64,000 nt of DNA from Methylophaga sp. OBS4 (GTDB lineage: Bacteria > Pseudomonadota > Gammaproteobacteria > Nitrosococcales > Methylophagaceae): positions 1 to 64,000 of the forward strand of contig NZ_JAPDMV010000003.1 of the NCBI RefSeq assembly GCF_026319305.1. The letters run 5' to 3'. The position numbers and the translations under genes are program-made. The notes under the pieces were generated by a model. That model saw only the letters and a list, made by a program, of their open reading frames with translations. It was not told where the DNA came from and did no database searches. Below, piece by piece: positions 1 to 64,000 of this stretch; position 1 is the stretch's first letter; every line of letters starts with the position of its first letter.

Positions 1-63
1 GTTTCACCTTCGCCTCTGTTGTGTTATGAAAATAGGGATGAAAAAAAGGATATTCACGGATGA
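1..63 (+). CDS. possible 3' end of an upstream gene (partial)
   Basis: Frame 1 is open from the window edge for 20 codons and stops at the TGA of positions 61-63, overlapping the ATG of the next gene as ATGA. In many gammaproteobacteria sdhE (ygfY) precedes ygfX, so this could be its tail, but the visible residues do not clearly match SdhE. Too little sequence is present to identify it. Confidence 0.2.
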   Translation, partial: VSPSPLLCYENRDEKKDIHG

Positions 64-485
64 AGGTCAGTATCGGTCGTTCCTTTCTTATTTTGTGCTA
101 TTTATGCACGGCACATGGTTGCGCTGTGTTGCTGGTGATAGCAGTGGCTTTGCCGGTCATAGTCCAAAGTTTGCTATGTCTGTTACTGTTACTGAGCTTG
201 TTTTATTACTGCCGGCAGTTTCAGTGGCAGGCTGGCGGAAAATCGATTACCGCGCTGGAATGTAATCAAGATAATCAGTGGTATGTGATCTGTTCCAATC
301 AAAGCAAACAAGGTCCTTGTACCCTCATGGGCAGTGTAGTTATGGCGCAATGGCTTATTGTGCATCTGCAGCAACGTCGTGATGGCCGCAAACTGGCGGT
401 AGTGATTGCCACTGATGCTGCGGATAAAGAAAAGTTAAGGCAGTTGAGAATCAAACTGCGTGATCCGGCAACCTGGGCTCAATAA
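60..485 (+). CDS. ygfX: YgfX/CptA-like inner-membrane protein
   Basis: This 141-residue protein has two closely spaced hydrophobic segments in its first 55 residues and a soluble C-terminal half. That is the plan of YgfX (CptA), described in E. coli as the membrane partner of SdhE/YgfY and reported to affect cytoskeletal proteins. Upstream in-frame stops force the start to position 60 or later, and an AAAGGA motif lies about 10 bases before it. The 3' end overlaps the convergent nadB by 35 bases. Adjacency to nadB and rpoE is the usual context in pseudomonads and relatives. The assignment rests on topology, size and neighbours rather than a catalytic motif. Confidence 0.6.
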   Translation: MKVSIGRSFLILCYLCTAHGCAVLLVIAVALPVIVQSLLCLLLLLSLFYYCRQFQWQAGGKSITALECNQDNQWYVICSNQSKQGPCTLMGSVVMAQWLIVHLQQRRDGRKLAVVIATDAADKEKLRQLRIKLRDPATWAQ

Positions 486-2064
486 TCGTATCGTGAGGGG
501 GGTGACTGTTATCCTGCTCCGGGTAGTCCAATGTGTAATGCAGGCCGCGGCTTTCTTTTCTCAGCAGCGCCGAAGTGATAATCAACTCTGCAACATCAGC
601 CAGGTTACGCAGTTCCAGCAGATCATTACTGATGTGATGCTGAGAGTAATATTCGCGGATTTCATTTTGCAGCAGATTCAGCCGCTGCCTGGCTTTATGT
701 AGCCGTTCGGTGGTGCGCACAATACCAACGTAATCCCACATAAAGCGGCGTAGTTCGTCCCAGTTATGGCTGATGGCGATGGCTTCTTTGGCCGGATAAA
801 CCTGACTGGCATCCCAGGGACGTACTGCGGGAGGTGTCGCAAGCGGTAACTGTTTTTTTATGTCGTCGGCAGCTGCGCCGGCAAATACCAGACATTCCAG
901 TAATGAATTACTGGCCATGCGGTTAGCACCGTGCAAGCCGGTATGTGCCGTCTCACCCACTGCATAGAGCCCCGGGATATCTGTTCTGCCATTTAGATCG
1001 GTGACAATGCCGCCACACGTGTAATGGGCGGCAGGCACTACCGGAATAGGCTCTTTTGTGATATCGATACCAAACTGTTTGCAGCGTTGATAAATCGTCG
1101 GGAAGTGGCTTTTGATAAATGCTTCCGGTTGGTGGGAAATATCCAGATAAACACAATCATGGCCGAGCCGCTTCATTTCATGGTCGATAGCACGGGCGAC
1201 AATATCACGGGGCGCCAGTTCTGCCTGCGGGTGGAACCGATCCATAAAACGCTCACCGTTTGCCAGCAAAAGTTTAGCGCCTTCACCGCGTAACGCCTCA
1301 CTGATCAGAAATGATTTAGCTTTGGGATGAAACAGGCAGGTAGGGTGGAACTGGATAAATTCCATATTGGCAACCCGGCAGCCTGCACGCCAGCCCATGG
1401 CAATGCCGTCACCGGTCGATACATCAGGGTTACTGGTGTACAGATAGGCTTTGCCGGCGCCGCCTGTGGCCAACACAGTAACCGGGGCCATAAAAGTTTT
1501 GGTTTCATCATGCTTGATATCGAGCACATAGCAGCCGAGGCAACGATTATCCTGTTCCCCCAATTGTTTGCGACTGGTGATAAGGTCAATCCCAATATGG
1601 TAGGGAAACATTTCAATATTGGGATGTGCTCTGGCTTTTGCCAACAGCGTGGTTTCCACCTCGCGGCCAGTTGCATCGGCTGAGTGAATAATACGACGGT
1701 GACTGTGGCCGCCTTCCTGGGTCAGGTGATAAGTCTGAGAGGTCACACCATCTCTGGTAAACGACACGCCTTGTTGGATCAGCCATTCAATATTTTCGCG
1801 GGCATGTTCCACAGTAAAGCGGGCAGCTTGTTCATTACACAACCCTGCGCCGGCGCGAAGGGTATCGTCGATGTGCGATTGAATGGAGTCGGTTTTGTCC
1901 AGGACCACGGAAATTCCGCCCTGAGCATATAATGAGGCGCCTTCTTCCAACTGGCCTTTGGATATTACCGCCACTTTGGCGTGATCCGCCATATGCAGAG
2001 CCAGAGTCAGGCCAGCCGTGCCGCTGCCGATAATTAAAATGTCACAATGATGCGTTGTTGTCAT
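451..2064 (-). CDS. nadB: L-aspartate oxidase
   Basis: NadB is an FAD flavoenzyme that oxidises L-aspartate to iminoaspartate, the first step of de novo NAD synthesis, which NadA then condenses. The 537-residue length is normal. The dinucleotide-binding GSGTAG motif is at residues 13-18, followed by the family signature YAQGGI, and the active-site region with the HGANRMASNSLLE stretch lies in the second half. The ATG at 2064 begins directly before the FAD-binding strand, so the start is secure. It is divergent from rpoE, an arrangement conserved in many gammaproteobacteria, and a 23-bp-stem hairpin begins three bases upstream of its start codon. Confidence 0.96.
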   Translation of the reverse strand: MTTTHHCDILIIGSGTAGLTLALHMADHAKVAVISKGQLEEGASLYAQGGISVVLDKTDSIQSHIDDTLRAGAGLCNEQAARFTVEHARENIEWLIQQGVSFTRDGVTSQTYHLTQEGGHSHRRIIHSADATGREVETTLLAKARAHPNIEMFPYHIGIDLITSRKQLGEQDNRCLGCYVLDIKHDETKTFMAPVTVLATGGAGKAYLYTSNPDVSTGDGIAMGWRAGCRVANMEFIQFHPTCLFHPKAKSFLISEALRGEGAKLLLANGERFMDRFHPQAELAPRDIVARAIDHEMKRLGHDCVYLDISHQPEAFIKSHFPTIYQRCKQFGIDITKEPIPVVPAAHYTCGGIVTDLNGRTDIPGLYAVGETAHTGLHGANRMASNSLLECLVFAGAAADDIKKQLPLATPPAVRPWDASQVYPAKEAIAISHNWDELRRFMWDYVGIVRTTERLHKARQRLNLLQNEIREYYSQHHISNDLLELRNLADVAELIITSALLRKESRGLHYTLDYPEQDNSHPPHDTIIEPRLPDHAV

Positions 2065-2066
2065 AA

Positions 2067-2152
2067 GAGCCTGTTTATAATCTCACGGTCGGCGCCTTGC
2101 CTGAACCATTTTCTGACAGCAACGCGATTACCGTGAGATTATAAACAGGCTC
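2067..2152. repeat. 86-bp inverted-repeat element (23-bp perfect arms)
   Basis: The arms at 2067-2089 and 2130-2152 are perfect reverse complements of 23 bases (left arm begins GAGCCTGTTTATAATC) around a 40-base centre. The element lies between divergent nadB and rpoE, starting 3 bases upstream of the nadB ATG, so it would fall inside the nadB leader. It looks like a miniature palindromic insertion rather than a terminator, because no T-tract follows. No second copy is visible in the window. Confidence 0.75.
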
Positions 2153-2202
2153 CAAAGGCATATAAAGGTACAATAGGAATGGGATTATTTTGCACCGAAT
2201 GT

Positions 2203-2229
2203 GGAACAATGTTAAATCGATATGGTCAA
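2203..2229 (+). promoter_or_regulatory. candidate sigma-E promoter for rpoE
   Basis: GGAACAA at 2203-2209 and GTCAA at 2225-2229 are separated by 15 bases, resembling the GGAACTT / GTCnAA elements used by RpoE/AlgU. They lie about 55 bases upstream of the rpoE start. RpoE-type sigma factors usually autoregulate, so the location fits. This is a motif match only. Confidence 0.45.
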
Positions 2230-2283
2230 TCAAGCTGTAAATAAGAACAAGCTCTGGCGTGTCGATGAAGGCCGGACGAAAGG

Positions 2284-2859
2284 ATGAATGTGGATCAAGA
2301 GCTAGTACGGCGCGTACAGGCGGGTGATAAGAAGGCGTTTGACCTGTTGATTATGAAGTATCAGCAGCGAATCATACATGTAATAACCGGGTTTGTGCAT
2401 GACCCTGTTGAAGCAATGGATGTCGCTCAGGAAGCATTTATCAAAGCCTATCGCGCACTGCCGGGTTTTCGTGGTGACAGTGCGTTCTACACATGGCTGT
2501 ATCGTATTGCCATCAACACATCCAAAAATTATCTGACTGCCGCCTCACGGCGGCCGCCAGTTACTGATGTGGATGCGATGGATGCCACCATTTACTATGA
2601 TGCACCGGAATTGAAGGAATATAACACGCCGGAAAACAGTCTAATGAGTGACGAACTCGAACAGGCTATACATCAGGCGATACAGGACCTGCCGGAAGAT
2701 ACGGCAACAGCCATCAAACTGCGGGAGTTTGAAGGGTTGAGTTATGAGGAAATTGCACAGGCAATGGATTGTCCGATAGGCACGGTGCGGTCACGTATCT
2801 TTCGCGCCAGAGAGGCAATAGATAAACAGGTCAAAGCAGTAATGGGTGGAGAGGAATAA
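2284..2859 (+). CDS. rpoE: RNA polymerase sigma-E factor (RpoE/AlgU)
   Basis: This 191-residue ECF sigma factor directs the envelope-stress regulon. Region 2 is visible in the first 90 residues (DVAQEAFIKAYRALPGFRGDSAF type signature around residues 47-70), and region 4 near the C-terminus carries the helix-turn-helix GLSYEEIAQAMDCPIGTVRSR. It is followed three bases later by its anti-sigma gene rseA, then rseB, rseC and mucD, the standard order in pseudomonad-like genomes. A sigma-E-type promoter motif upstream suggests autoregulation. Confidence 0.97.
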   Translation: MNVDQELVRRVQAGDKKAFDLLIMKYQQRIIHVITGFVHDPVEAMDVAQEAFIKAYRALPGFRGDSAFYTWLYRIAINTSKNYLTAASRRPPVTDVDAMDATIYYDAPELKEYNTPENSLMSDELEQAIHQAIQDLPEDTATAIKLREFEGLSYEEIAQAMDCPIGTVRSRIFRAREAIDKQVKAVMGGEE

Positions 2860-2861
2860 CT

Positions 2862-3428
2862 ATGACAGCCAATCAACAAGAACTATTGTCTGCATTCGTC
2901 GATGGCGAATTGGACCCAAAGGAGCTGGACCAGCTGTTGGCACTGATGAATTCTAATGAAAAGCTCAGAGCCGACTATCTCAGTTATCAATTTACCAGCG
3001 ATTTGATGCATGGTTACACAACGGGCAAACAGTCAGTTGATTTAACTGCTCGTATCAGTAAGGCGCTGGGGGACGTGGCGCCTCTGACACAATCGCATGT
3101 ACCCCAACAACTCAAAGCCAGAGTACTTACTCTGCCGAACTGGTTCTGGAAACAGACTGCGGGAATGGCTGCGGCCGCTTCAATTGGTGCACTTGCAGTC
3201 ATGGGGGTTATGAATCAGCCGCAAACAGCTGTCTCCCCTACCGCCGACTTGGTACAAGCCGAACCTGTTCAGAAAAGCATCGCAGTAGCTGCTTCTAACC
3301 GTTGGACAGTAAGCGAACAAGAAGTAGAAGACAGACTCAACAACTACCTGGTTGATCATAATGAATATGCCGGTGCATCTGGTCTGTTTTCTTATGCACG
3401 GGTTGTTTCCTATGGTAAGGAGCAGTAA
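2862..3428 (+). CDS. rseA: sigma-E anti-sigma factor RseA (MucA)
   Basis: RseA is a single-pass inner-membrane protein that holds RpoE inactive until regulated proteolysis releases it. The N-terminal 70 residues match the cytoplasmic sigma-binding domain (LSAFVDGELD motif near the start). A hydrophobic segment rich in Ala/Gly around residues 100-118 is the transmembrane helix. The periplasmic tail ends in the MucA-like pattern HNEYAGASG...YARVVSY. A good GGAG ribosome site precedes the ATG, three bases after rpoE. Length (188 residues) is normal for the MucA type. Confidence 0.93.
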   Translation: MTANQQELLSAFVDGELDPKELDQLLALMNSNEKLRADYLSYQFTSDLMHGYTTGKQSVDLTARISKALGDVAPLTQSHVPQQLKARVLTLPNWFWKQTAGMAAAASIGALAVMGVMNQPQTAVSPTADLVQAEPVQKSIAVAASNRWTVSEQEVEDRLNNYLVDHNEYAGASGLFSYARVVSYGKEQ

Positions 3429-3431
3429 CTG

Positions 3432-4418
3432 ATGCGTTTCTTGCTACATCTGTTTTTGGCTTTGTCCTTGGCTTTATCGGTCACTGCCCATGCCGCTGAC
3501 AAGGATGCAATCGACATTCTGCAACGTATGACAGAGGCAGCAAAAAATCTTAATTACGAAGGGGTTTTTGCTTATCAGTCCGGGAGAAACCTGCAGTCGA
3601 TTCGTATTTATCACCGGGCAGATGCCCGGGGAGAAGTGGAGCGGCTGATTTCGCTTAACGGCGCTGCTCGTGAAGTGATTCGCAGCAATGATATGGTGAC
3701 CTGCATCAATCCTGATGGCAAGAAGGTTAATGTCAGCCGCCGTCCTTTAGGTCAGGGGTTTCCCAGTGATTTACCCCGACGCCTGAATGCCGCGACCCCT
3801 TATTATCAGGTTGAGCTGGGCGGTACTGACAGGGTCGCAGGGCGTAAGGCGTATGAACTGCTGATAACGCCGGTTGATGATTATCGTTATGGCTATCGAT
3901 TCTGGGTGGATGCTGAAACCTATTTGTTGCTGAAATCAGAACTGAGGGCGGGCAATGGTAATGTACTTGAGACCTTTGCTTTTTCATCACTGACAACCGA
4001 TATACACATTCCCGAACACAAACTGAAATCGCAAATGAGTGGCGAGGAATTGACCTGGCATCGAACTGAGTCTGAAACACCGGTTAACATGGCCAGTCAA
4101 CGCGATATGTCTTCGTGGCAGGCACAATGGTTACCGGACGGTTTTGCTTTGGTCGCATTGCAAACCCGTCTCAGGGCCAGTAACGGTGCCAATATAGAAC
4201 AGCGTGTATACAGCGATGGGCTCAGCTCCGTTTCCGTGTTTATCGAAAAAATCCGTGCCCGCCACAATCATTTGCGAGGCGGATCCCGGATGGGAGCTAT
4301 CAATGCTTTCGGCACTATTATAAATTCCCATTTTGTCACCGTGGTGGGTGAAGTCCCGGCTGTTACCGTGGAGAAAATCGGCAACGGACTTGTCTTTGCC
4401 AATGGTGAACAACCATGA
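3432..4418 (+). CDS. rseB: periplasmic sigma-E regulator RseB (MucB)
   Basis: RseB binds the periplasmic part of RseA and senses mislocalised lipoproteins or LPS, protecting RseA from cleavage. The first 22 residues form a classical signal peptide ending AHA. The remaining residues fit the MucB/RseB two-domain fold: a LolA-like N-terminal domain and a smaller C-terminal domain. An AAGGAG ribosome site precedes the start, and the stop overlaps the rseC ATG (ATGA), implying coupled translation. Confidence 0.94.
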   Translation: MRFLLHLFLALSLALSVTAHAADKDAIDILQRMTEAAKNLNYEGVFAYQSGRNLQSIRIYHRADARGEVERLISLNGAAREVIRSNDMVTCINPDGKKVNVSRRPLGQGFPSDLPRRLNAATPYYQVELGGTDRVAGRKAYELLITPVDDYRYGYRFWVDAETYLLLKSELRAGNGNVLETFAFSSLTTDIHIPEHKLKSQMSGEELTWHRTESETPVNMASQRDMSSWQAQWLPDGFALVALQTRLRASNGANIEQRVYSDGLSSVSVFIEKIRARHNHLRGGSRMGAINAFGTIINSHFVTVVGEVPAVTVEKIGNGLVFANGEQP

Positions 4419-4840
4419 TTGAGCAAAAAGCAACGGTTATCAGCCGCGATGAACACCAAGTCTGGCTGGAAGCTGAACGGCAATCCACCTGTAGTCAATG
4501 CCAGGTAAAAAAAGGTTGTGGCACCGGTTTGCTGGCCAAACATGTGGGTAAGCGCTTTTCCCGTATTGCCGTGGCGGCGGACAATGATTTGCAAGTGGGG
4601 CAGGAAGTCACGGTGGTTATTCCGGAACAGGCGCTGCTGTCCGGTGCTTTTCTAATGTATATGATGCCTTTATTGCTGATGTTTGCAGCTGCCGCCTTGG
4701 TTCGTGTTAGCGGTGCGGGGGAACTAGCGGAAATCGTAGCGGGTCTATCTGGCCTGATGACCGGTTTTTATTGGGTACGAATCCGCTTGAAAAACAGAAA
4801 TACGGGCATGCAAGTCAAAATTACAGAGGATTTCAAATGA
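4415..4840 (+). CDS. rseC: RseC/MucC family membrane protein
   Basis: This 141-residue protein has an N-terminal cysteine cluster (CSQCQVKKGCG, about residues 24-34) and two hydrophobic helices between about residues 70 and 118. Both are typical of RseC/MucC, a positive modulator of sigma-E signalling linked in some bacteria to redox or Fe-S functions (RsxC-associated). It overlaps rseB at its start and mucD at its end, four bases each, so the cluster is tightly coupled. Confidence 0.9.
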   Translation: MIEQKATVISRDEHQVWLEAERQSTCSQCQVKKGCGTGLLAKHVGKRFSRIAVAADNDLQVGQEVTVVIPEQALLSGAFLMYMMPLLLMFAAAALVRVSGAGELAEIVAGLSGLMTGFYWVRIRLKNRNTGMQVKITEDFK

Positions 4841-6252
4841 GACAATACAAAAATTGGACTGCTGTCATCATGATGTTGATGGCGTGGCTGATGTTGAGTA
4901 TGAACGTGCAGGCTCGCGCCCTGCCTGATTTTACTGATTTGGTTGCTGATAATGGTGACGCCGTTGTCAACATCAGTACTCGCAACAAAAACGATCAGGC
5001 GCCCACATCCATGTTGCCTCCTGGCATGGAAATTCCGGAAGGCTCACCTATCGACGATTTTCTCAAAAAGTTTTTTGAAGGTCCGGGCGCACCTCGTCCG
5101 CCACACCAGAATGAGTCACTTGGATCAGGTTTTGTGCTGTCTTCGGACGGTTATATCCTGACCAATCATCATGTTATCAAGGATGCTGACGAAATCATTG
5201 TTCGTTTCAGTGATCGCACTGAGCTGGATGCCGAATTGCTGGGCAGTGATGAACGTAGTGATGTGGCATTACTCAAGGTCGATGCAACAGGACTGAAAGC
5301 CGTTAAACTGGGTGATTCAAACAAACTGAAAGTAGGTGAATGGGTACTGGCAATTGGATCACCCTTTGGTTTTGATTATTCAGCCACAGCAGGGATTGTC
5401 AGTGCTTTGGGCCGCAGTTTGCCTAGTGACAGCTATGTACCTTTTATCCAGACGGATGTGGCGATTAATCCGGGTAACTCCGGTGGCCCGCTGTTTAATC
5501 TGCAGGGTGAAGTGATTGGCATCAACTCACAAATATACAGCCGCACCGGCGGATTCATGGGCGTCTCCTTTGCCATACCGGTCGATGTGGTTATGAATGT
5601 GGTTGCGCAAATCAAATCACAAGGTTATGTCAGTCGCGGCTGGCTGGGCGTGGTGATTCAGGATGTTACCCGTGAGCTGGCTGAATCATTCGGCCTCAAT
5701 AAACCAAAAGGTGCGCTGATATCACGCGTTGTTGGCGATAGCCCGGCGGCCAAAGCCGGTTTCCAGGCCGGGGACGTGATTCTCAACTTTGATGGCAGAG
5801 AGGTTGAAACCTCTTCTGACTTACCGCCCATCGTTGGCAGAACGTTGGTAGGTAAGGAGGTGGATGTGAAGGTGATGCGTAACAATAAACGTAAGACCAT
5901 CAAAGTCACTATCGAAGAATTGCCTGAAGAACAGGAACTGGCCAGCAGCGGCAGTAAACCGGGCCGCTTTGTTGATAATCGTCTGGCTATGGAAGTCGCT
6001 GAGTTACAACCGAAACAGCGTGAACAGTACGAAATCGAAAAAGGTGGTGTGATAGTTATGAAGGTTGAAAAAGGTCCGGCGATCAATGCCGGTATTCGTC
6101 CGGGTGATGTGATTTTGAGCCTGAACAATGAGTATCTTGCCGATGCCCATCACTTTATCGAGATTGCCAAAGAACTGCCCGCCGGTAAGCCGATTCCGGT
6201 TCTGATTCAGCGTGGTGGGGAATCCCAATTCCTGGCATTGACAATAAAATAA
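4837..6252 (+). CDS. mucD: periplasmic serine endoprotease MucD (DegP/HtrA family)
   Basis: This is a periplasmic HtrA protease that degrades misfolded envelope proteins and dampens the sigma-E response. The start is taken at the ATG of 4837, which overlaps the rseC stop and is followed by a clear signal peptide ending near residue 25. The catalytic triad is visible: His112 in TNHHV, Asp142 in RSDVALL and Ser215 in GNSGGP. Two PDZ domains follow (about residues 265-365 and 385-470). The 471-residue length matches DegQ/MucD enzymes. It is the last gene of the operon and is followed by a strong terminator. Confidence 0.95.
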   Translation: MRQYKNWTAVIMMLMAWLMLSMNVQARALPDFTDLVADNGDAVVNISTRNKNDQAPTSMLPPGMEIPEGSPIDDFLKKFFEGPGAPRPPHQNESLGSGFVLSSDGYILTNHHVIKDADEIIVRFSDRTELDAELLGSDERSDVALLKVDATGLKAVKLGDSNKLKVGEWVLAIGSPFGFDYSATAGIVSALGRSLPSDSYVPFIQTDVAINPGNSGGPLFNLQGEVIGINSQIYSRTGGFMGVSFAIPVDVVMNVVAQIKSQGYVSRGWLGVVIQDVTRELAESFGLNKPKGALISRVVGDSPAAKAGFQAGDVILNFDGREVETSSDLPPIVGRTLVGKEVDVKVMRNNKRKTIKVTIEELPEEQELASSGSKPGRFVDNRLAMEVAELQPKQREQYEIEKGGVIVMKVEKGPAINAGIRPGDVILSLNNEYLADAHHFIEIAKELPAGKPIPVLIQRGGESQFLALTIK

Positions 6253-6278
6253 GAAGTTTCCCATTTTTTTAAAAATAA

Positions 6279-6313
6279 AAAGCAGCTGATCTTTAAGGTC
6301 AGCTGCTTTTTTT
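6279..6313 (+). terminator. rho-independent terminator of the rpoE-mucD operon
   Basis: A 9-10 bp stem (AGCAGCTGA...GTCAGCTGCT) with a short loop is followed by a run of T, about 30 bases after the mucD stop. An A-run before the stem means it could also act on the opposite strand, after the convergent MATE gene. Confidence 0.85.
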
Positions 6314-6384
6314 CATGGGCTGAAGTAGCTATACCCGTGATACCGTTAAATATACATCTATGCCTGACCAGTTAACAGACAGGC

Positions 6385-7734
6385 TTATGGTTGCAGGCTT
6401 TGTATCGGTTTGAACTGCCTGTAAAGCACCCAGGCGAGTATGAATGTCAGCCATTCGGCAAGTGGCAGCGCCAGCAGGAATTGCTGATCCGGCAGCCACA
6501 AAGACAGGAGTAATAACAGGCCTATAGGTAATAACAATCCTCTTGATACCGCGACCAGCATCGAGGGCAGCGGCTTCTGCATGGCGGTCAGGTAAACAGA
6601 GATCGTGACGTTCAGACCATTAACCAGAAATAAAGGCCAGACGATAGCAATAAAGTGTGTCGAGATGTTTCTGGTTTGCTGCGAGGCTTCATGCAGAAAC
6701 AGGCCGGTCAGCCACTGGGGCCAGATTAATAAAGCCAGTGTCAGTACCAGGCTCAATATCATTACCATCAATATAGCTATGTTAACGAATTGCTGAATAC
6801 GCCTGGCATGACCTGCACCATGGTTGTGACTGACCAGCAGATGCAATGCATCGGCAATGCCGTAATAAAGCATCAGGCTGACAAAGATAAGATAATTGAT
6901 AACCGCAAAAGCGGCGATGCCGGTTACACCTTGACTGAGCACCAGTAACCAGTTCAGCAGCAGAATAACCAGACCACCCGAAATTTCATTGATAAACTCA
7001 GACAGACCATTCACGGCGATACGTCCCAGTTCCGACCATTGGCCCAGTTGTCTCGTGAAATATAACTGTCGCTGTTGGCTGAGGAAAAAAGTCGACAAAA
7101 TGAACAATTGCATGGTTTGTGCAATGGCTGTTGCCCAGGCAGCACCGGTCAGCCCCATGTCAAAAACAATAATAAACAGCGCATCAAGCACAATATTGGT
7201 TATGGCACCGGCTACCAGAGCCGTTGTGGCCAGCGTCTGCCGGTTATCCACTCTGATAAAGTAGTACAGCACCATAGTGAAGATCTGAACCACCAGAACC
7301 ACGCAGATAATATGAAAATAGGGCAATATCAGCGGCATCAATTCATCAGGCGTGCCCAGCAGTTTTAATAACCACCGGTCTGTTAGTAGAGACAGACTCA
7401 TAAATCCGATACCGATGATAAAAATGCTGATCAGACATTTACTGAAAATGGCCGAAGCGGCATGGACCTGTCCCTGGCCCAGATAATGTCCACCCCGGAT
7501 GGCACCACCGATAGAGAGCATCAGTGCCACGCCGAAGATCAATGAAAAAAACGGGATCAGCAGGTTAATGGCTGCCAGACCCTCGGCGCTGACAAAATGG
7601 CCGACGAAAATACCGTCAACGATGCTGGCTGTGGTAATGGCAAGCAGTCCCAGAATGGAGGGGAAGGCATAACGTATGAACGTTGATATGACAGGACCGG
7701 TCAAAATAATGTTTTCAGTTTTAGCTTGTTGCAT
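6385..7734 (-). CDS. MATE family multidrug/cation antiporter
   Basis: This 449-residue protein has twelve predicted hydrophobic helices in two six-helix halves, and the family pattern near the N-terminus (IVDGIFVGHFVSAEGLAAINLLIPF). MATE proteins export organic cations or drugs in exchange for Na+ or H+; the substrate cannot be read from sequence. The ATG at 7734 opens a short hydrophilic N-terminus typical of the family. It is monocistronic and convergent with the mucD operon. Confidence 0.88.
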   Translation of the reverse strand: MQQAKTENIILTGPVISTFIRYAFPSILGLLAITTASIVDGIFVGHFVSAEGLAAINLLIPFFSLIFGVALMLSIGGAIRGGHYLGQGQVHAASAIFSKCLISIFIIGIGFMSLSLLTDRWLLKLLGTPDELMPLILPYFHIICVVLVVQIFTMVLYYFIRVDNRQTLATTALVAGAITNIVLDALFIIVFDMGLTGAAWATAIAQTMQLFILSTFFLSQQRQLYFTRQLGQWSELGRIAVNGLSEFINEISGGLVILLLNWLLVLSQGVTGIAAFAVINYLIFVSLMLYYGIADALHLLVSHNHGAGHARRIQQFVNIAILMVMILSLVLTLALLIWPQWLTGLFLHEASQQTRNISTHFIAIVWPLFLVNGLNVTISVYLTAMQKPLPSMLVAVSRGLLLPIGLLLLLSLWLPDQQFLLALPLAEWLTFILAWVLYRQFKPIQSLQP

Positions 7735-8034
7735 GCAATGCCTTCGGGTCAGCGGCTGTTGGTCATTAAATGATCGTGCTACTCATTACTATTTTAGAGG
7801 GCAAGCCACATTAATTGCTTATTGCTGACTTAAGTATTTAATTCACCTGGGCAGGCCAGCCCTTTTTGCTTATGAATTAAAGGATTTAATCTCGTTTTGG
7901 CTTTGTTAAATGCGTATAATAGCGGGTCATTTGCTGCATGCGTGACATACGCAGGCATTTCACCTTTAATTCGGGGGTCGAGTCATTTTGCAAACTGTTA
8001 TATCTGAACCTGTCACGTTTGTAATATCTGTTAA
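7735..8034. promoter_or_regulatory. MATE-lepA intergenic region with a candidate -10
   Basis: This 300-base divergent intergenic region carries a perfect TATAAT at 7915-7920 on the plus strand, with no good -35 at the usual distance. It would give a leader of about 105 bases before lepA. lepA itself has no obvious Shine-Dalgarno sequence. No gene is visible here. Confidence 0.4.
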
Positions 8035-9831
8035 ATGAAAAATATAAGAAACTTCTCAATTATTGCCCACATTGATCACGGCAAGTCTACGATAGCTGAC
8101 CGTTTTATCCAGATCTGTGGTGGTTTGACTGCTCGGGAAATGTCTCAGCAAGTGCTGGATTCGATGGATATTGAGCGTGAGCGTGGTATTACCATCAAAG
8201 CACAAAGCGTATCGCTGGACTATAAAGCGCGTAATGGCGAAACCTATCACCTGAATTTTATCGACACACCGGGCCATGTCGATTTTTCCTACGAGGTATC
8301 CCGTTCGCTGGCAGCCTGTGAAGGTGCGTTGTTAGTCGTAGATGCGGCACAGGGTGTCGAGGCCCAGAGTGTAGCTAACTGTTACACCGCCATTGATCTG
8401 GGCCTGGAAGTGTTGCCGGTACTGAACAAAATTGATTTGCCTTCGGCCGAGCCGGAAATTGTCGCCCAGGAAATTGAAGACATTATCGGTGTCGATGCGA
8501 TGAATGCGGTCCGTTGCAGCGCAAAAACCGGTCTTGGAATCGACGATTTATTGGAAGAGCTGGTTGCCAGAATACCGGCGCCAAAAGGCGATCCTGATGC
8601 ACCATTGAAAGCGCTGATTATCGACTCCTGGTTTGACAGTTACGTGGGTGTCATTTCACTGGTACGCATTGTCGATGGCTCACTGAAAAGACGCGACAAG
8701 ATCAAAGTCATGTCCACCGGGCATGAATATCAGGTCGAGCAGGTCGGCGTTTTTACCCCTAAACGCACACCCCATGAAGCGCTCAACTGCGGTGAAGTCG
8801 GCTATGTTATTTCCGGTGTAAAGGAAATTGATGGTGCGCCGGTGGGGGATACCCTGACGCATGCGCATCATGGTGCGACCCAGATGTTACCCGGATTTAA
8901 AGCCGTGACACCGCAAGTTTATGCGGGTTTGTTCCCGGTCAGCAGCGATGATTATGATTCGTTCCGTGAAGCGCTGGGGAAACTGCGTCTTAATGATGCC
9001 TCCCTGTTCTTTGAGCCGGAAAACTCTCAGGCTCTGGGCTTTGGCTTCCGCTGTGGTTTCCTCGGTCTGTTGCATATGGAAATCATCCAGGAGCGGCTGG
9101 AACGTGAATATGATCTTGATCTGATTACCACGGCACCGACCGTAGTGTTTGAGGTGCTGACACGTAAAGGAGAGACTATCAAGGTCGAAAACCCGGCGTC
9201 ACTGCCGGATGTGGGCAGCATTGATGAAATACGTGAACCGATAGTCATCGCCGACATTCTGGTACCACAGGAACATCTGGGTGCGGTCATCACGCTCTGC
9301 GTGGAGAAGCGGGGCGTGCAGAAATCCATGCAGTATATGGGCAAACAGGTAGCGCTGAGCTACGAACTGCCGATGAATGAAGTGGTTATCGACTTTTTTG
9401 ATCGTGTCAAATCAGTCAGTCGTGGTTATGCTTCGCTGGACTATCATTTTGTCAGATTCGAAACAGCCGACCTGGTTAAACTGGATATTTTAATCAATGG
9501 TGAGCGCGTAGATGCCTTGTCTCTGATTGTGCATCGGGATATCAGTGTCAATCGAGGCAAGTTACTGGTCGAGAAGATGAAAGAGCTGATTCCAAGACAG
9601 ATGTTTGATGTGGCGATACAGGCCGCGATTGGCGGGCATATCATTGCCCGTTCTACGGTGAAAGCGATGCGTAAAAACGTATTAGCCAAATGTTACGGTG
9701 GTGACGTATCACGTAAACGCAAGTTATTGGAAAAACAAAAAGCAGGTAAGAAACGGATGAAATCCGTGGGTAAGGTTGATGTCCCCCAGGAGGCTTTTCT
9801 GGCTGTATTACAGTTATCCAAGAATTCATAG
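8035..9831 (+). CDS. lepA: elongation factor 4 (LepA)
   Basis: LepA is a ribosome-associated GTPase that acts on stalled or initiating ribosomes. The full 598-residue protein has the G1 motif AHIDHGKST at residues 11-19, the DTPGH G3 motif, the NKID G4 motif, then EF-G-like domains and the unique C-terminal domain with the lysine-rich [15 protein letters not shown] stretch. It heads a plus-strand run of core genes. LepB follows 24 bases downstream, the standard lepA-lepB pairing. Confidence 0.98.
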
Positions 9832-9855
9832 AAACACTATAAGGAGCGATATTCA

Positions 9856-10635
9856 GTGAGTTTTCCAGCAATGATGGTGTTTTTGGTGGCCTTGACCGGT
9901 CTGATCTGGTTACTGGACAGGTTGTTTCTGGCACCGCGCCGTGACAAGGAAAGTAAGGAGCCGCTGCTGGTTGAATATGCGCGTTCGTTTTTCCCCATTA
10001 TTCTTTTGGTTCTGGTAATACGTTCGTTTATTGCGGAACCGTTCCGGATTCCATCCTCTTCCATGCTGCCGACGTTACATGTGGGCGATTTTATCCTGGT
10101 GAATAAATTTGCTTATGGTATCCGTTTGCCGGTGCTTAACAGTAAATTATTTGATACGGGTGAACCCCAGCGTGGTGATGTGATTGTGTTTCGATATCCC
10201 CAAAAAGAAGAAGACAAAGACAAGCCTGATGTGGATTACATCAAACGTGTGGTCGGTGTACCTGGTGACCGTATTGGCTATTTTAACAAGACTATTTATA
10301 TCAACGGTCAGCCGATAGGCCAGGAAATCAAGGAAAAAAAACCGGAACTGGCTAATCTGGCCGCCGCAGGATCCGAGTTAAGATTTGAGCATCTCGGTAA
10401 TGAAGGGCATTATATTCTGGTCGATCCGAAGCGGCGTCTGGTGGAAGGTGAAACCGTCGTGGCTGATGGACAGTACTTTGTGATGGGCGATAATCGTGAT
10501 AATAGTAATGACAGCCGTTTTTGGGGCACAGTACCGGAAGAGAATTTAGTTGGCAAAGCATTTTTCATCTGGATGAGTTGGGATTGGAATGAAGGTGGTA
10601 TTGTCTGGAACCGCCTGGGGCAGTCAATTGATTAA
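9856..10635 (+). CDS. lepB: signal peptidase I
   Basis: Signal peptidase I removes signal peptides from secreted proteins at the outer face of the inner membrane. The GTG at 9856 is taken as start because AAGGAG lies nine bases before it. Two N-terminal membrane segments precede the catalytic Ser in PSSSMLPTL (about residue 74), and the catalytic Lys is in DYIKRVVGVPGD. The later box GDNRDNSNDSR is present. The length is 259 residues. It is followed by DUF4845, rnc and era, as in many gammaproteobacteria. Confidence 0.96.
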   Translation: MSFPAMMVFLVALTGLIWLLDRLFLAPRRDKESKEPLLVEYARSFFPIILLVLVIRSFIAEPFRIPSSSMLPTLHVGDFILVNKFAYGIRLPVLNSKLFDTGEPQRGDVIVFRYPQKEEDKDKPDVDYIKRVVGVPGDRIGYFNKTIYINGQPIGQEIKEKKPELANLAAAGSELRFEHLGNEGHYILVDPKRRLVEGETVVADGQYFVMGDNRDNSNDSRFWGTVPEENLVGKAFFIWMSWDWNEGGIVWNRLGQSID

Positions 10636-10645
10636 GGGGAAGATC

Positions 10646-11026
10646 ATGCAAAAACAACGCGGAATGACTTTGATTGGCTGGGTGATAATATTAGCCTTGA
10701 TCGCCTTTTTTGCCACTATGGCGATGCGTTTGATACCGATGTATCAGGAATATTACGGCGTATTGCAAATCATGAATGATATGGAAATTGAGCTTAAAAA
10801 TAACAACCTGACCAAAAACGAAGTGATGACGCTGATGGAAAGACGTTTTGATATTGGCTATATCAGCAGTGTAAAAAGAGAAAATGTTGAAATCCTGCGC
10901 GGTAAAGATACTGCTTACGTGACTAAAATTGTGGTTGATTATGAAGTCAGAAAACCGTTTATCGCCCAGCTCGACTTTATCGGCCATTTTCATAAAGAAA
11001 TTGATATAGAGCCTAAATCACGATGA
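10646..11026 (+). CDS. DUF4845 membrane-anchored protein
   Basis: This 126-residue protein begins with a short basic stretch and a prepilin-like or membrane-anchor segment (GMTLIGWVIILALIAFFA), followed by a soluble domain. It belongs to the DUF4845 family, regularly found between lepB and rnc; its role is unknown. The ATG at 10646 has AAGGGGA just upstream. The stop overlaps the rnc start (ATGA), so expression is coupled to RNase III. Confidence 0.85.
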   Translation: MQKQRGMTLIGWVIILALIAFFATMAMRLIPMYQEYYGVLQIMNDMEIELKNNNLTKNEVMTLMERRFDIGYISSVKRENVEILRGKDTAYVTKIVVDYEVRKPFIAQLDFIGHFHKEIDIEPKSR

Positions 11027-11706
11027 TAACCCAGCGGCAAAAAGCCCTGTGCAAACTGCTTCAAATTGAATTTAAGGAAACAACGTTATTACAGCAGGCA
11101 TTGACTCATCGCAGTGCTGATCCACAAAATAACGAACGTCTCGAATATCTGGGTGATGCCATCCTCAGTTTTGTTATTGCCGAGGAGTTGTTCAACCGCT
11201 TCCCTCAGGTCAAGGAAGGTAAACTCAGTCGCCTGAGAGCGTCGCTGGTTAAGGGAGAAACCCTGGCCGAAATCGCACGGGAACTGAAACTGGGTGACGT
11301 GCTGATTCTGGGGCCCGGTGAACTGAAAAGTGGTGGGTTCCGCCGCGAGTCCATTCTTGCTGATGCGGTAGAGGCGATTCTGGGAGCTTTATATCTCGAC
11401 AGTGGTTTGACACCCGCCAAAGCTCTGATTCTGCGCCTATTTGATGAACGTCTTGAAGCCATTGACGTCACTGAAACGGTTAAAGACCCCAAAACCCGCC
11501 TGCAGGAGCTGTTGCAGAGCCGTAAGCAACCGCTGCCTATTTATAGCGTTAAAGAAGTGAAAAGCGACAACAAACATCCGGTGTTTGAAGCATCCTGCCA
11601 GATCACCTTATTAGACAAAGTGGTGCTGGCTCAGGGCAGCAGTCATCGCAAAGCTGAGAAAAAAGCAGCTGAACGCGCCCTGACCATAATCGAAGAGAAG
11701 TTATGA
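11023..11706 (+). CDS. rnc: ribonuclease III
   Basis: RNase III cleaves double-stranded RNA in rRNA and mRNA processing. The signature ERLEYLGDA at residues 38-46 contains metal-binding acidic residues, and the second acidic cluster is in DAVEAILGALYLD. A dsRNA-binding domain fills the last 70 residues. It has four-base overlaps with DUF4845 upstream and era downstream. Confidence 0.97.
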   Translation: MITQRQKALCKLLQIEFKETTLLQQALTHRSADPQNNERLEYLGDAILSFVIAEELFNRFPQVKEGKLSRLRASLVKGETLAEIARELKLGDVLILGPGELKSGGFRRESILADAVEAILGALYLDSGLTPAKALILRLFDERLEAIDVTETVKDPKTRLQELLQSRKQPLPIYSVKEVKSDNKHPVFEASCQITLLDKVVLAQGSSHRKAEKKAAERALTIIEEKL

Positions 11707-12608
11707 CTGATACCCCATTTCGTTCCGGCTATGTGGCCATTATTGGCCGCCCGAATGTCGGTAAATCGACGTTGATCAACCGCATTCTGGGGCAGAAGCT
11801 GTGTATTACCTCGCGCCGTCCTCAAACGACCAGGCATCGTATTCTCGGTATTAAAACTACCGAAGCAGGCCAGTTTATCTATGTTGATACGCCGGGCATG
11901 CACAGTGACAACAAGCGGGCAATGAACCGTTATATGAACCGTGCTGCTGCCTCATCCATAGAAGATGTTGATGTTATTTTATTTGTGATTGAAGGCCTCA
12001 AATGGACTGAGGAAGATAGCCGGGTATTGAAACGTTTGCAGCAGGATGCCCGTGCCCCGGTTATTTTAGTGCCGAATAAAGTTGACAAGCTGCAGGACAA
12101 AGCCGAACTGTTACCGCAAATAGAACAGCTGGCAAAACAGTATGATTTTGCCGCAGTGATTCCGGTGTCGGCGCGAAAAGGCATGAACACCGACCAGTTG
12201 GAAACAGAAATTGCCAAACTGATGCCGGCAGGTGACATGATCTTTGCTGAAGATCAGCTCACCGACCGTAGCTCCCGGTTCCTGGCGGCTGAAATTGTGC
12301 GTGAGAAGCTGTTTCGTTATCTGGGGCAGGAATTGCCGTACTCTATTACCGTCGAAGTGGAACAGTTTGACGAAGAAGAAAATATGTTCCGTATCGGCGC
12401 GGTGGTGTATGTCGAACGTAACGGTCAGAAATCGATTGTGATCGGCAAGAAAGGCGAGCAACTGAAACTCATCGGTAAAGATGCCCGGCTGGAAATGGAA
12501 CAATTATTCGGCCAGAAAGTGTTTCTGCAAATCTGGGTTAAAGTGCGTGAGGGCTGGTCAGATAATGAACGCATGCTGAAGAACCTGGGTTATAACGACG
12601 ACTTGTAA
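11703..12608 (+). CDS. era: GTPase Era
   Basis: Era is an essential GTPase that binds the 3' end of 16S rRNA during 30S assembly. The P-loop GRPNVGKS is at residues 15-22, with DTPG and NKVD motifs following. A C-terminal KH domain carries the GKKGEQLKLIG motif. The 301-residue length is standard. Its start overlaps rnc by four bases. Confidence 0.98.
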   Translation: MTDTPFRSGYVAIIGRPNVGKSTLINRILGQKLCITSRRPQTTRHRILGIKTTEAGQFIYVDTPGMHSDNKRAMNRYMNRAAASSIEDVDVILFVIEGLKWTEEDSRVLKRLQQDARAPVILVPNKVDKLQDKAELLPQIEQLAKQYDFAAVIPVSARKGMNTDQLETEIAKLMPAGDMIFAEDQLTDRSSRFLAAEIVREKLFRYLGQELPYSITVEVEQFDEEENMFRIGAVVYVERNGQKSIVIGKKGEQLKLIGKDARLEMEQLFGQKVFLQIWVKVREGWSDNERMLKNLGYNDDL

Positions 12609-12620
12609 AAAAGGCTTATT

Positions 12621-13331
12621 GTGGAACTGACACCGGCATTTGTTCTGCACCATCGTCCTTATCGCGAAACAAGTTTACTGGTGGACATTTTTGCGCAGGA
12701 TTATGGCCGTGTCAGCCTGGTTGCCCGCGGTGTCAGGCAGCAAAAAAAACGCCAGCATAATATATTTCAGTTGTTCCAGCCGATTCTGATCAGCTGGTAT
12801 GGGCATGGCGATCTGGTCACGCTGACTCAGGCGGAACCGTCGGCAGCGGCATACAGACTGAAAGGCAATGCCAGTCTCTGTGGTTTTTATCTTAACGAGC
12901 TGCTGGTGAAACTGTTGCCTGCCCAGGAAGCGGAACCGGAAGTATTTGCTGCTTATCAAACCGCGTTGGCACAGCTGCAACAGGGCGATGACGAACAGAT
13001 TGTCTTGCGCCTGTTTGAAAAGCGTTTGCTGAGTCATCTGGGTTATGGTCTGCTCCTGGCGCACGAAGCTGGCAGTCAAGCGCCAATCCGTGATGAGACT
13101 TATTACGTGTATCAGCCGGATAATGGACCCCGCCTGCGTGGCAATACATCATCGGAACCGGTCATATCCGGCCGCAGTCTGCGTCATCTGAACCAAGAAA
13201 GCGGTTTTGATGAGACCAGCCTGAAGGAAATTAAATGGCTGATGCGCACAGTGATAAATTATTATTTGGCTGGCAGACCGCTGTACAGTCGTCAGCTGTT
13301 TGCCGGACTCAAACAGTTCAATTCTCAATGA
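12621..13331 (+). CDS. recO: DNA repair protein RecO
   Basis: RecO loads RecA onto SSB-coated gaps in the RecFOR pathway. The N-terminal OB-fold pattern (FVLHHRPYRETSLLVDIFAQDYGRVSLVARG) is clear, followed by the helical C-terminal domain. A GTG start at 12621 with an upstream AAAGG-like site is used, 12 bases after era. The length of 236 residues is normal. It lacks the zinc-finger cysteines, as in other gammaproteobacterial RecO proteins. Confidence 0.94.
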   Translation: MELTPAFVLHHRPYRETSLLVDIFAQDYGRVSLVARGVRQQKKRQHNIFQLFQPILISWYGHGDLVTLTQAEPSAAAYRLKGNASLCGFYLNELLVKLLPAQEAEPEVFAAYQTALAQLQQGDDEQIVLRLFEKRLLSHLGYGLLLAHEAGSQAPIRDETYYVYQPDNGPRLRGNTSSEPVISGRSLRHLNQESGFDETSLKEIKWLMRTVINYYLAGRPLYSRQLFAGLKQFNSQ

Positions 13332-13351
13332 AACATTAGGCTTACAGATTC

Positions 13352-14083
13352 ATGTCAATTTTTTTAGGTGTCAACATCGATCATATTGCTACTTTGCGTC
13401 AGGCACGTGGCACACGTTACCCGGATCCGATTCAAGCTGCGATTGAAGCGGAACAGGCGGGTGCGGATAGCATTACCCTGCATTTACGTGAAGACAGACG
13501 ACATATCCAGGAGCGTGATGTTGCTATGCTGGCGGATATTCTGCAAACCAAAATGAATCTGGAAATGGCGGTCACCGAAGAGATGCTGGCCATGGCAGAA
13601 AAATACCGTCCTGCTGATTGCTGCTTGGTGCCGGAAAAACGCGAAGAACTGACTACAGAAGGCGGTCTGGATGTGGCCGGCCAATTTGAGCGTATGCAAC
13701 AGGCCTGTCAGCGGCTGGCAAAAGCCAATGTGCGGGTGTCTTTGTTTATCGATCCTGAGTTAGCACAGATAGAAGCGGCGGCGGCCTGCGGCGCCCCGGT
13801 GGTTGAACTGCATACCGGGCGTTATGCCGATGCTGAAACCGAACAGGAAGCGGCCAGAGAACTGGCCATCATTACCGAAGCCGCCGAACAGGCCCATGCA
13901 CGTGGCTTACAGGTCAATGCCGGCCATGGTTTGCACTATCACAATACTGCGGCTATCGCTGCTATTCCGCAGCTGGTGGAGCTCAATATCGGCCATGCGA
14001 TTATCGCCCGTTCGGTGTTTACCGGGTTTCAGGTGGCGGTACGGGAAATGAAACAGCTGATGCAGGAAGCCCGTCGCGGATGA
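13352..14083 (+). CDS. pdxJ: pyridoxine 5'-phosphate synthase
   Basis: PdxJ condenses 1-deoxy-D-xylulose 5-phosphate with 3-amino-2-oxopropyl phosphate to form pyridoxine 5'-phosphate. The 243-residue TIM-barrel protein has the N-terminal [14 protein letters not shown] motif, HLREDRRHI, and the C-terminal [10 protein letters not shown] and [10 protein letters not shown] phosphate-binding loops. It overlaps acpS by four bases, the conserved pdxJ-acpS pair. Confidence 0.97.
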
Positions 14084-14466
14084 TTTTTGGAATCGGCACG
14101 GATCTGGTGCATATCCCCCGTATGCAAAGTCTGCTGGATAAGCACGGCGATAAGATTGCGTCCCGGATTCTGAGTGATGCCGAGTTTGCCGAGTTCAAAC
14201 TGCAATTGAAGCCGGCAGCCTATCTGGCAAAACGCTTTGCCGCCAAAGAAGCTGCAGCCAAAGCCCTGGGCACCGGTTTTCGTGACGGCCTGAGCCTGCG
14301 CCATATTGTGGTGAGTAATAACGCATTGGGCAAACCGGAATTAAGCTTTGAACTGGCCGGTCTAACACTGACGAAGCAGTTGCATATCGGCCGCAGCCTG
14401 CTCAGTCTCAGTGATGATCATGAATATGCCAGTGCTTATGTAATTTTAATGGAAGTCACTTCATGA
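14080..14466 (+). CDS. acpS: holo-[acyl-carrier-protein] synthase
   Basis: AcpS transfers phosphopantetheine from CoA to the acyl carrier protein. Magnesium ligands are visible as Asp8 in GIGTDLV and Glu57 in [12 protein letters not shown]. The length is 128 residues. The ATG overlaps pdxJ and the stop overlaps cysM, four bases each. Confidence 0.96.
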
Positions 14467-15368
14467 AACCGTATTCCGCTACTGAAAAGTATCCCACTAT
14501 TGAAACCTGCATCGGCAACACGCCGCTGGTACGTCTGCAGCGTCTGTCTGGCGAGACCAGTAATATCCTTTTGGTGAAGCTGGAAGGTGACAACCCGGCA
14601 GGTTCAGTCAAGGACCGGCCGGTGGCCAGTATGATACGTCAGGCACAATTACGTGGTGATATTCAACCGGGTGATACCCTGATTGAGGCGACCAGCGGTA
14701 ACACCGGTATCGCGCTGGCGATGGTGGCGGCGATCCTGGGTTATCGGATGATTCTGATTATGCCGGAAAATAGCAGCCTGGAGCGGCGCGCAACGATGCA
14801 TGCCTACGGGGCCGAAATTCTTCTGACTGATGGTATGGAATCAGCGCGTGATCTGGCGTTGCAAATGCAGGAAGAAGGTAAAGGCAAGGTTTTGAACCAG
14901 TTTGCCAACTTCGATAACCCGCTGGCGCATTATGAAGGCACCGGTCCCGAGATCTGGCGCGATACCGGTGGTGAAGTGACTCATTTTGTCAGTTCGATGG
15001 GCACGACCGGCACCATTATGGGCGTTTCCCGTTATCTGAAAGAGCAAAATCCCAATGTGCGGATAGTCGGTGTGCAACCGGCGGAAGGGGCCAGCATCCC
15101 TGGTATTCGCCGCTGGCCGGAAGCTTACCTGCCGAAGATTTTTGAGCCCGAACGGGTCGATCAGACTATTGATGTCAGCCAGCAAGAAGCGGAAGAAACC
15201 ATGCGACAACTGGCCAGAAGGGAAGGAATTTTCTGCGGTGTGTCATCCGGCGGTGCGGTGGCGGCCGCATTGAAGCTGTCAGAACAGGTCGAGCATGCGG
15301 TGATTGTCACCATTATTTGCGATCGTGGCGATCGTTACCTGTCGACAGGTGTGTTCCCGGCGGAATAA
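14463..15368 (+). CDS. cysM: cysteine synthase B (O-acetylserine sulfhydrylase)
   Basis: CysM is a PLP enzyme that makes cysteine from O-acetylserine and sulfide, or S-sulfocysteine from thiosulfate. The PLP lysine is Lys50 in GSVKDRP, the substrate loop is EATSGNTG, and the phosphate-binding loop is SSMGTTGTIMG. The 301-residue length and the arginine-rich RRWPEAYLP segment favour CysM over CysK. The stop overlaps the next start (TAATG). Confidence 0.95.
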   Translation: MKPYSATEKYPTIETCIGNTPLVRLQRLSGETSNILLVKLEGDNPAGSVKDRPVASMIRQAQLRGDIQPGDTLIEATSGNTGIALAMVAAILGYRMILIMPENSSLERRATMHAYGAEILLTDGMESARDLALQMQEEGKGKVLNQFANFDNPLAHYEGTGPEIWRDTGGEVTHFVSSMGTTGTIMGVSRYLKEQNPNVRIVGVQPAEGASIPGIRRWPEAYLPKIFEPERVDQTIDVSQQEAEETMRQLARREGIFCGVSSGGAVAAALKLSEQVEHAVIVTIICDRGDRYLSTGVFPAE

Positions 15369-17440
15369 TGGGCAGGCTGACAGCATGGCCAGGTGCTTGT
15401 CTATGCCTGTTGCTGTTATGGCAATTGCAAGTCCATGCTATTGATGATATCCAAATCAGTATTGGCAGCTGGTCTGGCGATGAACTGGCTGCACAAGGCT
15501 TTGATTTAGATGTCAAACTGACTGAAACCGGATTAATGCTTCAGGCCGAAGCACGTGAACTTACGCTGCCCGCCCCGCTTGATAAACTCAACAATGTAAT
15601 ATTGCGCTGCGAAGAAACCCTGTTCGCCAGCGGCCGGATTCAGTGTCAGGCAGGCATATTGCACTTCGAGCATGCACAACTCGGCAAGCAGGCTATTAGC
15701 TTCAGTCTTGCATTGCAACCACAGCTGCAACAACATCAAATCAAGCTCAGCGGTCTGCAATTGGCAGATTCTCCCGTCTCGCTTGCCATCACGATGAATC
15801 AGTCACAGTGGCAGTTGCAAGTTCATGCCGATACCGTCTCGCTGGCAGCATTAGCTGCATGGCTGCCGCTATGGTTGGAGCCGGCACAACTGGCGGCTAT
15901 TGCCGACTGGGACTATCAGGGAAATGTGGCTCTGGATGCCGATCTCCGCGGCCAGGATAAGACAGTCAGTCAGCTTGCAGTGAAATTTGCAGTGACTGAT
16001 TTCAGTTTTAGTGATCAGCAAGGTCGCTATGTGGGGGAAGGGTTAACAGCAAACGGTTCGTTACAAGTCGATATGTCAGCAAGTCATTGGCAATGGCAGA
16101 CCCGGCTGAATGTTGAAGCGGGTCAGACTTATGCCGAACCGGTTTTTATTGATTTTGCAGACACCCCTGCTGAGATAGAAACAACCGGTAGCTGGCAGAT
16201 ATCACAACAGCTGATCCAGGTGTCGCAGTTACGGTTTGAACAAAAATCGGTGTTATCTGCCCATGGGCAGATGACTTTTGAGCAAAACCAGCTTGCCCGG
16301 CTTAAAGTAAAAACACAGCCTGCCGATCTGGCAAAGCTTTATCCCATCTGGCTGCAACCGTTTATGCTGGATAATGCGGCAGCCAAACTGGATACTTCCG
16401 GCCGGGTCACGGTTGATTTCGAACTCGACCATGATCTTTACCGGTTAGCCATGACTGCAGATGCTGTGGCAGTGAATGATCGGGAGCAACGTTTCAGTAT
16501 TGAAGGCCTGACCGGCAAGCTGGGCTGGAGCAATGCTGATATTGTTATGGATACCGGTTTGAGCTGGCAACAGGCACAGGTTTACGCTATCCCCCTGGGC
16601 GCTGCAGAGCTGAAAGCACAAAGCCATGCAGGCGGTCTTGAGTTGCTGGACAGTTTGATTCTACCGGTGCTGGATGGTGAATTGCAGGTACATGCCTTCA
16701 GCTTGCAACAAGATGAGCAGAATCAGGTTTCATGGTCGTTTGAAGGCCTGCTGTCACCGATATCAATGGAAACATTGAGCGAAGCGCTGGCGTGGCCGAC
16801 TTTGCACGGCAAACTGTCCGGCGTGATTCCCAGGGTCAGTTACAGCAGGCAGCAGCTGCAAGTCGACGGGGCGTTGCAGGTCAAATTATTTGATGGCACC
16901 ACGGTGATCCGCGATCTGCGTATGACTTCGCCTTTAGGCTCATTGCCACAGCTTTATGCCAATATTGATGTGAATAATCTGGATCTGGAGCTGCTTACCC
17001 GTACCTTCGATTTCGGCAGAATTAGCGGCAGGCTGGACGGGTATGTGCGCAATCTGCGTCTGTCCAACTGGCGACCGGTGCAGTTTGATGCCCGTTTGGC
17101 CACACCGGACAAGAATCCGGGCAAACGCCGCATCAGTCAGAAAGCAGTCGACAATCTGTCACAGATCGGCGGCGGCGCCACCGGTATTCTGTCTCGCAGT
17201 TTCCTGCGTTTTTTTGAGGACTTTTCCTACCAGCGTCTGGGCTTGAGTTGCAAACTGCAAAATGAGATTTGCGAAATGTCAGGGATAGAGGAAGCAGAGC
17301 AAGGCTATTATATTGTCAAAGGGGGAGGTGGTCTGCCGCCCTGGATTAATGTTGTGGGGTATACTCGCCGTGTTGACTGGACGGATCTGATTGAGCGATT
17401 AAAAGCCGTCAGTGACAGCTCGGGACCGGTAATTCAGTAG
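15368..17440 (+). CDS. YdbH-like (AsmA/TamB-type) envelope protein
   Basis: This 690-residue protein starts with a signal peptide or anchor (GACLCLLLLWQLQVHA) at the ATG of 15368. The remainder is a long repetitive beta-rich sequence without enzymatic motifs. The C-terminal part (IDVNNLDLELLTRTFDFGRISGRLDG, then GGGATGILSRSFLRFFEDFSY) resembles the end of YdbH/AsmA-like bridge proteins thought to move phospholipids between membranes. The neighbouring DUF1318 gene is a YdbL homologue, mirroring the ydbH-ynbE-ydbL operon of E. coli. The start inside cysM was rejected because it would destroy the signal peptide. Confidence 0.7.
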   Translation: MGRLTAWPGACLCLLLLWQLQVHAIDDIQISIGSWSGDELAAQGFDLDVKLTETGLMLQAEARELTLPAPLDKLNNVILRCEETLFASGRIQCQAGILHFEHAQLGKQAISFSLALQPQLQQHQIKLSGLQLADSPVSLAITMNQSQWQLQVHADTVSLAALAAWLPLWLEPAQLAAIADWDYQGNVALDADLRGQDKTVSQLAVKFAVTDFSFSDQQGRYVGEGLTANGSLQVDMSASHWQWQTRLNVEAGQTYAEPVFIDFADTPAEIETTGSWQISQQLIQVSQLRFEQKSVLSAHGQMTFEQNQLARLKVKTQPADLAKLYPIWLQPFMLDNAAAKLDTSGRVTVDFELDHDLYRLAMTADAVAVNDREQRFSIEGLTGKLGWSNADIVMDTGLSWQQAQVYAIPLGAAELKAQSHAGGLELLDSLILPVLDGELQVHAFSLQQDEQNQVSWSFEGLLSPISMETLSEALAWPTLHGKLSGVIPRVSYSRQQLQVDGALQVKLFDGTTVIRDLRMTSPLGSLPQLYANIDVNNLDLELLTRTFDFGRISGRLDGYVRNLRLSNWRPVQFDARLATPDKNPGKRRISQKAVDNLSQIGGGATGILSRSFLRFFEDFSYQRLGLSCKLQNEICEMSGIEEAEQGYYIVKGGGGLPPWINVVGYTRRVDWTDLIERLKAVSDSSGPVIQ

Positions 17441-17451
17441 AGGAAACAAAA

Positions 17452-18069
17452 ATGAACTTATTCAAATGGCTGACAGGAACGGTATCAGGATTGATGCTGG
17501 TGTCATGCGTGACAATCAATATTTATTTTCCTGCCGCAGCGGCAGAAAAAGCCGCTGATCGCATTATCGAAGATGTCTGGGGACCGGAAACCCGGCCGCC
17601 GCAGCAACCACAAGCAGAACCTGAGCAGGAACAGTCTTCAGCCCTTGAATTAACACCAGCCTCAACCTCAGTGGCTGTCAGTGTATTGAACTGGCTGATA
17701 CCGCAGGCGGCGGCTGCCGAAGCCAATATCAATATCAACTCGCCGGCCATCAATGCTTTGCAGTCACAAATGAAAGCGCGGCATGATCAGTTGAAACCAT
17801 TTTATGACAGTGGCGCGGTGGGCCTGACGGATGATGGTCTGATCACAGTGCGTGATGCCAAAGCAATTTCCCTCAAAGATCGTAACAAGGTCAATGGTCT
17901 GGTCGCTGACGAGAACAAGGATCGCAAGGCTTTGTATGCTGAAATTGCCCGTGCCAATGGTCATCCTGAGTGGCAGGACGATATTCAGGAAACATTTGCA
18001 CGGCGCTGGATCGGCAATGCGGCCAAAGGCTGGTGGTATCAGCAAGGCGGCAACTGGAAACAAAAATAA
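17452..18069 (+). CDS. YdbL family (DUF1318) lipoprotein
   Basis: The N-terminus carries a lipobox (LMLVSC) followed by the family pattern VTINIYFPAAAAEKAADRIIEDVWG. A low-complexity Pro/Gln/Glu linker leads into the C-terminal DUF1318 domain (about residues 100-205). A GAGGAAA ribosome site precedes the ATG, 12 bases after the YdbH-like gene. In E. coli a separate small lipoprotein (YnbE) and YdbL flank this function. Here the lipobox and DUF1318 domain are on one polypeptide, so it may combine both roles (inference). Confidence 0.82.
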   Translation: MNLFKWLTGTVSGLMLVSCVTINIYFPAAAAEKAADRIIEDVWGPETRPPQQPQAEPEQEQSSALELTPASTSVAVSVLNWLIPQAAAAEANININSPAINALQSQMKARHDQLKPFYDSGAVGLTDDGLITVRDAKAISLKDRNKVNGLVADENKDRKALYAEIARANGHPEWQDDIQETFARRWIGNAAKGWWYQQGGNWKQK

Positions 18070-18081
18070 GCATAGCTCTTA

Positions 18082-18227
18082 TATACCCAATCAACCTCAA
18101 AATGGCGGTTTCATGGCACACATTCATGTGTGCCACCGTTCGGCAGGGTGCAATCTTGTTCCTGACAGAATTGTCAGAGTCATCGCAGCGCTTCCACTGC
18201 GGCGATGGATGTTCTTGATTGGGTATA
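18082..18227. repeat. 146-bp element with 13-bp terminal inverted repeats
   Basis: TATACCCAATCAA at 18082-18094 is matched by its exact reverse complement at 18215-18227. Inside are two further hairpins: a 9-bp stem around TTCA near 18115-18140 and a CATCGC...GCGATG stem near 18181-18206. The nested palindromes suggest a miniature mobile or REP-like element inserted between the ydbL-like gene and rlmD. It contains no ORF. Confidence 0.7.
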
Positions 18228-18233
18228 ATAATC

Positions 18234-18275
18234 AGGTCCAGTGGTGCGGGAGCATCACTGGACTTTTTATTTTTT
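18234..18275 (+). terminator. rho-independent terminator after the lepA-ydbL run
   Basis: GTCCAGTG (18236-18243) pairs with CACTGGAC (18256-18263) and is followed by a T-rich tract. It ends about 20 bases before the rlmD start, so it separates the upstream operon from rlmD and may give a short leader-terminated transcript. Confidence 0.75.
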
Positions 18276-18295
18276 GATCAAGACAGAGAACATTA

Positions 18296-19633
18296 ATGGC
18301 AAGACGCGGGCGCAGACAAAAGCTACCTCAGGAAGCGGTAACGGCAGAAATCGAATCTTTATCACACGACGGGCGCGGCATTGCCCGTATCGACGGCAAA
18401 ACGGTGTTTGTCGACGGCGCCTTGCCCAACGAGCAGGTGACGTTCCAATACACACGCCTGCATAAAAAGTTTGATGAAGCACGTACCGTCGAGGTGTTAT
18501 CGGCGGCGGCTGAGCGGGTGGATGCTAAATGTGAACATTTTGGCGTCTGTGGCGGTTGCAGCCTGATGCATATAGCGCCGGAGGCGCAATTAGTCCATAA
18601 ACAAAACACCTTGGCCGAGCATTTTACCCACTTTGGCAACTTAAGCCCCCGCCAGTGGCTGGAACCGCTTAGAGGGCCGTTATGGGGCTATCGCCGTAAA
18701 GCCCGTCTAGGCGTCAAATATGTCACTAAAAAAGAGCAGGTATTAGTCGGATTTCGTGAAAAGTCTTCCCCCTTTATTGCCCGCTTAGAACGCTGCCAGG
18801 TGCTGGATCCGCGTGTCGGTGACAGATTGGCTGAACTGGGTGAAATGATCGCAGCCCTGGAAGCGTATAACCGCATTGCCCAGATTGAAGTCGCCATGGA
18901 CGACGAGCATGTGGCGCTGGTATTTCGTAATCTTGACCCTTTGTCCGCTGCTGATAAGCAAGCACTGAGCGCCTACGGTCAGGAAAATGATATCTGGGTG
19001 TATCAGCAACCGGGCGGCCCGGACACCATCTCACCGTTATGGCCGGTTAATCCGCAACTGTCTTATGCACCGGAAACGGGACTTAGCTTGAATTTCGATC
19101 CCAGCGATTTTACCCAGGTGAATGCCGGCATTAATAAAAAAATGATTCAACAAGCGTTTGAATTGCTGGAACTGCAAGCCGGAGATCGCATTCTGGACTT
19201 ATTCTGTGGTCTGGGTAACTTTACGCTGCCTCTGGCTAAACGCGTGGCCGAAGTGGTCGGGGTGGAAGGTGATCAAGCGCTGGTCAATCACGCCAGAAAT
19301 AATGCGGTATTGAATCAATTGGACAATGCTGAATTTGAGCTGGCCGATCTGACTAAAACGGAACTGAAAGACTACCCCTGGGCTCAGGCCGGTTTTAACA
19401 AGATTTTGCTGGATCCGCCGCGCAGCGGGGCTTTTGAGGTCTTGCACCAACTGGCTGATTTAGGTGCGGAGCGGCTGGTGTATGTGTCGTGTAACCCGGC
19501 CACGTTGGCGCGTGATGCCGGAGAACTGGTGCATCAGCATGGCTATACGCTGGAAGCCGCCGGGGTGATGGATATGTTCCCGCACACAACCCATGTTGAA
19601 TCTATCGCCGTATTCAGCAAAAAAATACAGTAA
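18296..19633 (+). CDS. rlmD: 23S rRNA (uracil-1939-C5)-methyltransferase
   Basis: RlmD methylates U1939 of 23S rRNA with SAM. An N-terminal TRAM domain is followed by the Fe-S cysteines Cys79, Cys85 and Cys88 in CEHFGVCGGC, with a fourth Cys later. The Rossmann SAM domain contains LDLFCGLGNFTLP, and the catalytic cysteine is Cys399 in YVSCNPATLARD. The length is 445 residues. The stop overlaps the start of the AlkC gene by one base. Confidence 0.96.
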   Translation: MARRGRRQKLPQEAVTAEIESLSHDGRGIARIDGKTVFVDGALPNEQVTFQYTRLHKKFDEARTVEVLSAAAERVDAKCEHFGVCGGCSLMHIAPEAQLVHKQNTLAEHFTHFGNLSPRQWLEPLRGPLWGYRRKARLGVKYVTKKEQVLVGFREKSSPFIARLERCQVLDPRVGDRLAELGEMIAALEAYNRIAQIEVAMDDEHVALVFRNLDPLSAADKQALSAYGQENDIWVYQQPGGPDTISPLWPVNPQLSYAPETGLSLNFDPSDFTQVNAGINKKMIQQAFELLELQAGDRILDLFCGLGNFTLPLAKRVAEVVGVEGDQALVNHARNNAVLNQLDNAEFELADLTKTELKDYPWAQAGFNKILLDPPRSGAFEVLHQLADLGAERLVYVSCNPATLARDAGELVHQHGYTLEAAGVMDMFPHTTHVESIAVFSKKIQ

Positions 19634-20754
19634 TGGTCGAAGCAGCACTACTTAAACACCAGCTTAATCATGATGCGGTTGAGCAAATCCGGGAGATCAT
19701 CTCTGCGGTTCATCCCGGCTTTGATGGTTCCGCTTTCACGCGCCGGGCGACTGATGGGCTGGAACAACTGGAACTCAAGGCCAGAGTGGAACATATCGTC
19801 GCGGCTTTGGCCACGCATCTGCCAAGCGGTTTTTGTCAGACATCGCGTATTCTGGAAGCGGCAGGCGATGCCTGGCCAACAGACAGCCGTGAGCGAAACT
19901 GGACTAACTATGCTGCCTGGCCATTGATTGATTATGTCAGCATTTATGGACTGGCTTATCCTCAGCGCGCCTTTCAGGTGCTGGAAAAACTGACCCCCTT
20001 GTTCACGGCGGAATTTGCTATCAGGCCATTTCTGCAACAGCACTTTGAGTTGACGCATCAGCAACTATTGTCCTGGTGCCAGCATGAAAATGAGCATGTC
20101 AGAAGGCTGGCATCAGAAGGTATCAGACCGCGTCTTCCCTGGGCCCCACAGCTCAGAACATTGATAGAAGATCCCAATCCGATCTGGCCGGTGCTGGAGC
20201 AATTGAAAGCCGATCCCAGCCAGTATGTCAGGCGCTCGGTGGCCAACAACCTGAATGATATCAGTAAAGACCATGCTGAACAGGTGCTGGCGCTGTGCCG
20301 GCAATGGCAAAAAAATCAGCTTGATACCACTGACTGGGTCATCCGGCACGGGCTCAGGACCCTGGTCAGATCCGGCTATCCCGAAGTGTTTGCTGTGCTT
20401 GGTTATACAGCAGAACCGAAATTAAGCCATATTGAATTTGAATTGAATGCTTCCCGGATCAGCCTGGGCGATACAATCATATTGAAACTTGCGCTGACAT
20501 CAGCGCACAAAGAAGCTCAACAACTGGTGGTGGACTACCGGATACAGTTTGTTAAAGCCAATGGCGAATTGGGCGGCAAGGTATTCAAATGGAAAAATAT
20601 CAGCCTTAAAAGCGGCGAGACACTCCGGCTGGAAAAGAAACATGCCTTCAAGCCCATCTCAACCCGGCGTTATTATCCGGGCAGACACCGGATCGATTGT
20701 TTGATCAATGGTCAGGTGGTCGCCCGGGCCGAGGTTGAGCTGAGAAAGGTCTAA
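19633..20754 (+). CDS. alkC: AlkC-type DNA glycosylase (HEAT-like) with C-terminal Ig-like domain
   Basis: This is a HEAT-repeat DNA glycosylase of the AlkC family, which in characterised members removes 3-methyladenine and 3-methylcytosine. Residues 1 to about 260 are helical HEAT-like repeats with the AlkC signatures RPRLPWAPQL and ADPSQYVRRSVANNLNDISKDH. The last 110 residues are beta-rich and fit the immunoglobulin-like domain present in the Pseudomonas-type AlkC. It starts one base inside the rlmD stop, so the two are probably cotranscribed. Residue-level catalytic assignment was not attempted. Confidence 0.85.
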   Translation: MVEAALLKHQLNHDAVEQIREIISAVHPGFDGSAFTRRATDGLEQLELKARVEHIVAALATHLPSGFCQTSRILEAAGDAWPTDSRERNWTNYAAWPLIDYVSIYGLAYPQRAFQVLEKLTPLFTAEFAIRPFLQQHFELTHQQLLSWCQHENEHVRRLASEGIRPRLPWAPQLRTLIEDPNPIWPVLEQLKADPSQYVRRSVANNLNDISKDHAEQVLALCRQWQKNQLDTTDWVIRHGLRTLVRSGYPEVFAVLGYTAEPKLSHIEFELNASRISLGDTIILKLALTSAHKEAQQLVVDYRIQFVKANGELGGKVFKWKNISLKSGETLRLEKKHAFKPISTRRYYPGRHRIDCLINGQVVARAEVELRKV

Positions 20755-20760
20755 TCAAGA

Positions 20761-20860
20761 AAGCTCAGATTAGATTCGTTTCCGTCATCCCCGAGAAGGC
20801 GGAGATTCAGAGAATTCACATTCCCGCCTGCGCGGGAATGAATGACATTAATCAGAGCTT
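20761..20860. repeat. dispersed hairpin repeat between alkC and ppsA
   Basis: Outer arms AAGCTCAGATTA (20761-20772) and TAATCAGAGCTT (20849-20860) are complementary with one mismatch. Within them ATTCCCGC-CTGC-GCGGGAAT (20820-20839) forms a strong hairpin. This 'cattcccgc...gcgggaatga' motif is a common dispersed repeat in proteobacterial genomes. Lying between convergent genes, it may serve as a bidirectional transcription stop. Confidence 0.65.
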
Positions 20861-20875
20861 TCATAAGGCCACAGA

Positions 20876-23317
20876 TTACATAATCTGGCTAGATTTAATG
20901 GGGCCTTCTGTATGTTTAAGTGATTGCTCCATATCGCAAACCACTTTAGTCATTTCCACCACGCTGTCCGGATTCAGCGAAATCGAGCTGATCCCTTTTT
21001 TGACCAGAAACTGGGTGATTTCCGGGTAGTCCGAAGCTGCCTGACCACAGATCCCGACATACTTGCCGGCTTTTTTACAGGCATCAATCGCCATTTCGAT
21101 CAGCATCAATACCGCTTCGTTACGTTCGTCGTAATTACCGGGCATATTGGAATCACGGTCCGCGCCCAGCGTCAGCTGCGTCAGATCGTTGGAACCGATG
21201 GAGAAACCGTCGCACAATTCCAGGAACTGGTCGGCCAGTAGCACGTTGGCCGGAATTTCACACATCAGATACAGCTTGAGCTCATCCTGGCCGCGTTTGA
21301 GGCCGTTTTTCGCCATTAGATCCACCACACGCTGGCCTTCTTCAACGGTACGAACGAACGGAATCATTACCGCAATATTGGTCAGCCCCATATTGTTGCG
21401 TACCATGCGAATCGCTTCACATTCCAATGCAAAGGCATCGGCAAAATCCGGGCTCGGATAACGGGCGGCACCACGGAAACCCAGCATCGGGTTTTCTTCT
21501 TCTGGCTCGAACAAATCACCGCCAATCAGCGCTGCATATTCATTGGATTTGAAATCGCTGAGGCGAACGATAACCGGTTTGGGATAAAAAGCTGCAGCAA
21601 TGTTGGCAATGCCTTCCGCCAGACGTTCAACGTAATAACGTGATGGATCTTCGTAACCGGCGGTCAGCGTGGCGACTTCTTTTTTCTTGTCTTCCGGTAA
21701 CTGGTCGAAACGCAGCAGGGCGTTGGGATGGCAGCGAATGCTGTTGTTAATGATGAATTCCATCCGTGCCAGGCCGACACCACTGTTAGGCAACATCGAG
21801 GTTTCAAAGGCAATTTCCGGATTCGCCAGGTTGAGCATGATTTTGGTGTTTTCCGGTTTGGGAATAGCATTCATGTCGATCTGATTGACATGGAACGGCA
21901 GAATGCCTTTGTAGACGTAACCGGTATCGCCTTCAGCACAGGATACCGTGACTTCATCGCCGGTTTTCAGCAACTGGCTGCCGTTATGGGTACCGACAAT
22001 GGCGGCAATGCCCAGTTCACGGGCAATGATGGCGGCATGACAGGTGCGGCCACCGCGATTGGTAATAATTGCACCGGCACGTTTCATCACCGGTTCCCAG
22101 TCAGGGTCGGTGATATCGGTGACCAGGATTTCTCCCGGTTTCAGTTCGTGCATTTGATCGGGATGCATGATTACACGCACTTTACCGGCTGCAATTCTGC
22201 CACCGACACTTTTACCGGTGGTGATTACATCCGAGTGTTGTTCCAGCACGTGCTTTTCTAAAGCGTGCAAAGCTTTGGTCGACTCTACCGTTTCCGGGCG
22301 GGCTTGTACGATAAACAGTTCGCCGGAATCACCGTCTTTGGCCCATTCGACATCCATAGGTCTGTGATGCCCGGCTTTTTTGCTGTAATGCTGCTCGATG
22401 ATCACCGCCATTTTTGACAGTTCCAGCACTTCATCGTCACTGATACAAAACTGGCTGCGTTCTTCGGCACTGGCTTCAATGTTACGGGTGGTGCCTGCAT
22501 GGGTATGGGCCGCTGCATAAATCATTTTGACGGCTTTGCTGCCCAGCTGACGTTTCAAAATAGGGCGATGACCAGATGCCAGAGTCGGTTTGAATACATA
22601 AAATTCATCGGGGTTGACCGTGCCCTGCACGACGTTTTCACCCAGCCCCCAGGCACCGGTAATCAAAATAACATCACGGAAACCGGTTTCGGTATCAATG
22701 GTGAACATAACGCCGGATGATGCTTTATCGGAACGTACCATTTTCTGCACACCCACCGACAAAGCTATCGCCATATGATCGAAACCTTTATGGCAACGGT
22801 AGGAGATAGCACGGTTAGTAAACAGGGAGGCAAAAATCTGGCGGCAACTGTGTAACAACTCACCGGTACCGCTGATGTTCAGATGCGTTTCCTGTTGGCC
22901 GGCAAACGAGGCATCCGGCAGATCTTCTGCGGTGGCCGAACTGCGCACAGCTACATCCACACTGGGGCCATATTCTGCTTCCATTCGGTGATAAGCCTGT
23001 TCGATTTCGGCGGCCAGATCTTTGGGCATCTCGGCGTCGGTAATCCAGTGACGGATCTTGGCGCCGGTGACGGCCAGGGCTTCAGTGTCTTCCAGATCCA
23101 ATTCGTCCAGCGCCTGTTTGATTTTCTGTTCCAGATCGTTATGACGCATAAAGTAACGGTATGCTTCAGCTGTGGTGGCAAAACCGTTGGGTACCTTGAC
23201 ACCTTTAGGTGCCAGTTCACGATACATTTCGCCAAGCGAGGCATTCTTACCGCCGACCAGCTCAATGTCGTCAATACTGAGCTCTGCAAAAGGACGGATA
23301 TACTGAAAAGTCATCAT
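20876..23317 (-). CDS. ppsA: phosphoenolpyruvate synthase
   Basis: PpsA converts pyruvate, ATP and water to PEP, AMP and phosphate, the entry to gluconeogenesis from C3 units. The 813-residue protein has the N-terminal ATP-grasp domain (VGGKNASLGEM, RSSATAEDLPDASFAGQQ). The phosphohistidine is His427 in GGRTCHAAIIARELG. The C-terminal PEP-binding barrel ends with the GICGQAASDYPE motif. It is monocistronic and preceded by a terminator at 23394-23419. It would feed PEP and 3-phosphoglycerate to the glucosylglycerate genes downstream (inference). Confidence 0.97.
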   Translation of the reverse strand: MMTFQYIRPFAELSIDDIELVGGKNASLGEMYRELAPKGVKVPNGFATTAEAYRYFMRHNDLEQKIKQALDELDLEDTEALAVTGAKIRHWITDAEMPKDLAAEIEQAYHRMEAEYGPSVDVAVRSSATAEDLPDASFAGQQETHLNISGTGELLHSCRQIFASLFTNRAISYRCHKGFDHMAIALSVGVQKMVRSDKASSGVMFTIDTETGFRDVILITGAWGLGENVVQGTVNPDEFYVFKPTLASGHRPILKRQLGSKAVKMIYAAAHTHAGTTRNIEASAEERSQFCISDDEVLELSKMAVIIEQHYSKKAGHHRPMDVEWAKDGDSGELFIVQARPETVESTKALHALEKHVLEQHSDVITTGKSVGGRIAAGKVRVIMHPDQMHELKPGEILVTDITDPDWEPVMKRAGAIITNRGGRTCHAAIIARELGIAAIVGTHNGSQLLKTGDEVTVSCAEGDTGYVYKGILPFHVNQIDMNAIPKPENTKIMLNLANPEIAFETSMLPNSGVGLARMEFIINNSIRCHPNALLRFDQLPEDKKKEVATLTAGYEDPSRYYVERLAEGIANIAAAFYPKPVIVRLSDFKSNEYAALIGGDLFEPEEENPMLGFRGAARYPSPDFADAFALECEAIRMVRNNMGLTNIAVMIPFVRTVEEGQRVVDLMAKNGLKRGQDELKLYLMCEIPANVLLADQFLELCDGFSIGSNDLTQLTLGADRDSNMPGNYDERNEAVLMLIEMAIDACKKAGKYVGICGQAASDYPEITQFLVKKGISSISLNPDSVVEMTKVVCDMEQSLKHTEGPIKSSQIM

Positions 23318-23393
23318 TAACCCTTAATTATTTTTTACGTAGTCAAACTAAAAGATGCTATGTGATACACCGCTGAATAACAATATTGAATTC

Positions 23394-23419
23394 AAAAAAA
23401 AGCCGGTCTGAGACCGGCT
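23394..23419 (-). terminator. terminator downstream of the first 35-residue gene
   Basis: AGCCGGTC and GACCGGCT form a perfect 8-bp stem (23401-23408 with 23412-23419) with a 3-base loop. On the minus strand it is followed by a run of eight T. It lies 26 bases past the small gene and ahead of ppsA, so the small gene is a separate transcript. Confidence 0.85.
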
Positions 23420-23444
23420 TTTAGCTGTATATGATAAACGATCT

Positions 23445-23552
23445 TTACGATACGAAGAAGCCGTAAGCGACTAATACGATAAATGCTACTGATAAGATAC
23501 AGATTAATTCAACGAAGTGTTTGTGAATGAATTCTTCAAACTTGTTCTCCAT
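23445..23552 (-). CDS. 35-residue single-helix membrane protein (small protein 1)
   Basis: This 35-codon ORF has a near-perfect ribosome site, AAGGAGGTG, six bases before its ATG. The first 13 residues are charged and His-rich (MENKFEEFIHKHF). Residues 14-33 form one hydrophobic helix with the motif LVAYGF at 27-32. It has its own apparent promoter with an FNR-type box and its own terminator. A paralogue of identical length lies 177 bases upstream. I do not recognise the family. The length and FNR-type control resemble small accessory subunits of respiratory oxidases, but there is no sequence evidence for that. Confidence 0.8.
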   Translation of the reverse strand: MENKFEEFIHKHFVELICILSVAFIVLVAYGFFVS

Positions 23553-23597
23553 GGTGCACCTCCTTATTAGATGAATTGACATTCAATTGTTGTTTGA

Positions 23598-23639
23598 ATT
23601 ATCAGTCACGTCCTGGTGGTGAGCCTTGACCTGGATCAA
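23598..23639 (-). promoter_or_regulatory. FNR/ANR-type class II promoter of small protein 1
   Basis: The 14-mer TTGACCTGGATCAA at 23626-23639 fits the FNR/ANR consensus TTGAT-N4-ATCAA with one mismatch. On the minus strand a GATAAT -10 hexamer lies at 23603-23598, placing transcription near 23591. The box centre (23632.5) would then be at about -41.5, the classical class II activation position. The resulting leader of about 40 bases includes the strong ribosome site. Confidence 0.65.
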
Positions 23640-23678
23640 GAATTGTTCATTTGTTGGTAATTCTGAGCTTAGACCCAA

Positions 23679-23704
23679 TAAAAAAGCCAGTCAAGTGACT
23701 GGCT
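23679..23704 (-). terminator. terminator downstream of the second 35-residue gene
   Basis: AGCCAGTCA (23685-23693) pairs with TGACTGGCT (23696-23704), and on the minus strand a T-run follows. It begins 26 bases after the stop of small protein 2, the same spacing as the terminator of small protein 1. Confidence 0.8.
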
Positions 23705-23729
23705 CTTTCGATATGAATTCAACGGCTGC

Positions 23730-23837
23730 TTATGAGTTGAGAAAGCCGTATGCAACCAACGAAAGCCAGAAAACAGTGAAGCTCAGAATGATGTGTGGAA
23801 ATTTTTCCATCAGCAGCGTATCGATTTTTTTCAACAT
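23730..23837 (-). CDS. 35-residue single-helix membrane protein (small protein 2)
   Basis: This second 35-codon ORF is on the same strand as small protein 1. Aligned without gaps, the two share 12 of 35 residues, including the block LVAYGF at positions 27-32 and the final Ser. The N-terminal 15 residues are amphipathic (MLKKIDTLLMEKFPH) and residues 16-33 form one membrane helix with a Trp. The ribosome site is weak compared with its twin, and no FNR box is seen upstream. A terminator follows. The conserved length, aligned motif and independent terminators argue that this is a real gene; function unknown. Confidence 0.7.
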   Translation of the reverse strand: MLKKIDTLLMEKFPHIILSFTVFWLSLVAYGFLNS

Positions 23838-24161
23838 AACTTTTTACTCGTAGTTCAAATGGTTAAACGATTATTAAAATTATTATTAGCGGGCTAAGAT
23901 ATCAGTTGTTGCGAAATTATGCCAGGGTATTTTAAACATAAAATTCCTTTTATTTTCGAACAGAGGCAGCTGCGCGCCATATCAGTTTGCCGCCCCAGAC
24001 GTTGTTATTGTTGTGATTGATACCAGATACCGGCCTGCTGAGTATTGCCGGACACAAACCAAAAATGGCGACCGACTACCTGATTAAAAATCCGCTTGCT
24101 TAATAGCTGAAAGTTCTCTATATTTTCTCTTCTTGCTATTTTCTCAAAGAGGAAGATACAC

Positions 24162-24770
24162 ATGCTGACTGAACGTGAACAGGATACTTTGGATTTTATT
24201 CGTGCCTATGTCGCTGAACATGGACGTTCACCGCTGGTTTCTGATATTGCCGATGGCCTTGGCATACGCTCGCAAGGTACCACACACCGTTACATTCAGG
24301 CGCTGGTGGATGCGGGGTTACTGGAACGCCATGTAGGCCGAACCCGTGGATTACGCCTGACTGAGCAGGATGAGCAAATCGGTATGGTCTCCGTTAAATT
24401 GCCGGTCATGGGCAGGATCGCTGCCGGACGTTTGATTGAAGCGGTTGCTGATGAGTCTGAAATTGATCTCAGTGAGATGTTCACTGGTAAAGACCGTTTC
24501 GTACTAAAGGTCAATGGTGACTCGATGATTGATAAAGCCATTATGTCCGGTGACTATGTGGTTGTGCAGTCACAGTCGAGCGCACGGCATGGCGATATCG
24601 TGGTGGCGTTGGTGGATGGTTTTGATGCAACGCTGAAAACCTTGCTGCTGAATGATGATGGCACGGTAACCTTGATGCCGGCTAATATCAATTATGAACC
24701 GGTGACCTTGCCGGCTGCGCGTGTCAGAGTACAGGGCATTGTGGTCGGTCAGTTACGCACTTACCCTTAG
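24162..24770 (+). CDS. lexA: LexA-type SOS repressor with atypical DNA-binding helix
   Basis: LexA represses DNA-damage genes and self-cleaves when RecA is activated. The 202-residue protein keeps the Ala88-Gly89 cleavage bond (RIAAG), catalytic Ser121 (NGDSM) and Lys159 (ATLK). The winged helix-turn-helix differs from E. coli LexA: the recognition helix reads SQGTTHRYIQAL instead of SPNAAEEHLKAL. A good GAGGAAG site precedes the ATG. No CTGT-N8-ACAG box is seen upstream. The different helix implies a different operator. A LexA-like repressor acting alongside another LexA elsewhere cannot be excluded. Confidence 0.88.
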   Translation: MLTEREQDTLDFIRAYVAEHGRSPLVSDIADGLGIRSQGTTHRYIQALVDAGLLERHVGRTRGLRLTEQDEQIGMVSVKLPVMGRIAAGRLIEAVADESEIDLSEMFTGKDRFVLKVNGDSMIDKAIMSGDYVVVQSQSSARHGDIVVALVDGFDATLKTLLLNDDGTVTLMPANINYEPVTLPAARVRVQGIVVGQLRTYP

Positions 24771-24772
24771 AG

Positions 24773-24821
24773 TCTGTTGATCTTTTGTATTCACCACTGC
24801 TGGAGGTGAAACGTCAACAGA
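24773..24821. repeat. hairpin repeat, copy A (CTGTTGAT...ACTGCTGGAGG)
   Basis: TCTGTTGA (24773-24780) pairs with TCAACAGA (24814-24821), and an inner TTCACC/GGTGAA stem (24790-24795 with 24805-24810) continues the hairpin. A related sequence is at 33513-33547 (27 of 35 positions identical). It sits between convergent lexA and the GGDEF-like gene, where it could also act as a transcription stop, although no T-tract follows. Confidence 0.55.
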
Positions 24822-24850
24822 TCCTAACAACCCAAAGGACATCGGTAAGA

Positions 24851-25381
24851 CTATTGGAGTACGCGGCTGTGCAGCCGGGTTTTGGAGCAATTACCGCCAC
24901 TTTGTTTGGCCTGTCGCAGGTGTTTCCATACAGTGGTGAGAAAATCAAGTACGCCGTAGCCATCATCAGCTTTAGGCGCATAGGTAGTATGGCCGATACT
25001 CACGGTAGCGTAACGGCCTGTAGGTGAATAGGGATGAAAGATTTCCAGGGCGGCGACCGCTTTGTGTATGCGTTTTGCCAGCTGTGTGGTCTGATGGAAG
25101 TTCATATGCGAGGAAATGGCCATGATCTGCTTGCGATTGAAACGGGCGATAAAGTCGGTTTCGCGATGAAACTGACTGTGTACTGCCGCGAGGATTTTTT
25201 CAAAACAGGCAGACTTGTTTTCAAGCTGGGAAAATCTGTCGGTATCAATAATAAAGACCGATACGGAAAACCCGTATTTTGGTGCTAGCTGCCAGTGTGT
25301 GAGCAACTGGTCAAGCAGGGCTGCCTGACTGATCAAAATGGCATTAGCAGCTACCGTGTGGTTGTCAGATTCTTTATCCAT
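24851..25381 (-). CDS. degenerate GGDEF-like domain protein
   Basis: This 176-residue soluble protein fits a single GGDEF fold: FIIDTDRFSQLEN corresponds to the metal/substrate strand D-x-D-x-F, and later segments (FIARFNRKQIM, ATVSIGHTTY) align with the GG[DE]EF turn and the following strand. The signature turn itself is replaced by FNRKQ, so cyclase activity is unlikely. No N-terminal sensor domain is present. It may be a c-di-GMP or protein-binding remnant. The ribosome site is weak. Confidence 0.55.
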   Translation of the reverse strand: MDKESDNHTVAANAILISQAALLDQLLTHWQLAPKYGFSVSVFIIDTDRFSQLENKSACFEKILAAVHSQFHRETDFIARFNRKQIMAISSHMNFHQTTQLAKRIHKAVAALEIFHPYSPTGRYATVSIGHTTYAPKADDGYGVLDFLTTVWKHLRQAKQSGGNCSKTRLHSRVLQ

Positions 25382-25481
25382 AATAAAACAACTGGTTACA
25401 GATAAGTGTCAGCCTTAAACAGGTCTGCTGTCATCGCAACGATATAATCAGCAGTAGCTCTATCATCTCATATCTGCTGAT

Positions 25482-26336
25482 TTATTTGTTCTGATGCTCA
25501 CGTTGATAATAATAGTTGGTGGCATCAACAAAACCATCAATACTGCCACAATCAAAACGCCGGCCTTTGAACTTGACCGCTAAAACCCGTTTTTCCTGAG
25601 CCAATGCCCGGATAGCGTCAGTAATCTGAATTTCGCCGTTGGTGCCGGGCGGGGTATTGCGAATGTAATCAAAGATGTCGGGGGTCAGCACATAACGACC
25701 GATAATACCCAGATTGCTGGGTGCCTCCTGGGGTTTGGGTTTTTCCACCATATCTTCGATTTCAAACACGCCGTCTTCGATTTCATGGCCGGAGATCACG
25801 CCGTAACTGCCGATATTTTCTTTAGGCACTTCTTCAATGGCGATCACTGAGCAGTGATATTTCTCGTATAACGCGACCAGTTGGCTCAATGTGCGTTTGG
25901 TTTCGCCGTTTTCCGGTTCGGCGCACAGATCGTCGGCGAGAATAACGGCAAACGGTTCATTGCCGATAATGGGTTCGCCGGTCAGAATGGCATGGCCCAG
26001 ACCGAGCATGGCGCGCTGACGGATGAAGATGAAGTCACAGTGTTCCATCACCTCGCGAATATCTTCCAGATGTTTTTCTTTACTGGTGCCGCGGATCTGA
26101 TGTTCAAGTTCGTAGCTGGTATCAAAGTGGTCGGCAATAGCACGTTTGCCGCGTCCGGTGATAAACCCGACTTCACTGACGCCTGCTTCTATTGCTTCTT
26201 CAACCCCGTATTGAATCAGGGGTTTGTTGACGATGGGCAGCATTTCTTTAGGCATGGCTTTGGTAGCCGGTAAAAAACGAGTGCCGTAACCAGCCACAGG
26301 AAAAAGACATTTGCGAATAGGTTTAACGTGTTCCAT
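25482..26336 (-). CDS. galU: UTP-glucose-1-phosphate uridylyltransferase
   Basis: GalU makes UDP-glucose from glucose 1-phosphate and UTP. The nucleotidyltransferase motif FPVAGYGTRFLPATKAMPKE begins at residue 12, and the metal/sugar-binding residues follow in VILADDL and VEKPKP. The length is 284 residues. It is the last gene of the glucosylglycerate cluster, where it would convert the glucose 1-phosphate released by the phosphorylase into the donor used by GpgS. A 31-base palindrome lies 23 bases upstream of the start codon. Confidence 0.96.
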   Translation of the reverse strand: MEHVKPIRKCLFPVAGYGTRFLPATKAMPKEMLPIVNKPLIQYGVEEAIEAGVSEVGFITGRGKRAIADHFDTSYELEHQIRGTSKEKHLEDIREVMEHCDFIFIRQRAMLGLGHAILTGEPIIGNEPFAVILADDLCAEPENGETKRTLSQLVALYEKYHCSVIAIEEVPKENIGSYGVISGHEIEDGVFEIEDMVEKPKPQEAPSNLGIIGRYVLTPDIFDYIRNTPPGTNGEIQITDAIRALAQEKRVLAVKFKGRRFDCGSIDGFVDATNYYYQREHQNK

Positions 26337-26358
26337 TAATTCTTTCCTTTTTAGCTAA

Positions 26359-26389
26359 TACTTAGACTCATAAATTATGAGTCTAAGTA
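26359..26389. repeat. 31-base palindrome upstream of galU
   Basis: Fifteen-base arms beginning TACTTAGACTCATAA are perfectly complementary around one central A. It lies between the phosphorylase stop and galU. Twenty-two bases of the same sequence recur at 32428-32449, at a similar distance upstream of the dmeF-like start. Either a shared operator or a small dispersed palindrome is possible. Confidence 0.6.
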
Positions 26390-26434
26390 GCGGAACAATA
26401 ACAGATCATTATGAATTTACCATGACATGGTTGC

Positions 26435-28189
26435 TCAGCCGTTAGTAATCCACAAGACCTGATAGGGTGCCAGCGTGAAAGTCTCGGTGGACTCATCAAA
26501 AATATGACCACTGATCAGATCCCACCAACGATCGGTGATAACCAGGTTTAAATCAGCAAGACGCAATGGCTGCGGCGTTTTGCTGATGTTGTATATGCAA
26601 AAGATGCTCTGTCTTCTGTCCATGCTCTGGCGCCAGAACCCGAACAGTTGTTCTCCCATATGCAGTGTAAACTGGGTCGCATTGGGATGAAAAGCCCGTT
26701 GCTGCTGGCGCAGATGCATGAGTTTTTTCAAAAGCCCGGAAACTTTGCTGTGTTGCGATTGCGGATTATCCAGCTGTTGTTGCAGCTGCTCATAGTTCCA
26801 CTCATGCCGGTTGATGGCCCGGTTTTGTTCGGTACGGGCCAGTTTTTCATTATCGTTGCCGGTTGCCAGCAGACTGTGAATATAAATACCTGGAATGCCT
26901 TCCAGCGCCAGCATGATGGCGTGGGCACAGATAAACCGGTCTATATTCCATTGATCCGGTCCTTCGGTTGTGCCCTGCAAGGCATCAAACAAAGAGATAT
27001 TGATTTCGTAGGGCTTTTTGGCGCCACTGTCCCCGGCCCGCCAGGAAATCCGGCCGCCAAAATGCTGCATGGTGCTGATCAGGGAGGCGATTTCGGCCTC
27101 AGTTAACAGGCCTTCTGCCGGCCGCAGGCCAATGCCGTCATGTGACGCGATAAAGTTAAAGTAAGCGGTGCCATTTTGTGCCGGTGGCATGCTCATCAGC
27201 CATTGTTTCAAATAGCGGCAATTGCCGGTGACCAGTGTGTTAACCAGCAATGGCGGCAGCGAGAAGTTATAAATGCAATGGGCTTCGTTGGCATTGCCGA
27301 AATAGCTGAGGTTTTCCCGGTTGGGAATATTGGTTTCGGTGATAATAATCGCATCGGGTTGTACATGTTGAATCAGACTGCGCAGCAGACGCACCACTTC
27401 ATGTGTCTCCGGCAGGTTAAGGCAATTGCTGCCCGGTTTTTTCCATAGAAAGGCTACCGCATCAAGGCGGAAAATACGGATGCCTTTGTCGAGATAGAAA
27501 CGCACGATTTTGATAAATTCCTTGAGCACTTCGGGATTGCGGAAATCAAAATCGACCTGTGTGTGGCTGAAGGTGCACCAGACATAGTGCGTGCCATCAT
27601 GTGTTTCTATTTCGCGCAATAAAGGGCTGATACGCGGTCTGACCACCTGGCTGACCTTGGCATTGGCCGGTACCGTGAAGAAATAATCATGCCCATGACC
27701 TTCGCCCTTGATGAAGTTTTTAAACCATTCACCACTGCTGGAGCCATGATTGATAACCAGATCGGCCATCAGCCGGTAATCACTGGCGATGGCTTCAATA
27801 TCCTGCCAGTCTCCCAGTGCTTTATTAACCTGGTAGTAGTCCATTACGGCAAAGCCGTCATCGGAGCAATAAGGGAAAAAAGGCAGGATATGTACGCTGT
27901 TAATATAACCGTTCACGGTTTCATCAAGAAAACGGTGCAGCGTTTGTAACGGCGCTTCACCTTCACGGCTGATACTGTTGCCGTAAGTGATTAAGGCCAT
28001 ATCATGCTGATCCCAGTTATTCTGGTGGGGCACTACTTCGTGATATTCATCATGCAAACGCATAATGGCAATGAGTTCATCACATAACTGTTGCAACGGC
28101 TTTGCTGGCGGTACCTCCGAATAGATAGACTGGAGATGGTACAGGACAGTCTCGTTCAGCAGTTTGAACTGCTCATCACTGGGTTTCAT
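26435..28189 (-). CDS. glucosylglycerate phosphorylase (GH13_18, sucrose-phosphorylase family)
   Basis: The family phosphorolyses glucosides of sucrose or glucosylglycerate type. Context favours glucosylglycerate plus phosphate giving glucose 1-phosphate and glycerate. The 584-residue (beta/alpha)8 protein has the nucleophile Asp243 (RLDAVAF), acid/base Glu285 (ITETNIP) and third carboxylate Asp351 (ASHDGIG). It lies between gpgS and galU, with a glycerate kinase in the same operon to use the released glycerate. Sucrose phosphorylase is the alternative, but no sucrose genes are nearby. GAGGA precedes the ATG; the gene starts 12 bases after gpgS. Confidence 0.82.
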
Positions 28190-28201
28190 GGACGGGGTTC
28201 C

Positions 28202-29425
28202 TCAGGCCGAAAATTCTTGATAATCGGCTTCCACAGCGTCGTAAATACGTTCGAAAATATCAGGCAAAGCACTTTGTACCCGGCTCCAGCTTGGGGTAAA
28301 CGGCGTTTCCATCGGGTTTTCCAGAAACATCTGGCCCGCGTCCATAATGTTTTTGGCAAACATCTCCACCGATTCTTCTTCCTGATGAATATCAAAACTG
28401 AGCCCGTTCATAATGGCATCGTTACGGTAGGTTTCGACAAAATCCAACGCAATCCGGTAATAAGTCGCTTTGAGGGTACGAAAACTTTCAGCCGAAAAGA
28501 CGGTGCCCTTGGTGGCCAGTTTACGAAACAGCGACTTGGCGATATCGACCGACATTTTTGACAAACCGGTATGTTGATCATCCAGCGACAAGTCCTGATG
28601 CTTGTGGTCATAAACCTGGGCCACATCAACCTGGCACAGACGGTTATTGGCATAGTTGCGGTGCATTTCCGACAATACGCCGATTTCCAGCCCCCAGTCG
28701 CTGGGAATGCGGATATCGGTCAGCACATCGCGGCGAAACGAGAATTCGCCGGCCAGCGGATAACGATAACTGTCCATATAATCCAGATACTGATGATTAT
28801 CGACCACGCTTTTTAAAGCCCGCAATAGCGGCGTCACCAATAGACGGCTGACCCGGCCTTTCAGCGTGCCGTTAGAGACACGGGCGTAATAGCCTTTACA
28901 GAATTCATAGTTGAACATGGGGTTGGCAACCGGATAAATCAGCCTGGCCAGTAGTTCGCTGCTGTAGGTCACAATATCGCAGTCGTGCAGGGCTATGGAT
29001 TCTGTTTTGCCGGAGGCGAGGATATATCCCATGCAGTACCAGACGTTACGTCCTTTGCCAAGCTGTTTCGGTGCCAGTCCCAGTGACTGCAGTTCAGCGT
29101 CGATTGCTTTAAGCCGCGGCCCGTCATTCCACAAAATGCGGTGATGCTGGGGCAGGGTGGAGAAAAAGGAGAGAGCATAACGATATTGCTCTGCATCCGC
29201 CCGATCCAGCCCGATCACGATTTCCGACAGATACGGCACCGCTTTCAGATGTTGCACAATATTAGGCAGGGCTTCGCCTTCCAGTTCTGAAAACAGCGAA
29301 GGTAACAGTAAACCCATCGGCCGTTGCTTGCTGAATTGCAGCAGGTCGCTTTCCAGATCTGCCAGGTGGCGGTTAGTCAGATTATGTAAGGTTGTAATAA
29401 TCCCATTCTGGTGAAAGTCAGCCAT
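28202..29425 (-). CDS. gpgS: glucosyl-3-phosphoglycerate synthase (GT81)
   Basis: GpgS transfers glucose from a nucleotide sugar to 3-phosphoglycerate, the committed step to the compatible solute glucosylglycerate. The start at 29425 is chosen because AGAGGAC lies just upstream and the longer frame runs through the upstream gene. The GT-A domain carries the DxD metal motif HDCDIV (Asp148 and Asp150), with the downstream GEFSFRR and SDWGLEIGVL motifs of the family. The 407-residue length matches bacterial GpgS. It overlaps the kinase-phosphatase gene by eight bases. Confidence 0.88.
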   Translation of the reverse strand: MADFHQNGIITTLHNLTNRHLADLESDLLQFSKQRPMGLLLPSLFSELEGEALPNIVQHLKAVPYLSEIVIGLDRADAEQYRYALSFFSTLPQHHRILWNDGPRLKAIDAELQSLGLAPKQLGKGRNVWYCMGYILASGKTESIALHDCDIVTYSSELLARLIYPVANPMFNYEFCKGYYARVSNGTLKGRVSRLLVTPLLRALKSVVDNHQYLDYMDSYRYPLAGEFSFRRDVLTDIRIPSDWGLEIGVLSEMHRNYANNRLCQVDVAQVYDHKHQDLSLDDQHTGLSKMSVDIAKSLFRKLATKGTVFSAESFRTLKATYYRIALDFVETYRNDAIMNGLSFDIHQEEESVEMFAKNIMDAGQMFLENPMETPFTPSWSRVQSALPDIFERIYDAVEADYQEFSA

Positions 29426-31202
29426 GATGTCCTCTGGGTAGCGTTGATGAATTGGAATGCAACATTGCGCCGAGTATTTGGGTGACACCTTCTGCCCAGC
29501 CTTTGGGTCCGGTACGGGTTGAGACATACAGGTTGTTGTCCCGTTCGATTTCCGGCAAAGCATGCACCGGTGAGCGGACTAACAGTGCATAATCAGCCTG
29601 CTCCAGCATGGCTTTGTCATTGGGACTGTCACCTATGGCCAGCGTGACCACGGTGTGTGCTGGTGAAAACTGTTGGTACACATCGGCCAACCACTGCAGT
29701 GCGCGACCTTTATCACAATCGCCGGAAACATGAAGAAAGCGCCCCCCCTCCAGCACAAAAGCGCCGCGTTGTATTAGCTCGCGGATAAATTGCTGCCGGA
29801 GATTGCCGTTGCCCAGCCAGGAAACCGGTTCGCCATACTGGCGGCGGGCGGCTCTGGCTGCAGTGTGCACATTCAAACCGGTCATGGCGATAATGCCGTC
29901 TATGCCCGCATCGGCAAATGTGATGAACTGATCGTTATATTGGGGTCTGAGCTCTGCTATCAGCGCTTGCCATTTTTTTCTGGGCTCGACAAATTCCTTG
30001 ACCCAGAATGTGCCTTTTTCGATGGTGCCGGCAGGCTGTTTGTCAAAATAACCCACCGGGATAAACACTGCGGCACCATTTTCCACGATAAAGGGGTGGG
30101 CGTTGTTCAGGTTATTACGTAACAATTCCAGTTCAGCCTGAGTTTTACTGGAAACCGGGATCAGCGGAATATGGTTTTTTTCGAGTAATTCAAGCGTCGG
30201 CACCGCTTCGTCAAAACGATAACTGTAATGATCCAGCAGACTGCCGTCCATATCGGTAAATATCAGCCATTTTTTTTCCTGATTCCGCGACGCAAGTTTG
30301 AGATCGTGTTGTTGCAGTTTGATGATATTGCGCTGCGCGTCCAGCTCGAACAGATAATGCACTTTGGCGGGTAAAGTTTTGAGCGTGTGCTCGGTAATGC
30401 GCTGATAGAACTTGATAAAACGGGCGATCGCCGCATCATCCATCAATTGTTTTGTTGCAGGGTCAGGCTGGGTTATTTGTGATTGGCGCAGTTTGTTTTC
30501 CTGTTCTGCGCGCCAGCGGAATACACAATCAAAAGAAGGCGCTTTCAACATCACCCATATATCTATCAACTCAAACAGCTTGGGGTAGAACAATGCCAGT
30601 TGCTCATTCACATAGCGACGCCAATGCCGGTCTTGGTCTTCGTTGGCTTCCAGATCATTTACCGCAACAGCCAGTTCTTGTTCGGATTGCGGTTGTGCAC
30701 CCAGACACCAGCCTTCCAGCACCACAATATCAACAGCGTGTTCCATGCGGTCAAAGTCTTGCTGTGGAAAGCGATCATCCGTTGCCTTGTTAAAGCGCGG
30801 AATAGTCACTGGCAGACGTTGCTGTATCAAATCACTGATAGTCTTTCTGGCCAAAGCAATATCATGGGTGCCAGGCGCACCGCGGGTAGCAAGCAAGGGG
30901 TGAATGCCCTGGGCCAGCGTTTCCCGTTCACTGCGGCTGAAGTAGAAATCATCCAGCGACAGCGACAGGGCTTTCAGTTGATATTGCTGTTGCAATAAAA
31001 AGACCAGTAATTGGGCTAGGGTGCTTTTTCCGGAACCCTGTGCACCATTGATACCGATTACCAAAGGTCTGTTTGCACTTTTCTGGTGCGCTGCAATATC
31101 TTCAGCCAATGCCGCAAACCAGCGTTCCGTCAACTGGCAATAGGAGTCAGGCAATTGCTGTTGTTTAAGAAAACGGCTGATATCGATGTCCAGCATATCC
31201 AT
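29418..31202 (-). CDS. fusion: D-glycerate 3-kinase and glucosyl-3-phosphoglycerate phosphatase
   Basis: This 594-residue protein has two enzymatic halves. Residues 1 to about 300 match D-glycerate 3-kinase: P-loop GINGAQGSGKST at 50-61, LDDFY at 83-87 and HPLLATRGAPGTHD ending at 114. Residues about 310-594 match the HAD-family mannosyl/glucosyl-3-phosphoglycerate phosphatases, with motif I DMDG at 317-320, a Ser in VSSKT (motif II) and GDSPND (motif IV). The kinase would turn glycerate into 3-phosphoglycerate; the phosphatase would remove phosphate from the GpgS product. It heads the cluster, and gpgS follows with an eight-base overlap. Confidence 0.85.
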   Translation of the reverse strand: MDMLDIDISRFLKQQQLPDSYCQLTERWFAALAEDIAAHQKSANRPLVIGINGAQGSGKSTLAQLLVFLLQQQYQLKALSLSLDDFYFSRSERETLAQGIHPLLATRGAPGTHDIALARKTISDLIQQRLPVTIPRFNKATDDRFPQQDFDRMEHAVDIVVLEGWCLGAQPQSEQELAVAVNDLEANEDQDRHWRRYVNEQLALFYPKLFELIDIWVMLKAPSFDCVFRWRAEQENKLRQSQITQPDPATKQLMDDAAIARFIKFYQRITEHTLKTLPAKVHYLFELDAQRNIIKLQQHDLKLASRNQEKKWLIFTDMDGSLLDHYSYRFDEAVPTLELLEKNHIPLIPVSSKTQAELELLRNNLNNAHPFIVENGAAVFIPVGYFDKQPAGTIEKGTFWVKEFVEPRKKWQALIAELRPQYNDQFITFADAGIDGIIAMTGLNVHTAARAARRQYGEPVSWLGNGNLRQQFIRELIQRGAFVLEGGRFLHVSGDCDKGRALQWLADVYQQFSPAHTVVTLAIGDSPNDKAMLEQADYALLVRSPVHALPEIERDNNLYVSTRTGPKGWAEGVTQILGAMLHSNSSTLPRGHHG

Positions 31203-31323
31203 GTCTGTCTTTTAAGTTAAAGGTAGATACCGAGGGGCAACGCAATATTCGTACCGACACCTCTAATAATTCTGATATTTAGAGATGCCCTGATAACGAT
31301 AACTTTATTGATAATCCCCGTTT

Positions 31324-31410
31324 TATACCGAAACAACCTGGGAATACACGATATCAGCTTATCGTCTCCGCCCTGCGGGGGCTCATGTATTTCCAGGTTG
31401 TTTCGGTATA
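31324..31410. repeat. 87-bp terminal-inverted-repeat element, copy 1
   Basis: Arms of 25 bases at 31324-31348 and 31386-31410, beginning TATACCGAAACAACCTGG, are complementary with one mismatch. The centre contains CAGCTTATCGTC and CCGCCCTGCGGG. The same termini and centre recur, in the opposite orientation and enlarged, at 62546-62812. It sits between the dmeF-like gene and the glucosylglycerate operon and has no coding capacity, so it is MITE-like. Confidence 0.75.
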
Positions 31411-31470
31411 ATTATCGACCATCGCCATAACCACAGGTTCAGTTCAGCGAAACGGAAATAATGGATTCGC

Positions 31471-32394
31471 TCAGGCGTGATGCTCACAGTCCTTGTCCAG
31501 ACACTGATGTACTTCTATCGTGAGGTGGGACAGCCGGTCAAATTCGGACAGCAGATTTTTGTAGTGGGACGTAGCTTGAGGATGCGCGGTGACAATGGTA
31601 ACGATAGCGGCATAGTGATGCGCACTGACATGCCAGATATGAAAATCGGCGATGCGGTTGTCGGCATCATTTTCAATGCGCTGTCGAATGGCCTGCTGAT
31701 AGTTCTGATCAATACTGCCATCCAGCAGAATCGGGCTGGTTTCCCTGATAAGGCTGATCGCCCAGGCAGTAATAATGGTCGCACCGACAATGCCCATCAT
31801 CGGATCCAGCCAAAGCAGGCCGAGAAATTTAGCCGACAGCAGCGCGACAATTGCCAGAACGGAAGTTAATGCATCGGCCAACACATGCACATAGGCTGCT
31901 TTCAAATTGTGATCATGATGTTTCTGATCGTGATGGTGGTGATAATCTTTCAACAACAAAGCGCTGAGCAGGTTAACAGTCAGTCCCACTATGGCGACTG
32001 CAATTGCAGCATTGAACTGAATGGTTTGTGGATCGAGCAGGCGTTCTATTGATTCAACCAGTAGCATCAAGGCAACCACTGCGAGGGCAATGGCACTGGT
32101 AAAGCCGCCCAGTACACTGACTTTACCGGTGCCAAATGCAAACGCCGGGTTATCGGCGTGTTTGCTGGCGTAGTGATAAGCAAACAGCGTGATCATAAAA
32201 GCGGCTACATGCGTGGCCATATGCCAGCCATCCGCCAATAAGGCCATCGAACCAAACACGGTGCCGGCGATAATTTCCGCCAGCATGGTGACAGCCGTCA
32301 GAATCAATACATAACGAGTGCGACGTTCTCCCTGTTTATTGGAGATAACAAAATCATGATCCTGTTGCCATTGTTCAACACTGTGCTGGTGCAT
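31471..32394 (-). CDS. cation diffusion facilitator, DmeF-like
   Basis: CDF transporters export divalent metals by proton exchange. The 307-residue protein has six hydrophobic helices and the transport-site motifs ADGWHMATH (helix 2) and HVLADALTS (helix 5). A His-rich cytoplasmic loop (DYHHHHDQKHHDHN) and the C-terminal domain follow. The WHMATH pattern is characteristic of DmeF-type cobalt/nickel exporters rather than zinc CzcD, but the metal is not certain. An RcnR/DmeR-type regulator is not visible nearby. A shared palindrome fragment lies 34 bases upstream. Confidence 0.85.
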   Translation of the reverse strand: MHQHSVEQWQQDHDFVISNKQGERRTRYVLILTAVTMLAEIIAGTVFGSMALLADGWHMATHVAAFMITLFAYHYASKHADNPAFAFGTGKVSVLGGFTSAIALAVVALMLLVESIERLLDPQTIQFNAAIAVAIVGLTVNLLSALLLKDYHHHHDQKHHDHNLKAAYVHVLADALTSVLAIVALLSAKFLGLLWLDPMMGIVGATIITAWAISLIRETSPILLDGSIDQNYQQAIRQRIENDADNRIADFHIWHVSAHHYAAIVTIVTAHPQATSHYKNLLSEFDRLSHLTIEVHQCLDKDCEHHA

Positions 32395-32427
32395 GCCTAC
32401 CTGCTTCTATTTGTAATGCTTATATTG

Positions 32428-32449
32428 TACTTAGACTCATAAATTATGA
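32428..32449. repeat. partial copy of the galU-upstream palindrome
   Basis: These 22 bases, beginning TACTTAGACTCATAAATTAT, are identical to the left part of the palindrome at 26359-26389. In both cases the sequence is 23-34 bases upstream of a minus-strand start codon, in the same orientation. Confidence 0.6.
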
Positions 32450-32592
32450 TCGGTTCAGTGGGAATTCAAAAGTTTCTCGGTAATATCACCTTTAAAGAGC
32501 ACAAGCATTAATCAGTGCACTCAGACTGTGCAAATAAACAGCAATAGAAATCGAACCATTTTTATCTTATTGAAAACAAAAGGAATAAATTT

Positions 32593-32608
32593 TGGCATGG
32601 CTGATGCT
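32593..32608 (+). promoter_or_regulatory. candidate sigma-54 (-24/-12) promoter
   Basis: TTGGCATGGCTGATGCT has GG at 32594-32595 and GC at 32606-32607, exactly ten bases apart. This is the invariant spacing of sigma-54 promoters (consensus TGGCAC-N5-TTGC). Two consensus positions differ (CAT for CAC, AT for TT). The predicted start, about 12 bases downstream near 32619, falls just before a hairpin and about 90 bases ahead of a strong terminator. Confidence 0.5.
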
Positions 32609-32618
32609 AAGTCATAAC

Positions 32619-32710
32619 TACAAACAATCTTTTCAGCTTCATGTTGTTTGTGATTTCTCTCTTGTCTACGTGCTGAGCCTTGGGGTAAACATTTGTTTAC
32701 CCCTTTTTTT
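32619..32710 (+). ncRNA. candidate sigma-54-dependent small RNA (about 92 nt)
   Basis: Between the -24/-12 element and the terminator at 32682-32710 lies a region whose reading frames all lack a convincing start. The 5' end can fold ACAAACAA with TTGTTTGT (8 bp, loop of about 16). A pyrimidine-rich single-stranded stretch follows, then the terminator hairpin. The architecture (5' stem-loop, open middle, 3' terminator, 90-110 nt) is that of Hfq-type trans-acting RNAs, including sigma-54-driven ones such as Qrr or GlmY/Z. No sequence family was recognised. Confidence 0.5.
32682..32710 (+). terminator. strong rho-independent terminator
   Basis: GGGGTAAAC (32682-32690), loop ATTT, GTTTACCCC (32695-32703), then seven T. 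It is plus-strand oriented, yet no protein gene ends upstream on that strand, which points to a non-coding transcript. Confidence 0.88.
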
Positions 32711-32814
32711 GTCTGCCAGTTTTGCTTGTCCAACGTTGCTATTTCAGGACAAGGTACATCGTTGCAGGTGGATGAAAAGATGCAAATAAATACCGGCAGT
32801 GACCTGCCCGTTAT

Positions 32815-32955
32815 TTGAACGAATATGAAAAACTGATTGCCTGCTTTCAAAGCGGCGGAGAAAAGTTATCACCGATCTTCGTACAGATAATGGAAAACCG
32901 TAGCACCGGAACCGTGGCTGCAACAGCAGAAATTTGTCGTCAGTTTGACGCGTAA
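32815..32955 (+). pseudogene. short ORF or gene remnant (46 codons)
   Basis: A 46-codon frame starting at a TTG runs to TAA at 32955 with coding-like codon choice (NEYEKLIACFQSGG near its start, ICRQFDA at its end). There is no ribosome site, and an in-frame stop lies just upstream. It may be the decayed end of a lost gene or a small protein gene. I do not recognise it. Confidence 0.3.
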
Positions 32956-33008
32956 TATCCTCTGTGCCGATTGAACGACCTGATATTCAAGCTTTCTGTC
33001 AAGCACGT

Positions 33009-33398
33009 CTACTGATAGACGTGCTGCCTTCTTCTATCTATGCCTGTCCGATGCTCTTGTTTGGAATAAATATGTTCCATGACGGTACTGGCATGTCGAC
33101 GATCTTCGCCTTTGCGCCGATCCGCGTAATGTTTATAAGTGCATTTGCATTGAATAGCATCACAGGCGGAAAGGGGCAGGGGCATCGCTTCAGCAGCCAG
33201 AAAACGTTTTCCACCCAGCGCACTTACTGCATCACAAGCATCTGCACCGGGCTCTATGCTGACAGCATGGTATTGGTTGGCGCGTGCCGAAGAACGCTCA
33301 CGTCTTGTTGAAGACGGTGCTTTGTTTTTCTGTTCAGGCCAGAACCAGACCACTAACAGCAAGGCAGGAATAAGAAGGAGGTATAGCCAGTCGTTCAT
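33009..33398 (-). CDS. membrane-anchored Cys/DRR-motif protein of unknown function
   Basis: This 129-residue protein has one N-terminal membrane helix (WLYLLLIPALLLVVWFW) and a soluble part. The soluble part contains the pattern YHAVSIEPGADACDA, then GGKRFLAAEAMPLPLSACDAIQCKC and repeated DRR motifs (DRRKGEDRR, DRRR). I recognise this layout from conserved uncharacterised gammaproteobacterial proteins; the four cysteines could bind a metal or form disulfides. AGGAG precedes the ATG by nine bases. It is monocistronic. Confidence 0.7.
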   Translation of the reverse strand: MNDWLYLLLIPALLLVVWFWPEQKNKAPSSTRRERSSARANQYHAVSIEPGADACDAVSALGGKRFLAAEAMPLPLSACDAIQCKCTYKHYADRRKGEDRRHASTVMEHIYSKQEHRTGIDRRRQHVYQ

Positions 33399-33512
33399 AA
33401 TGCGATACTCCTGTTAGTAGCGCTTTCATGAGGGCTATTAACATCTCAGAATGATTTTTCTGATGTGTTAAATATAGCACAGTTGTTAAGTTTTCTATAT
33501 CTGTTATCGGGA

Positions 33513-33547
33513 CCTGTTGATGTTGCATCTTCACTACTGCTGGAGGG
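33513..33547. repeat. hairpin repeat, copy B (CTGTTGAT...ACTGCTGGAGG)
   Basis: This matches copy A at 24773-24807 at 27 of 35 positions, with the block ACTGCTGGAGG conserved. A GTTGCA/TGCAAC stem lies around it. It sits about 70 bases upstream of the GreB-like gene, in its leader or promoter region. Confidence 0.5.
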
Positions 33548-33615
33548 GGTGCAACTCTAATCTATCGCGCGCAGTCTTTATAGAGTATAGAGTCTAAATT
33601 AAGCAGATAATTCTC

Positions 33616-34116
33616 ATGAGCAGAGCATTTGTAAAAGAGCCTGATGGTGATCAGGTTGCTGATCAACTACCGGAATGGCCTATCAGCCCACATACTAACT
33701 ATGTCACAGTCAATGGCTTGCAACAGCTTAGGGACGAGCAGGATAGATTGCTGAAAAAGATTCAGGAATTGCAACAGGACGGCAACAAGGATCTCAGCAA
33801 CAAAATTGAACTGGAACGGTGTGAGCGTGCCCTGCGTTATTACGAATCCCGTATTAACAGTGCTCAATTGATTACCAAGCAAGATCCGAATGTGATTGGT
33901 ATCGGTGCCACCGTGCGCATGATCGACGAAGACAATAAAGAATATGAATTTATGATCGTCGGTGAGGATGAAGCAGATATCAAACACGGCAAAATCAGCT
34001 GGGTATCGCCACTGGCAAAAGCTTTGCTCGGCCGGGAAGTCGATGATGAAATTATCTGGCCGCGTCCGGCCGGTGATTTACGGGTCGAAATTGTCGAGAT
34101 TGTTTACTACCAGTAA
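33616..34116 (+). CDS. GreA/GreB-family transcription elongation factor
   Basis: Gre factors enter the RNA polymerase secondary channel and stimulate transcript cleavage in backtracked complexes. The 166-residue protein has an N-terminal extension, a coiled coil (about residues 30-80) with acidic residues at the tip region, and the C-terminal globular domain (GATVRMIDEDNKEYEFMIVGEDEAD, then SPLAKALLGREVDDE). It is closer to GreB-like proteins than to GreA. It is monocistronic. Confidence 0.85.
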   Translation: MSRAFVKEPDGDQVADQLPEWPISPHTNYVTVNGLQQLRDEQDRLLKKIQELQQDGNKDLSNKIELERCERALRYYESRINSAQLITKQDPNVIGIGATVRMIDEDNKEYEFMIVGEDEADIKHGKISWVSPLAKALLGREVDDEIIWPRPAGDLRVEIVEIVYYQ

Positions 34117-34144
34117 GTTAGCAAACTGAAATCTAAGTACTCAT

Positions 34145-34522
34145 TTATATCGGGCAGGGTTTGCGCTGCTCGTCGATATGCACATAAACAATGTCTGCCG
34201 CCGCCACTTTGACGGTGGTTTCGACATTATCTTGTTGGCGTTCGATATAAGTTTCAATCTCTATCGTGACTGAGCTGATGCCAACCCGTTTAACCCGGGC
34301 ATAGATGCTGACGATATCGCTGACCAATACCGGGGCGATAAAGTGAAAATTCTTGACTGCTGCGGTGACTACCCGGCCTTTTGCCCGACGGCTGGCAACA
34401 ATACCTCCGGCAATATCACACTGGGACATCAGCCAGCCGCCGAATATATCGCCGGCGACATTCACATCACTGGGCCGGGCCATGATCCGCAGGATAGCGT
34501 GTTCAGCAGGTAAACAATCCAT
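34145..34522 (-). CDS. acyl-CoA thioesterase, YciA family
   Basis: A hot-dog fold thioesterase that hydrolyses acyl-CoAs. The start is placed at 34522 because GGAAGGAG lies five bases before this ATG, whereas the upstream in-frame ATG overlaps that ribosome site. The motif NVAGDIFGGWLMSQCDIAGG contains the catalytic Asp of the YciA group. The length is 125 residues. It follows the beta-oxidation operon on the same strand, separated by an inverted-repeat intergenic region, and may limit acyl-CoA accumulation (inference). Confidence 0.85.
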   Translation of the reverse strand: MDCLPAEHAILRIMARPSDVNVAGDIFGGWLMSQCDIAGGIVASRRAKGRVVTAAVKNFHFIAPVLVSDIVSIYARVKRVGISSVTIEIETYIERQQDNVETTVKVAAADIVYVHIDEQRKPCPI

Positions 34523-34540
34523 ACAGGCTCCTTCCATATA

Positions 34541-34653
34541 ATAATATTGTCTTAATGGGTATCTTTTAAACTAACCTTGGGGCGTCAAGCCACTTGTCCC
34601 ATGCTGTGTTGCCTGAAACACAAGCGACTTAACGCCGGATACGGCAATATTAT
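34541..34653. repeat. 113-bp inverted-repeat region between fadD and yciA
   Basis: ATAATATTG at 34541-34549 is complementary to CAATATTAT at 34645-34653, with weaker internal pairing (GCGTCAAG with CTTAACGC). It could be a small palindromic element or a transcription-attenuating structure. The evidence is the pairing alone. Confidence 0.35.
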
Positions 34654-34665
34654 AGGGAAGGAGTA

Positions 34666-36465
34666 TTAATGTCCTTCATAAAGCTTGTCTATATCTGCTG
34701 CATATTGTCTCAGGATTTGTTGGCGTTTGGCTTTCAACGTCGGTGTGGATAAGCCATTTTCAATCGTCCACGGATGCAGACAGATCGCCACCCGGATAAT
34801 TTGAGCATAGCTGGGAAAATCGTGCAGTAACAGTTGAATTCTGTCCAACAACAGTTGCTGGGCGGCCGGTTCGGTTTTGATCTGTTCCTGTTCGGCCAAG
34901 CCGGTCAGTTTGGACAGCTGTACCCAGGCTTCGTCGCTCAATACCAACAATGCGCTGAGGAAAGGACGATCATTACCGATGACCAGCGCCTGATCGATCA
35001 GCTTGTCAGCAGCAATGGCCGTTTCCATATCCACCGGCGACACTTTTTCACCGTTTGCCAAGACAATAATGTCTTTCAGCCGTCCGGTGATATGGATATA
35101 ACCTTTTTCATCCTGCTCGGCCAGATCACCGGTATGCAGCCAGCCGTGTTCATCAACAGCCTGTGCTGTTGCTTCCGGATCTTTCCAGTAACCCAGCATG
35201 ACACCGGGACTTTTGACTACCAGCTCATCTTCATCAGTGATGCGCAAGTCGATATCCTGCAGTGGCAAACCCACACTGCGCGGTAGATTTTTATCAGCCT
35301 GATTGACGCTGATAACCGGACTGGTTTCGGTCAGGCCATAACCTTGCAGGATCGGTAAACCCAGTGCAATAAATGTTCGTGATACATGTTCCGGTAGGGG
35401 CGCGCCGCCACAGATCGCAACCCGCAGACGGCCACCGACACGATTTTGTATTTTGCTTCCTACCAGCCTGTTTAAAATGGGGTGTAATAACAAGGCTGGA
35501 TGCCAGCGACGGCGTTGTTGCCTGTATTCAAAATAATGCCAGCCGATGGTAACCGCCCACTTAAATAACTGCCGTTCCAGTGGCGATTTAGTGAGCAGTT
35601 GTTCCTGCAGGCGGTTATAAATACGTTCATAAATACGCGGTACGCTGATTAATACCGAAGGTTTCCGATCTAATAAATCTTCCGCCAGTTGTGGAATAGA
35701 ACGGGCATAAGTAATGCCGGCACCGGCCATGATCGGCAGGTAATAACCGATACTGCGTTCCAATGTGTGGGAAAGCGGTAAAAAGGAAAGGAAACTGTCA
35801 TCCGGATAAATCGGTACATACTGTAGTCCGCGCCAGACATTCCATAAAATATTATGGTGGCTAAGCATAACGCCTTTGGGCGGACCGGTGGTCCCCGAGG
35901 TATAAACAATGGTGGCCAGTTCATCGGTATCGATGGTGTTGAGTGGTTCAAGTGCCTGTTCGGCCTGGTTCAGCCAGTCTGTCACAATATGCCCGTTGGC
36001 CAGAGGTTCGGGGGGCGGCGTTTCAGCCAGACTGATCACCCGCTTCAATTTGTGGATTACATCATGTTGCAATAACTCCGGTTGCTCAGACAGATCTTCC
36101 AGCAACAGCAGTTTGGCATCGGCATGCTGCAAAATATAGGCGGCACTGTCAGCACGATCATTGGGATAAAGCGGTACGGTAACCAGGCCCAGGCCGAGTG
36201 CAGCCAGATCGAAAAACATCCATTCTTTGCAGTTGCGCAGCATAATAGCCACCCGATCGCCGGGGTTGAGCTGTTCCGCAGCCAATGCACCGCGCCACTG
36301 CATCACCGCCGCATTTATTTGTTGCCAGCTTAATGACTGCCATTGCTGCTGCTGTTCATCATATTGGCAACAGCCCGTGCTATCAGGGCTGCGCCTGGCG
36401 CGCTCAACCAATAAACCGGGCAAGGTGCGGGCGATTTGAGGCGGGATAATATCGGTGCGTTTCAT
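34666..36465 (-). CDS. fadD: long-chain acyl-CoA synthetase (AMP-forming)
   Basis: It activates fatty acids to acyl-CoA through an acyl-adenylate. The start is placed at 36465, where GGAGG lies eight bases upstream and the ATG overlaps the fadJ-type stop (ATGA). The AMP-binding motif YTSGTTGPPKGVMLSH is near residue 190, with GYGLTETSPV and TGDL downstream and the C-terminal GRLKDIIVLANGEKVSP loop. The length of 599 residues fits the FAA/long-chain branch. It is the last gene of the coupled beta-oxidation operon. Confidence 0.88.
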   Translation of the reverse strand: MKRTDIIPPQIARTLPGLLVERARRSPDSTGCCQYDEQQQQWQSLSWQQINAAVMQWRGALAAEQLNPGDRVAIMLRNCKEWMFFDLAALGLGLVTVPLYPNDRADSAAYILQHADAKLLLLEDLSEQPELLQHDVIHKLKRVISLAETPPPEPLANGHIVTDWLNQAEQALEPLNTIDTDELATIVYTSGTTGPPKGVMLSHHNILWNVWRGLQYVPIYPDDSFLSFLPLSHTLERSIGYYLPIMAGAGITYARSIPQLAEDLLDRKPSVLISVPRIYERIYNRLQEQLLTKSPLERQLFKWAVTIGWHYFEYRQQRRRWHPALLLHPILNRLVGSKIQNRVGGRLRVAICGGAPLPEHVSRTFIALGLPILQGYGLTETSPVISVNQADKNLPRSVGLPLQDIDLRITDEDELVVKSPGVMLGYWKDPEATAQAVDEHGWLHTGDLAEQDEKGYIHITGRLKDIIVLANGEKVSPVDMETAIAADKLIDQALVIGNDRPFLSALLVLSDEAWVQLSKLTGLAEQEQIKTEPAAQQLLLDRIQLLLHDFPSYAQIIRVAICLHPWTIENGLSTPTLKAKRQQILRQYAADIDKLYEGH

Positions 36466-38519
36466 AGCAATTGCCTCCATCCTGATTGAGGTTTGAACTG
36501 GGCGCCGTAAAGCTGACTGAACTGATCGAGTTGTTTGACCACTGTGGCTGCACCTTGTTGTTCTACATAATGCATCGGCCCACCACGAAATGGAGCAAAA
36601 CCGGTGCCGAATACCATACCGGCGTCAAGCAAGTCGGCATCAGCAACAATGCCTTGCTCCAGGCAGGCCGCACATTCGTTCAGCAAACGCAGAATCAGTC
36701 TTTGACCGATATCCTTGCTGGAAATGTCGACCGCAGTGTCTGTGTCGCTATCAGTTTTTGCCGGTGGCTTGAGCTTGCCTTTGGCATCGTATTGATAAAA
36801 TCCCCGGCCGTTTTTTCGGCCCAGATGACCCTGGTCGACCAGATGGGACAGGTTATCCGGAATGCTGAGTTCCAGGGCCGGTGCCAGAATCTCAGCCACC
36901 GACAGGCAGATATCCAGCCCGACACTGTCAGCGAGTTCGATAGGCCCCATTGGCATGCCAAAATCTCTTGCGGCCTGGTCAATCCGGGTTGGCGGAATGC
37001 CATCATTTTCCATCTGCACCGCTTCCAGCAGATAAGGCATCAGGATGCGGTTAATCAAAAAGCCAGGCGCACTCTTAACCGGCAAAGGCAAACGATCGAT
37101 CTGATGTACAAAGGCGATGGCTTTTTCGGTCCACTGCGAAGCGGTTTCTGCTGCCGTCACTATTTCAACCAACTGCATTTTGGCAACCGGATTGAAAAAG
37201 TGCAGTCCGACCAGCCGCCCGGGATGAACCAGACAGGTCGACAAGGATTCCAGTGACAGACTGGAGGTATTAGTCGCCAGTATGGTATCTGCTGTCAATT
37301 TCGGTTCAATCGTCCGGTACAGGGTTTGTTTGGCTTCCAGGTTTTCAAAAATAGCCTCGATCACCACATCGGCCTTGGCAACCGCGTCGCCGCTGACATC
37401 GGGGCTTAACCTGTCCATGGCAGCCTGTACCAGATGGGGTGCCTTCAATTGTTTGCTGAACAGCTTATGCGCCCGCTTGACAGCCGGTGCAATACGCTCG
37501 CTGGATTGATCCTGCAATGTCACGTTCAAACCTTGCAAAGCGCACCAGGCCGCAATATCACCGCCCATCACCCCGGCGCCGATGACATGAACATGACGGG
37601 CCCGGTATGCTGATTGTTTACCGAAATCTTTCAGCCGTTTGCGTAAGAAAAACAGTCTGACCAGATTTTGTGCGGTTTCAGTCACAAGCAGCTTGGCCAC
37701 CGATAACGCTTCGGCATCAAAATACTGCTGCCGCTGCTCCGGCCTGTTTTGCCATAATTCAATTAACGCCAGTGGTGCCGGATAGTGCGCTGGATTGACC
37801 TGTTTTAACGTCTGTTTGCGCAGCATATTGGCGACGGTCTGCCGTAGCTTTTTGTGTGACAAAATAATCTGCCACCGGGGCGCTTTTCGTTTGGCGGGCG
37901 CGGTCAGGATCAGCTCGGAGGCAACACGCCGTAGATGCCTGGCCGGTGCGATTTGGTCAACGATATGCTGTTTTTGGGCACTGCGGGCAGAGAGCAAATG
38001 CCCGGTCAGCATCAGTTTCATGGCCGGCAGAACGCCAATTAATTCAATTAAACGCACACTGCCGCCATAACCGGGGTGGATACCGAGTTTGATTTCGGGC
38101 AGCCCGATCCGGCTATCGGCATCATCTTGCGCCACCCGGTAGTCACAGGCCAGAGCCAGCTCCAGGCCGCCGCCAAGACAGAAACCGTGAATCATCGCGA
38201 CAGTCGGGCAGGGCAGCTTCTCAATCCGGCTGAACAGCGCTTGCACATCGTGGATCACGGCATAGGTTTCATCCACCGAATGTTGCTGTTTAAAGGCATT
38301 GATATCAGCGCCGGCGATAAAGCCTTTTTCCTTGGCGGAATAAAATACCACGCCGCGCGGCGGTGTTGATTCCAACTGTTCGACTTCAGCCGTTAACGCA
38401 TCCAGCACTGTCGGCGTGAGCGTATTGGTTTGGCTACCGGGTGTATCCAGCGCCAGCCAGACAATGCCGTCTTTATCCTGCGTTCTTATCCAGATTGCCG
38501 TTTCTTTGACCTTAGTCAT
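36462..38519 (-). CDS. fadJ: multifunctional enoyl-CoA hydratase / 3-hydroxyacyl-CoA dehydrogenase
   Basis: This is the trifunctional alpha subunit of beta-oxidation. Residues 1 to about 190 form a crotonase domain with the oxyanion segments KGFIAGADI and GFCLGGGLELALACDYR, including a catalytic Glu in LPEIKLGIHPGYGG. From about 300 the NAD-binding domain shows VIGAGVMGGDIAAW, followed by the two dehydrogenase C-terminal domains (GFLINRILMPYLLEA). The start at 38519 overlaps the thiolase stop (ATGA). The length of 685 residues is between FadB and FadJ; I use fadJ because the gene order is thiolase then alpha subunit. Confidence 0.88.
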   Translation of the reverse strand: MTKVKETAIWIRTQDKDGIVWLALDTPGSQTNTLTPTVLDALTAEVEQLESTPPRGVVFYSAKEKGFIAGADINAFKQQHSVDETYAVIHDVQALFSRIEKLPCPTVAMIHGFCLGGGLELALACDYRVAQDDADSRIGLPEIKLGIHPGYGGSVRLIELIGVLPAMKLMLTGHLLSARSAQKQHIVDQIAPARHLRRVASELILTAPAKRKAPRWQIILSHKKLRQTVANMLRKQTLKQVNPAHYPAPLALIELWQNRPEQRQQYFDAEALSVAKLLVTETAQNLVRLFFLRKRLKDFGKQSAYRARHVHVIGAGVMGGDIAAWCALQGLNVTLQDQSSERIAPAVKRAHKLFSKQLKAPHLVQAAMDRLSPDVSGDAVAKADVVIEAIFENLEAKQTLYRTIEPKLTADTILATNTSSLSLESLSTCLVHPGRLVGLHFFNPVAKMQLVEIVTAAETASQWTEKAIAFVHQIDRLPLPVKSAPGFLINRILMPYLLEAVQMENDGIPPTRIDQAARDFGMPMGPIELADSVGLDICLSVAEILAPALELSIPDNLSHLVDQGHLGRKNGRGFYQYDAKGKLKPPAKTDSDTDTAVDISSKDIGQRLILRLLNECAACLEQGIVADADLLDAGMVFGTGFAPFRGGPMHYVEQQGAATVVKQLDQFSQLYGAQFKPQSGWRQLL

Positions 38520-39835
38520 AATGTTGCTCCTGTTCTGGAAATCAGCATCGCACCACCCTGACCACCACCGATACACAAAGTGGCGACGCCGGTCTGAGCA
38601 TCATGGCGTTTGAGTACCGATAAAAGATGCAAGACCAGGCGGGCACCGGAGGCGCCGACCGGATGACCGATGGCAATTGCGCCGCCATCCACATTTAAGC
38701 GCGCGGGCGGAACCGTGCCTGCTATCCCGTCGCAGCGAAGCTCAGTGCGACAAAACTGCTCGTCCTGCCAGGCGGCCAGACAAGCCAGCACCTGGGCTGC
38801 AAACGCTTCGTTGATTTCCCAAAAGTCGACATCATCAAAATGCAGTTGATGCCGTTGTAATAATGAAGGTACCGCATAGGCCGGCCCCAGCCCCATTTGT
38901 GCCGGATCAAGACCGGACCACTGGCAGTCAATGAGCTGACCCAAAACCGGTAACTGATAATGGTTGACTGCCGCTTCCGAGGCGAGCAGTAACCAGGCGG
39001 CACCATCGGTGACCTGGGCACTGTTGGCTGCCGAGATCAGGCCATGGCGTTCAAACGCCGGTTTTAATTTGGCCAGTTGGGCGAAATCACTGTCCGTGCG
39101 CAATCCGGTATCGGTATCAAAAATCTGACCGTCAGCAGTGATAACCGGCCCGATTTCGCTCAGATAATGCTGTTCATTAGCCCTTGCCAGTTTGTAATGA
39201 CTGGCCAAAGCAAAGGCGTCCATTTCGCTGCGCTGGATATTGAACCGGTGCGCCAGTATTTCAGCTGTCTGTCCCATCGATAAAGCGACGGTGGGGTCCT
39301 TGAGGCCTTTTAACAGGCCGATAACCGGCGCTAACATGGCCGGTCGCAAAGCGGTTAACAATTGCAGACGCTTGTGAATAGGGCGTTTCTTACGCCACTC
39401 GCCCAGCCAGTCGACCATCTCAGGTTTGAACAATAACGGCGCGTGACTCATCGCCTCACTGCCACCGGCTAATACCAGATCGCTGCGGCCGCTGCTGATA
39501 TCAAGCGCCGCACTATCCAATGCCTGCATACCGGAGGCGCAGTTACGTTGCACCGTCCAGGCCGGTACCGCTTTACCGCAACCCAGCCGTAACGACACGA
39601 TGCGGGCAATATTGACTTCACCGGGACCGGGCATCACACAACCGAGAATGACTTCATCCAGCTGTTCAGCAGCGAAAGGCTGGCGGTTTAACAGGGTGCG
39701 GCCGGCGGCCACAGCCAGGTCACTGCTGCTTAACGGGCCGGGTTTGCCGGTGTTTTTGAGAAAAGGGGTGCGACAGCCGTCGACGATATAAACCGGCCGA
39801 TCCGGATAGGCAAAATGAGGATATTCAGTATTCAT
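38516..39835 (-). CDS. fadI: acetyl-CoA acyltransferase (thiolase)
   Basis: It cleaves 3-ketoacyl-CoA to acetyl-CoA and a shortened acyl-CoA. The nucleophilic Cys is in VQRNCASGMQAL, the catalytic His in GGAIAIGHPVGASGAR and the second Cys in ATLCIGGGQG. At 439 residues it fits the longer FadI-type thiolases. It overlaps both neighbours by four bases, which supports a stoichiometric complex with the alpha subunit. Confidence 0.9.
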   Translation of the reverse strand: MNTEYPHFAYPDRPVYIVDGCRTPFLKNTGKPGPLSSSDLAVAAGRTLLNRQPFAAEQLDEVILGCVMPGPGEVNIARIVSLRLGCGKAVPAWTVQRNCASGMQALDSAALDISSGRSDLVLAGGSEAMSHAPLLFKPEMVDWLGEWRKKRPIHKRLQLLTALRPAMLAPVIGLLKGLKDPTVALSMGQTAEILAHRFNIQRSEMDAFALASHYKLARANEQHYLSEIGPVITADGQIFDTDTGLRTDSDFAQLAKLKPAFERHGLISAANSAQVTDGAAWLLLASEAAVNHYQLPVLGQLIDCQWSGLDPAQMGLGPAYAVPSLLQRHQLHFDDVDFWEINEAFAAQVLACLAAWQDEQFCRTELRCDGIAGTVPPARLNVDGGAIAIGHPVGASGARLVLHLLSVLKRHDAQTGVATLCIGGGQGGAMLISRTGATL

Positions 39836-42162
39836 AATACGGCTTCCTCCAGTTGCGCACTGAAATGATCAACCGCAATGGCCTGACTGCGTGCGCTGCG
39901 AGCAGATACAACCAACAGAAATTCATCATCGCTTATTACCCCTTTTTGCAAGGCTGATTCAGCTGACAACGTTGCTTTTCTGAGCATTTGTTCGATTGGT
40001 TCGGCTTCAACACAGAGCGCTAAAGTCAACTCCAGCTGCTGCACGACCTGGTCTTTGTCTGCCGGCAGGTAAATACCGGCGGTCAACCTGTCACGTACCG
40101 GCCCGGGTTGCAGGATTTGTTGCGCCAGACGATGAGTCAGTTTGTCGGAAGGCGGCCGGTAACGGGGGCCGAGCGGAAATACCAATCGTTTCAACAACCA
40201 GCCCAGAAAGCGGTTGGGCAGGTTGGCCAACAGATTGATCAACGCCTGTTGTGCCTGGAAAACAGCGTGTTCAACCGCCCATCGCGCCAGGTCAATATCA
40301 TCGGCTTCATTATTATGTTCATAATTTTGCAGGCTGCAGGAAGCCAGATAAAGCTGACTCAGTACATCACCCATGCGAGAGGAGAGTGATTCGCGGCGTT
40401 TAAGACTGCCGCCGAGTAAGGCCAGGCTGAAATCAGTGGTCACCGCCATGGCGGCACTGAGATGATTTATTTGCTGATATAAGGGGCGTAACGGTGATGG
40501 CGGTGCCCGGCTAAAGCGGCCTTTGCTCACACCCAGTAAAACACTGCGGCCGATATTGCGGATGGTATGAAGCAAATGACGGCTAAAGATTGCATTAAAC
40601 TGAGTGACCGCCTGTTTACCTGTTTCAGCTTCCAGCGCTGCCATTTCTTGCAGAATATAAGGGTGAGCTCTAATCGCACCCTGACCGAAAATAATCAGAT
40701 TGCGGGTCAGGATATTCGCGCCTTCAACAGTAATGCTGATCGGAATGGTCTGATAAATATTGGCCAAAACATTATGTGAGCCGAGGCAAATGCTTTTGCC
40801 GCCATGCACGTCCATCGCATCATTGACAATGCGGCGCATGGCTTCGGTCAACTGATATTTGGCGATGGCCGACAGCACGGCGGGCCGTTCACCGGCACTG
40901 ACCGCTTGTGCCGTAGTGCGGCGCACCGCATCGATCATATAGGTTTGTCCCGCCATGCGGCCCAAGACATCGGCAATGCCTTCAAAGTGGCCGATAGGCT
41001 GGTGGAACTGTTTTCTGATTTGCGCATAAGCACCGGTGATGCGGCAGGCCAGCTTGGCGGCACCGGCGCTTAAAGCCGGCAAGGAAATGGAGCGGCCGGC
41101 TGCCAGCGATTCCATCAGCATATGCCAGCCCTGACCGGCATAATCGACACCGCCGATGATCCAGTCCAGCGGAATAAACACGTCTTTACCCCAGTTAGGC
41201 CCATTCTGGAACGCGGTGCCCATCGGCCAGTGCCGCTGCCCGATACGGATCCCCGGCGTATCAGTCGGGATCAGTGCCAGCGTAATGCCGATATCGTCCC
41301 TGCCATCAAACGAGTCGCCGAGCAGATGGTCAGGATCGTAAAGATGAAAAGCCAGCCCCAGCAAGGTGGCCACCGGCCCCAGCGTGATATAACGTTTTTC
41401 CCAGTTGAGCAGGATGCCGGTTATTTCCTTGCCTTCGAATTCGCGCTTGCAGACAATGCCTTTATCGGGAATATTGCTGGCGTCGCTGCCGGCTTCCGGA
41501 CCGGTCAACGCAAAGCAGGGCACCTCTTCGCCGCGGGCCAGTCGGGGCAGATAATAGTCTTTTTGTTTTTGAGTGCCATAATGTAGTAGCAATTCCGCCG
41601 GTCCCAGGGAGTTGGGCACCATGACGGTGACCGACGCCGTTACACTGCGGCTGGCTACTTTCATAATGACTTGTGAATGCGCGAGCGGTGAAAAACCGAG
41701 ACCACCGTATTGTTTGGGAATAATCAATCCGAAAAACTGCTGCTGTTTGATGAAATCCCAGACCTGTGGCGGCAAGTCATGGTCTTGATGGTTGATTTGC
41801 CAGTCATTGAGCTGCTCACATAATTGCTCGACCGGTCCGGCCAGAAATGCCTGTTCTTCCCCCGTCAGTTCCTGTTTGTTTGCTGCGAGCAGCTTAGTCC
41901 AGTCAGGTTTGCCGCTGAACAACTCGCCGTCCCACCAGACGGTACCGGATTCAAGCGCTTCCCGTTCGGTTGCAGATAACGGCGGCATTGCCCGCCGAAA
42001 AACGGACACGATAGGTTCAATAATAAAAAATTTGCGCCACGACGATATCCAGATGATGGCCACTGCAGCGGCAAAGACGATCAATGTCGACAGATAATGG
42101 CCGGTTAGCAGTAACAATAGGGTAATGATGAATAATAAAGGCACTGTCCATAGGCGTTTCAT
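39832..42162 (-). CDS. fadE: acyl-CoA dehydrogenase FadE
   Basis: FadE carries out the first oxidation of beta-oxidation with FAD. The start at 42162 has AAGGAG upstream. Two hydrophobic helices within the first 45 residues anchor it to the membrane, as in E. coli FadE. The dehydrogenase domain has CFALTGPEAGSDASN and VHGGKSI signatures, and the long C-terminal DUF1974 region is present. The length is 776 residues. It lies one base downstream of the papain-like gene. Confidence 0.93.
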   Translation of the reverse strand: MKRLWTVPLLFIITLLLLLTGHYLSTLIVFAAAVAIIWISSWRKFFIIEPIVSVFRRAMPPLSATEREALESGTVWWDGELFSGKPDWTKLLAANKQELTGEEQAFLAGPVEQLCEQLNDWQINHQDHDLPPQVWDFIKQQQFFGLIIPKQYGGLGFSPLAHSQVIMKVASRSVTASVTVMVPNSLGPAELLLHYGTQKQKDYYLPRLARGEEVPCFALTGPEAGSDASNIPDKGIVCKREFEGKEITGILLNWEKRYITLGPVATLLGLAFHLYDPDHLLGDSFDGRDDIGITLALIPTDTPGIRIGQRHWPMGTAFQNGPNWGKDVFIPLDWIIGGVDYAGQGWHMLMESLAAGRSISLPALSAGAAKLACRITGAYAQIRKQFHQPIGHFEGIADVLGRMAGQTYMIDAVRRTTAQAVSAGERPAVLSAIAKYQLTEAMRRIVNDAMDVHGGKSICLGSHNVLANIYQTIPISITVEGANILTRNLIIFGQGAIRAHPYILQEMAALEAETGKQAVTQFNAIFSRHLLHTIRNIGRSVLLGVSKGRFSRAPPSPLRPLYQQINHLSAAMAVTTDFSLALLGGSLKRRESLSSRMGDVLSQLYLASCSLQNYEHNNEADDIDLARWAVEHAVFQAQQALINLLANLPNRFLGWLLKRLVFPLGPRYRPPSDKLTHRLAQQILQPGPVRDRLTAGIYLPADKDQVVQQLELTLALCVEAEPIEQMLRKATLSAESALQKGVISDDEFLLVVSARSARSQAIAVDHFSAQLEEAVL

Positions 42163-42163
42163 C

Positions 42164-43024
42164 TCATTCTCCTTTTTGGTGCGAGTCTTTATCCAGATCC
42201 TGGAAAGGAACCACACAATCTCCGGCATCATTACAGATCAATCCTTCCTGATCCCAGGGTAATGAACGGTAGGTGGCCAGTTCATCCAAACCGACAAAGG
42301 GATATTTAATAATGTCGAAATAAGGGGAATAATCGAAATCTTTCGGGGTAAACAGTTTGATATTGCGTTTGTAGAAACGTATCCCGTCCTCGGTGTGCGA
42401 GATAATCGGCAATACCGGATAATGCACCGACATAAAGGCCTCGGCCAGCATGGAGGAACAAATGGTTTGAGTGGGCTTGCCGGGCTTGAATTCGAACAGA
42501 CTGGAAAGCCAGCGGCGAGGGAGCAGCGAATAAGGCAATAAAAACCGGGCCAGATCAATCAAATGCCGGATATCGTATTGGTAGCCCAGTTTGTCCAAGG
42601 CATGTTTGATCACGGCATTGCGATCAGTCAAAGTCAGGCTGCGGGGACGGCACAAACGGATATGCGCTTGTCGATACTTGCTCAACGGGGTGACGATCGT
42701 GCCCTGTCCCAAGACGGCTTCAATAATCAGATTGGTATGGGGTGTCCGTGAATAGTTGACCAAGGCATGCGGGGCGATACCGGCGAGATTGAGTTGATAA
42801 TAATTGCCGATATAGAGTGCCGAGTGTGTCCAGGTGCTCTGGGTGAGCTTCTTGATGATGTTACTGGCGCGGCTGCGGCCTTCGATCAGCAACACATCGC
42901 CGGGACGGATCTCATCGCAGAGCCGTTCATAATTGGTTAAAGAAGGAACAGAGGGATCGACAGCTGGTTCCTTGTTCAACCAACTGGTCAGTCTTTGCGT
43001 CATCCATTTACCCATAGACAACAT
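42164..43024 (-). CDS. permuted papain-like (YiiX/YebB-type) protein in the beta-oxidation operon
   Basis: This 286-residue protein matches the circularly permuted NlpC/P60 layout: a strand with RPGDVLLIEGRSRASNIIKKLT, then the His in STWTHSALYIG, and the Cys in QTICSSMLAEAF. These give the His-Cys pair of YiiX/LRAT-like thiol enzymes. No signal peptide is evident. GGAGG precedes the ATG by five bases. It is the first gene of the fadE-fadI-fadJ-fadD operon, ending one base before fadE, so a lipid or acyl substrate is more plausible than peptidoglycan (inference). Confidence 0.75.
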   Translation of the reverse strand: MLSMGKWMTQRLTSWLNKEPAVDPSVPSLTNYERLCDEIRPGDVLLIEGRSRASNIIKKLTQSTWTHSALYIGNYYQLNLAGIAPHALVNYSRTPHTNLIIEAVLGQGTIVTPLSKYRQAHIRLCRPRSLTLTDRNAVIKHALDKLGYQYDIRHLIDLARFLLPYSLLPRRWLSSLFEFKPGKPTQTICSSMLAEAFMSVHYPVLPIISHTEDGIRFYKRNIKLFTPKDFDYSPYFDIIKYPFVGLDELATYRSLPWDQEGLICNDAGDCVVPFQDLDKDSHQKGE

Positions 43025-43049
43025 AGTCGCCTCCGAGAGTAACAGCCAT

Positions 43050-43089
43050 TATTGGTAATGACCGCTGAATTAATTATATGTTACCAATA
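43050..43089. promoter_or_regulatory. inverted repeat, candidate operator of the beta-oxidation operon
   Basis: TATTGGTAA (43050-43058) and TTACCAATA (43081-43089) are exact reverse complements separated by 22 bases, 25 bases upstream of the first gene of the operon. It does not match the E. coli FadR or Pseudomonas PsrA motifs as I know them. The role is a guess from position. Confidence 0.35.
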
Positions 43090-43255
43090 GCAGGCTTGGC
43101 GATGATTGGCGTGAAATCGTTGGCAAAACGGGCTGACAGACAGTATGGCGGATATAAATGCGCACTTTGTCACTGAACCGGCGGCATTTGGATGGTTTTG
43201 ATGGCCGCAGATTGATTGCGTTTTAGAGTGATAGAAACTAGGTTAAAAACTAATA

Positions 43256-45040
43256 ATGAAACAACGAGGCTGCAGAAATAAAGTTATGACAACAACATCG
43301 ATTTTGAAAATAACAACTTTCTTATTTCTGGCTATGCCATGGTTTGCCAGTGCTGCGGATGCCGAATGGCCTTTGTTCGGCGGCAATAACCTGCATCAAC
43401 GCCATAGCCCGTCAACCCAAATCAACAAGCAGAATGTCGAGCAGTTGCAACTGGCCTGGCAGTACAACAGCGGTATCGAGGCGACGTTTCAGGCGACGCC
43501 GATTGTGCGCGGCGGGGTGATGTATCTGTCTTTGCCCTTTAATGATGTGGCGGCGCTGGATGCGAAAACCGGTCGTGAGATTTGGCGCTACCGGCATGAT
43601 CGGATTAAAGAACGCGGGATGTGCTGCGGCCCGGCTAATCGCGGGGTGGCGGTGTCCGCAGACCGTGTGTTTATGGGGACGGTCGATGGCCGTTTGCTGG
43701 CACTGGATGCCGAGACCGGTGAAAAATTATGGGATAAGGATGTGACCGAAGGTAAAAGCGGCATTCAGGAAGATATCCGCACATTGGCCGGCGATACTAC
43801 AGGTGAAGTATCCGGCACGTCCGGCGCCGGTTTGAATATGGCGCCGATGGTTTATAAAGGTAAAGTGATTATCGGCATTACCGGAGTCGGTTACGGTTTG
43901 CATCTGGACTCGCTGGACTCGGATGCACCGCTGGGCACGGTGGTCGGCATTGCCGGCAAATACGGCCGTCGCGGCTTTCTGGCTGCGTATGACATGGAAA
44001 CCGGCGAACAAACCTGGCAGTTCGATACCATTCCGGAGCAGGGCTGGGAAGGGGATTTTGTTCAATTCACCGCCGATGGTGTCAGGTTGCCTCGTGATAT
44101 CGAGGCTGAAAAATCCAGTGCTGACAATTATGCCGATGCCTGGCGTTATGGCGGCGGTTCGGCCTGGAGTACCCCGGCGATTGATTATGAAACCGATACC
44201 TTGTTCTTTGGCACCGGCAATCCTTCTCCGCAAATGGAAGGTTCGTCGCGGCCTGGCGATAATCTGTATACCTCGTCATTGGTGGCTTTGGATGCCAATA
44301 GCGGTGAGTTGAAATGGTATTTCCAGCAGGTGCCGCATGATATGTGGGGTTATGATGTCGCCAGTCCGCCGGTGTTGTTCACCGCTCATATTGATGGCGA
44401 ATCGATCCCTGCTATCGGGCAGGCGGGTAAGACCGGCTGGTTTTATGTGTTAAATCGTGAAAACGGTGCGTTGTTGTTTAAGAGCGAAGCTTATGTGCCG
44501 CAACAGAATATGTTTCAGAAACCGAGTAAAGCCGGCACGATTATTTATCCGGGGGTATTGGGCGGCTCCAACTGGTCGCCGGTTTCAGTCGATGAACAAC
44601 GGCGGTTGGTTTTTATCGCCGGTATTCACTGGCCGGTTGAATACAGCCTGCATCAGTTGCAGGGTAAAAACGGTAAGCCGGGGCTGCAGTATTCTTCGAT
44701 GTCGCCGCTGGATACCGACGAGCGTTATGGCCTGCTCAGCGCCATTGATATTGATAACGGTAAACTGGTTTGGCAGCACAAAACGCCGAACCCGCTGTTG
44801 GGCGGTGTGTTGAGCACAGCCAGTGGTCTGGTGTTCAGCGGCGAAGGTTCGGGTGAATTATTTGCTTTGGATGCCGCAACCGGCGAGAAGTTGTGGTCTG
44901 GTCAATCTGAGGCGGGTGTGAATGCGCCGCCCATCAGTTATGAGATAGACGGCAGGCAATATATCGCGGTGGCTAGCGGCGGTAACAAATTGTTTGGTTA
45001 TCAAAGCGGCGATTTTTTGAAGGTTTGGACTTTGCCTTAA
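43256..45040 (+). CDS. PQQ-type quinoprotein dehydrogenase (periplasmic)
   Basis: An eight-bladed beta-propeller dehydrogenase of the PQQ alcohol/sugar family. A signal peptide ends ASA|AD near residue 33. A second ATG at 43286 would give a more typical signal peptide, so the exact start is open. The vicinal Cys123-Cys124 that packs on PQQ is present (RGMCCGPANRG), as are several W-type propeller motifs (LDAKTGREIWRY, LDAATGEKLWSG). At the usual catalytic Asp position the sequence reads HDMWGYD (361-367), with Gly365 where related enzymes have Asp and Asp367 retained. The substrate is unknown. No cytochrome or PQQ synthesis genes are adjacent. Confidence 0.8.
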   Translation: MKQRGCRNKVMTTTSILKITTFLFLAMPWFASAADAEWPLFGGNNLHQRHSPSTQINKQNVEQLQLAWQYNSGIEATFQATPIVRGGVMYLSLPFNDVAALDAKTGREIWRYRHDRIKERGMCCGPANRGVAVSADRVFMGTVDGRLLALDAETGEKLWDKDVTEGKSGIQEDIRTLAGDTTGEVSGTSGAGLNMAPMVYKGKVIIGITGVGYGLHLDSLDSDAPLGTVVGIAGKYGRRGFLAAYDMETGEQTWQFDTIPEQGWEGDFVQFTADGVRLPRDIEAEKSSADNYADAWRYGGGSAWSTPAIDYETDTLFFGTGNPSPQMEGSSRPGDNLYTSSLVALDANSGELKWYFQQVPHDMWGYDVASPPVLFTAHIDGESIPAIGQAGKTGWFYVLNRENGALLFKSEAYVPQQNMFQKPSKAGTIIYPGVLGGSNWSPVSVDEQRRLVFIAGIHWPVEYSLHQLQGKNGKPGLQYSSMSPLDTDERYGLLSAIDIDNGKLVWQHKTPNPLLGGVLSTASGLVFSGEGSGELFALDAATGEKLWSGQSEAGVNAPPISYEIDGRQYIAVASGGNKLFGYQSGDFLKVWTLP

Positions 45041-45060
45041 GGTCGGGCATTGGACGAGAT

Positions 45061-45155
45061 TTCTCGGCTTACGCTCGGAATGACAGTCTCCTTGCTATGC
45101 TCGGGGGCTTGATTTGGTAAAGGGCGCTGTCATGCCGACCGAAGCGGAGGCATCT
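45061..45155. repeat. dispersed repeat flanking the GIY-YIG pseudogene, left copy
   Basis: Contains CTCGG-CTTACG-CTCGGAATGACA, then GCTATGCTCGG, TTTGGTAAAGGGCG and TGTCATGCCGACCGAAGCGG. The same order of blocks recurs at 45532-45627 after the GIY-YIG remnant. It is a non-coding direct repeat of about 95 bases. Confidence 0.8.
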
Positions 45156-45192
45156 CAATAACTCTGAAGGATGAATGCAGAGGGAACTGCCG

Positions 45193-45485
45193 ATGAAAAC
45201 GTACTATGTCTATTGCATGACGAACATCAGTAATCGTGTTTTTATATCGGTGTTACAAACGATTTGATACGGTGTGTTTATGAACATAAACAGCATGTGG
45301 TCACAGGATTCACAGATAAGTACAACGTGACCAAGCTGGTCTATTTTGAGCAGACGAATGATGCTTACACCGCGATCAGTCGGGAAAAACAACTCAAACG
45401 TTGGCGTAGAGAAAAGAAAAATAAGTTGGTTGATGTTATGAATCCCGAATGGAGGGATTTGTATCTGGAATTGTTGGACAAGTAG
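45193..45485 (+). pseudogene. frameshifted GIY-YIG nuclease-like gene
   Basis: The frame opening at 45193 gives the GIY-YIG N-terminus (KTYYVYCMTN) but ends at a TGA after 24 codons. Moving one base at the T-run 45239-45243 restores YIGVTNDLIRCVYEHKQ and then TGFTDKYNVTKLVYFEQ, REKQLKRWRREKK and NPEWRDL to the stop at 45485. The whole would be a typical small (about 95-residue) GIY-YIG protein. The frameshift could be real decay or a sequencing error in a homopolymer. It is flanked by direct repeats on both sides. Confidence 0.8.
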
Positions 45486-45486
45486 C

Positions 45487-45627
45487 TGTCATGCCGACCG
45501 GAGTGGAGGCATCTGAGAAGATAAACAGAGATTCCTCGGCTGCGCTCGGAATGACAGGCCCCTCGCTATGCTCGGCGGGGCTGGTTTGGTAAAGGGCGTT
45601 GTCATGCCGACCGAAGCGGAGGCATCT
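45487..45627. repeat. dispersed repeat flanking the GIY-YIG pseudogene, right copies
   Basis: A partial copy of the terminal block (TGTCATGCCGACCGGAGTGG) is at 45487-45514, immediately after the GIY-YIG stop. A full copy follows at 45532-45627 with the same block order as the left repeat at 45061-45155. Confidence 0.8.
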
Positions 45628-45675
45628 TACTGACAGGCATATTTAAAGTAGTCATAGCATTGCACGGAGGTGAGC

Positions 45676-47145
45676 ATGAAAGCGGCACAACAAGCCATGC
45701 TCTGGCGGACATTGTTTCAGCTGCGACCGGATTATCAGCTGACCGCCAATTTATTCCTGCGTCTGCTCGCGGTTATCTATTTTATTGCCTTTGCTTCCTT
45801 ATTTGGTCAGATGGCCGGATTGGTCGGGCCGGACGGTATTTTACCGTTTGACCGCGTGCTTGAACGGGCTTATCAACAGGACGGCTGGCAGGCGTGGCTG
45901 ACATTGCCCAATCTGTTCTGGTTCAATGCTTCGGATTTGGCGTTGCAGAGCGCGGCCGTAGCCGGCTGTATTTTCTCGGTTTTATTGTTTCTCGGGCGAC
46001 TGGAACAGCTGGCTACGATTGCTCTATTTGTGTTGTATCTGTCTTTGTTTCATGCCGGCCAGCTGTTTTTGAGTTTTCAGTGGGATAGCCTGTTACTGGA
46101 AGCAGGGTTTCTGGCAATATTTCTGATTTCAGGTCCCAGTTTGCTGCTGATTCTGCTGTATGAGTGGTTACTGTTTCGTTTTCGGTTTATGTCAGGACTG
46201 GCCAAACTGCTTTCCGATGATCCCAGCTGGGCCAGTTTTACCGCATTGCATCATTATTTCGAGACGCAGCCGTTACCACATATCGGTTCCTGGTATGCCC
46301 ATTACTTGCCGCACTGGCTGCATCAATTCGGGGTCGGTTTCACCTTGTTTACCGAACTGCTGGTGCCGTTTCTGATCTTTATGCCGAGGCCGTACCGGAT
46401 TGCTGCAGCTTTGATTACGATTCTGATGCAGTTGCTGCTGATAGCGACGAGCAATCATGCTTATGTCAATCTGCTGGTGATCTTACTCTGTGTATTGCTG
46501 CTGGATGATCGTATTATCAGCCGGCTGTTACCGCGAAAACTGTTGCAGTGGATAAATAAGGGCAGTCGTGAACCGGGCCTGCTGAAGTCGGGCCTTGCAC
46601 TGATATCGGGTTTGTTGATTGTGTTTGTCAGTACCACGGCTTTTTATATGTATGCCACGCGTAGCTTGTTGCCCGAGCCGATCATCAAGATTGACGACAG
46701 TGTGCAGCTTTGGGGTATCGGCCATATTTATCATGTGTTTCCCACCATGCAGACAACGCGGCAGGAGCTGCTAATTCAGGGCAGTGATGACGGTCAGAAC
46801 TGGCGGGATTACGAGTTTAAATTCAAACCGGGCAAGGTGAACCGGCAACCGGCTTTTATCGTGCCTTATCATCCGCGGCTGGACTGGATGATGTGGTTTG
46901 TTCCGAGCCAGTCCGGGCGGCAGTTGTACTGGTTCCGAGAGTTTCAGAGTCAGCTCAGAAAGGGTTCGCCGCAGGTGCTTAGCTTGCTGAAAAACAATCC
47001 GTTCCCGGTCAAACCGCCGCGCTTTTTGCGGGTGCAGGCTTATGATTACCGGTTCACCACGGCTGAACAGCGTAAGCAAAGCGGTGATTGGTGGCGGCGC
47101 GAGTATCTCGGTCTGTTTCCATATGTCGCACCTAGGCGACCATGA
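45676..47145 (+). CDS. LMF1-like multi-pass membrane protein
   Basis: This 489-residue protein has about nine hydrophobic segments through residue 330, then a soluble C-terminal domain. The sequence resembles lipase-maturation-factor proteins: FLRLLAVIYFIAFASLFGQ, the FQWDSLLLEAGF motif, and the C-terminal pattern W-GIGHIYHVFPTM...DG-NWRDYEFKFKPG...HPRLDWMMWF. Eukaryotic LMF1 aids lipase folding; the bacterial role is unknown. The ATG at 45676 is preferred because GGAGG lies five bases before it. No lipase gene is nearby. Confidence 0.78.
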   Translation: MKAAQQAMLWRTLFQLRPDYQLTANLFLRLLAVIYFIAFASLFGQMAGLVGPDGILPFDRVLERAYQQDGWQAWLTLPNLFWFNASDLALQSAAVAGCIFSVLLFLGRLEQLATIALFVLYLSLFHAGQLFLSFQWDSLLLEAGFLAIFLISGPSLLLILLYEWLLFRFRFMSGLAKLLSDDPSWASFTALHHYFETQPLPHIGSWYAHYLPHWLHQFGVGFTLFTELLVPFLIFMPRPYRIAAALITILMQLLLIATSNHAYVNLLVILLCVLLLDDRIISRLLPRKLLQWINKGSREPGLLKSGLALISGLLIVFVSTTAFYMYATRSLLPEPIIKIDDSVQLWGIGHIYHVFPTMQTTRQELLIQGSDDGQNWRDYEFKFKPGKVNRQPAFIVPYHPRLDWMMWFVPSQSGRQLYWFREFQSQLRKGSPQVLSLLKNNPFPVKPPRFLRVQAYDYRFTTAEQRKQSGDWWRREYLGLFPYVAPRRP

Positions 47146-47190
47146 GAACTTGAAAGTAGAGCCCCTCGCTGTTAACTGTATGTTCGGGAT

Positions 47191-48036
47191 TCAGGTTTGT
47201 GTATCCAGATTGGCATCGAGGCTTGCCGCACTCAGTAGAATCACCTCGATTTCTTCAATGATTTCTTCCTGACGCAGGGCAGAGCTTTTTCGGGTCAGTT
47301 CTGCTAATTGTTTGTCGAGGTATTTAACCGCACCATCAAGGTGGGTAATACGGCGATGGTTTTCTTCCAGCAGTGAGATGAACAGGATCTGATGCAATAC
47401 GGCAAACAGATAATGGTCGCTGAGTTCAAGCAACAAGTCTTCGGGGGGCTGGTTGTGCAGCGGCGGATGAGAAAAACCGACAGTTTGATGCAGAAGATCA
47501 TGGAAAGGGGGCAGCAGTTTCTGAGTGCGGATACCATCATCCCCAGCGTGATACAAACAGGAAACACTGAGCAAGCCGTGTTGCTCCTGCAATAAAGCTA
47601 ACCGGGCGACCAACTGTTCAATGACGGAAGTGATTTCCTCGTTCACACTGATGCCGTCAATGGCTGCTGTCAGGCGCGGGTCATCTTCCAGCAGAAGATT
47701 CAGCTTGTGTCCGACACTGATCAGCAGTGAAGACTTGGATGTCTGTACTTCCAATTCTCGGAATAGGGCGTGATTGAAATCACCGCAAAAGCCGCGCTCG
47801 CTGCCTATCAGCAAAATAACAGAGGGATTTCGGCCCGGTTGCGGCAAGATATCGGGATAGAAATTGAGCAAATCCCGGCTTGCCTGCTCAATACTGTGAA
47901 TCACGGCTTGCTGGGCATCGATACAAGCGGACAGCTTGCGGCTCTCGATGTAGGCCATGGTCTTCATCGAGTTCATGATGTTTTGCACTTCAGTCAGGCT
48001 ATGGCGATGATGCTCGAGATTCTGACGCCGTGACAT
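47191..48036 (-). CDS. atpG: N-type ATPase gamma subunit
   Basis: This is the central rotor shaft of the alternate F1Fo ATPase. The start at 48036 has GGAGAC upstream. The N-terminal helix (HRHSLTEVQNIMNSMKTMAYIESRKL) and the C-terminal helix (RKSSALRQEEIIEEIEVILLSA) are the coiled-coil ends, with the Rossmann-like middle (LIGSERGFCGDFNHALF) between. The length is 281 residues. It is the last gene of the operon, three bases after atpA. Confidence 0.88.
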   Translation of the reverse strand: MSRRQNLEHHRHSLTEVQNIMNSMKTMAYIESRKLSACIDAQQAVIHSIEQASRDLLNFYPDILPQPGRNPSVILLIGSERGFCGDFNHALFRELEVQTSKSSLLISVGHKLNLLLEDDPRLTAAIDGISVNEEITSVIEQLVARLALLQEQHGLLSVSCLYHAGDDGIRTQKLLPPFHDLLHQTVGFSHPPLHNQPPEDLLLELSDHYLFAVLHQILFISLLEENHRRITHLDGAVKYLDKQLAELTRKSSALRQEEIIEEIEVILLSAASLDANLDTQT

Positions 48037-48038
48037 AG

Positions 48039-49523
48039 TCAGTCTCCTACAGGGCCAAGCCATCGTGTGACTGCATCGGCCCACTGGTCGCGCGGACTAT
48101 CCAGCGTCAGGGTGGTGTGGCTCACCGATGCTTCAAGTGTTGCCAGCAGCGGCGGAATTTTATCGGTGCCGGCTTGTTCTAACATGTCGTCATTAAAGGC
48201 CACCAGCCATGCCATATCGAATGTGGCGGGTAATGGCGATAATCGATCCTGTTTGAGAATTTCCCTTAACAGACGGCCTCGATGGATAGCTTTTTCCATC
48301 GATGCTTCAAGACGGGCACCGAAACGGGTGAAGATTTCCAGCTCGAGATAGCGCAGGTAATCGAGCTTCATGCGACCTGCTTCTTTTTTGATACTTGGAT
48401 GTTGGGCCTGACCGCCAATACGGGAGATGGATCGGGCAATATCAATAGCCGGACGGAAACCGCCCGCAAATAAAGCCTGATCGAAATAGATCTGGCCGTC
48501 AGTGATGGAAATCAGATTGGTCGGGATGTAGGCGGTGATTTCTCCGAGCTTGGTTTCTACAATTGGCAGGGCAGTCATGCTGCCGCCACCATTGGCGGCA
48601 TTCAGACAGGTGGTGCGCTCCAGCAGTCTGGCATGAACAGAAAAGATATCGCCCGGATAGGCCTCTCGTCCAGGTGGCCGCCGCAATAATAAAGAGAGTT
48701 CGCGGTAGGTTTTGGCATGGGTGGAAAGATCGTCATAGACCACCAGAACATCGTGCCCCTGTTGCATCCAGAACTCAGCCGCGGCACATCCGGCAAAAGG
48801 TGCTAGATGTTGTAAGCCCGGTAAGCTGCTGGCCTCAGCGACAATGACTGTTGTGTAATCAAGCGCGCCGCTTTTACGCAGAATATTGATGGTGTTGACT
48901 ATAGATGAGCGTTTCTGTCCAATCAGCACATAGACACAATATACGTTCTGGCCGCGCTGGTTGATAACCGTATCCAAAGCAATTGAACTGCGTCCCAATC
49001 CTTCGTCGCCGATAAGTAGTTGCCGCTGACCTTTACCTATCGGAATCATGGTGTCAATAATCTTGTTGCCGGTATAGAGCGGTTTGACTACGAAGTCACG
49101 TGCCACGATGGGGGGAGAGGCTGTTTCCAGCGGTAACCAGCGGCTATGTTTGGGCCGAGGCTTATTATCAAGCGGCATGCCGAGTGGATCGATAATACGT
49201 CCCAGCAATGCGTCACCGACAGCGATACTGAGCGTGCGGCCGGTACGCTTTACTGACGTACCTGATGTCAGTTTTTCCGAGTCACGCAGCAAAACAGCCC
49301 CGATAAGTTTATTAGTCAAGTCAAATACCATGCCGGTACTGCCATCGGCAAAGCTTAGAATATCGTCCATCGCAGCTGACGGTAAGCCGGTGATCCAGGC
49401 GATACCGTCGCCAACCGCCACTACGCGGCCGCGTTCATTGATATGGACTGCAGGCTGATAGCTGTCCAGCCATTTTGCCTGACGGGCCAGCAGGGAGTTT
49501 GTCTCGACTTCTTCTTTATCCAT
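48039..49523 (-). CDS. atpA: N-type ATPase alpha subunit (altered P-loop)
   Basis: This is the non-catalytic nucleotide-binding F1 subunit. At 494 residues it has the alpha-type barrel, the nucleotide domain and ISRIGGQAQ, which carries the Arg that contacts the catalytic site. The P-loop reads GDEGLGRSS (172-180): the usual Lys is Arg178 and Thr is Ser179, unlike the GDRQTGKT of standard alpha subunits. The non-catalytic nucleotide site may therefore be weak. The start overlaps atpF by eight bases. Confidence 0.92.
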
Positions 49524-50262
49524 CGTGGGCCAGCTCCGCGAAACCGCTTAATTCATCCTGGATATTGGCATTGATAACCCAGCTGCCAATGCCGACTCTG
49601 AGGCCGGCTATCAGCGAGCTGTCCTGGCTGTAACTGACGGGCATATCGAGGCCGGTCACCGTGTGCAAGGCCTGCTCGATTTGCTGCTGCAGATCGGAGG
49701 AAAGCGGATAGGCGCTGGCGACTTCGAACTTGTCCAGATTTTCACCATAATGGCTGCGCAGCATGCTGGTTTTTTCGGCAGACAACTGGCTCAAGTCGTG
49801 AACAAGCTTGTCGACAAGGCGGGCTTCGGTGTCGGGGCCTGATAAACCGTGTAGCAGTTTGGCGGCAAAACTGGCGCCGTGTTGCAAGGCAGTTTCTTCC
49901 ATTTTGCGGTTCCGGTCATGCTGGCGTTTGGCTGCAGTGACCTGTACTTTTTCCTGCTCTTGTTGCAAGCGTGTCTGCAATTCCTGCTGCTGTCGCTGGC
50001 TCTCGTCATCCAGTTCCTGCCGGAGTGTTTCGCGCTTTTGCTGCCGCTCCCGATCCCAGTCGGCCAGGCGGCTTTCGTACTGTTGCTGTAATTGTCTGGT
50101 TTCAGCATATCTGGCTTCGGCATCAGCCAACGTTTTTTCAATGCCGGCTTGCCTGCGTGCAATCACTTCTCTGACTGGCTTGTACAGAAAGTGTTTAAGT
50201 AGCCAGACCAGTACCAGAAAGTTAATGATTTCGAGTACAAAAGTGGACCAGTTCAGTTCCAT
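49516..50262 (-). CDS. atpF: N-type ATPase subunit b with delta-like C-terminus
   Basis: This stator subunit has one N-terminal membrane helix ([15 protein letters not shown]), then a long charged coiled coil to about residue 150. The last 80 residues resemble the C-terminal part of subunit delta ([21 protein letters not shown], then [18 protein letters not shown]). The 248-residue length exceeds ordinary b (about 156). This fits alternate F1Fo operons, which lack a separate delta gene. The ATG at 50262 is chosen over an upstream TTG because GGAG lies nine bases before it. Confidence 0.9.
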
Positions 50263-50315
50263 AACATGCTGCTCCAACAGGTTGTGGGTATCAGGGACAT
50301 GACACTTGGCTATTT

Positions 50316-50585
<270 letters not shown>

Positions 50586-51272
50586 CTACTCCTTGTTTTG
50601 TGAACGTACCTGTTGGGACTGAATTCCGCCTGCCACATAGATCAAAGCCAGCATGCCGAAGATATAGGCTTGTACCAGCGCTTCAACAATATGCAGCATC
50701 AGGATGGGAATCGGTGCCAGAAAGCTGGCGACCAGCAGGATCATCAGCGCGGCCATTTCCAGGCTCATGATATTGCCGAACAGCCGTACAGCCAGCGCGA
50801 CCGTACGAGTGATTTCGCTGATGATATGAAACGGCAGCAATACAGGGTTGGGAATGATGTAATGATGCAGATATTTTTTTAGTCCCTGAATGCGGATCCC
50901 GTACCAGTGTGTTGATAGAAATACGAGGATCGCCAGCGCCGTGGTGGCCGACAGGTCGCGGGTAGGGGCATGCACGCCGGGGAGCAGACCGCTGAGATTG
51001 GCGATGACCAGGTATATCCACAGACTGGCGACAAACGGCATGATTGTGCGGCAATGTTGTGGCGTGACTTCCGCTATCGCTTTGTCGATGGTTTCGACAA
51101 TGCCTTCCACGGTTGTCTGTAACGGGCCAGGCTCGCTGCTGAGCCGGCGTGACAATATCCAGCAGAACAGGGTGAGTGCTGCCATGATCAGCCAAGTGGT
51201 GACAATGGTGTTGGTCACTTCTAACGGTCCGATCGTGAATAAAGGTTTAATAATCAATTCCCCGTCGGTCAT
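50586..51272 (-). CDS. atpB: N-type ATPase subunit a
   Basis: This membrane subunit forms the ion half-channels. It has 228 residues with five to six hydrophobic helices. The stator Arg is in ITRTVALAVRLFGNIMS and the last helix region is HIVEALVQAYIFGMLALIYV. AGGGA precedes the adjacent GTG/ATG start pair. It follows atpQ directly, with no room for an atpR gene. Confidence 0.92.
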   Translation of the reverse strand: MTDGELIIKPLFTIGPLEVTNTIVTTWLIMAALTLFCWILSRRLSSEPGPLQTTVEGIVETIDKAIAEVTPQHCRTIMPFVASLWIYLVIANLSGLLPGVHAPTRDLSATTALAILVFLSTHWYGIRIQGLKKYLHHYIIPNPVLLPFHIISEITRTVALAVRLFGNIMSLEMAALMILLVASFLAPIPILMLHIVEALVQAYIFGMLALIYVAGGIQSQQVRSQNKE

Positions 51273-51276
51273 CACG

Positions 51277-51546
51277 TTATTCCCTGATTGTCAGATAAAC
51301 GTTCAGCGCCCCCACTATAACGCCAAGCAGGATCAGGCTGACAGTCCAGCGAATTGAATAGCCGGTTGTCAGGCTGTCGAGCCAATGGCCGAGATAAGCA
51401 CCGCCAATCACCGGCAGTACAAACAACAGTCCGAGCACACCGATGTAAACCGTCTGGCCGACCAGCGTCGGGCGTTCACGCTCGGCTTTCTGCATTCGCC
51501 GTGCTTGTCGTTCTACCTGATTTTTCAGATCATTTGATGACGTCAT
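51277..51546 (-). CDS. atpQ: AtpQ/AtpI-like small membrane protein of the N-ATPase operon
   Basis: This 89-residue protein has a basic N-terminus (QVERQARRMQKAERER) and two membrane helices (GVLGLLFVLPVIGGAYLGHWLD and VSLILLGVIVGALNVY). This is the 'ATPase gene 1' family of alternate F1Fo operons, thought to help ring assembly or ion supply. The start at 51546 has AAGGTG upstream. Confidence 0.82.
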   Translation of the reverse strand: MTSSNDLKNQVERQARRMQKAERERPTLVGQTVYIGVLGLLFVLPVIGGAYLGHWLDSLTTGYSIRWTVSLILLGVIVGALNVYLTIRE

Positions 51547-51551
51547 GGTGG

Positions 51552-53455
<1,904 letters not shown>

Positions 53456-53660
53456 TTATCACGTTCTAAGTTGGTTAAAAGTGCGGTGCTGAGTTTGCTG
53501 GAAAAGACTTGGATGGCTTGTACCACTTGCTATGATTCAGCAAGGGCACATAAACCTCCAGATACTTAGTGGTGTGCAATAAGGAGAAAACTAGTTGGTT
53601 CTGCCTGATTCAGGCTGAACCAGGCAGATTGAACAATGAAAATCATCTTGCCAACACTTT

Positions 53661-53873
53661 ATGAGCGAGCCGCGCTACTACCTGAAAAAGCTGAAGGAGC
53701 TGGAGTTTACTTTGCAGTTGCTGCAGGCAATCGATGGGCTGAGATACAAAGACTTTCGGCAGGTGAGCCAGCATGCGCAGACGCTGATATGGCTTATCGA
53801 ACAGTTTCTGCTGGCCAGATTCCGGTTCAAAGTCTGGCAGGGACTTTACTGGAGCGGGATCTGCCATGACTGA
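53661..53873 (+). CDS. 70-residue helical protein of unknown function
   Basis: A short, strongly helical protein (YYLKKLKELEFTLQLLQAI near the start, Trp-rich end) with codon use dominated by CTG, CAG and GAG, typical of this G+C-richer block. An overlapping frame from 53636 uses rare codons and was rejected. It overlaps the DUF429 start by eight bases, so the two are coupled. Its ribosome site is poor. Family not recognised. Confidence 0.55.
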   Translation: MSEPRYYLKKLKELEFTLQLLQAIDGLRYKDFRQVSQHAQTLIWLIEQFLLARFRFKVWQGLYWSGICHD

Positions 53874-54585
53874 GGTTGGGTACGCCGGAGTTGATGGTTG
53901 CCGCGGCGGCTGGTTCGTTACACTGCTGGGCTGTCGCGAGGATACGGTACAGACTGTGCGCTACGAGTTGTGCCAACACTTTGATGAGGTGGTCAAACTT
54001 GTAGCGCGGTCGGTAATGGTGACGGTAGACATGCCTGTCGGCTTGTTGGAACAGGCCTTGCCGGGCGGACGAATGTGCGATCGGGCAGCGCGTCGCCTGC
54101 TGGGGCCCAGAAGGTCCAGCGTCTTTTCACCGCCTGCACGTCCGGCGCTGGCAGCTTATCCGGATTATGCTGCGGCGGTAGCGGTAAACGGGGCGGGTAT
54201 CAGTCTGCCGGCATGGCATATCTTGCCCAGAATCGGGGAAGTGGATAGCTGCATGACACCGCGCCTGCAGAGGCGCATCATGGAATCTCACCCGGAACTG
54301 GCTTTTATGTCGCTTGCCGGTTCTCCAATGAGTCACAGCAAGAAAAGTCGCGAGGGTTTGGTCGAACGTATGGGATGGTTGAGGCAGCATTTTGGCCGCC
54401 ATGAACCTGATGTGCAGGCGTTGCGGAAGCACTTTGGCAGGCAGCGGCTGGCGGAGGATGACATTCTCGACGCCTGCGTCCTGGCTTTGGTGGCCCGCCG
54501 CATCCGGCTTGGTTTGGGTGCCCGCCTGCCCGGTCAGAATGTGCCGGTAGACAGCAAGGGGCTGCGTATGGAAATCTGGTACTGA
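53866..54585 (+). CDS. DUF429 family protein (predicted RNase H-like nuclease)
   Basis: This 239-residue protein opens with [15 protein letters not shown], the DUF429 signature containing the first acidic residue of an RNase H-like fold. Further acidic motifs follow ([11 protein letters not shown] and [15 protein letters not shown]). RPSSVFSPP-type residues are seen as [13 protein letters not shown]. The family is predicted to be a nuclease, but its substrate is unknown. It is coupled with the 70-residue gene and followed by endonuclease V. Confidence 0.82.
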
Positions 54586-54619
54586 TCACTCGGGCTTCAG
54601 CTTCATAAGGAGCCGTATT

Positions 54620-55291
54620 TTGAAATTGAAGATCGAACATCCCTGGCGGCTAACGCCGGCTGAGGCGGTCGCGTTGCAGTATGAACTGAGCGGGCGTGTG
54701 GAGCGTTATGATCGTCTGCCTGAAATCTGCCGAGTGGCAGGGGTGGACGTCGGTTTTGAACAGGACGGGCGCATGACACGGGCGGCAGTGGCCGTGCTCA
54801 GCTTTCCCGATTTGCAATTAATGGAGACAGCCGTGGCCCGCTGTCCCTCTGAGTTTCCCTATATCCCGGGACTGTTGTCGTTTCGCGAACTCCCGGCTGT
54901 GCTGGCAGCGCTGGATAAAGTGAAAACTTTGCCTGATCTTATCCTGTGCGATGGACAGGGTATCGCGCATCCGCGCCGCTTCGGTATTGCCAGCCATCTC
55001 GGGGTCTTGCTGGATTTGCCTACCATCGGCGTTGGCAAGACCAGGCTCATCGGCCATTATGCTGAGCCGCCGGTTGAGAAAGGTAACTGGTCGCCGCTGA
55101 TTGATGGTAACGAGGTGATCGGCGCCGTGTTGCGGACTCGTACTGGTGTGAAACCGGTTTATGTATCCACCGGCCATCGAGTGAGTCTCCGGTCCGCTGT
55201 CGAGCTTACGCTGGGCTGTGTCGGCCGCTACCGATTGCCGGAAACGACTCGCCACGCGCACCGGCTGGCTTCGGTGGAGAAAAATGTATGA
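54620..55291 (+). CDS. nfi: endonuclease V (deoxyinosine 3' endonuclease)
   Basis: Endonuclease V nicks DNA near deoxyinosine. A TTG start at 54620 is supported by AAGGAG eight bases upstream. The motifs [13 protein letters not shown] (first catalytic Asp), [10 protein letters not shown] (substrate wedge), [14 protein letters not shown] (second Asp) and [10 protein letters not shown] are all present. The length is 223 residues. Its end overlaps the capA-like gene by four bases. Confidence 0.94.
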
Positions 55292-56541
55292 ATACTGACT
55301 TCATATCATTGCTTAACCGCAGACGCTTTCTGGCCGCTATCACGAGCCTGCTGCTGGGCGCTCTGTCAGGGATCCGAACTGGCTTCGCCGGCGTCTTGAT
55401 GACGAAGGAGCATGCTGACATGAAGACACAACATCCTTCGCAGCGCATCACATTGTTTCTGTGTGGCGATGTCATGACCGGTCGCGGTATCGACCAGATC
55501 CTGCCGCAGCCATCGAAGCCTCAGTTATTCGAGCCTTATATGCGCTCGGCGCTGGGTTACGTACAACTCGCTGAGGAAGAGAACGGTCCTATTTCGAAAC
55601 CGGTGGATTTCTCCTATATTTGGGGCGATGCGCTGGACGCCTGGGAGCGGCTGCGTCCCGATCTGCGCATCATCAACCTGGAAACCTCAGTGACTACCAG
55701 CGAGGAAGCCCAGCCTGGCAAAGGCATCCATTATCGCATGCACCCGGACAATGTGCCTTGCCTGACTGCTGCCGGTATTGATTGTTGTGTACTCGCCAAC
55801 AACCACGTTTTGGACTGGGGCTATGCGGGCCTGGCAGAAACTTTGGATACGCTGCAGCAGGCAGGTATTGCCACTGCGGGGGCCGGACGCAACGCGGCCG
55901 AGGCTGCAGCGCCGGCGGTGCTGGAAGTAGAAGGCAAGGGAAGGGTGCTGGTATTTGCCTGGGGCATGCCGGGCAGTGGTGTTCCTGCAGAATGGGCGGC
56001 CGGGGAAAAACGGGCGGGGGTGAATTTTCTGCCTGATCTGTCGTTGGGCACGATCGCGGACATCGCGCAGCAGGTGCGGACGGTAAAACAAGCCGGTGAC
56101 CAGGTGGTTGCCTCCATTCACTGGGGCGGCAACTGGGGTTTTGCCGTCAGTAACGACTATCGCCGGTTCGCGCATAGCCTTATCGACGAAGCCGGGGTGG
56201 ATGTGGTGCATGGCCACTCGTCCCACCATGTCAGAGGCATCGAGGTCTATCACGACCGGCTCATTCTCTACGGTTGCGGCGACTTTCTCAACGACTATGA
56301 GGGCATCAGTGGCTACGATCAATACCGAGGCGATCTTGCGTTGATGTATTTCCCGGTGCTGGCACAGGGCAAGCTGGTCAGCCTTGCTATGACACCCACA
56401 CAGACCCGCCGTTTCCGGGTGGGTTATGCACCTGCGGAAGGTGTGCAGTGGCTGAAGGCAACACTTAATCGGGAAGGTGAACGTTTCGGCACGCAAGTGA
56501 CCTCTTCGGAAGGGTGCGAGTTGCAGTTGAGCCAGCGCTAG
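55288..56541 (+). CDS. CapA-family metallophosphatase-like protein (possible Tat substrate)
   Basis: This 417-residue CapA-fold protein is related to poly-gamma-glutamate synthesis protein CapA. The N-terminus has a twin-arginine-like signal ([11 protein letters not shown]) and hydrophobic core. Metal-site motifs are [39 protein letters not shown] and HGHSSHH. No CapB/C partners are nearby, so polyglutamate synthesis is unlikely; an envelope phosphatase role is possible. It is coupled to nfi. Confidence 0.85.
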
Positions 56542-57533
56542 GGGGACCTGCCTTGCCGGAAGTGTGTCTGCAGTTCTTGCTGCAGCAGGGCTTTTTGTTC
56601 CCGGTAGATGGGGGAGTGGTGGAACGGTATCACTGTTTTTACCTTCGCCCGGTGCGCCAGCCAGCCGGCCTGGGCGGCGGTGAGATGACATTTGTCCCTG
56701 GCCCGTTCAGCCAGTTCCTGGGCAAATACCGCTTCGATGAACAGCTTGTCTGCATCCCTGGCCAGGTTTTCGATGCGCGCCGCATTGCTTTCATTGAACA
56801 GGACATCGGTAACGTAGGCCAACTTGAGTCCCGGAGTGAACCGCAGGCAGGATTTGAGCTCGCCCAGGGTGAAGATCCGGCCTTCCGGCCCCGCGATAGG
56901 GCTGTCGGCGGGGCGGTCTTCAAGGATTGCCCGTTTGAGTTTTTGTAACCAGGGGCCTGCAGCAAGACCCAGCTCGGCGAGACGGTTTTTCAACACGTTG
57001 ACATGCTGCTTTTCCTCCAGGGCGAAAGCCAGGCAGGGGATGCCGTGATCAAGAATGGCACAGCGCACGCGGAAGTCCATTTCATTGTGCAGGATGTTGT
57101 CATTGATGATGGCTTCTGTTTCTGCCTCGCGCTGAAAGGCATTCTGTAAGCGAAACACCGCCTGCCGGGCATGGCCATCCTCCGCCAGTTCCATTACGGT
57201 CAAGACAAAATCGCTTTCATAGCGGTGGACCAGGTTCCAGGTGTAGGCCGAGAGTTTGCCTTCCACTTGGTCCAGAAACCCCGGCGGGCCGTACAGCCGG
57301 ACATCACGCTCACGGCCCAGACGGATACGCAGCAACCAGTCGAAGCCCATGAAATGGTCCATATGGCAGTGCGAGACGAAGATGTCGGAGATGCGCAGCA
57401 GCTTGCGTGGAGGCAGAGCACGGATATCGCCCAGATCGAACAGCAGGGCGCGGCGTTCGAACAGGAAATCGATATACAGTCCCGGATCACCGAAAGGATC
57501 GTTGACCAGAAAGGGGTGAAATGAAGGGCGCAT
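56538..57533 (-). CDS. MBL-fold ribonuclease Z-like hydrolase
   Basis: This 331-residue metallo-beta-lactamase protein has the metal motif SHCHMDHFMGF, later CAILDHGIPCLAF, LAYVTDVLF and the terminal VIPFHHSPIY. The long spacing and DHGIPC match the RNase Z/ElaC branch that trims tRNA 3' ends, although the exosite is not clear. It converges on capA with a four-base overlap and directly abuts the NUDIX gene stop. Confidence 0.78.
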   Translation of the reverse strand: MRPSFHPFLVNDPFGDPGLYIDFLFERRALLFDLGDIRALPPRKLLRISDIFVSHCHMDHFMGFDWLLRIRLGRERDVRLYGPPGFLDQVEGKLSAYTWNLVHRYESDFVLTVMELAEDGHARQAVFRLQNAFQREAETEAIINDNILHNEMDFRVRCAILDHGIPCLAFALEEKQHVNVLKNRLAELGLAAGPWLQKLKRAILEDRPADSPIAGPEGRIFTLGELKSCLRFTPGLKLAYVTDVLFNESNAARIENLARDADKLFIEAVFAQELAERARDKCHLTAAQAGWLAHRAKVKTVIPFHHSPIYREQKALLQQELQTHFRQGRSP

Positions 57534-58046
57534 TTATGACTCCAACTGCTGCCTTGCCCAGGCGAGTACTGGTTGCAGCCGTGGCGGCAGCAGTTTTGTT
57601 GCCTGGCTGAAACGTACCCAGCGCCATTCGTGGTGTTCCGGACGTCCGAGTTGTGGGGACACCGGGAGGATGATGTTCCTGGCGGCGGTCTCTGCCAGAT
57701 AGTAACGCGCCACTTTCCTGCCTCCGGAACCCGTGTAGGGAACCGTTTCGCAATAGTCTTGGCCCCAGTGGAAGGCGAGATCGGTGATCCCCGTCTCTTC
57801 TTCCGTTTCACGCAGAGCGGTTGTCAGCGGCGTCTCCCCCGGTTCTCTCGTGCCTTTGGGAAAATCCCAGTTGCGGTAGGCGCGCAATACCAGCAGTCGC
57901 CAGCCTGACTTTTCCCGGCGCACCACCACCACGCCGGCGGAGAAACCGGTGACAGGGCGACGAGAACGGGGACGGCGACCACTGGTCATGATTGGGTACC
58001 AATAGGAGCGCATTGCCTTTGCAACTGCGAAGGCCGGATACAACAT
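57534..58046 (-). CDS. NUDIX hydrolase
   Basis: The Nudix box G-x5-E-x7-REUxEExGU is complete in GTREPGETPLTTALRETEEETG. The Arg/Gly-rich N-terminus and WDFPKG strand suggest a diadenosine-tetraphosphate-like or housecleaning enzyme. Start choice is uncertain: an internal ATG at 57989 would give a 152-residue protein beginning MTSGRRPRSRR. It is directly adjacent to the RNase Z-like gene, so probably cotranscribed. Confidence 0.85.
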   Translation of the reverse strand: MLYPAFAVAKAMRSYWYPIMTSGRRPRSRRPVTGFSAGVVVVRREKSGWRLLVLRAYRNWDFPKGTREPGETPLTTALRETEEETGITDLAFHWGQDYCETVPYTGSGGRKVARYYLAETAARNIILPVSPQLGRPEHHEWRWVRFSQATKLLPPRLQPVLAWARQQLES

Positions 58047-58244
58047 GGTCTGACATCATGCATAGACATGTCCTCCAGTTCGTAGATTGGCCGAAGGGGG
58101 TTAATACCCAGAATATCAGCATCTGTACCTACGATGGTAGGGGCAAGCCGAACGCGCCGGGTTGCGTTAATATGAACTCTAATCCATGCATTAAAAGCTG
58201 ATATTTTTAATGTGAACGCGATGCGTAACGGCAAAGAACAGACA

Positions 58245-59009
58245 ATGAAGCTGCAATTACTATCAGATTTACATATGGAGATGTCGGACTGCTTTTCCAT
58301 AGAAGAAAATCAGTCTGATGTAATTATTCTGGCGGGTGACATCAATGTCGGCACCCAGGGACTGAAATGGGCTATTGAAGAAGCTGAAGCCCATCAGAAA
58401 CATGTTGTCTATGTTGCAGGCAATCACGAATTTTATAAACAAGAATACTGGACTGTAATCGCTGAGTTGCGTGCTTTTGCCGAAACGCATCCGCTCGTTC
58501 ATTTTTTGGAGTGCGATGAGGTCATTATCAATGGCGTGCGATTTTTGGGAACGACGCTGTGGACAGATTACAGGTCTACAGGCAAAGCTGATCAAGCCTA
58601 CAACATGAAGATATTACAGCAGGCGCTCAACGATCACTTCCTTATCAAATTCGGCGAAGAACTGTTTAAGCCAGAGCACGCCTTGGCTTTGCATGGCAAG
58701 GCGGTCGCATGGCTGGAACAAAAGCTTGATGAACCTTTCGGCGGCCGTACTGTTGTGATCACCCACCATGGTCCAAGCCTGAAGTGCGAGCATCCACAGT
58801 TCGGCAACAACACCATAGGCAGCGGGTTTATTTCCGACTTGGATCACTTGGTTAAGAAAGCCGATATCTGGTGCTATGGCCATACGCACTGCTGTGTGGA
58901 TACAACGGTAGGCAAATGCCGGCTGCTGAGCAACCAGAAAGGTTATCCGGGAGAGGTTTTGCCGGGGCTTCCCTTTCAACCAGGGTTGCTTATTGACGTG
59001 CAGGATTGA
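58245..59009 (+). CDS. calcineurin-like metallophosphoesterase
   Basis: All five metal motifs are visible: LSDLHMEM, LAGDINVG, AGNHEFY, ITHHGPS and YGHTH. The 254-residue protein is soluble. The start at 58245 places LLSDLH five residues in, as usual; a GTG at 58212 lacks a ribosome site. The substrate (nucleotide or protein phosphate) cannot be told. It is monocistronic and divergent from the NUDIX gene. Confidence 0.85.
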   Translation: MKLQLLSDLHMEMSDCFSIEENQSDVIILAGDINVGTQGLKWAIEEAEAHQKHVVYVAGNHEFYKQEYWTVIAELRAFAETHPLVHFLECDEVIINGVRFLGTTLWTDYRSTGKADQAYNMKILQQALNDHFLIKFGEELFKPEHALALHGKAVAWLEQKLDEPFGGRTVVITHHGPSLKCEHPQFGNNTIGSGFISDLDHLVKKADIWCYGHTHCCVDTTVGKCRLLSNQKGYPGEVLPGLPFQPGLLIDVQD

Positions 59010-59178
59010 AGTCGAGATCGTTGCGGTTATAGAAAAATGCGTTATAGACGTGAAATCGTTTCAGCCGGGTCATCATGGAGACGAAGCTATTTTTTTGTGA
59101 TGTATGGATGAACAGGATTAAGGCGAGCCACAGGCACCGTGTTGATGGTTCATGTGAGATGCCTTCAAGCAGTCCCAA
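58990..59178 (-). CDS. possible small membrane protein downstream of the 51-residue gene
   Basis: The frame from a TTG at 59178 reads on with a hydrophobic segment (CLWLALILFIH) and a charged tail (MTRLKRFHVYNAFFYNRNDLDFNP). It is in the same frame as the 51-residue gene and separated from it by its single TAA, so the two could once have been one gene or be read through. It overlaps the metallophosphoesterase 3' end by 20 bases. Weak evidence. Confidence 0.3.
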   Translation of the reverse strand: MGLLEGISHEPSTRCLWLALILFIHTSQKNSFVSMMTRLKRFHVYNAFFYNRNDLDFNPARQ

Positions 59179-59193
59179 AATAAGCTGATTGTG

Positions 59194-59349
59194 TTAAATC
59201 CACTGACGGGCTCTCATGATAAGACAAGCGGCGAGACCGAACGAGATGCCTGAGATAAAGGCGAACGGACTGTCTATGACCATCGGCACAGAAAACCCTG
59301 AAGCTAGATAGAAAAAAGGCATTATGTTGTAGATAGGGGTGGGCAGCAT
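59194..59349 (-). CDS. 51-residue two-segment membrane protein
   Basis: A strong ribosome site (GGAGG seven bases upstream) precedes this short gene. The sequence begins LPTPIYNIMPFFYL and contains two hydrophobic stretches separated by DSPFAFISG, ending with basic residues. I recall similar short conserved gammaproteobacterial proteins of this layout without known function. A long structured leader lies upstream. Confidence 0.65.
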   Translation of the reverse strand: MLPTPIYNIMPFFYLASGFSVPMVIDSPFAFISGISFGLAACLIMRARQWI

Positions 59350-59574
59350 TACATAACCTCCATGTTAAGTTGTGACTCCATAAACAGTTCAAATCATATA
59401 TGGATTATCATCCAACAGGCAACCCCAGTGATTTATTACTGAGTCCCGGTAGAGACCCCGTGTTACATACAGCGCTGAAGGCATCCCTGTCGGCGGCGTT
59501 TCACCGGGATAGTTGAGTCACTGAAAAGAAAATAGTTTTCCAGTATTGTCGGGGCTCTGGCTTTTCAAAATTAT
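59350..59574 (-). other. leader region with paired segments upstream of the 51-residue gene
   Basis: No ORF is convincing here. The minus strand shows several short complementary pairs (ATCCC with GGGAT around 59480-59512, CCCGGTAGAGACC nearby). It may be a structured 5' untranslated region. I compared it mentally with TPP, c-di-GMP, cobalamin, fluoride, SAH and guanidine riboswitch cores and saw no match. Confidence 0.25.
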
Positions 59575-59611
59575 AAAAAAAGCGCCGGCAGTTTAATTGC
59601 CGGCGCTTTTG
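59575..59611. terminator. bidirectional terminator after dbpA
   Basis: AGCGCCGGCA pairs with TGCCGGCGCT (59581-59590 with 59598-59607), flanked by an A-run on the left and T-run on the right. It lies 35 bases beyond the dbpA stop on the minus strand. Confidence 0.85.
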
Positions 59612-59645
59612 GTTTTGACAGTTTTTTTATGATGAATGGTTTTTG

Positions 59646-61028
59646 TTAACCAATCCCGCGGGCACGAATAGTTCGCCCTTTTATCTTGCCCTGTGCCAGA
59701 TGATTCATGGCCTGTCTGAACGCATCCCGTTCAACTGCCACATAACTGGACATATCAAAAATATTGATTTTGCCGACCTGAGAACCCGCCAGACTAGCAT
59801 CGCCTGTCAAAGCGCCGAGAATATCGCCCGGACGCATTTTATTTTTTCTGCCGGCATCGATCTGGATGGTGACCATCGTAGCCTGTAATGAAAAAGCAGG
59901 GTCGCGATCCAGTGACTCCAGCACATCACAACGGCATGGCTGGTTCAGATACTTTTCAATAGCAAGGATCCGCTGCGTTTCCGAGGGGGTGACAATACTC
60001 ATGGCCATGCCTGTTTCACCAGCCCGGCCGGTGCGGCCGATCCGGTGCACATACACCTCGGGGTCACGGGGCAATTCGTAGTTGATTACCATCTGTAATG
60101 ATTTGATATCGAGACCGCGCGCCGCCACGTCAGTGGCGACCAGTACCGCGCAGCTGTTATTGGCAAACCGTACCAGCACCTGATCCCGTTCACGCTGATC
60201 CAGATCGCCATGAATTGCCAGCGCCTCGATCCGGTGTTGTTGCAGCAGGGCTGCCACTTCATCACATTGCTTCTTGGTGTGGCAGAATACCACCGCAGTC
60301 TGTGGCTGATAATGCTCGAACAAGGCGAGTAATGTCGTATCCCGTTCGTGTTTTTTGACTTCATAAAACAGCTGTTCAATCACTTCCGGCTTGTGCTCCG
60401 ACTCGACGGTGACCGATGCCGGGTTACGCTGAATAGAGCGACTCATCTGTCCGATTGTGTCGGGGTAAGTAGCTGAAAACAGCAAGGTCTGACGCGATTT
60501 CGGCGTCTGCTCGATAATAGCCTGCATCACATCGGCAAAGCCCATATCCAGCATTCGATCTGCTTCGTCCAGCACCAGGGTTTTCAACCCATCCAGTTTC
60601 AGGGTATTTTTGCGTAAATGATCCTGGACACGCCCCGGTGTGCCGACCACGATATGCGCACCGTGTTCCAGCGAACCCACTTGGGGTCCGAATGGTTTAC
60701 CGCCGCATAACAAAACCAGTTTGATATTAGGCATGAAACTCGCCAGTTTGCGGATCTCCTTGCCCACCTGATCGGCTAGTTCACGGGTCGGGCACAACAC
60801 CAGCGCCTGCACGCCGAAAAAGCGCGGATTAATCGCATTTAACAGCCCTATGCCGAAGGCGGCTGTTTTGCCGCTGCCTGTCTTGGCACGGACAATCAAG
60901 TCACGACCTTGCAAAATCAGCGGCAGGCTTTGTGCCTGCACCGGCGTCATGGTTTTATAGCCCAGTGAGTCCAGTGCATCGATCTGTGGTTTGGAGATAG
61001 GGAGTGAATTAAAATTGTCGCTGGACAT
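59646..61028 (-). CDS. dbpA: ATP-dependent RNA helicase DbpA
   Basis: DbpA is a DEAD-box helicase acting on 23S rRNA hairpin 92 during 50S assembly. The P-loop AKTGSGKT is at 48-55, followed by PTRELADQV, VGTPGRVQ, DEADRML, SAT and HRIGRTGRAG. The C-terminal 75 residues form the RNA-recognition domain that gives DbpA its specificity (MRPGDILGALTGD, IFDMSSYVAV). The length is 460 residues. It is monocistronic. Confidence 0.95.
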   Translation of the reverse strand: MSSDNFNSLPISKPQIDALDSLGYKTMTPVQAQSLPLILQGRDLIVRAKTGSGKTAAFGIGLLNAINPRFFGVQALVLCPTRELADQVGKEIRKLASFMPNIKLVLLCGGKPFGPQVGSLEHGAHIVVGTPGRVQDHLRKNTLKLDGLKTLVLDEADRMLDMGFADVMQAIIEQTPKSRQTLLFSATYPDTIGQMSRSIQRNPASVTVESEHKPEVIEQLFYEVKKHERDTTLLALFEHYQPQTAVVFCHTKKQCDEVAALLQQHRIEALAIHGDLDQRERDQVLVRFANNSCAVLVATDVAARGLDIKSLQMVINYELPRDPEVYVHRIGRTGRAGETGMAMSIVTPSETQRILAIEKYLNQPCRCDVLESLDRDPAFSLQATMVTIQIDAGRKNKMRPGDILGALTGDASLAGSQVGKINIFDMSSYVAVERDAFRQAMNHLAQGKIKGRTIRARGIG

Positions 61029-61126
61029 GGCAGGGAATACTCGGGGAAATTAGCAGTTTAAAGTACAGGGAGGCTGAGACGACGTGATGAAAGAGAAGCC
61101 ACCAATTTGTGCGTCTGTAACAGGAA

Positions 61127-61160
61127 CAAAAAAGCCCTGAAAATTGCTCTTCAGGGCTTT
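61127..61160 (-). terminator. terminator of the tRNA-Asn gene
   Basis: AGCCCTGA (61133-61140) pairs with TCAGGGCT (61151-61158). On the minus strand a T-run follows, about 16 bases after the tRNA 3' end. Confidence 0.8.
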
Positions 61161-61173
61161 CCGGAATCTTGTT

Positions 61174-61249
61174 TGGCTCCCCGAGCTGGACTCGAACCAG
61201 CGACCCAATGATTAACAGTCATTTGCTCTACCAACTGAGCTATCGGGGA
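61174..61249 (-). tRNA. tRNA-Asn (anticodon GTT)
   Basis: The minus strand folds into a complete cloverleaf: acceptor TCCCCGA/TCGGGGA, D-arm with AGCTCAGTTGGTAGAGC, anticodon loop CTGTTAA (GTT at 61216-61214) and TpsiC arm with GGTTCGAGTCC. The CCA end is encoded. A terminator follows. Confidence 0.97.
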
Positions 61250-61312
61250 ACAGAAAGATGGCTATGATAGAGACTTGAACCTGACAGGTCAAGCCTCATT
61301 CATAATAATTTT

Positions 61313-62497
61313 TCAGCTGATAAACTCGGCGATACGCAACAATGCTGCTTTCAGATTTTCTTCGCTGGTAGCAATCGACAACCGTACATGATTCTTCAAG
61401 CCAAATGCCGTTCCGGGTACAACCGCTACACCTTTTTCGACCAGTAAAGCTTCGGCAAAATCCAGATCATCTTTCAGCTCGGGTTTACGCGCCAACACAC
61501 CGCTGATATTCGGGAATACGTAGAAGGTGCCATCGGTTTCCAGAGACTCGATACCGTCCATTGCGTTCAATTCTGCCACTACAAAATCATGGCGTTTTTT
61601 GAACTCGACCAGCATGGTCTGAATACAGGATTGGTCGCCGTTTAAAGCCTCAACAGAAGCGGCCTGAGAAATCGAGGTCGGGTTGGAGGTGCTTTGTGAT
61701 TGAATCTTTTTCATTGATGCAATCAGATCGGCAGGCCCGCCCGCATAACCGATACGCCAGCCGGTCATGGAATAAGCTTTGGATACACCGTTCATCACCA
61801 CGGTTCGGTCGTAGAGATCAGGGCAGGCCATCACAATATTGCAGAATGGTTCATTAGCCCAGTAGATATGTTCGTACATATCGTCGGTGGCAATCAGCAC
61901 GTCCGGGTATTTACGCAAAACGTCGCCCAAAGCTTCCAGTTCAGCGCGGCTGTAGGCCATACCGGTCGGGTTGGAAGGGCTGTTGATGACAAACAGACGG
62001 GTTTTGTCGGTGATCGCAGCTTCCAGCTGTTCTGGGGTGATTTTGAACTGACTGTCCTGACCGGCTGTGACAATGACGGGCTTACCTTCGGCAAGCAGTG
62101 TCATATCCGGGTATGATACCCAGTACGGTGCAGGAATAATGACTTCATCACCTTGCTGTAACAGGGCCTGTGCCAGATTAAAAAAGCTCTGTTTACCCCC
62201 AACGGATACCAGAATTTGATTGGCTTCATAGTTGAGGCCGTTATCACGCGCGAACTTTTTAATGATGGCTTGTTTCAAATCAGCGGTGCCGTCAACTGCA
62301 GTATATTTGGTAAAACCGCTGTTGATTGCTTCGATGGCAGCCTGTTTAATGTGCTCTGGTGTATCGAAATCGGGTTCGCCCGCACCCAGACCAATAACAT
62401 CTTTACCCTCGGCTCTTAAAGCCGCTGCCCGGGCAGTGATTGCTAATGTAGGTGATGGTTTGATGTTTTGAACGCGTTGGGAGAGCTTGATAGTCAA
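61313..62497 (-). CDS. aspartate aminotransferase (class I, PLP)
   Basis: It interconverts aspartate/2-oxoglutarate and oxaloacetate/glutamate. It is of the type with N-terminus LSQRVQNIKPSPT and GAGEPDFDTP, i.e. the AAT-Ib group. The PLP Lys is in NGVSKAYSMTGWRIGY and the substrate Arg in HVRLSIA. The start is set at a TTG (62497), because AAGGA lies eight bases upstream. The longer frame extends into the repeat element and has no family similarity. The length is 394 residues. Confidence 0.9.
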   Translation of the reverse strand: MTIKLSQRVQNIKPSPTLAITARAAALRAEGKDVIGLGAGEPDFDTPEHIKQAAIEAINSGFTKYTAVDGTADLKQAIIKKFARDNGLNYEANQILVSVGGKQSFFNLAQALLQQGDEVIIPAPYWVSYPDMTLLAEGKPVIVTAGQDSQFKITPEQLEAAITDKTRLFVINSPSNPTGMAYSRAELEALGDVLRKYPDVLIATDDMYEHIYWANEPFCNIVMACPDLYDRTVVMNGVSKAYSMTGWRIGYAGGPADLIASMKKIQSQSTSNPTSISQAASVEALNGDQSCIQTMLVEFKKRHDFVVAELNAMDGIESLETDGTFYVFPNISGVLARKPELKDDLDFAEALLVEKGVAVVPGTAFGLKNHVRLSIATSEENLKAALLRIAEFIS

Positions 62498-62545
62498 AAT
62501 CTTTCCTTCATGAAACACAATAATTGATAAAGAAGTCAGTAATAT

Positions 62546-62812
62546 ATACTGAAATAACCTGGAAATGCACGTATCAGAATTCATGTAAACAGTCAGAACA
62601 AGGCGCAGCCTGCAGCCGAATGGTCATTCCCTTTGCAAAGGCTGTAACGCAGTACTGGCTGTTTACATGAACTCCCGCAGGGCGGGACGATAAGCTGCTT
62701 TCTTCTTCGCATAACATTTTGAAAGAGAGTAGCTATTCCTGCAATGTTCTGACAAAGAAGAAAGCAGCTTCTTGTCTCGCTGATATCGCGCATTTCCAGG
62801 TTATTTCGGTAT
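62546..62812. repeat. terminal-inverted-repeat element, copy 2 (enlarged)
   Basis: Termini (beginning ATACTGAAATAACCTGG on the left) are complementary over about 23 bases with one mismatch, and match copy 1 at 31324-31410. The inner block CCGCAGGGCGG, ACGATAAGCTG and CTGATATCG is also shared. Two additional inverted repeats are nested inside: TTCATGTAAACAG/CTGTTTACATGAA and AAGCTGCTTTCTTCTT/AAGAAGAAAGCAGCTT. They appear to be insertions that enlarged the original 87-bp unit to about 267 bp. It lies 30 bases upstream of uvrB. Confidence 0.75.
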
Positions 62813-62841
62813 GTGCCAAACCTAATCGATGCTAAAGATGT

Positions 62842-64000
62842 ATGAATAAACAATTTCAGTTAGTCAGTGAATTTTCTCCCGCTGGAGATCAGCCAGCCGC
62901 GATTAAGGCATTGATCGAAGGTCTGAACAACGGTGAGATGTGGCAAACCCTGCTGGGGGTCACCGGCTCGGGTAAGACCTTTACCGTGGCTAATGTTGCG
63001 CAAGCGGTGCAGCGTCCGATCATGGTGCTGGCGCCCAATAAAACACTCGCAGCCCAGCTATACAGTGAGATGAAAGAATTCTTTCCGCACAATGCGGTGG
63101 AGTATTTTGTTTCTTATTATGATTATTATCAGCCGGAAGCGTATGTGCCTTCGTCCGACACATTTATAGATAAAGATGCATCGGTCAACGAACAGATCGA
63201 GCAGATGCGTTTATCGGCCACCAAAGCGATGCTGGAACGGCGCGATGCCATCATTGTTTCCAGTGTGTCCTGCATTTACGGCCTGGGTGAAAAAGATGCT
63301 TATCTGGAAATGGTTTTGCATCTGGTACAGGGCGACGTTATCCGCCAGCGCGATATTCTTCACCGTTTGACCGAGCTTCAATACACCCGCAATGATGTTG
63401 AACTGCATCGCGGTACCTACCGGGTGCGGGGTGAAGTGATTGATATTTTCCCGGCGGAGTCCGAGCGCGATGCCGTCAGAGTGGAGTTGTTTGATGATGA
63501 AGTCGAGCAGCTCAGTTATTTCGATCCGCTGACGGGCGAAGTGCTGCAACGTCTGAGCCGTATCACCATCTACCCGAAAACCCACTATGTGACACCACGG
63601 GAAAATCTGCTCAAAGCGGTGGATGCTATCAAGGAAGAGTTACGCGAACGGCTGGAAGAGCTTAATGCACAGGACAAACTGGTGGAAGCGCAGCGGCTGG
63701 AACAGCGTACCCGCTTCGATATCGAAATGCTGCTGGAGTTGGGGTATTGCAACGGCATCGAAAACTATTCCCGTCACTTGTCCGGCCGTAATGGTGGTGA
63801 GGCGCCGCCGACGTTGTTTGACTATCTGCCGGATGATGCTGTGCTGGTCATTGATGAAAGCCATGTGATGGTGCCGCAAATCGGTGCGATGTACAAAGGT
63901 GATCGTTCACGCAAGGAAACATTGGTCAATTATGGCTTTCGATTACCGTCGGCACTGGATAACCGCCCGCTCAGATTTGAAGAATGGGAAAAGCTGGCAC
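62842..64000 (+). CDS. uvrB: excinuclease ABC subunit B (5' part)
   Basis: UvrB is the damage-verifying helicase of nucleotide excision repair. The frame is open to the window edge (386 codons). The Walker A GVTGSGKT is at 39-46, the beta-hairpin segment [13 protein letters not shown] follows at about 93-105, and DESHV is at about residue 337. Start at 62842 gives the normal N-terminus ([17 protein letters not shown]). The repeat element lies immediately upstream, so its promoter may lie in or be affected by it. Confidence 0.96.

Follow-up and report, generated by a model that had tools for sequence, protein, structure and literature searches.

Two adjacent 35-codon genes, A and B, encode predicted single-helix membrane proteins of a family that recurs as a tandem pair across the Methylophaga family, a group of methanol-consuming bacteria, and the downstream gene B carries an FNR-type operator. 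The two proteins probably assist oxygen respiration as small accessory subunits. Both genes lie in the window, the whole stretch of 64,000 nucleotides of Methylophaga sp. OBS4 that was analysed. The best explanation is that A and B are the aerobic and the low-oxygen isoforms of a single-helix accessory subunit of the cbb3 oxidase, which would resemble CcoM with no detectable sequence kinship to it; its probability is put at about 45%, slightly below even odds. Translation, membrane insertion, FNR binding, oxidase binding and isoform switching are steps that we infer, as is everything that goes beyond a conserved membrane helix of which one copy has an FNR-type operator. The features of the locus are the following.

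23730-23837, minus strand: gene A, 35-codon open reading frame for a predicted single-helix membrane protein, the presumed aerobic or housekeeping isoform.
23445-23552, minus strand: gene B, 35-codon open reading frame, paralogue of A and the isoform with the FNR-type operator.
23896-23925, minus strand: likely promoter of A (CTGGCA, 18 nucleotides, TG-n-TATCTT as an extended -10), conserved in the genus and devoid of an FNR box.
23626-23639, minus strand: FNR/Anr-type operator of B, TTGATCCAGGTCAA, matching at 9 of 10 specified positions.
23598-23603, minus strand: -10 hexamer of B, GATAAT, 22 nucleotides after the operator, with a predicted start site.
23556-23564, minus strand: ribosome-binding site of B, AAGGAGGTG, from the sequence and the relatives.
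23681-23703, minus strand: intrinsic terminator of A (GCCAGTC-ACTT-GACTGGC and a T run), kept in most relatives.
23398-23422, minus strand: intrinsic terminator of B, not generally conserved in relatives.

The two frames, taken from the window's list of open reading frames and from its sequence, are flanked by a PEP synthase gene (20876-23317) and the divergent lexA (24162-24770), both recognised through Pfam/NCBIfam matches, in a host genome of 2.55 Mb that is split into 65 contigs and is 84% complete. The first-pass annotation had described minus-strand frames of equal length that align without gaps, and both points are confirmed (35 codons each; 12 of 35 residues identical, 23.1 bits). The resemblance of the pair also exceeds chance, with a profile of the two peptides picking 80 of 17,659 stop-to-stop frames at E ≤ 0.01 in 47 loci. 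A longer B frame of 45 residues, starting from an ATG at 23582, is present in the list, but the 35-codon ATG is favoured by the strong ribosome-binding site, the near-consensus site already ascribed to one of the genes, and by the relatives. Similarly, the core stem of a terminator does begin 26 nucleotides past the stop codon of A and of B. That each gene has a terminator of its own holds in the window and fails for most relatives, where 32 of 46 first or lone copies but only 6 of 34 B genes are followed by a terminator, with 79 of 1840 random stretches having one. A consensus scan lists only the terminator of B (0.7 expected by chance), while that of A, plain in the sequence, was recovered later. 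The block LVAYGF likewise occupies residues 27-32 of both proteins, as had been stated, but the exact string is not a conserved element of the family. Over the whole window, the only Rfam match above its gathering score is a tRNA at 61177-61249 on the minus strand.

The family was assembled from 47 loci, 46 fetched for having matches and the window itself, which contain 80 frames; 34 tandem pairs account for 68 of these and the other 12 are single. The in-frame pN/pS is 0.23 within the genus and 0.39 in other genera for A, and 0.39 and 0.34, respectively, for B; the ratio is 0.83-1.87 in the remaining sense frames and 0.44-1.81 in the antisense ones. Of the differences, 16-17% fall on second codon positions and 49-53% on third positions, and synonymous differences are near saturation (pooled pS 0.68-0.70). 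The counts by frame and codon position cover 66 of the 80 copies, the remaining lone copies being counted with A and the loci L070, L075, L078, L081, L087 and L102 as well as copies of other lengths being left out. By this codon-level evidence A and B are real genes under purifying selection. A short frame followed by a terminator may belong to a small RNA gene, and it might be asked whether the pair consists of chance frames or of small RNAs with terminators that happen to hold a frame; the in-frame ratios, the third-position differences and the frames kept open in 44 genomes make this extremely improbable, and the codon pattern refutes it short of a dual-function RNA.

The distribution of the family was followed with a profile of 77 distinct members (alignment A1) at a copy threshold of E ≤ 0.01. 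Among 57 genomes, taken as Methylophagaceae from the species names of close relatives, copies are found in 44, two in 38 of them and one in the other 6, and 31 of the 36 high-quality genomes are carriers; the same search finds copies in none of six genomes of the sister family. The earlier proposal of a duplicated and selected small-protein family is therefore upheld by homologues in 44 of 57 genomes, purifying selection, a length of 34-37 residues and 34 tandem loci, and the search for relatives with a Ka/Ks-type count that had been advised returned intact homologues at ratios of 0.23-0.39, not the absence that would have spoken against a gene. In a class-wide sample of 369 genomes, four of them from the Methylophaga family, some match at E ≤ 1 is present in 160. 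The best match outside the family (G377, E 1.7e-4) lies antisense inside a carboxypeptidase-like gene and was set aside as chance; the next-best outside match of this sample (G088, E 0.002) is repeated. In a collection of 84,980 species, all 12 loci with close relatives of A in named genomes belong to Methylophaga, including M. aminisulfidivorans, M. sulfidovorans and M. thiooxydans, a scan that finds close relatives only because its query consists of two short conserved peptide patterns. Distant relatives outside the Methylophaga family may exist, since short proteins make deep homology searches insensitive. The two window proteins have no match at E ≤ 1 in Pfam and NCBIfam. Over the 77 members, the best matches in Pfam (E 0.027), NCBIfam (E 0.015) and, among 25 of 29 families listed, PHROGs (E 0.008) carry unrelated names and were taken as chance. 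Gene B as a query gives one match in the plasmid collection, at E 6, and none of the viral contigs matches the A-type alignment. Among the titles and abstract openings retrieved from the literature none concerns these proteins, and the family is apparently unnamed so far.

The conserved residues of the family follow the pattern F13...I17..F20...W24..L27...G31, with Phe-13 present in 77 of 77 members, Gly-31 in 76, Ile-17 and Leu-27 in 74 each, Trp-24 in 65 and Phe-20 in 55. Positions 13, 17, 20, 24, 27 and 31 fall on one helix face; the conservation moment peaks at 100 degrees per residue among the nine angles tried, a value that none of 20,000 position shuffles reaches. AlphaFold2 models B as one helix spanning residues 4-34 (mean pLDDT 90.5, pTM 0.46). 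Mean peak hydropathy is 2.08 for A and 2.52 for B, and no charged or histidine residue follows position 15 in 27 of the 34 A proteins and in 33 of the 34 B proteins. A is near neutral, with a net charge of -2 to +3, and B is mostly acidic, 33 of 34 having a net charge of zero or below. Each protein is thus predicted to cross the membrane once as a helix, with an N-terminal segment that is charged and a single face for packing. The range of 34-37 residues has one exception, a row read as 28 residues in G022 (L075, a single-contig genome), where the run of A bases behind the start codon of gene A is one base shorter; the usual ATG is out of frame there and a TTG start further in is possible, and the shift may be a sequencing matter or mark a different start.

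Size, hydrophobicity and a tandem layout in an intergenic region are also features of type I toxins, which would make A and B hydrophobic peptides under the control of an antisense RNA, and 4 of the 77 members touch the PepG1 model, at E 0.13 or worse. This reading is very improbable given the acidic character of B, the location of most copies at one conserved site and the strong conservation of side chains on one face; furthermore, the near-saturated synonymous positions give no sign of a conserved overlapping RNA and Rfam has no match at the pair.

Copies of the A type group together, as do those of the B type, far more than under shuffled labels, the exceptions being G034_A, which falls among the B copies, and seven tandem B copies that are unresolved on the A side. 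A tree constrained to hold all A copies together is not rejected and in fact has a slightly better fit (p-AU 0.54, from 35 columns with little resolution), so that A and B may be separate lineages. The simplest reading is a duplication before the split of the genera. The site is mostly stable, a single intergenic place that faces the rlmD block, and its upstream genes vary. On the far side a convergent block recurs, in which domain matches identify a HEAT-repeat gene and an rRNA/tRNA uracil-methyltransferase, followed by further genes; by recognition, we name the methyltransferase gene rlmD-like and the further genes cysM, acpS and pdxJ. No neighbour is informative as to the function of the pair. 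The PEP synthase at the site is of two very divergent kinds across Methylophaga (window 20876-23317; L067, L072, L073 and L105), separated by branches of over 1 change per column, as if the site had taken in different versions of this gene more than once. In three genomes, G035 (L087/L088), G048 (L102/L103) and G050 (L098/L020), each of the two copies is close to the end of a contig of its own, whereas G051 (L101) is unsplit: a 223-codon frame, whose relative in G048 has no Pfam match, is placed between A and B. The split copies and the G051 frame suggest that the spacer between A and B may be a site of insertions or repeats.

Upstream of the two genes, the genus alignment displays two distinct conserved elements: the near-invariant palindrome TTGATCYARRTCAA precedes B and the motif CTGG...TGnTATctT precedes A. 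Scored against the FNR consensus, TTGATnnnnATCAA, the B genes of all 34 tandem pairs are preceded by a box with at least 9 of 10 positions matching, which starts 73-91 nucleotides before the ATG; 3.3% of 9200 random 160-nucleotide stretches from the same loci reach this score, a background that includes these very sites. In the window, the hexamer GATAAT follows the box by 22 nucleotides, so that the operator is centred about -41.5 relative to the predicted start, the position of a class II activator. Thus, B has in all 34 pairs a predicted operator, and in the window a geometry, that would make it an activated member of the FNR regulon. Lone B-type copies display boxes of 10/10 in G010, where A and B are at different loci, 9/10 in G048 and 8/10 in G035. 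In G024 and G025 the B-like copy stands alone and its 9/10 box is farther away, at -99 and at -123, respectively, the G025 box perhaps lying within the gene upstream, and the second G050 copy is too near the contig start for scoring. No box of at least 9/10 precedes the A genes at the tandem and lone loci scored, except in G035, G038 and G054. In these three related genomes (L088, L091 and L099) an FNR-type box lies 37-38 nucleotides before the ATG of A, where it might repress A at low oxygen. A sigma-70 consensus scan of the window lists no promoter on the minus strand, neither that of A nor that of B. The FNR-type boxes form a strong pattern, whereas the case for any one partner of the two proteins is not strong.

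The host genome encodes an FNR-type regulator with a CxxCxxxxxC motif (CKECSLYRLC, contig C32). The pattern TTGATnnnnRTCAA, whose symmetric sites were counted on both strands, occurs in this genome 21 times forward and 22 times in reverse, and a reversed control pattern 3 and 4 times. Of 21 sites opened, 15 are inside frames and probably represent chance, and six are placed as promoter elements, ahead of genes with the domains of ccoN, hemN, nrdD, ompW, a NarX-like kinase and a PQQ dehydrogenase; the ccoN and nrdD boxes are flagged as within short opposite frames. The last of the six, a perfect FNR-type box in an intergenic region (G000:C3:51208-51221, L137), stands 181 nucleotides before a PQQ-dependent alcohol/methanol dehydrogenase-type gene, and suggests that a methanol-oxidation enzyme of this type may be under oxygen control. 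Across genomes, a box of at least 9/10 is found upstream of ccoN in 28 of 38 stretches, compared with 8.1% of 2280 random 400-nucleotide stretches; the 38 represent 37 genomes with one copy each, except for two from the host, whose second ccoN copy is without a box. In G026, G028, G040 and G055, which carry only A and belong largely to one clade, the ccoN copy examined scores 7-8, so that none of the four has the box. Carriers of the B type that lack a 9/10 box at the ccoN copy examined are G007, G024, G030, G045 and G046.

The second line of evidence is the joint occurrence of the pair with ccoN, which is present at E ≤ 1e-10 in 53 of the 57 family genomes, three of these having nothing more than fragments that score below the curated cut-off. 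All 44 carriers of the small genes have ccoN, and the four genomes without ccoN, G033, G039, G043 and G049, are all without the small genes (p of about 0.002, 715/395010, computed by hand and ignoring phylogeny). In these four genomes the site beside PEP synthase is contiguous, and the gene is missing or decayed. In G033 (L172, about 4119-4300) a weak match of 11.4 bits (E 0.022, below inclusion) lies in the right place, with sequence like the promoter of A ahead of it and a C-terminal half that is not recognisable, an apparent decayed remnant of gene A; the loci of G039, G043 and G049 hold no match above 7.3 bits. An FNR-type regulator is not found in G033, G039 and G043 and is present in G049, so the loss of FNR is a partial confounder of the co-loss. 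In nine genomes ccoN is present and no copy of the small genes is detected, including the high-quality G004, G020 and G032. The site is cut by a contig end in G001, G018, G020 and G032 and the rlmD anchor was not found in G004 and G011; the rest are G052, G053 and G056. In the small genome of G024 (1.1 Mb), ccoN is the only COX1-family match, one B-like gene is kept and the only Crp-family match is broken.

The number of independent losses depends on the tree. In the PEP synthase tree G033 groups with the carrier G040 (SH-aLRT 99), apart from G039/G043, which gives three changes; in the rlmD tree it groups with the carrier G028 (96), giving two, and a 15-genome concatenation without G040 gives one. 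The co-losses with ccoN thus amount to one to three events, probably two or three, too few for a significant tree-based test. An independent-pairs test on 43 rows, with undetected copies counted as absent, contains two pairs only, and gives 0.7 in the same direction and 1.3 with no difference. The link to a terminal oxidase, raised in the first-pass annotation, thereby gains indirect support from the shared FNR operators and from the co-loss with ccoN.

Since B has an FNR-type operator in common with cco and the pair is lost together with ccoN, the cbb3 oxidase comes first among candidate partners. Against such a role, there is no physical or genetic link to the oxidase and the genes are outside the cco operon; the nine genomes that have ccoN and no detected copy, and the five B-type carriers with no 9/10 box at the ccoN copy examined, also count against it. 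The pair could instead serve another respiratory or methylotrophic complex (e.g. cytochrome bc1, NADH dehydrogenase or the methanol-oxidation chain) that is used and lost together with cbb3, B again being the low-oxygen isoform. This is an alternative of some weight, although on balance unlikely: boxes of the genome also precede non-oxidase genes, including the PQQ dehydrogenase, and co-loss cannot separate ccoN from genes lost beside it, but the tie is to ccoN and not to oxygen respiration at large, since a further COX1-family oxidase is retained in three of the four genomes without ccoN, which nonetheless lack the small genes. It is improbable that A and B are regulatory membrane proteins that modulate a transporter, a protease or a sensor kinase under oxygen limitation. 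Such a role would suit standalone genes with their own promoter regions, a conserved terminator for A and variable upstream neighbours, and does not predict the co-loss with ccoN.

In the cbb3 reading, A would be transcribed from its own promoter, which lacks an FNR box, and falling oxygen would lead FNR to switch on B in step with the cbb3 operon, hemN and nrdD. In the inner membrane, A and B would pack their conserved face against the respiratory complex, A at normal oxygen and B being added or exchanged once oxygen drops. A fuller history, which is doubtful as a whole, is that one ancestral oxidase accessory helix was duplicated and its downstream copy gained an FNR promoter, allowing cbb3 to exchange the helix at low oxygen; lineages that lost FNR control of cco would then keep only A, and those that lost cbb3 would keep neither. 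If the cbb3 reading is true, the exchange of an accessory helix is a means by which bacteria tune a high-affinity oxidase, as is better known for the cytochrome oxidase of eukaryotes. Single-helix oxidase subunits readily escape notice, since their genes are short and need not be part of the oxidase operon. Comparative genomics here defines a candidate family and points to FNR as its likely regulator and to cbb3 as a candidate partner, which renders the function directly testable, and conservation of frame and of operator together can reveal tandem paralogous microproteins with split regulation.

Among known oxidase subunits the closest counterpart is CcoM of the Pseudomonas stutzeri cbb3 oxidase, described as a 36-residue helix that is required for the stability of the complex (PMC8267372, PMC10433244) and reported as indispensable when cells adapt to limiting oxygen (PMC10433244). 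A and B are similar in length, about 36 residues (34-37), and in having one predicted helix (4-34); in contrast to CcoM, they are two paralogues, one of which has an FNR-type operator. One study also reports the P. stutzeri cbb3 subunits as more abundant aerobically (PMC10433244), so low-oxygen induction of cbb3 is not universal. The family profile matches no PDB chain at E up to 10 in a library that includes the cbb3 entries 3mk7, 5djq and 8smr, and PF05032, a family named together with CcoM in a further article (PMC9264385), is not one of the 10 Pfam families listed as matches of the 77 members. As far as tested, the family is thus not CcoM by sequence, and may work like CcoM without being a member of it. 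Small single-helix proteins are similarly described for cytochrome bd oxidase, namely the hydrophobic CydX of Escherichia coli (PMC6005532) and YnhF (PMC9264385). The predicted single hydrophobic helix of A and B is a feature in common with both, and the matches that Pfam and NCBIfam list for the 77 members include no cyd model. Unlike CydX, whose gene is usually part of the cyd operon, A and B have PEP synthase and lexA as neighbours in the window. CcoQ is a further small single-helix subunit, of the cbb3 oxidase itself, and a 76-residue frame between ccoO and ccoP of the host genome is presumably CcoQ from the recognised gene names. In contrast to it, A and B are on contig C64, and the cco operon, with this CcoQ-like frame of its own, is on C13. 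Oxygen-switched isoforms of small cytochrome oxidase subunits are known from yeast (Cox5a/Cox5b) and mammals (COX4-1/4-2). The control of A and B differs from theirs in being of the bacterial FNR type, and their function is one that we infer; the logic proposed for them, a pair of aerobic and hypoxic isoforms, would be the same as in these eukaryotic oxidases.
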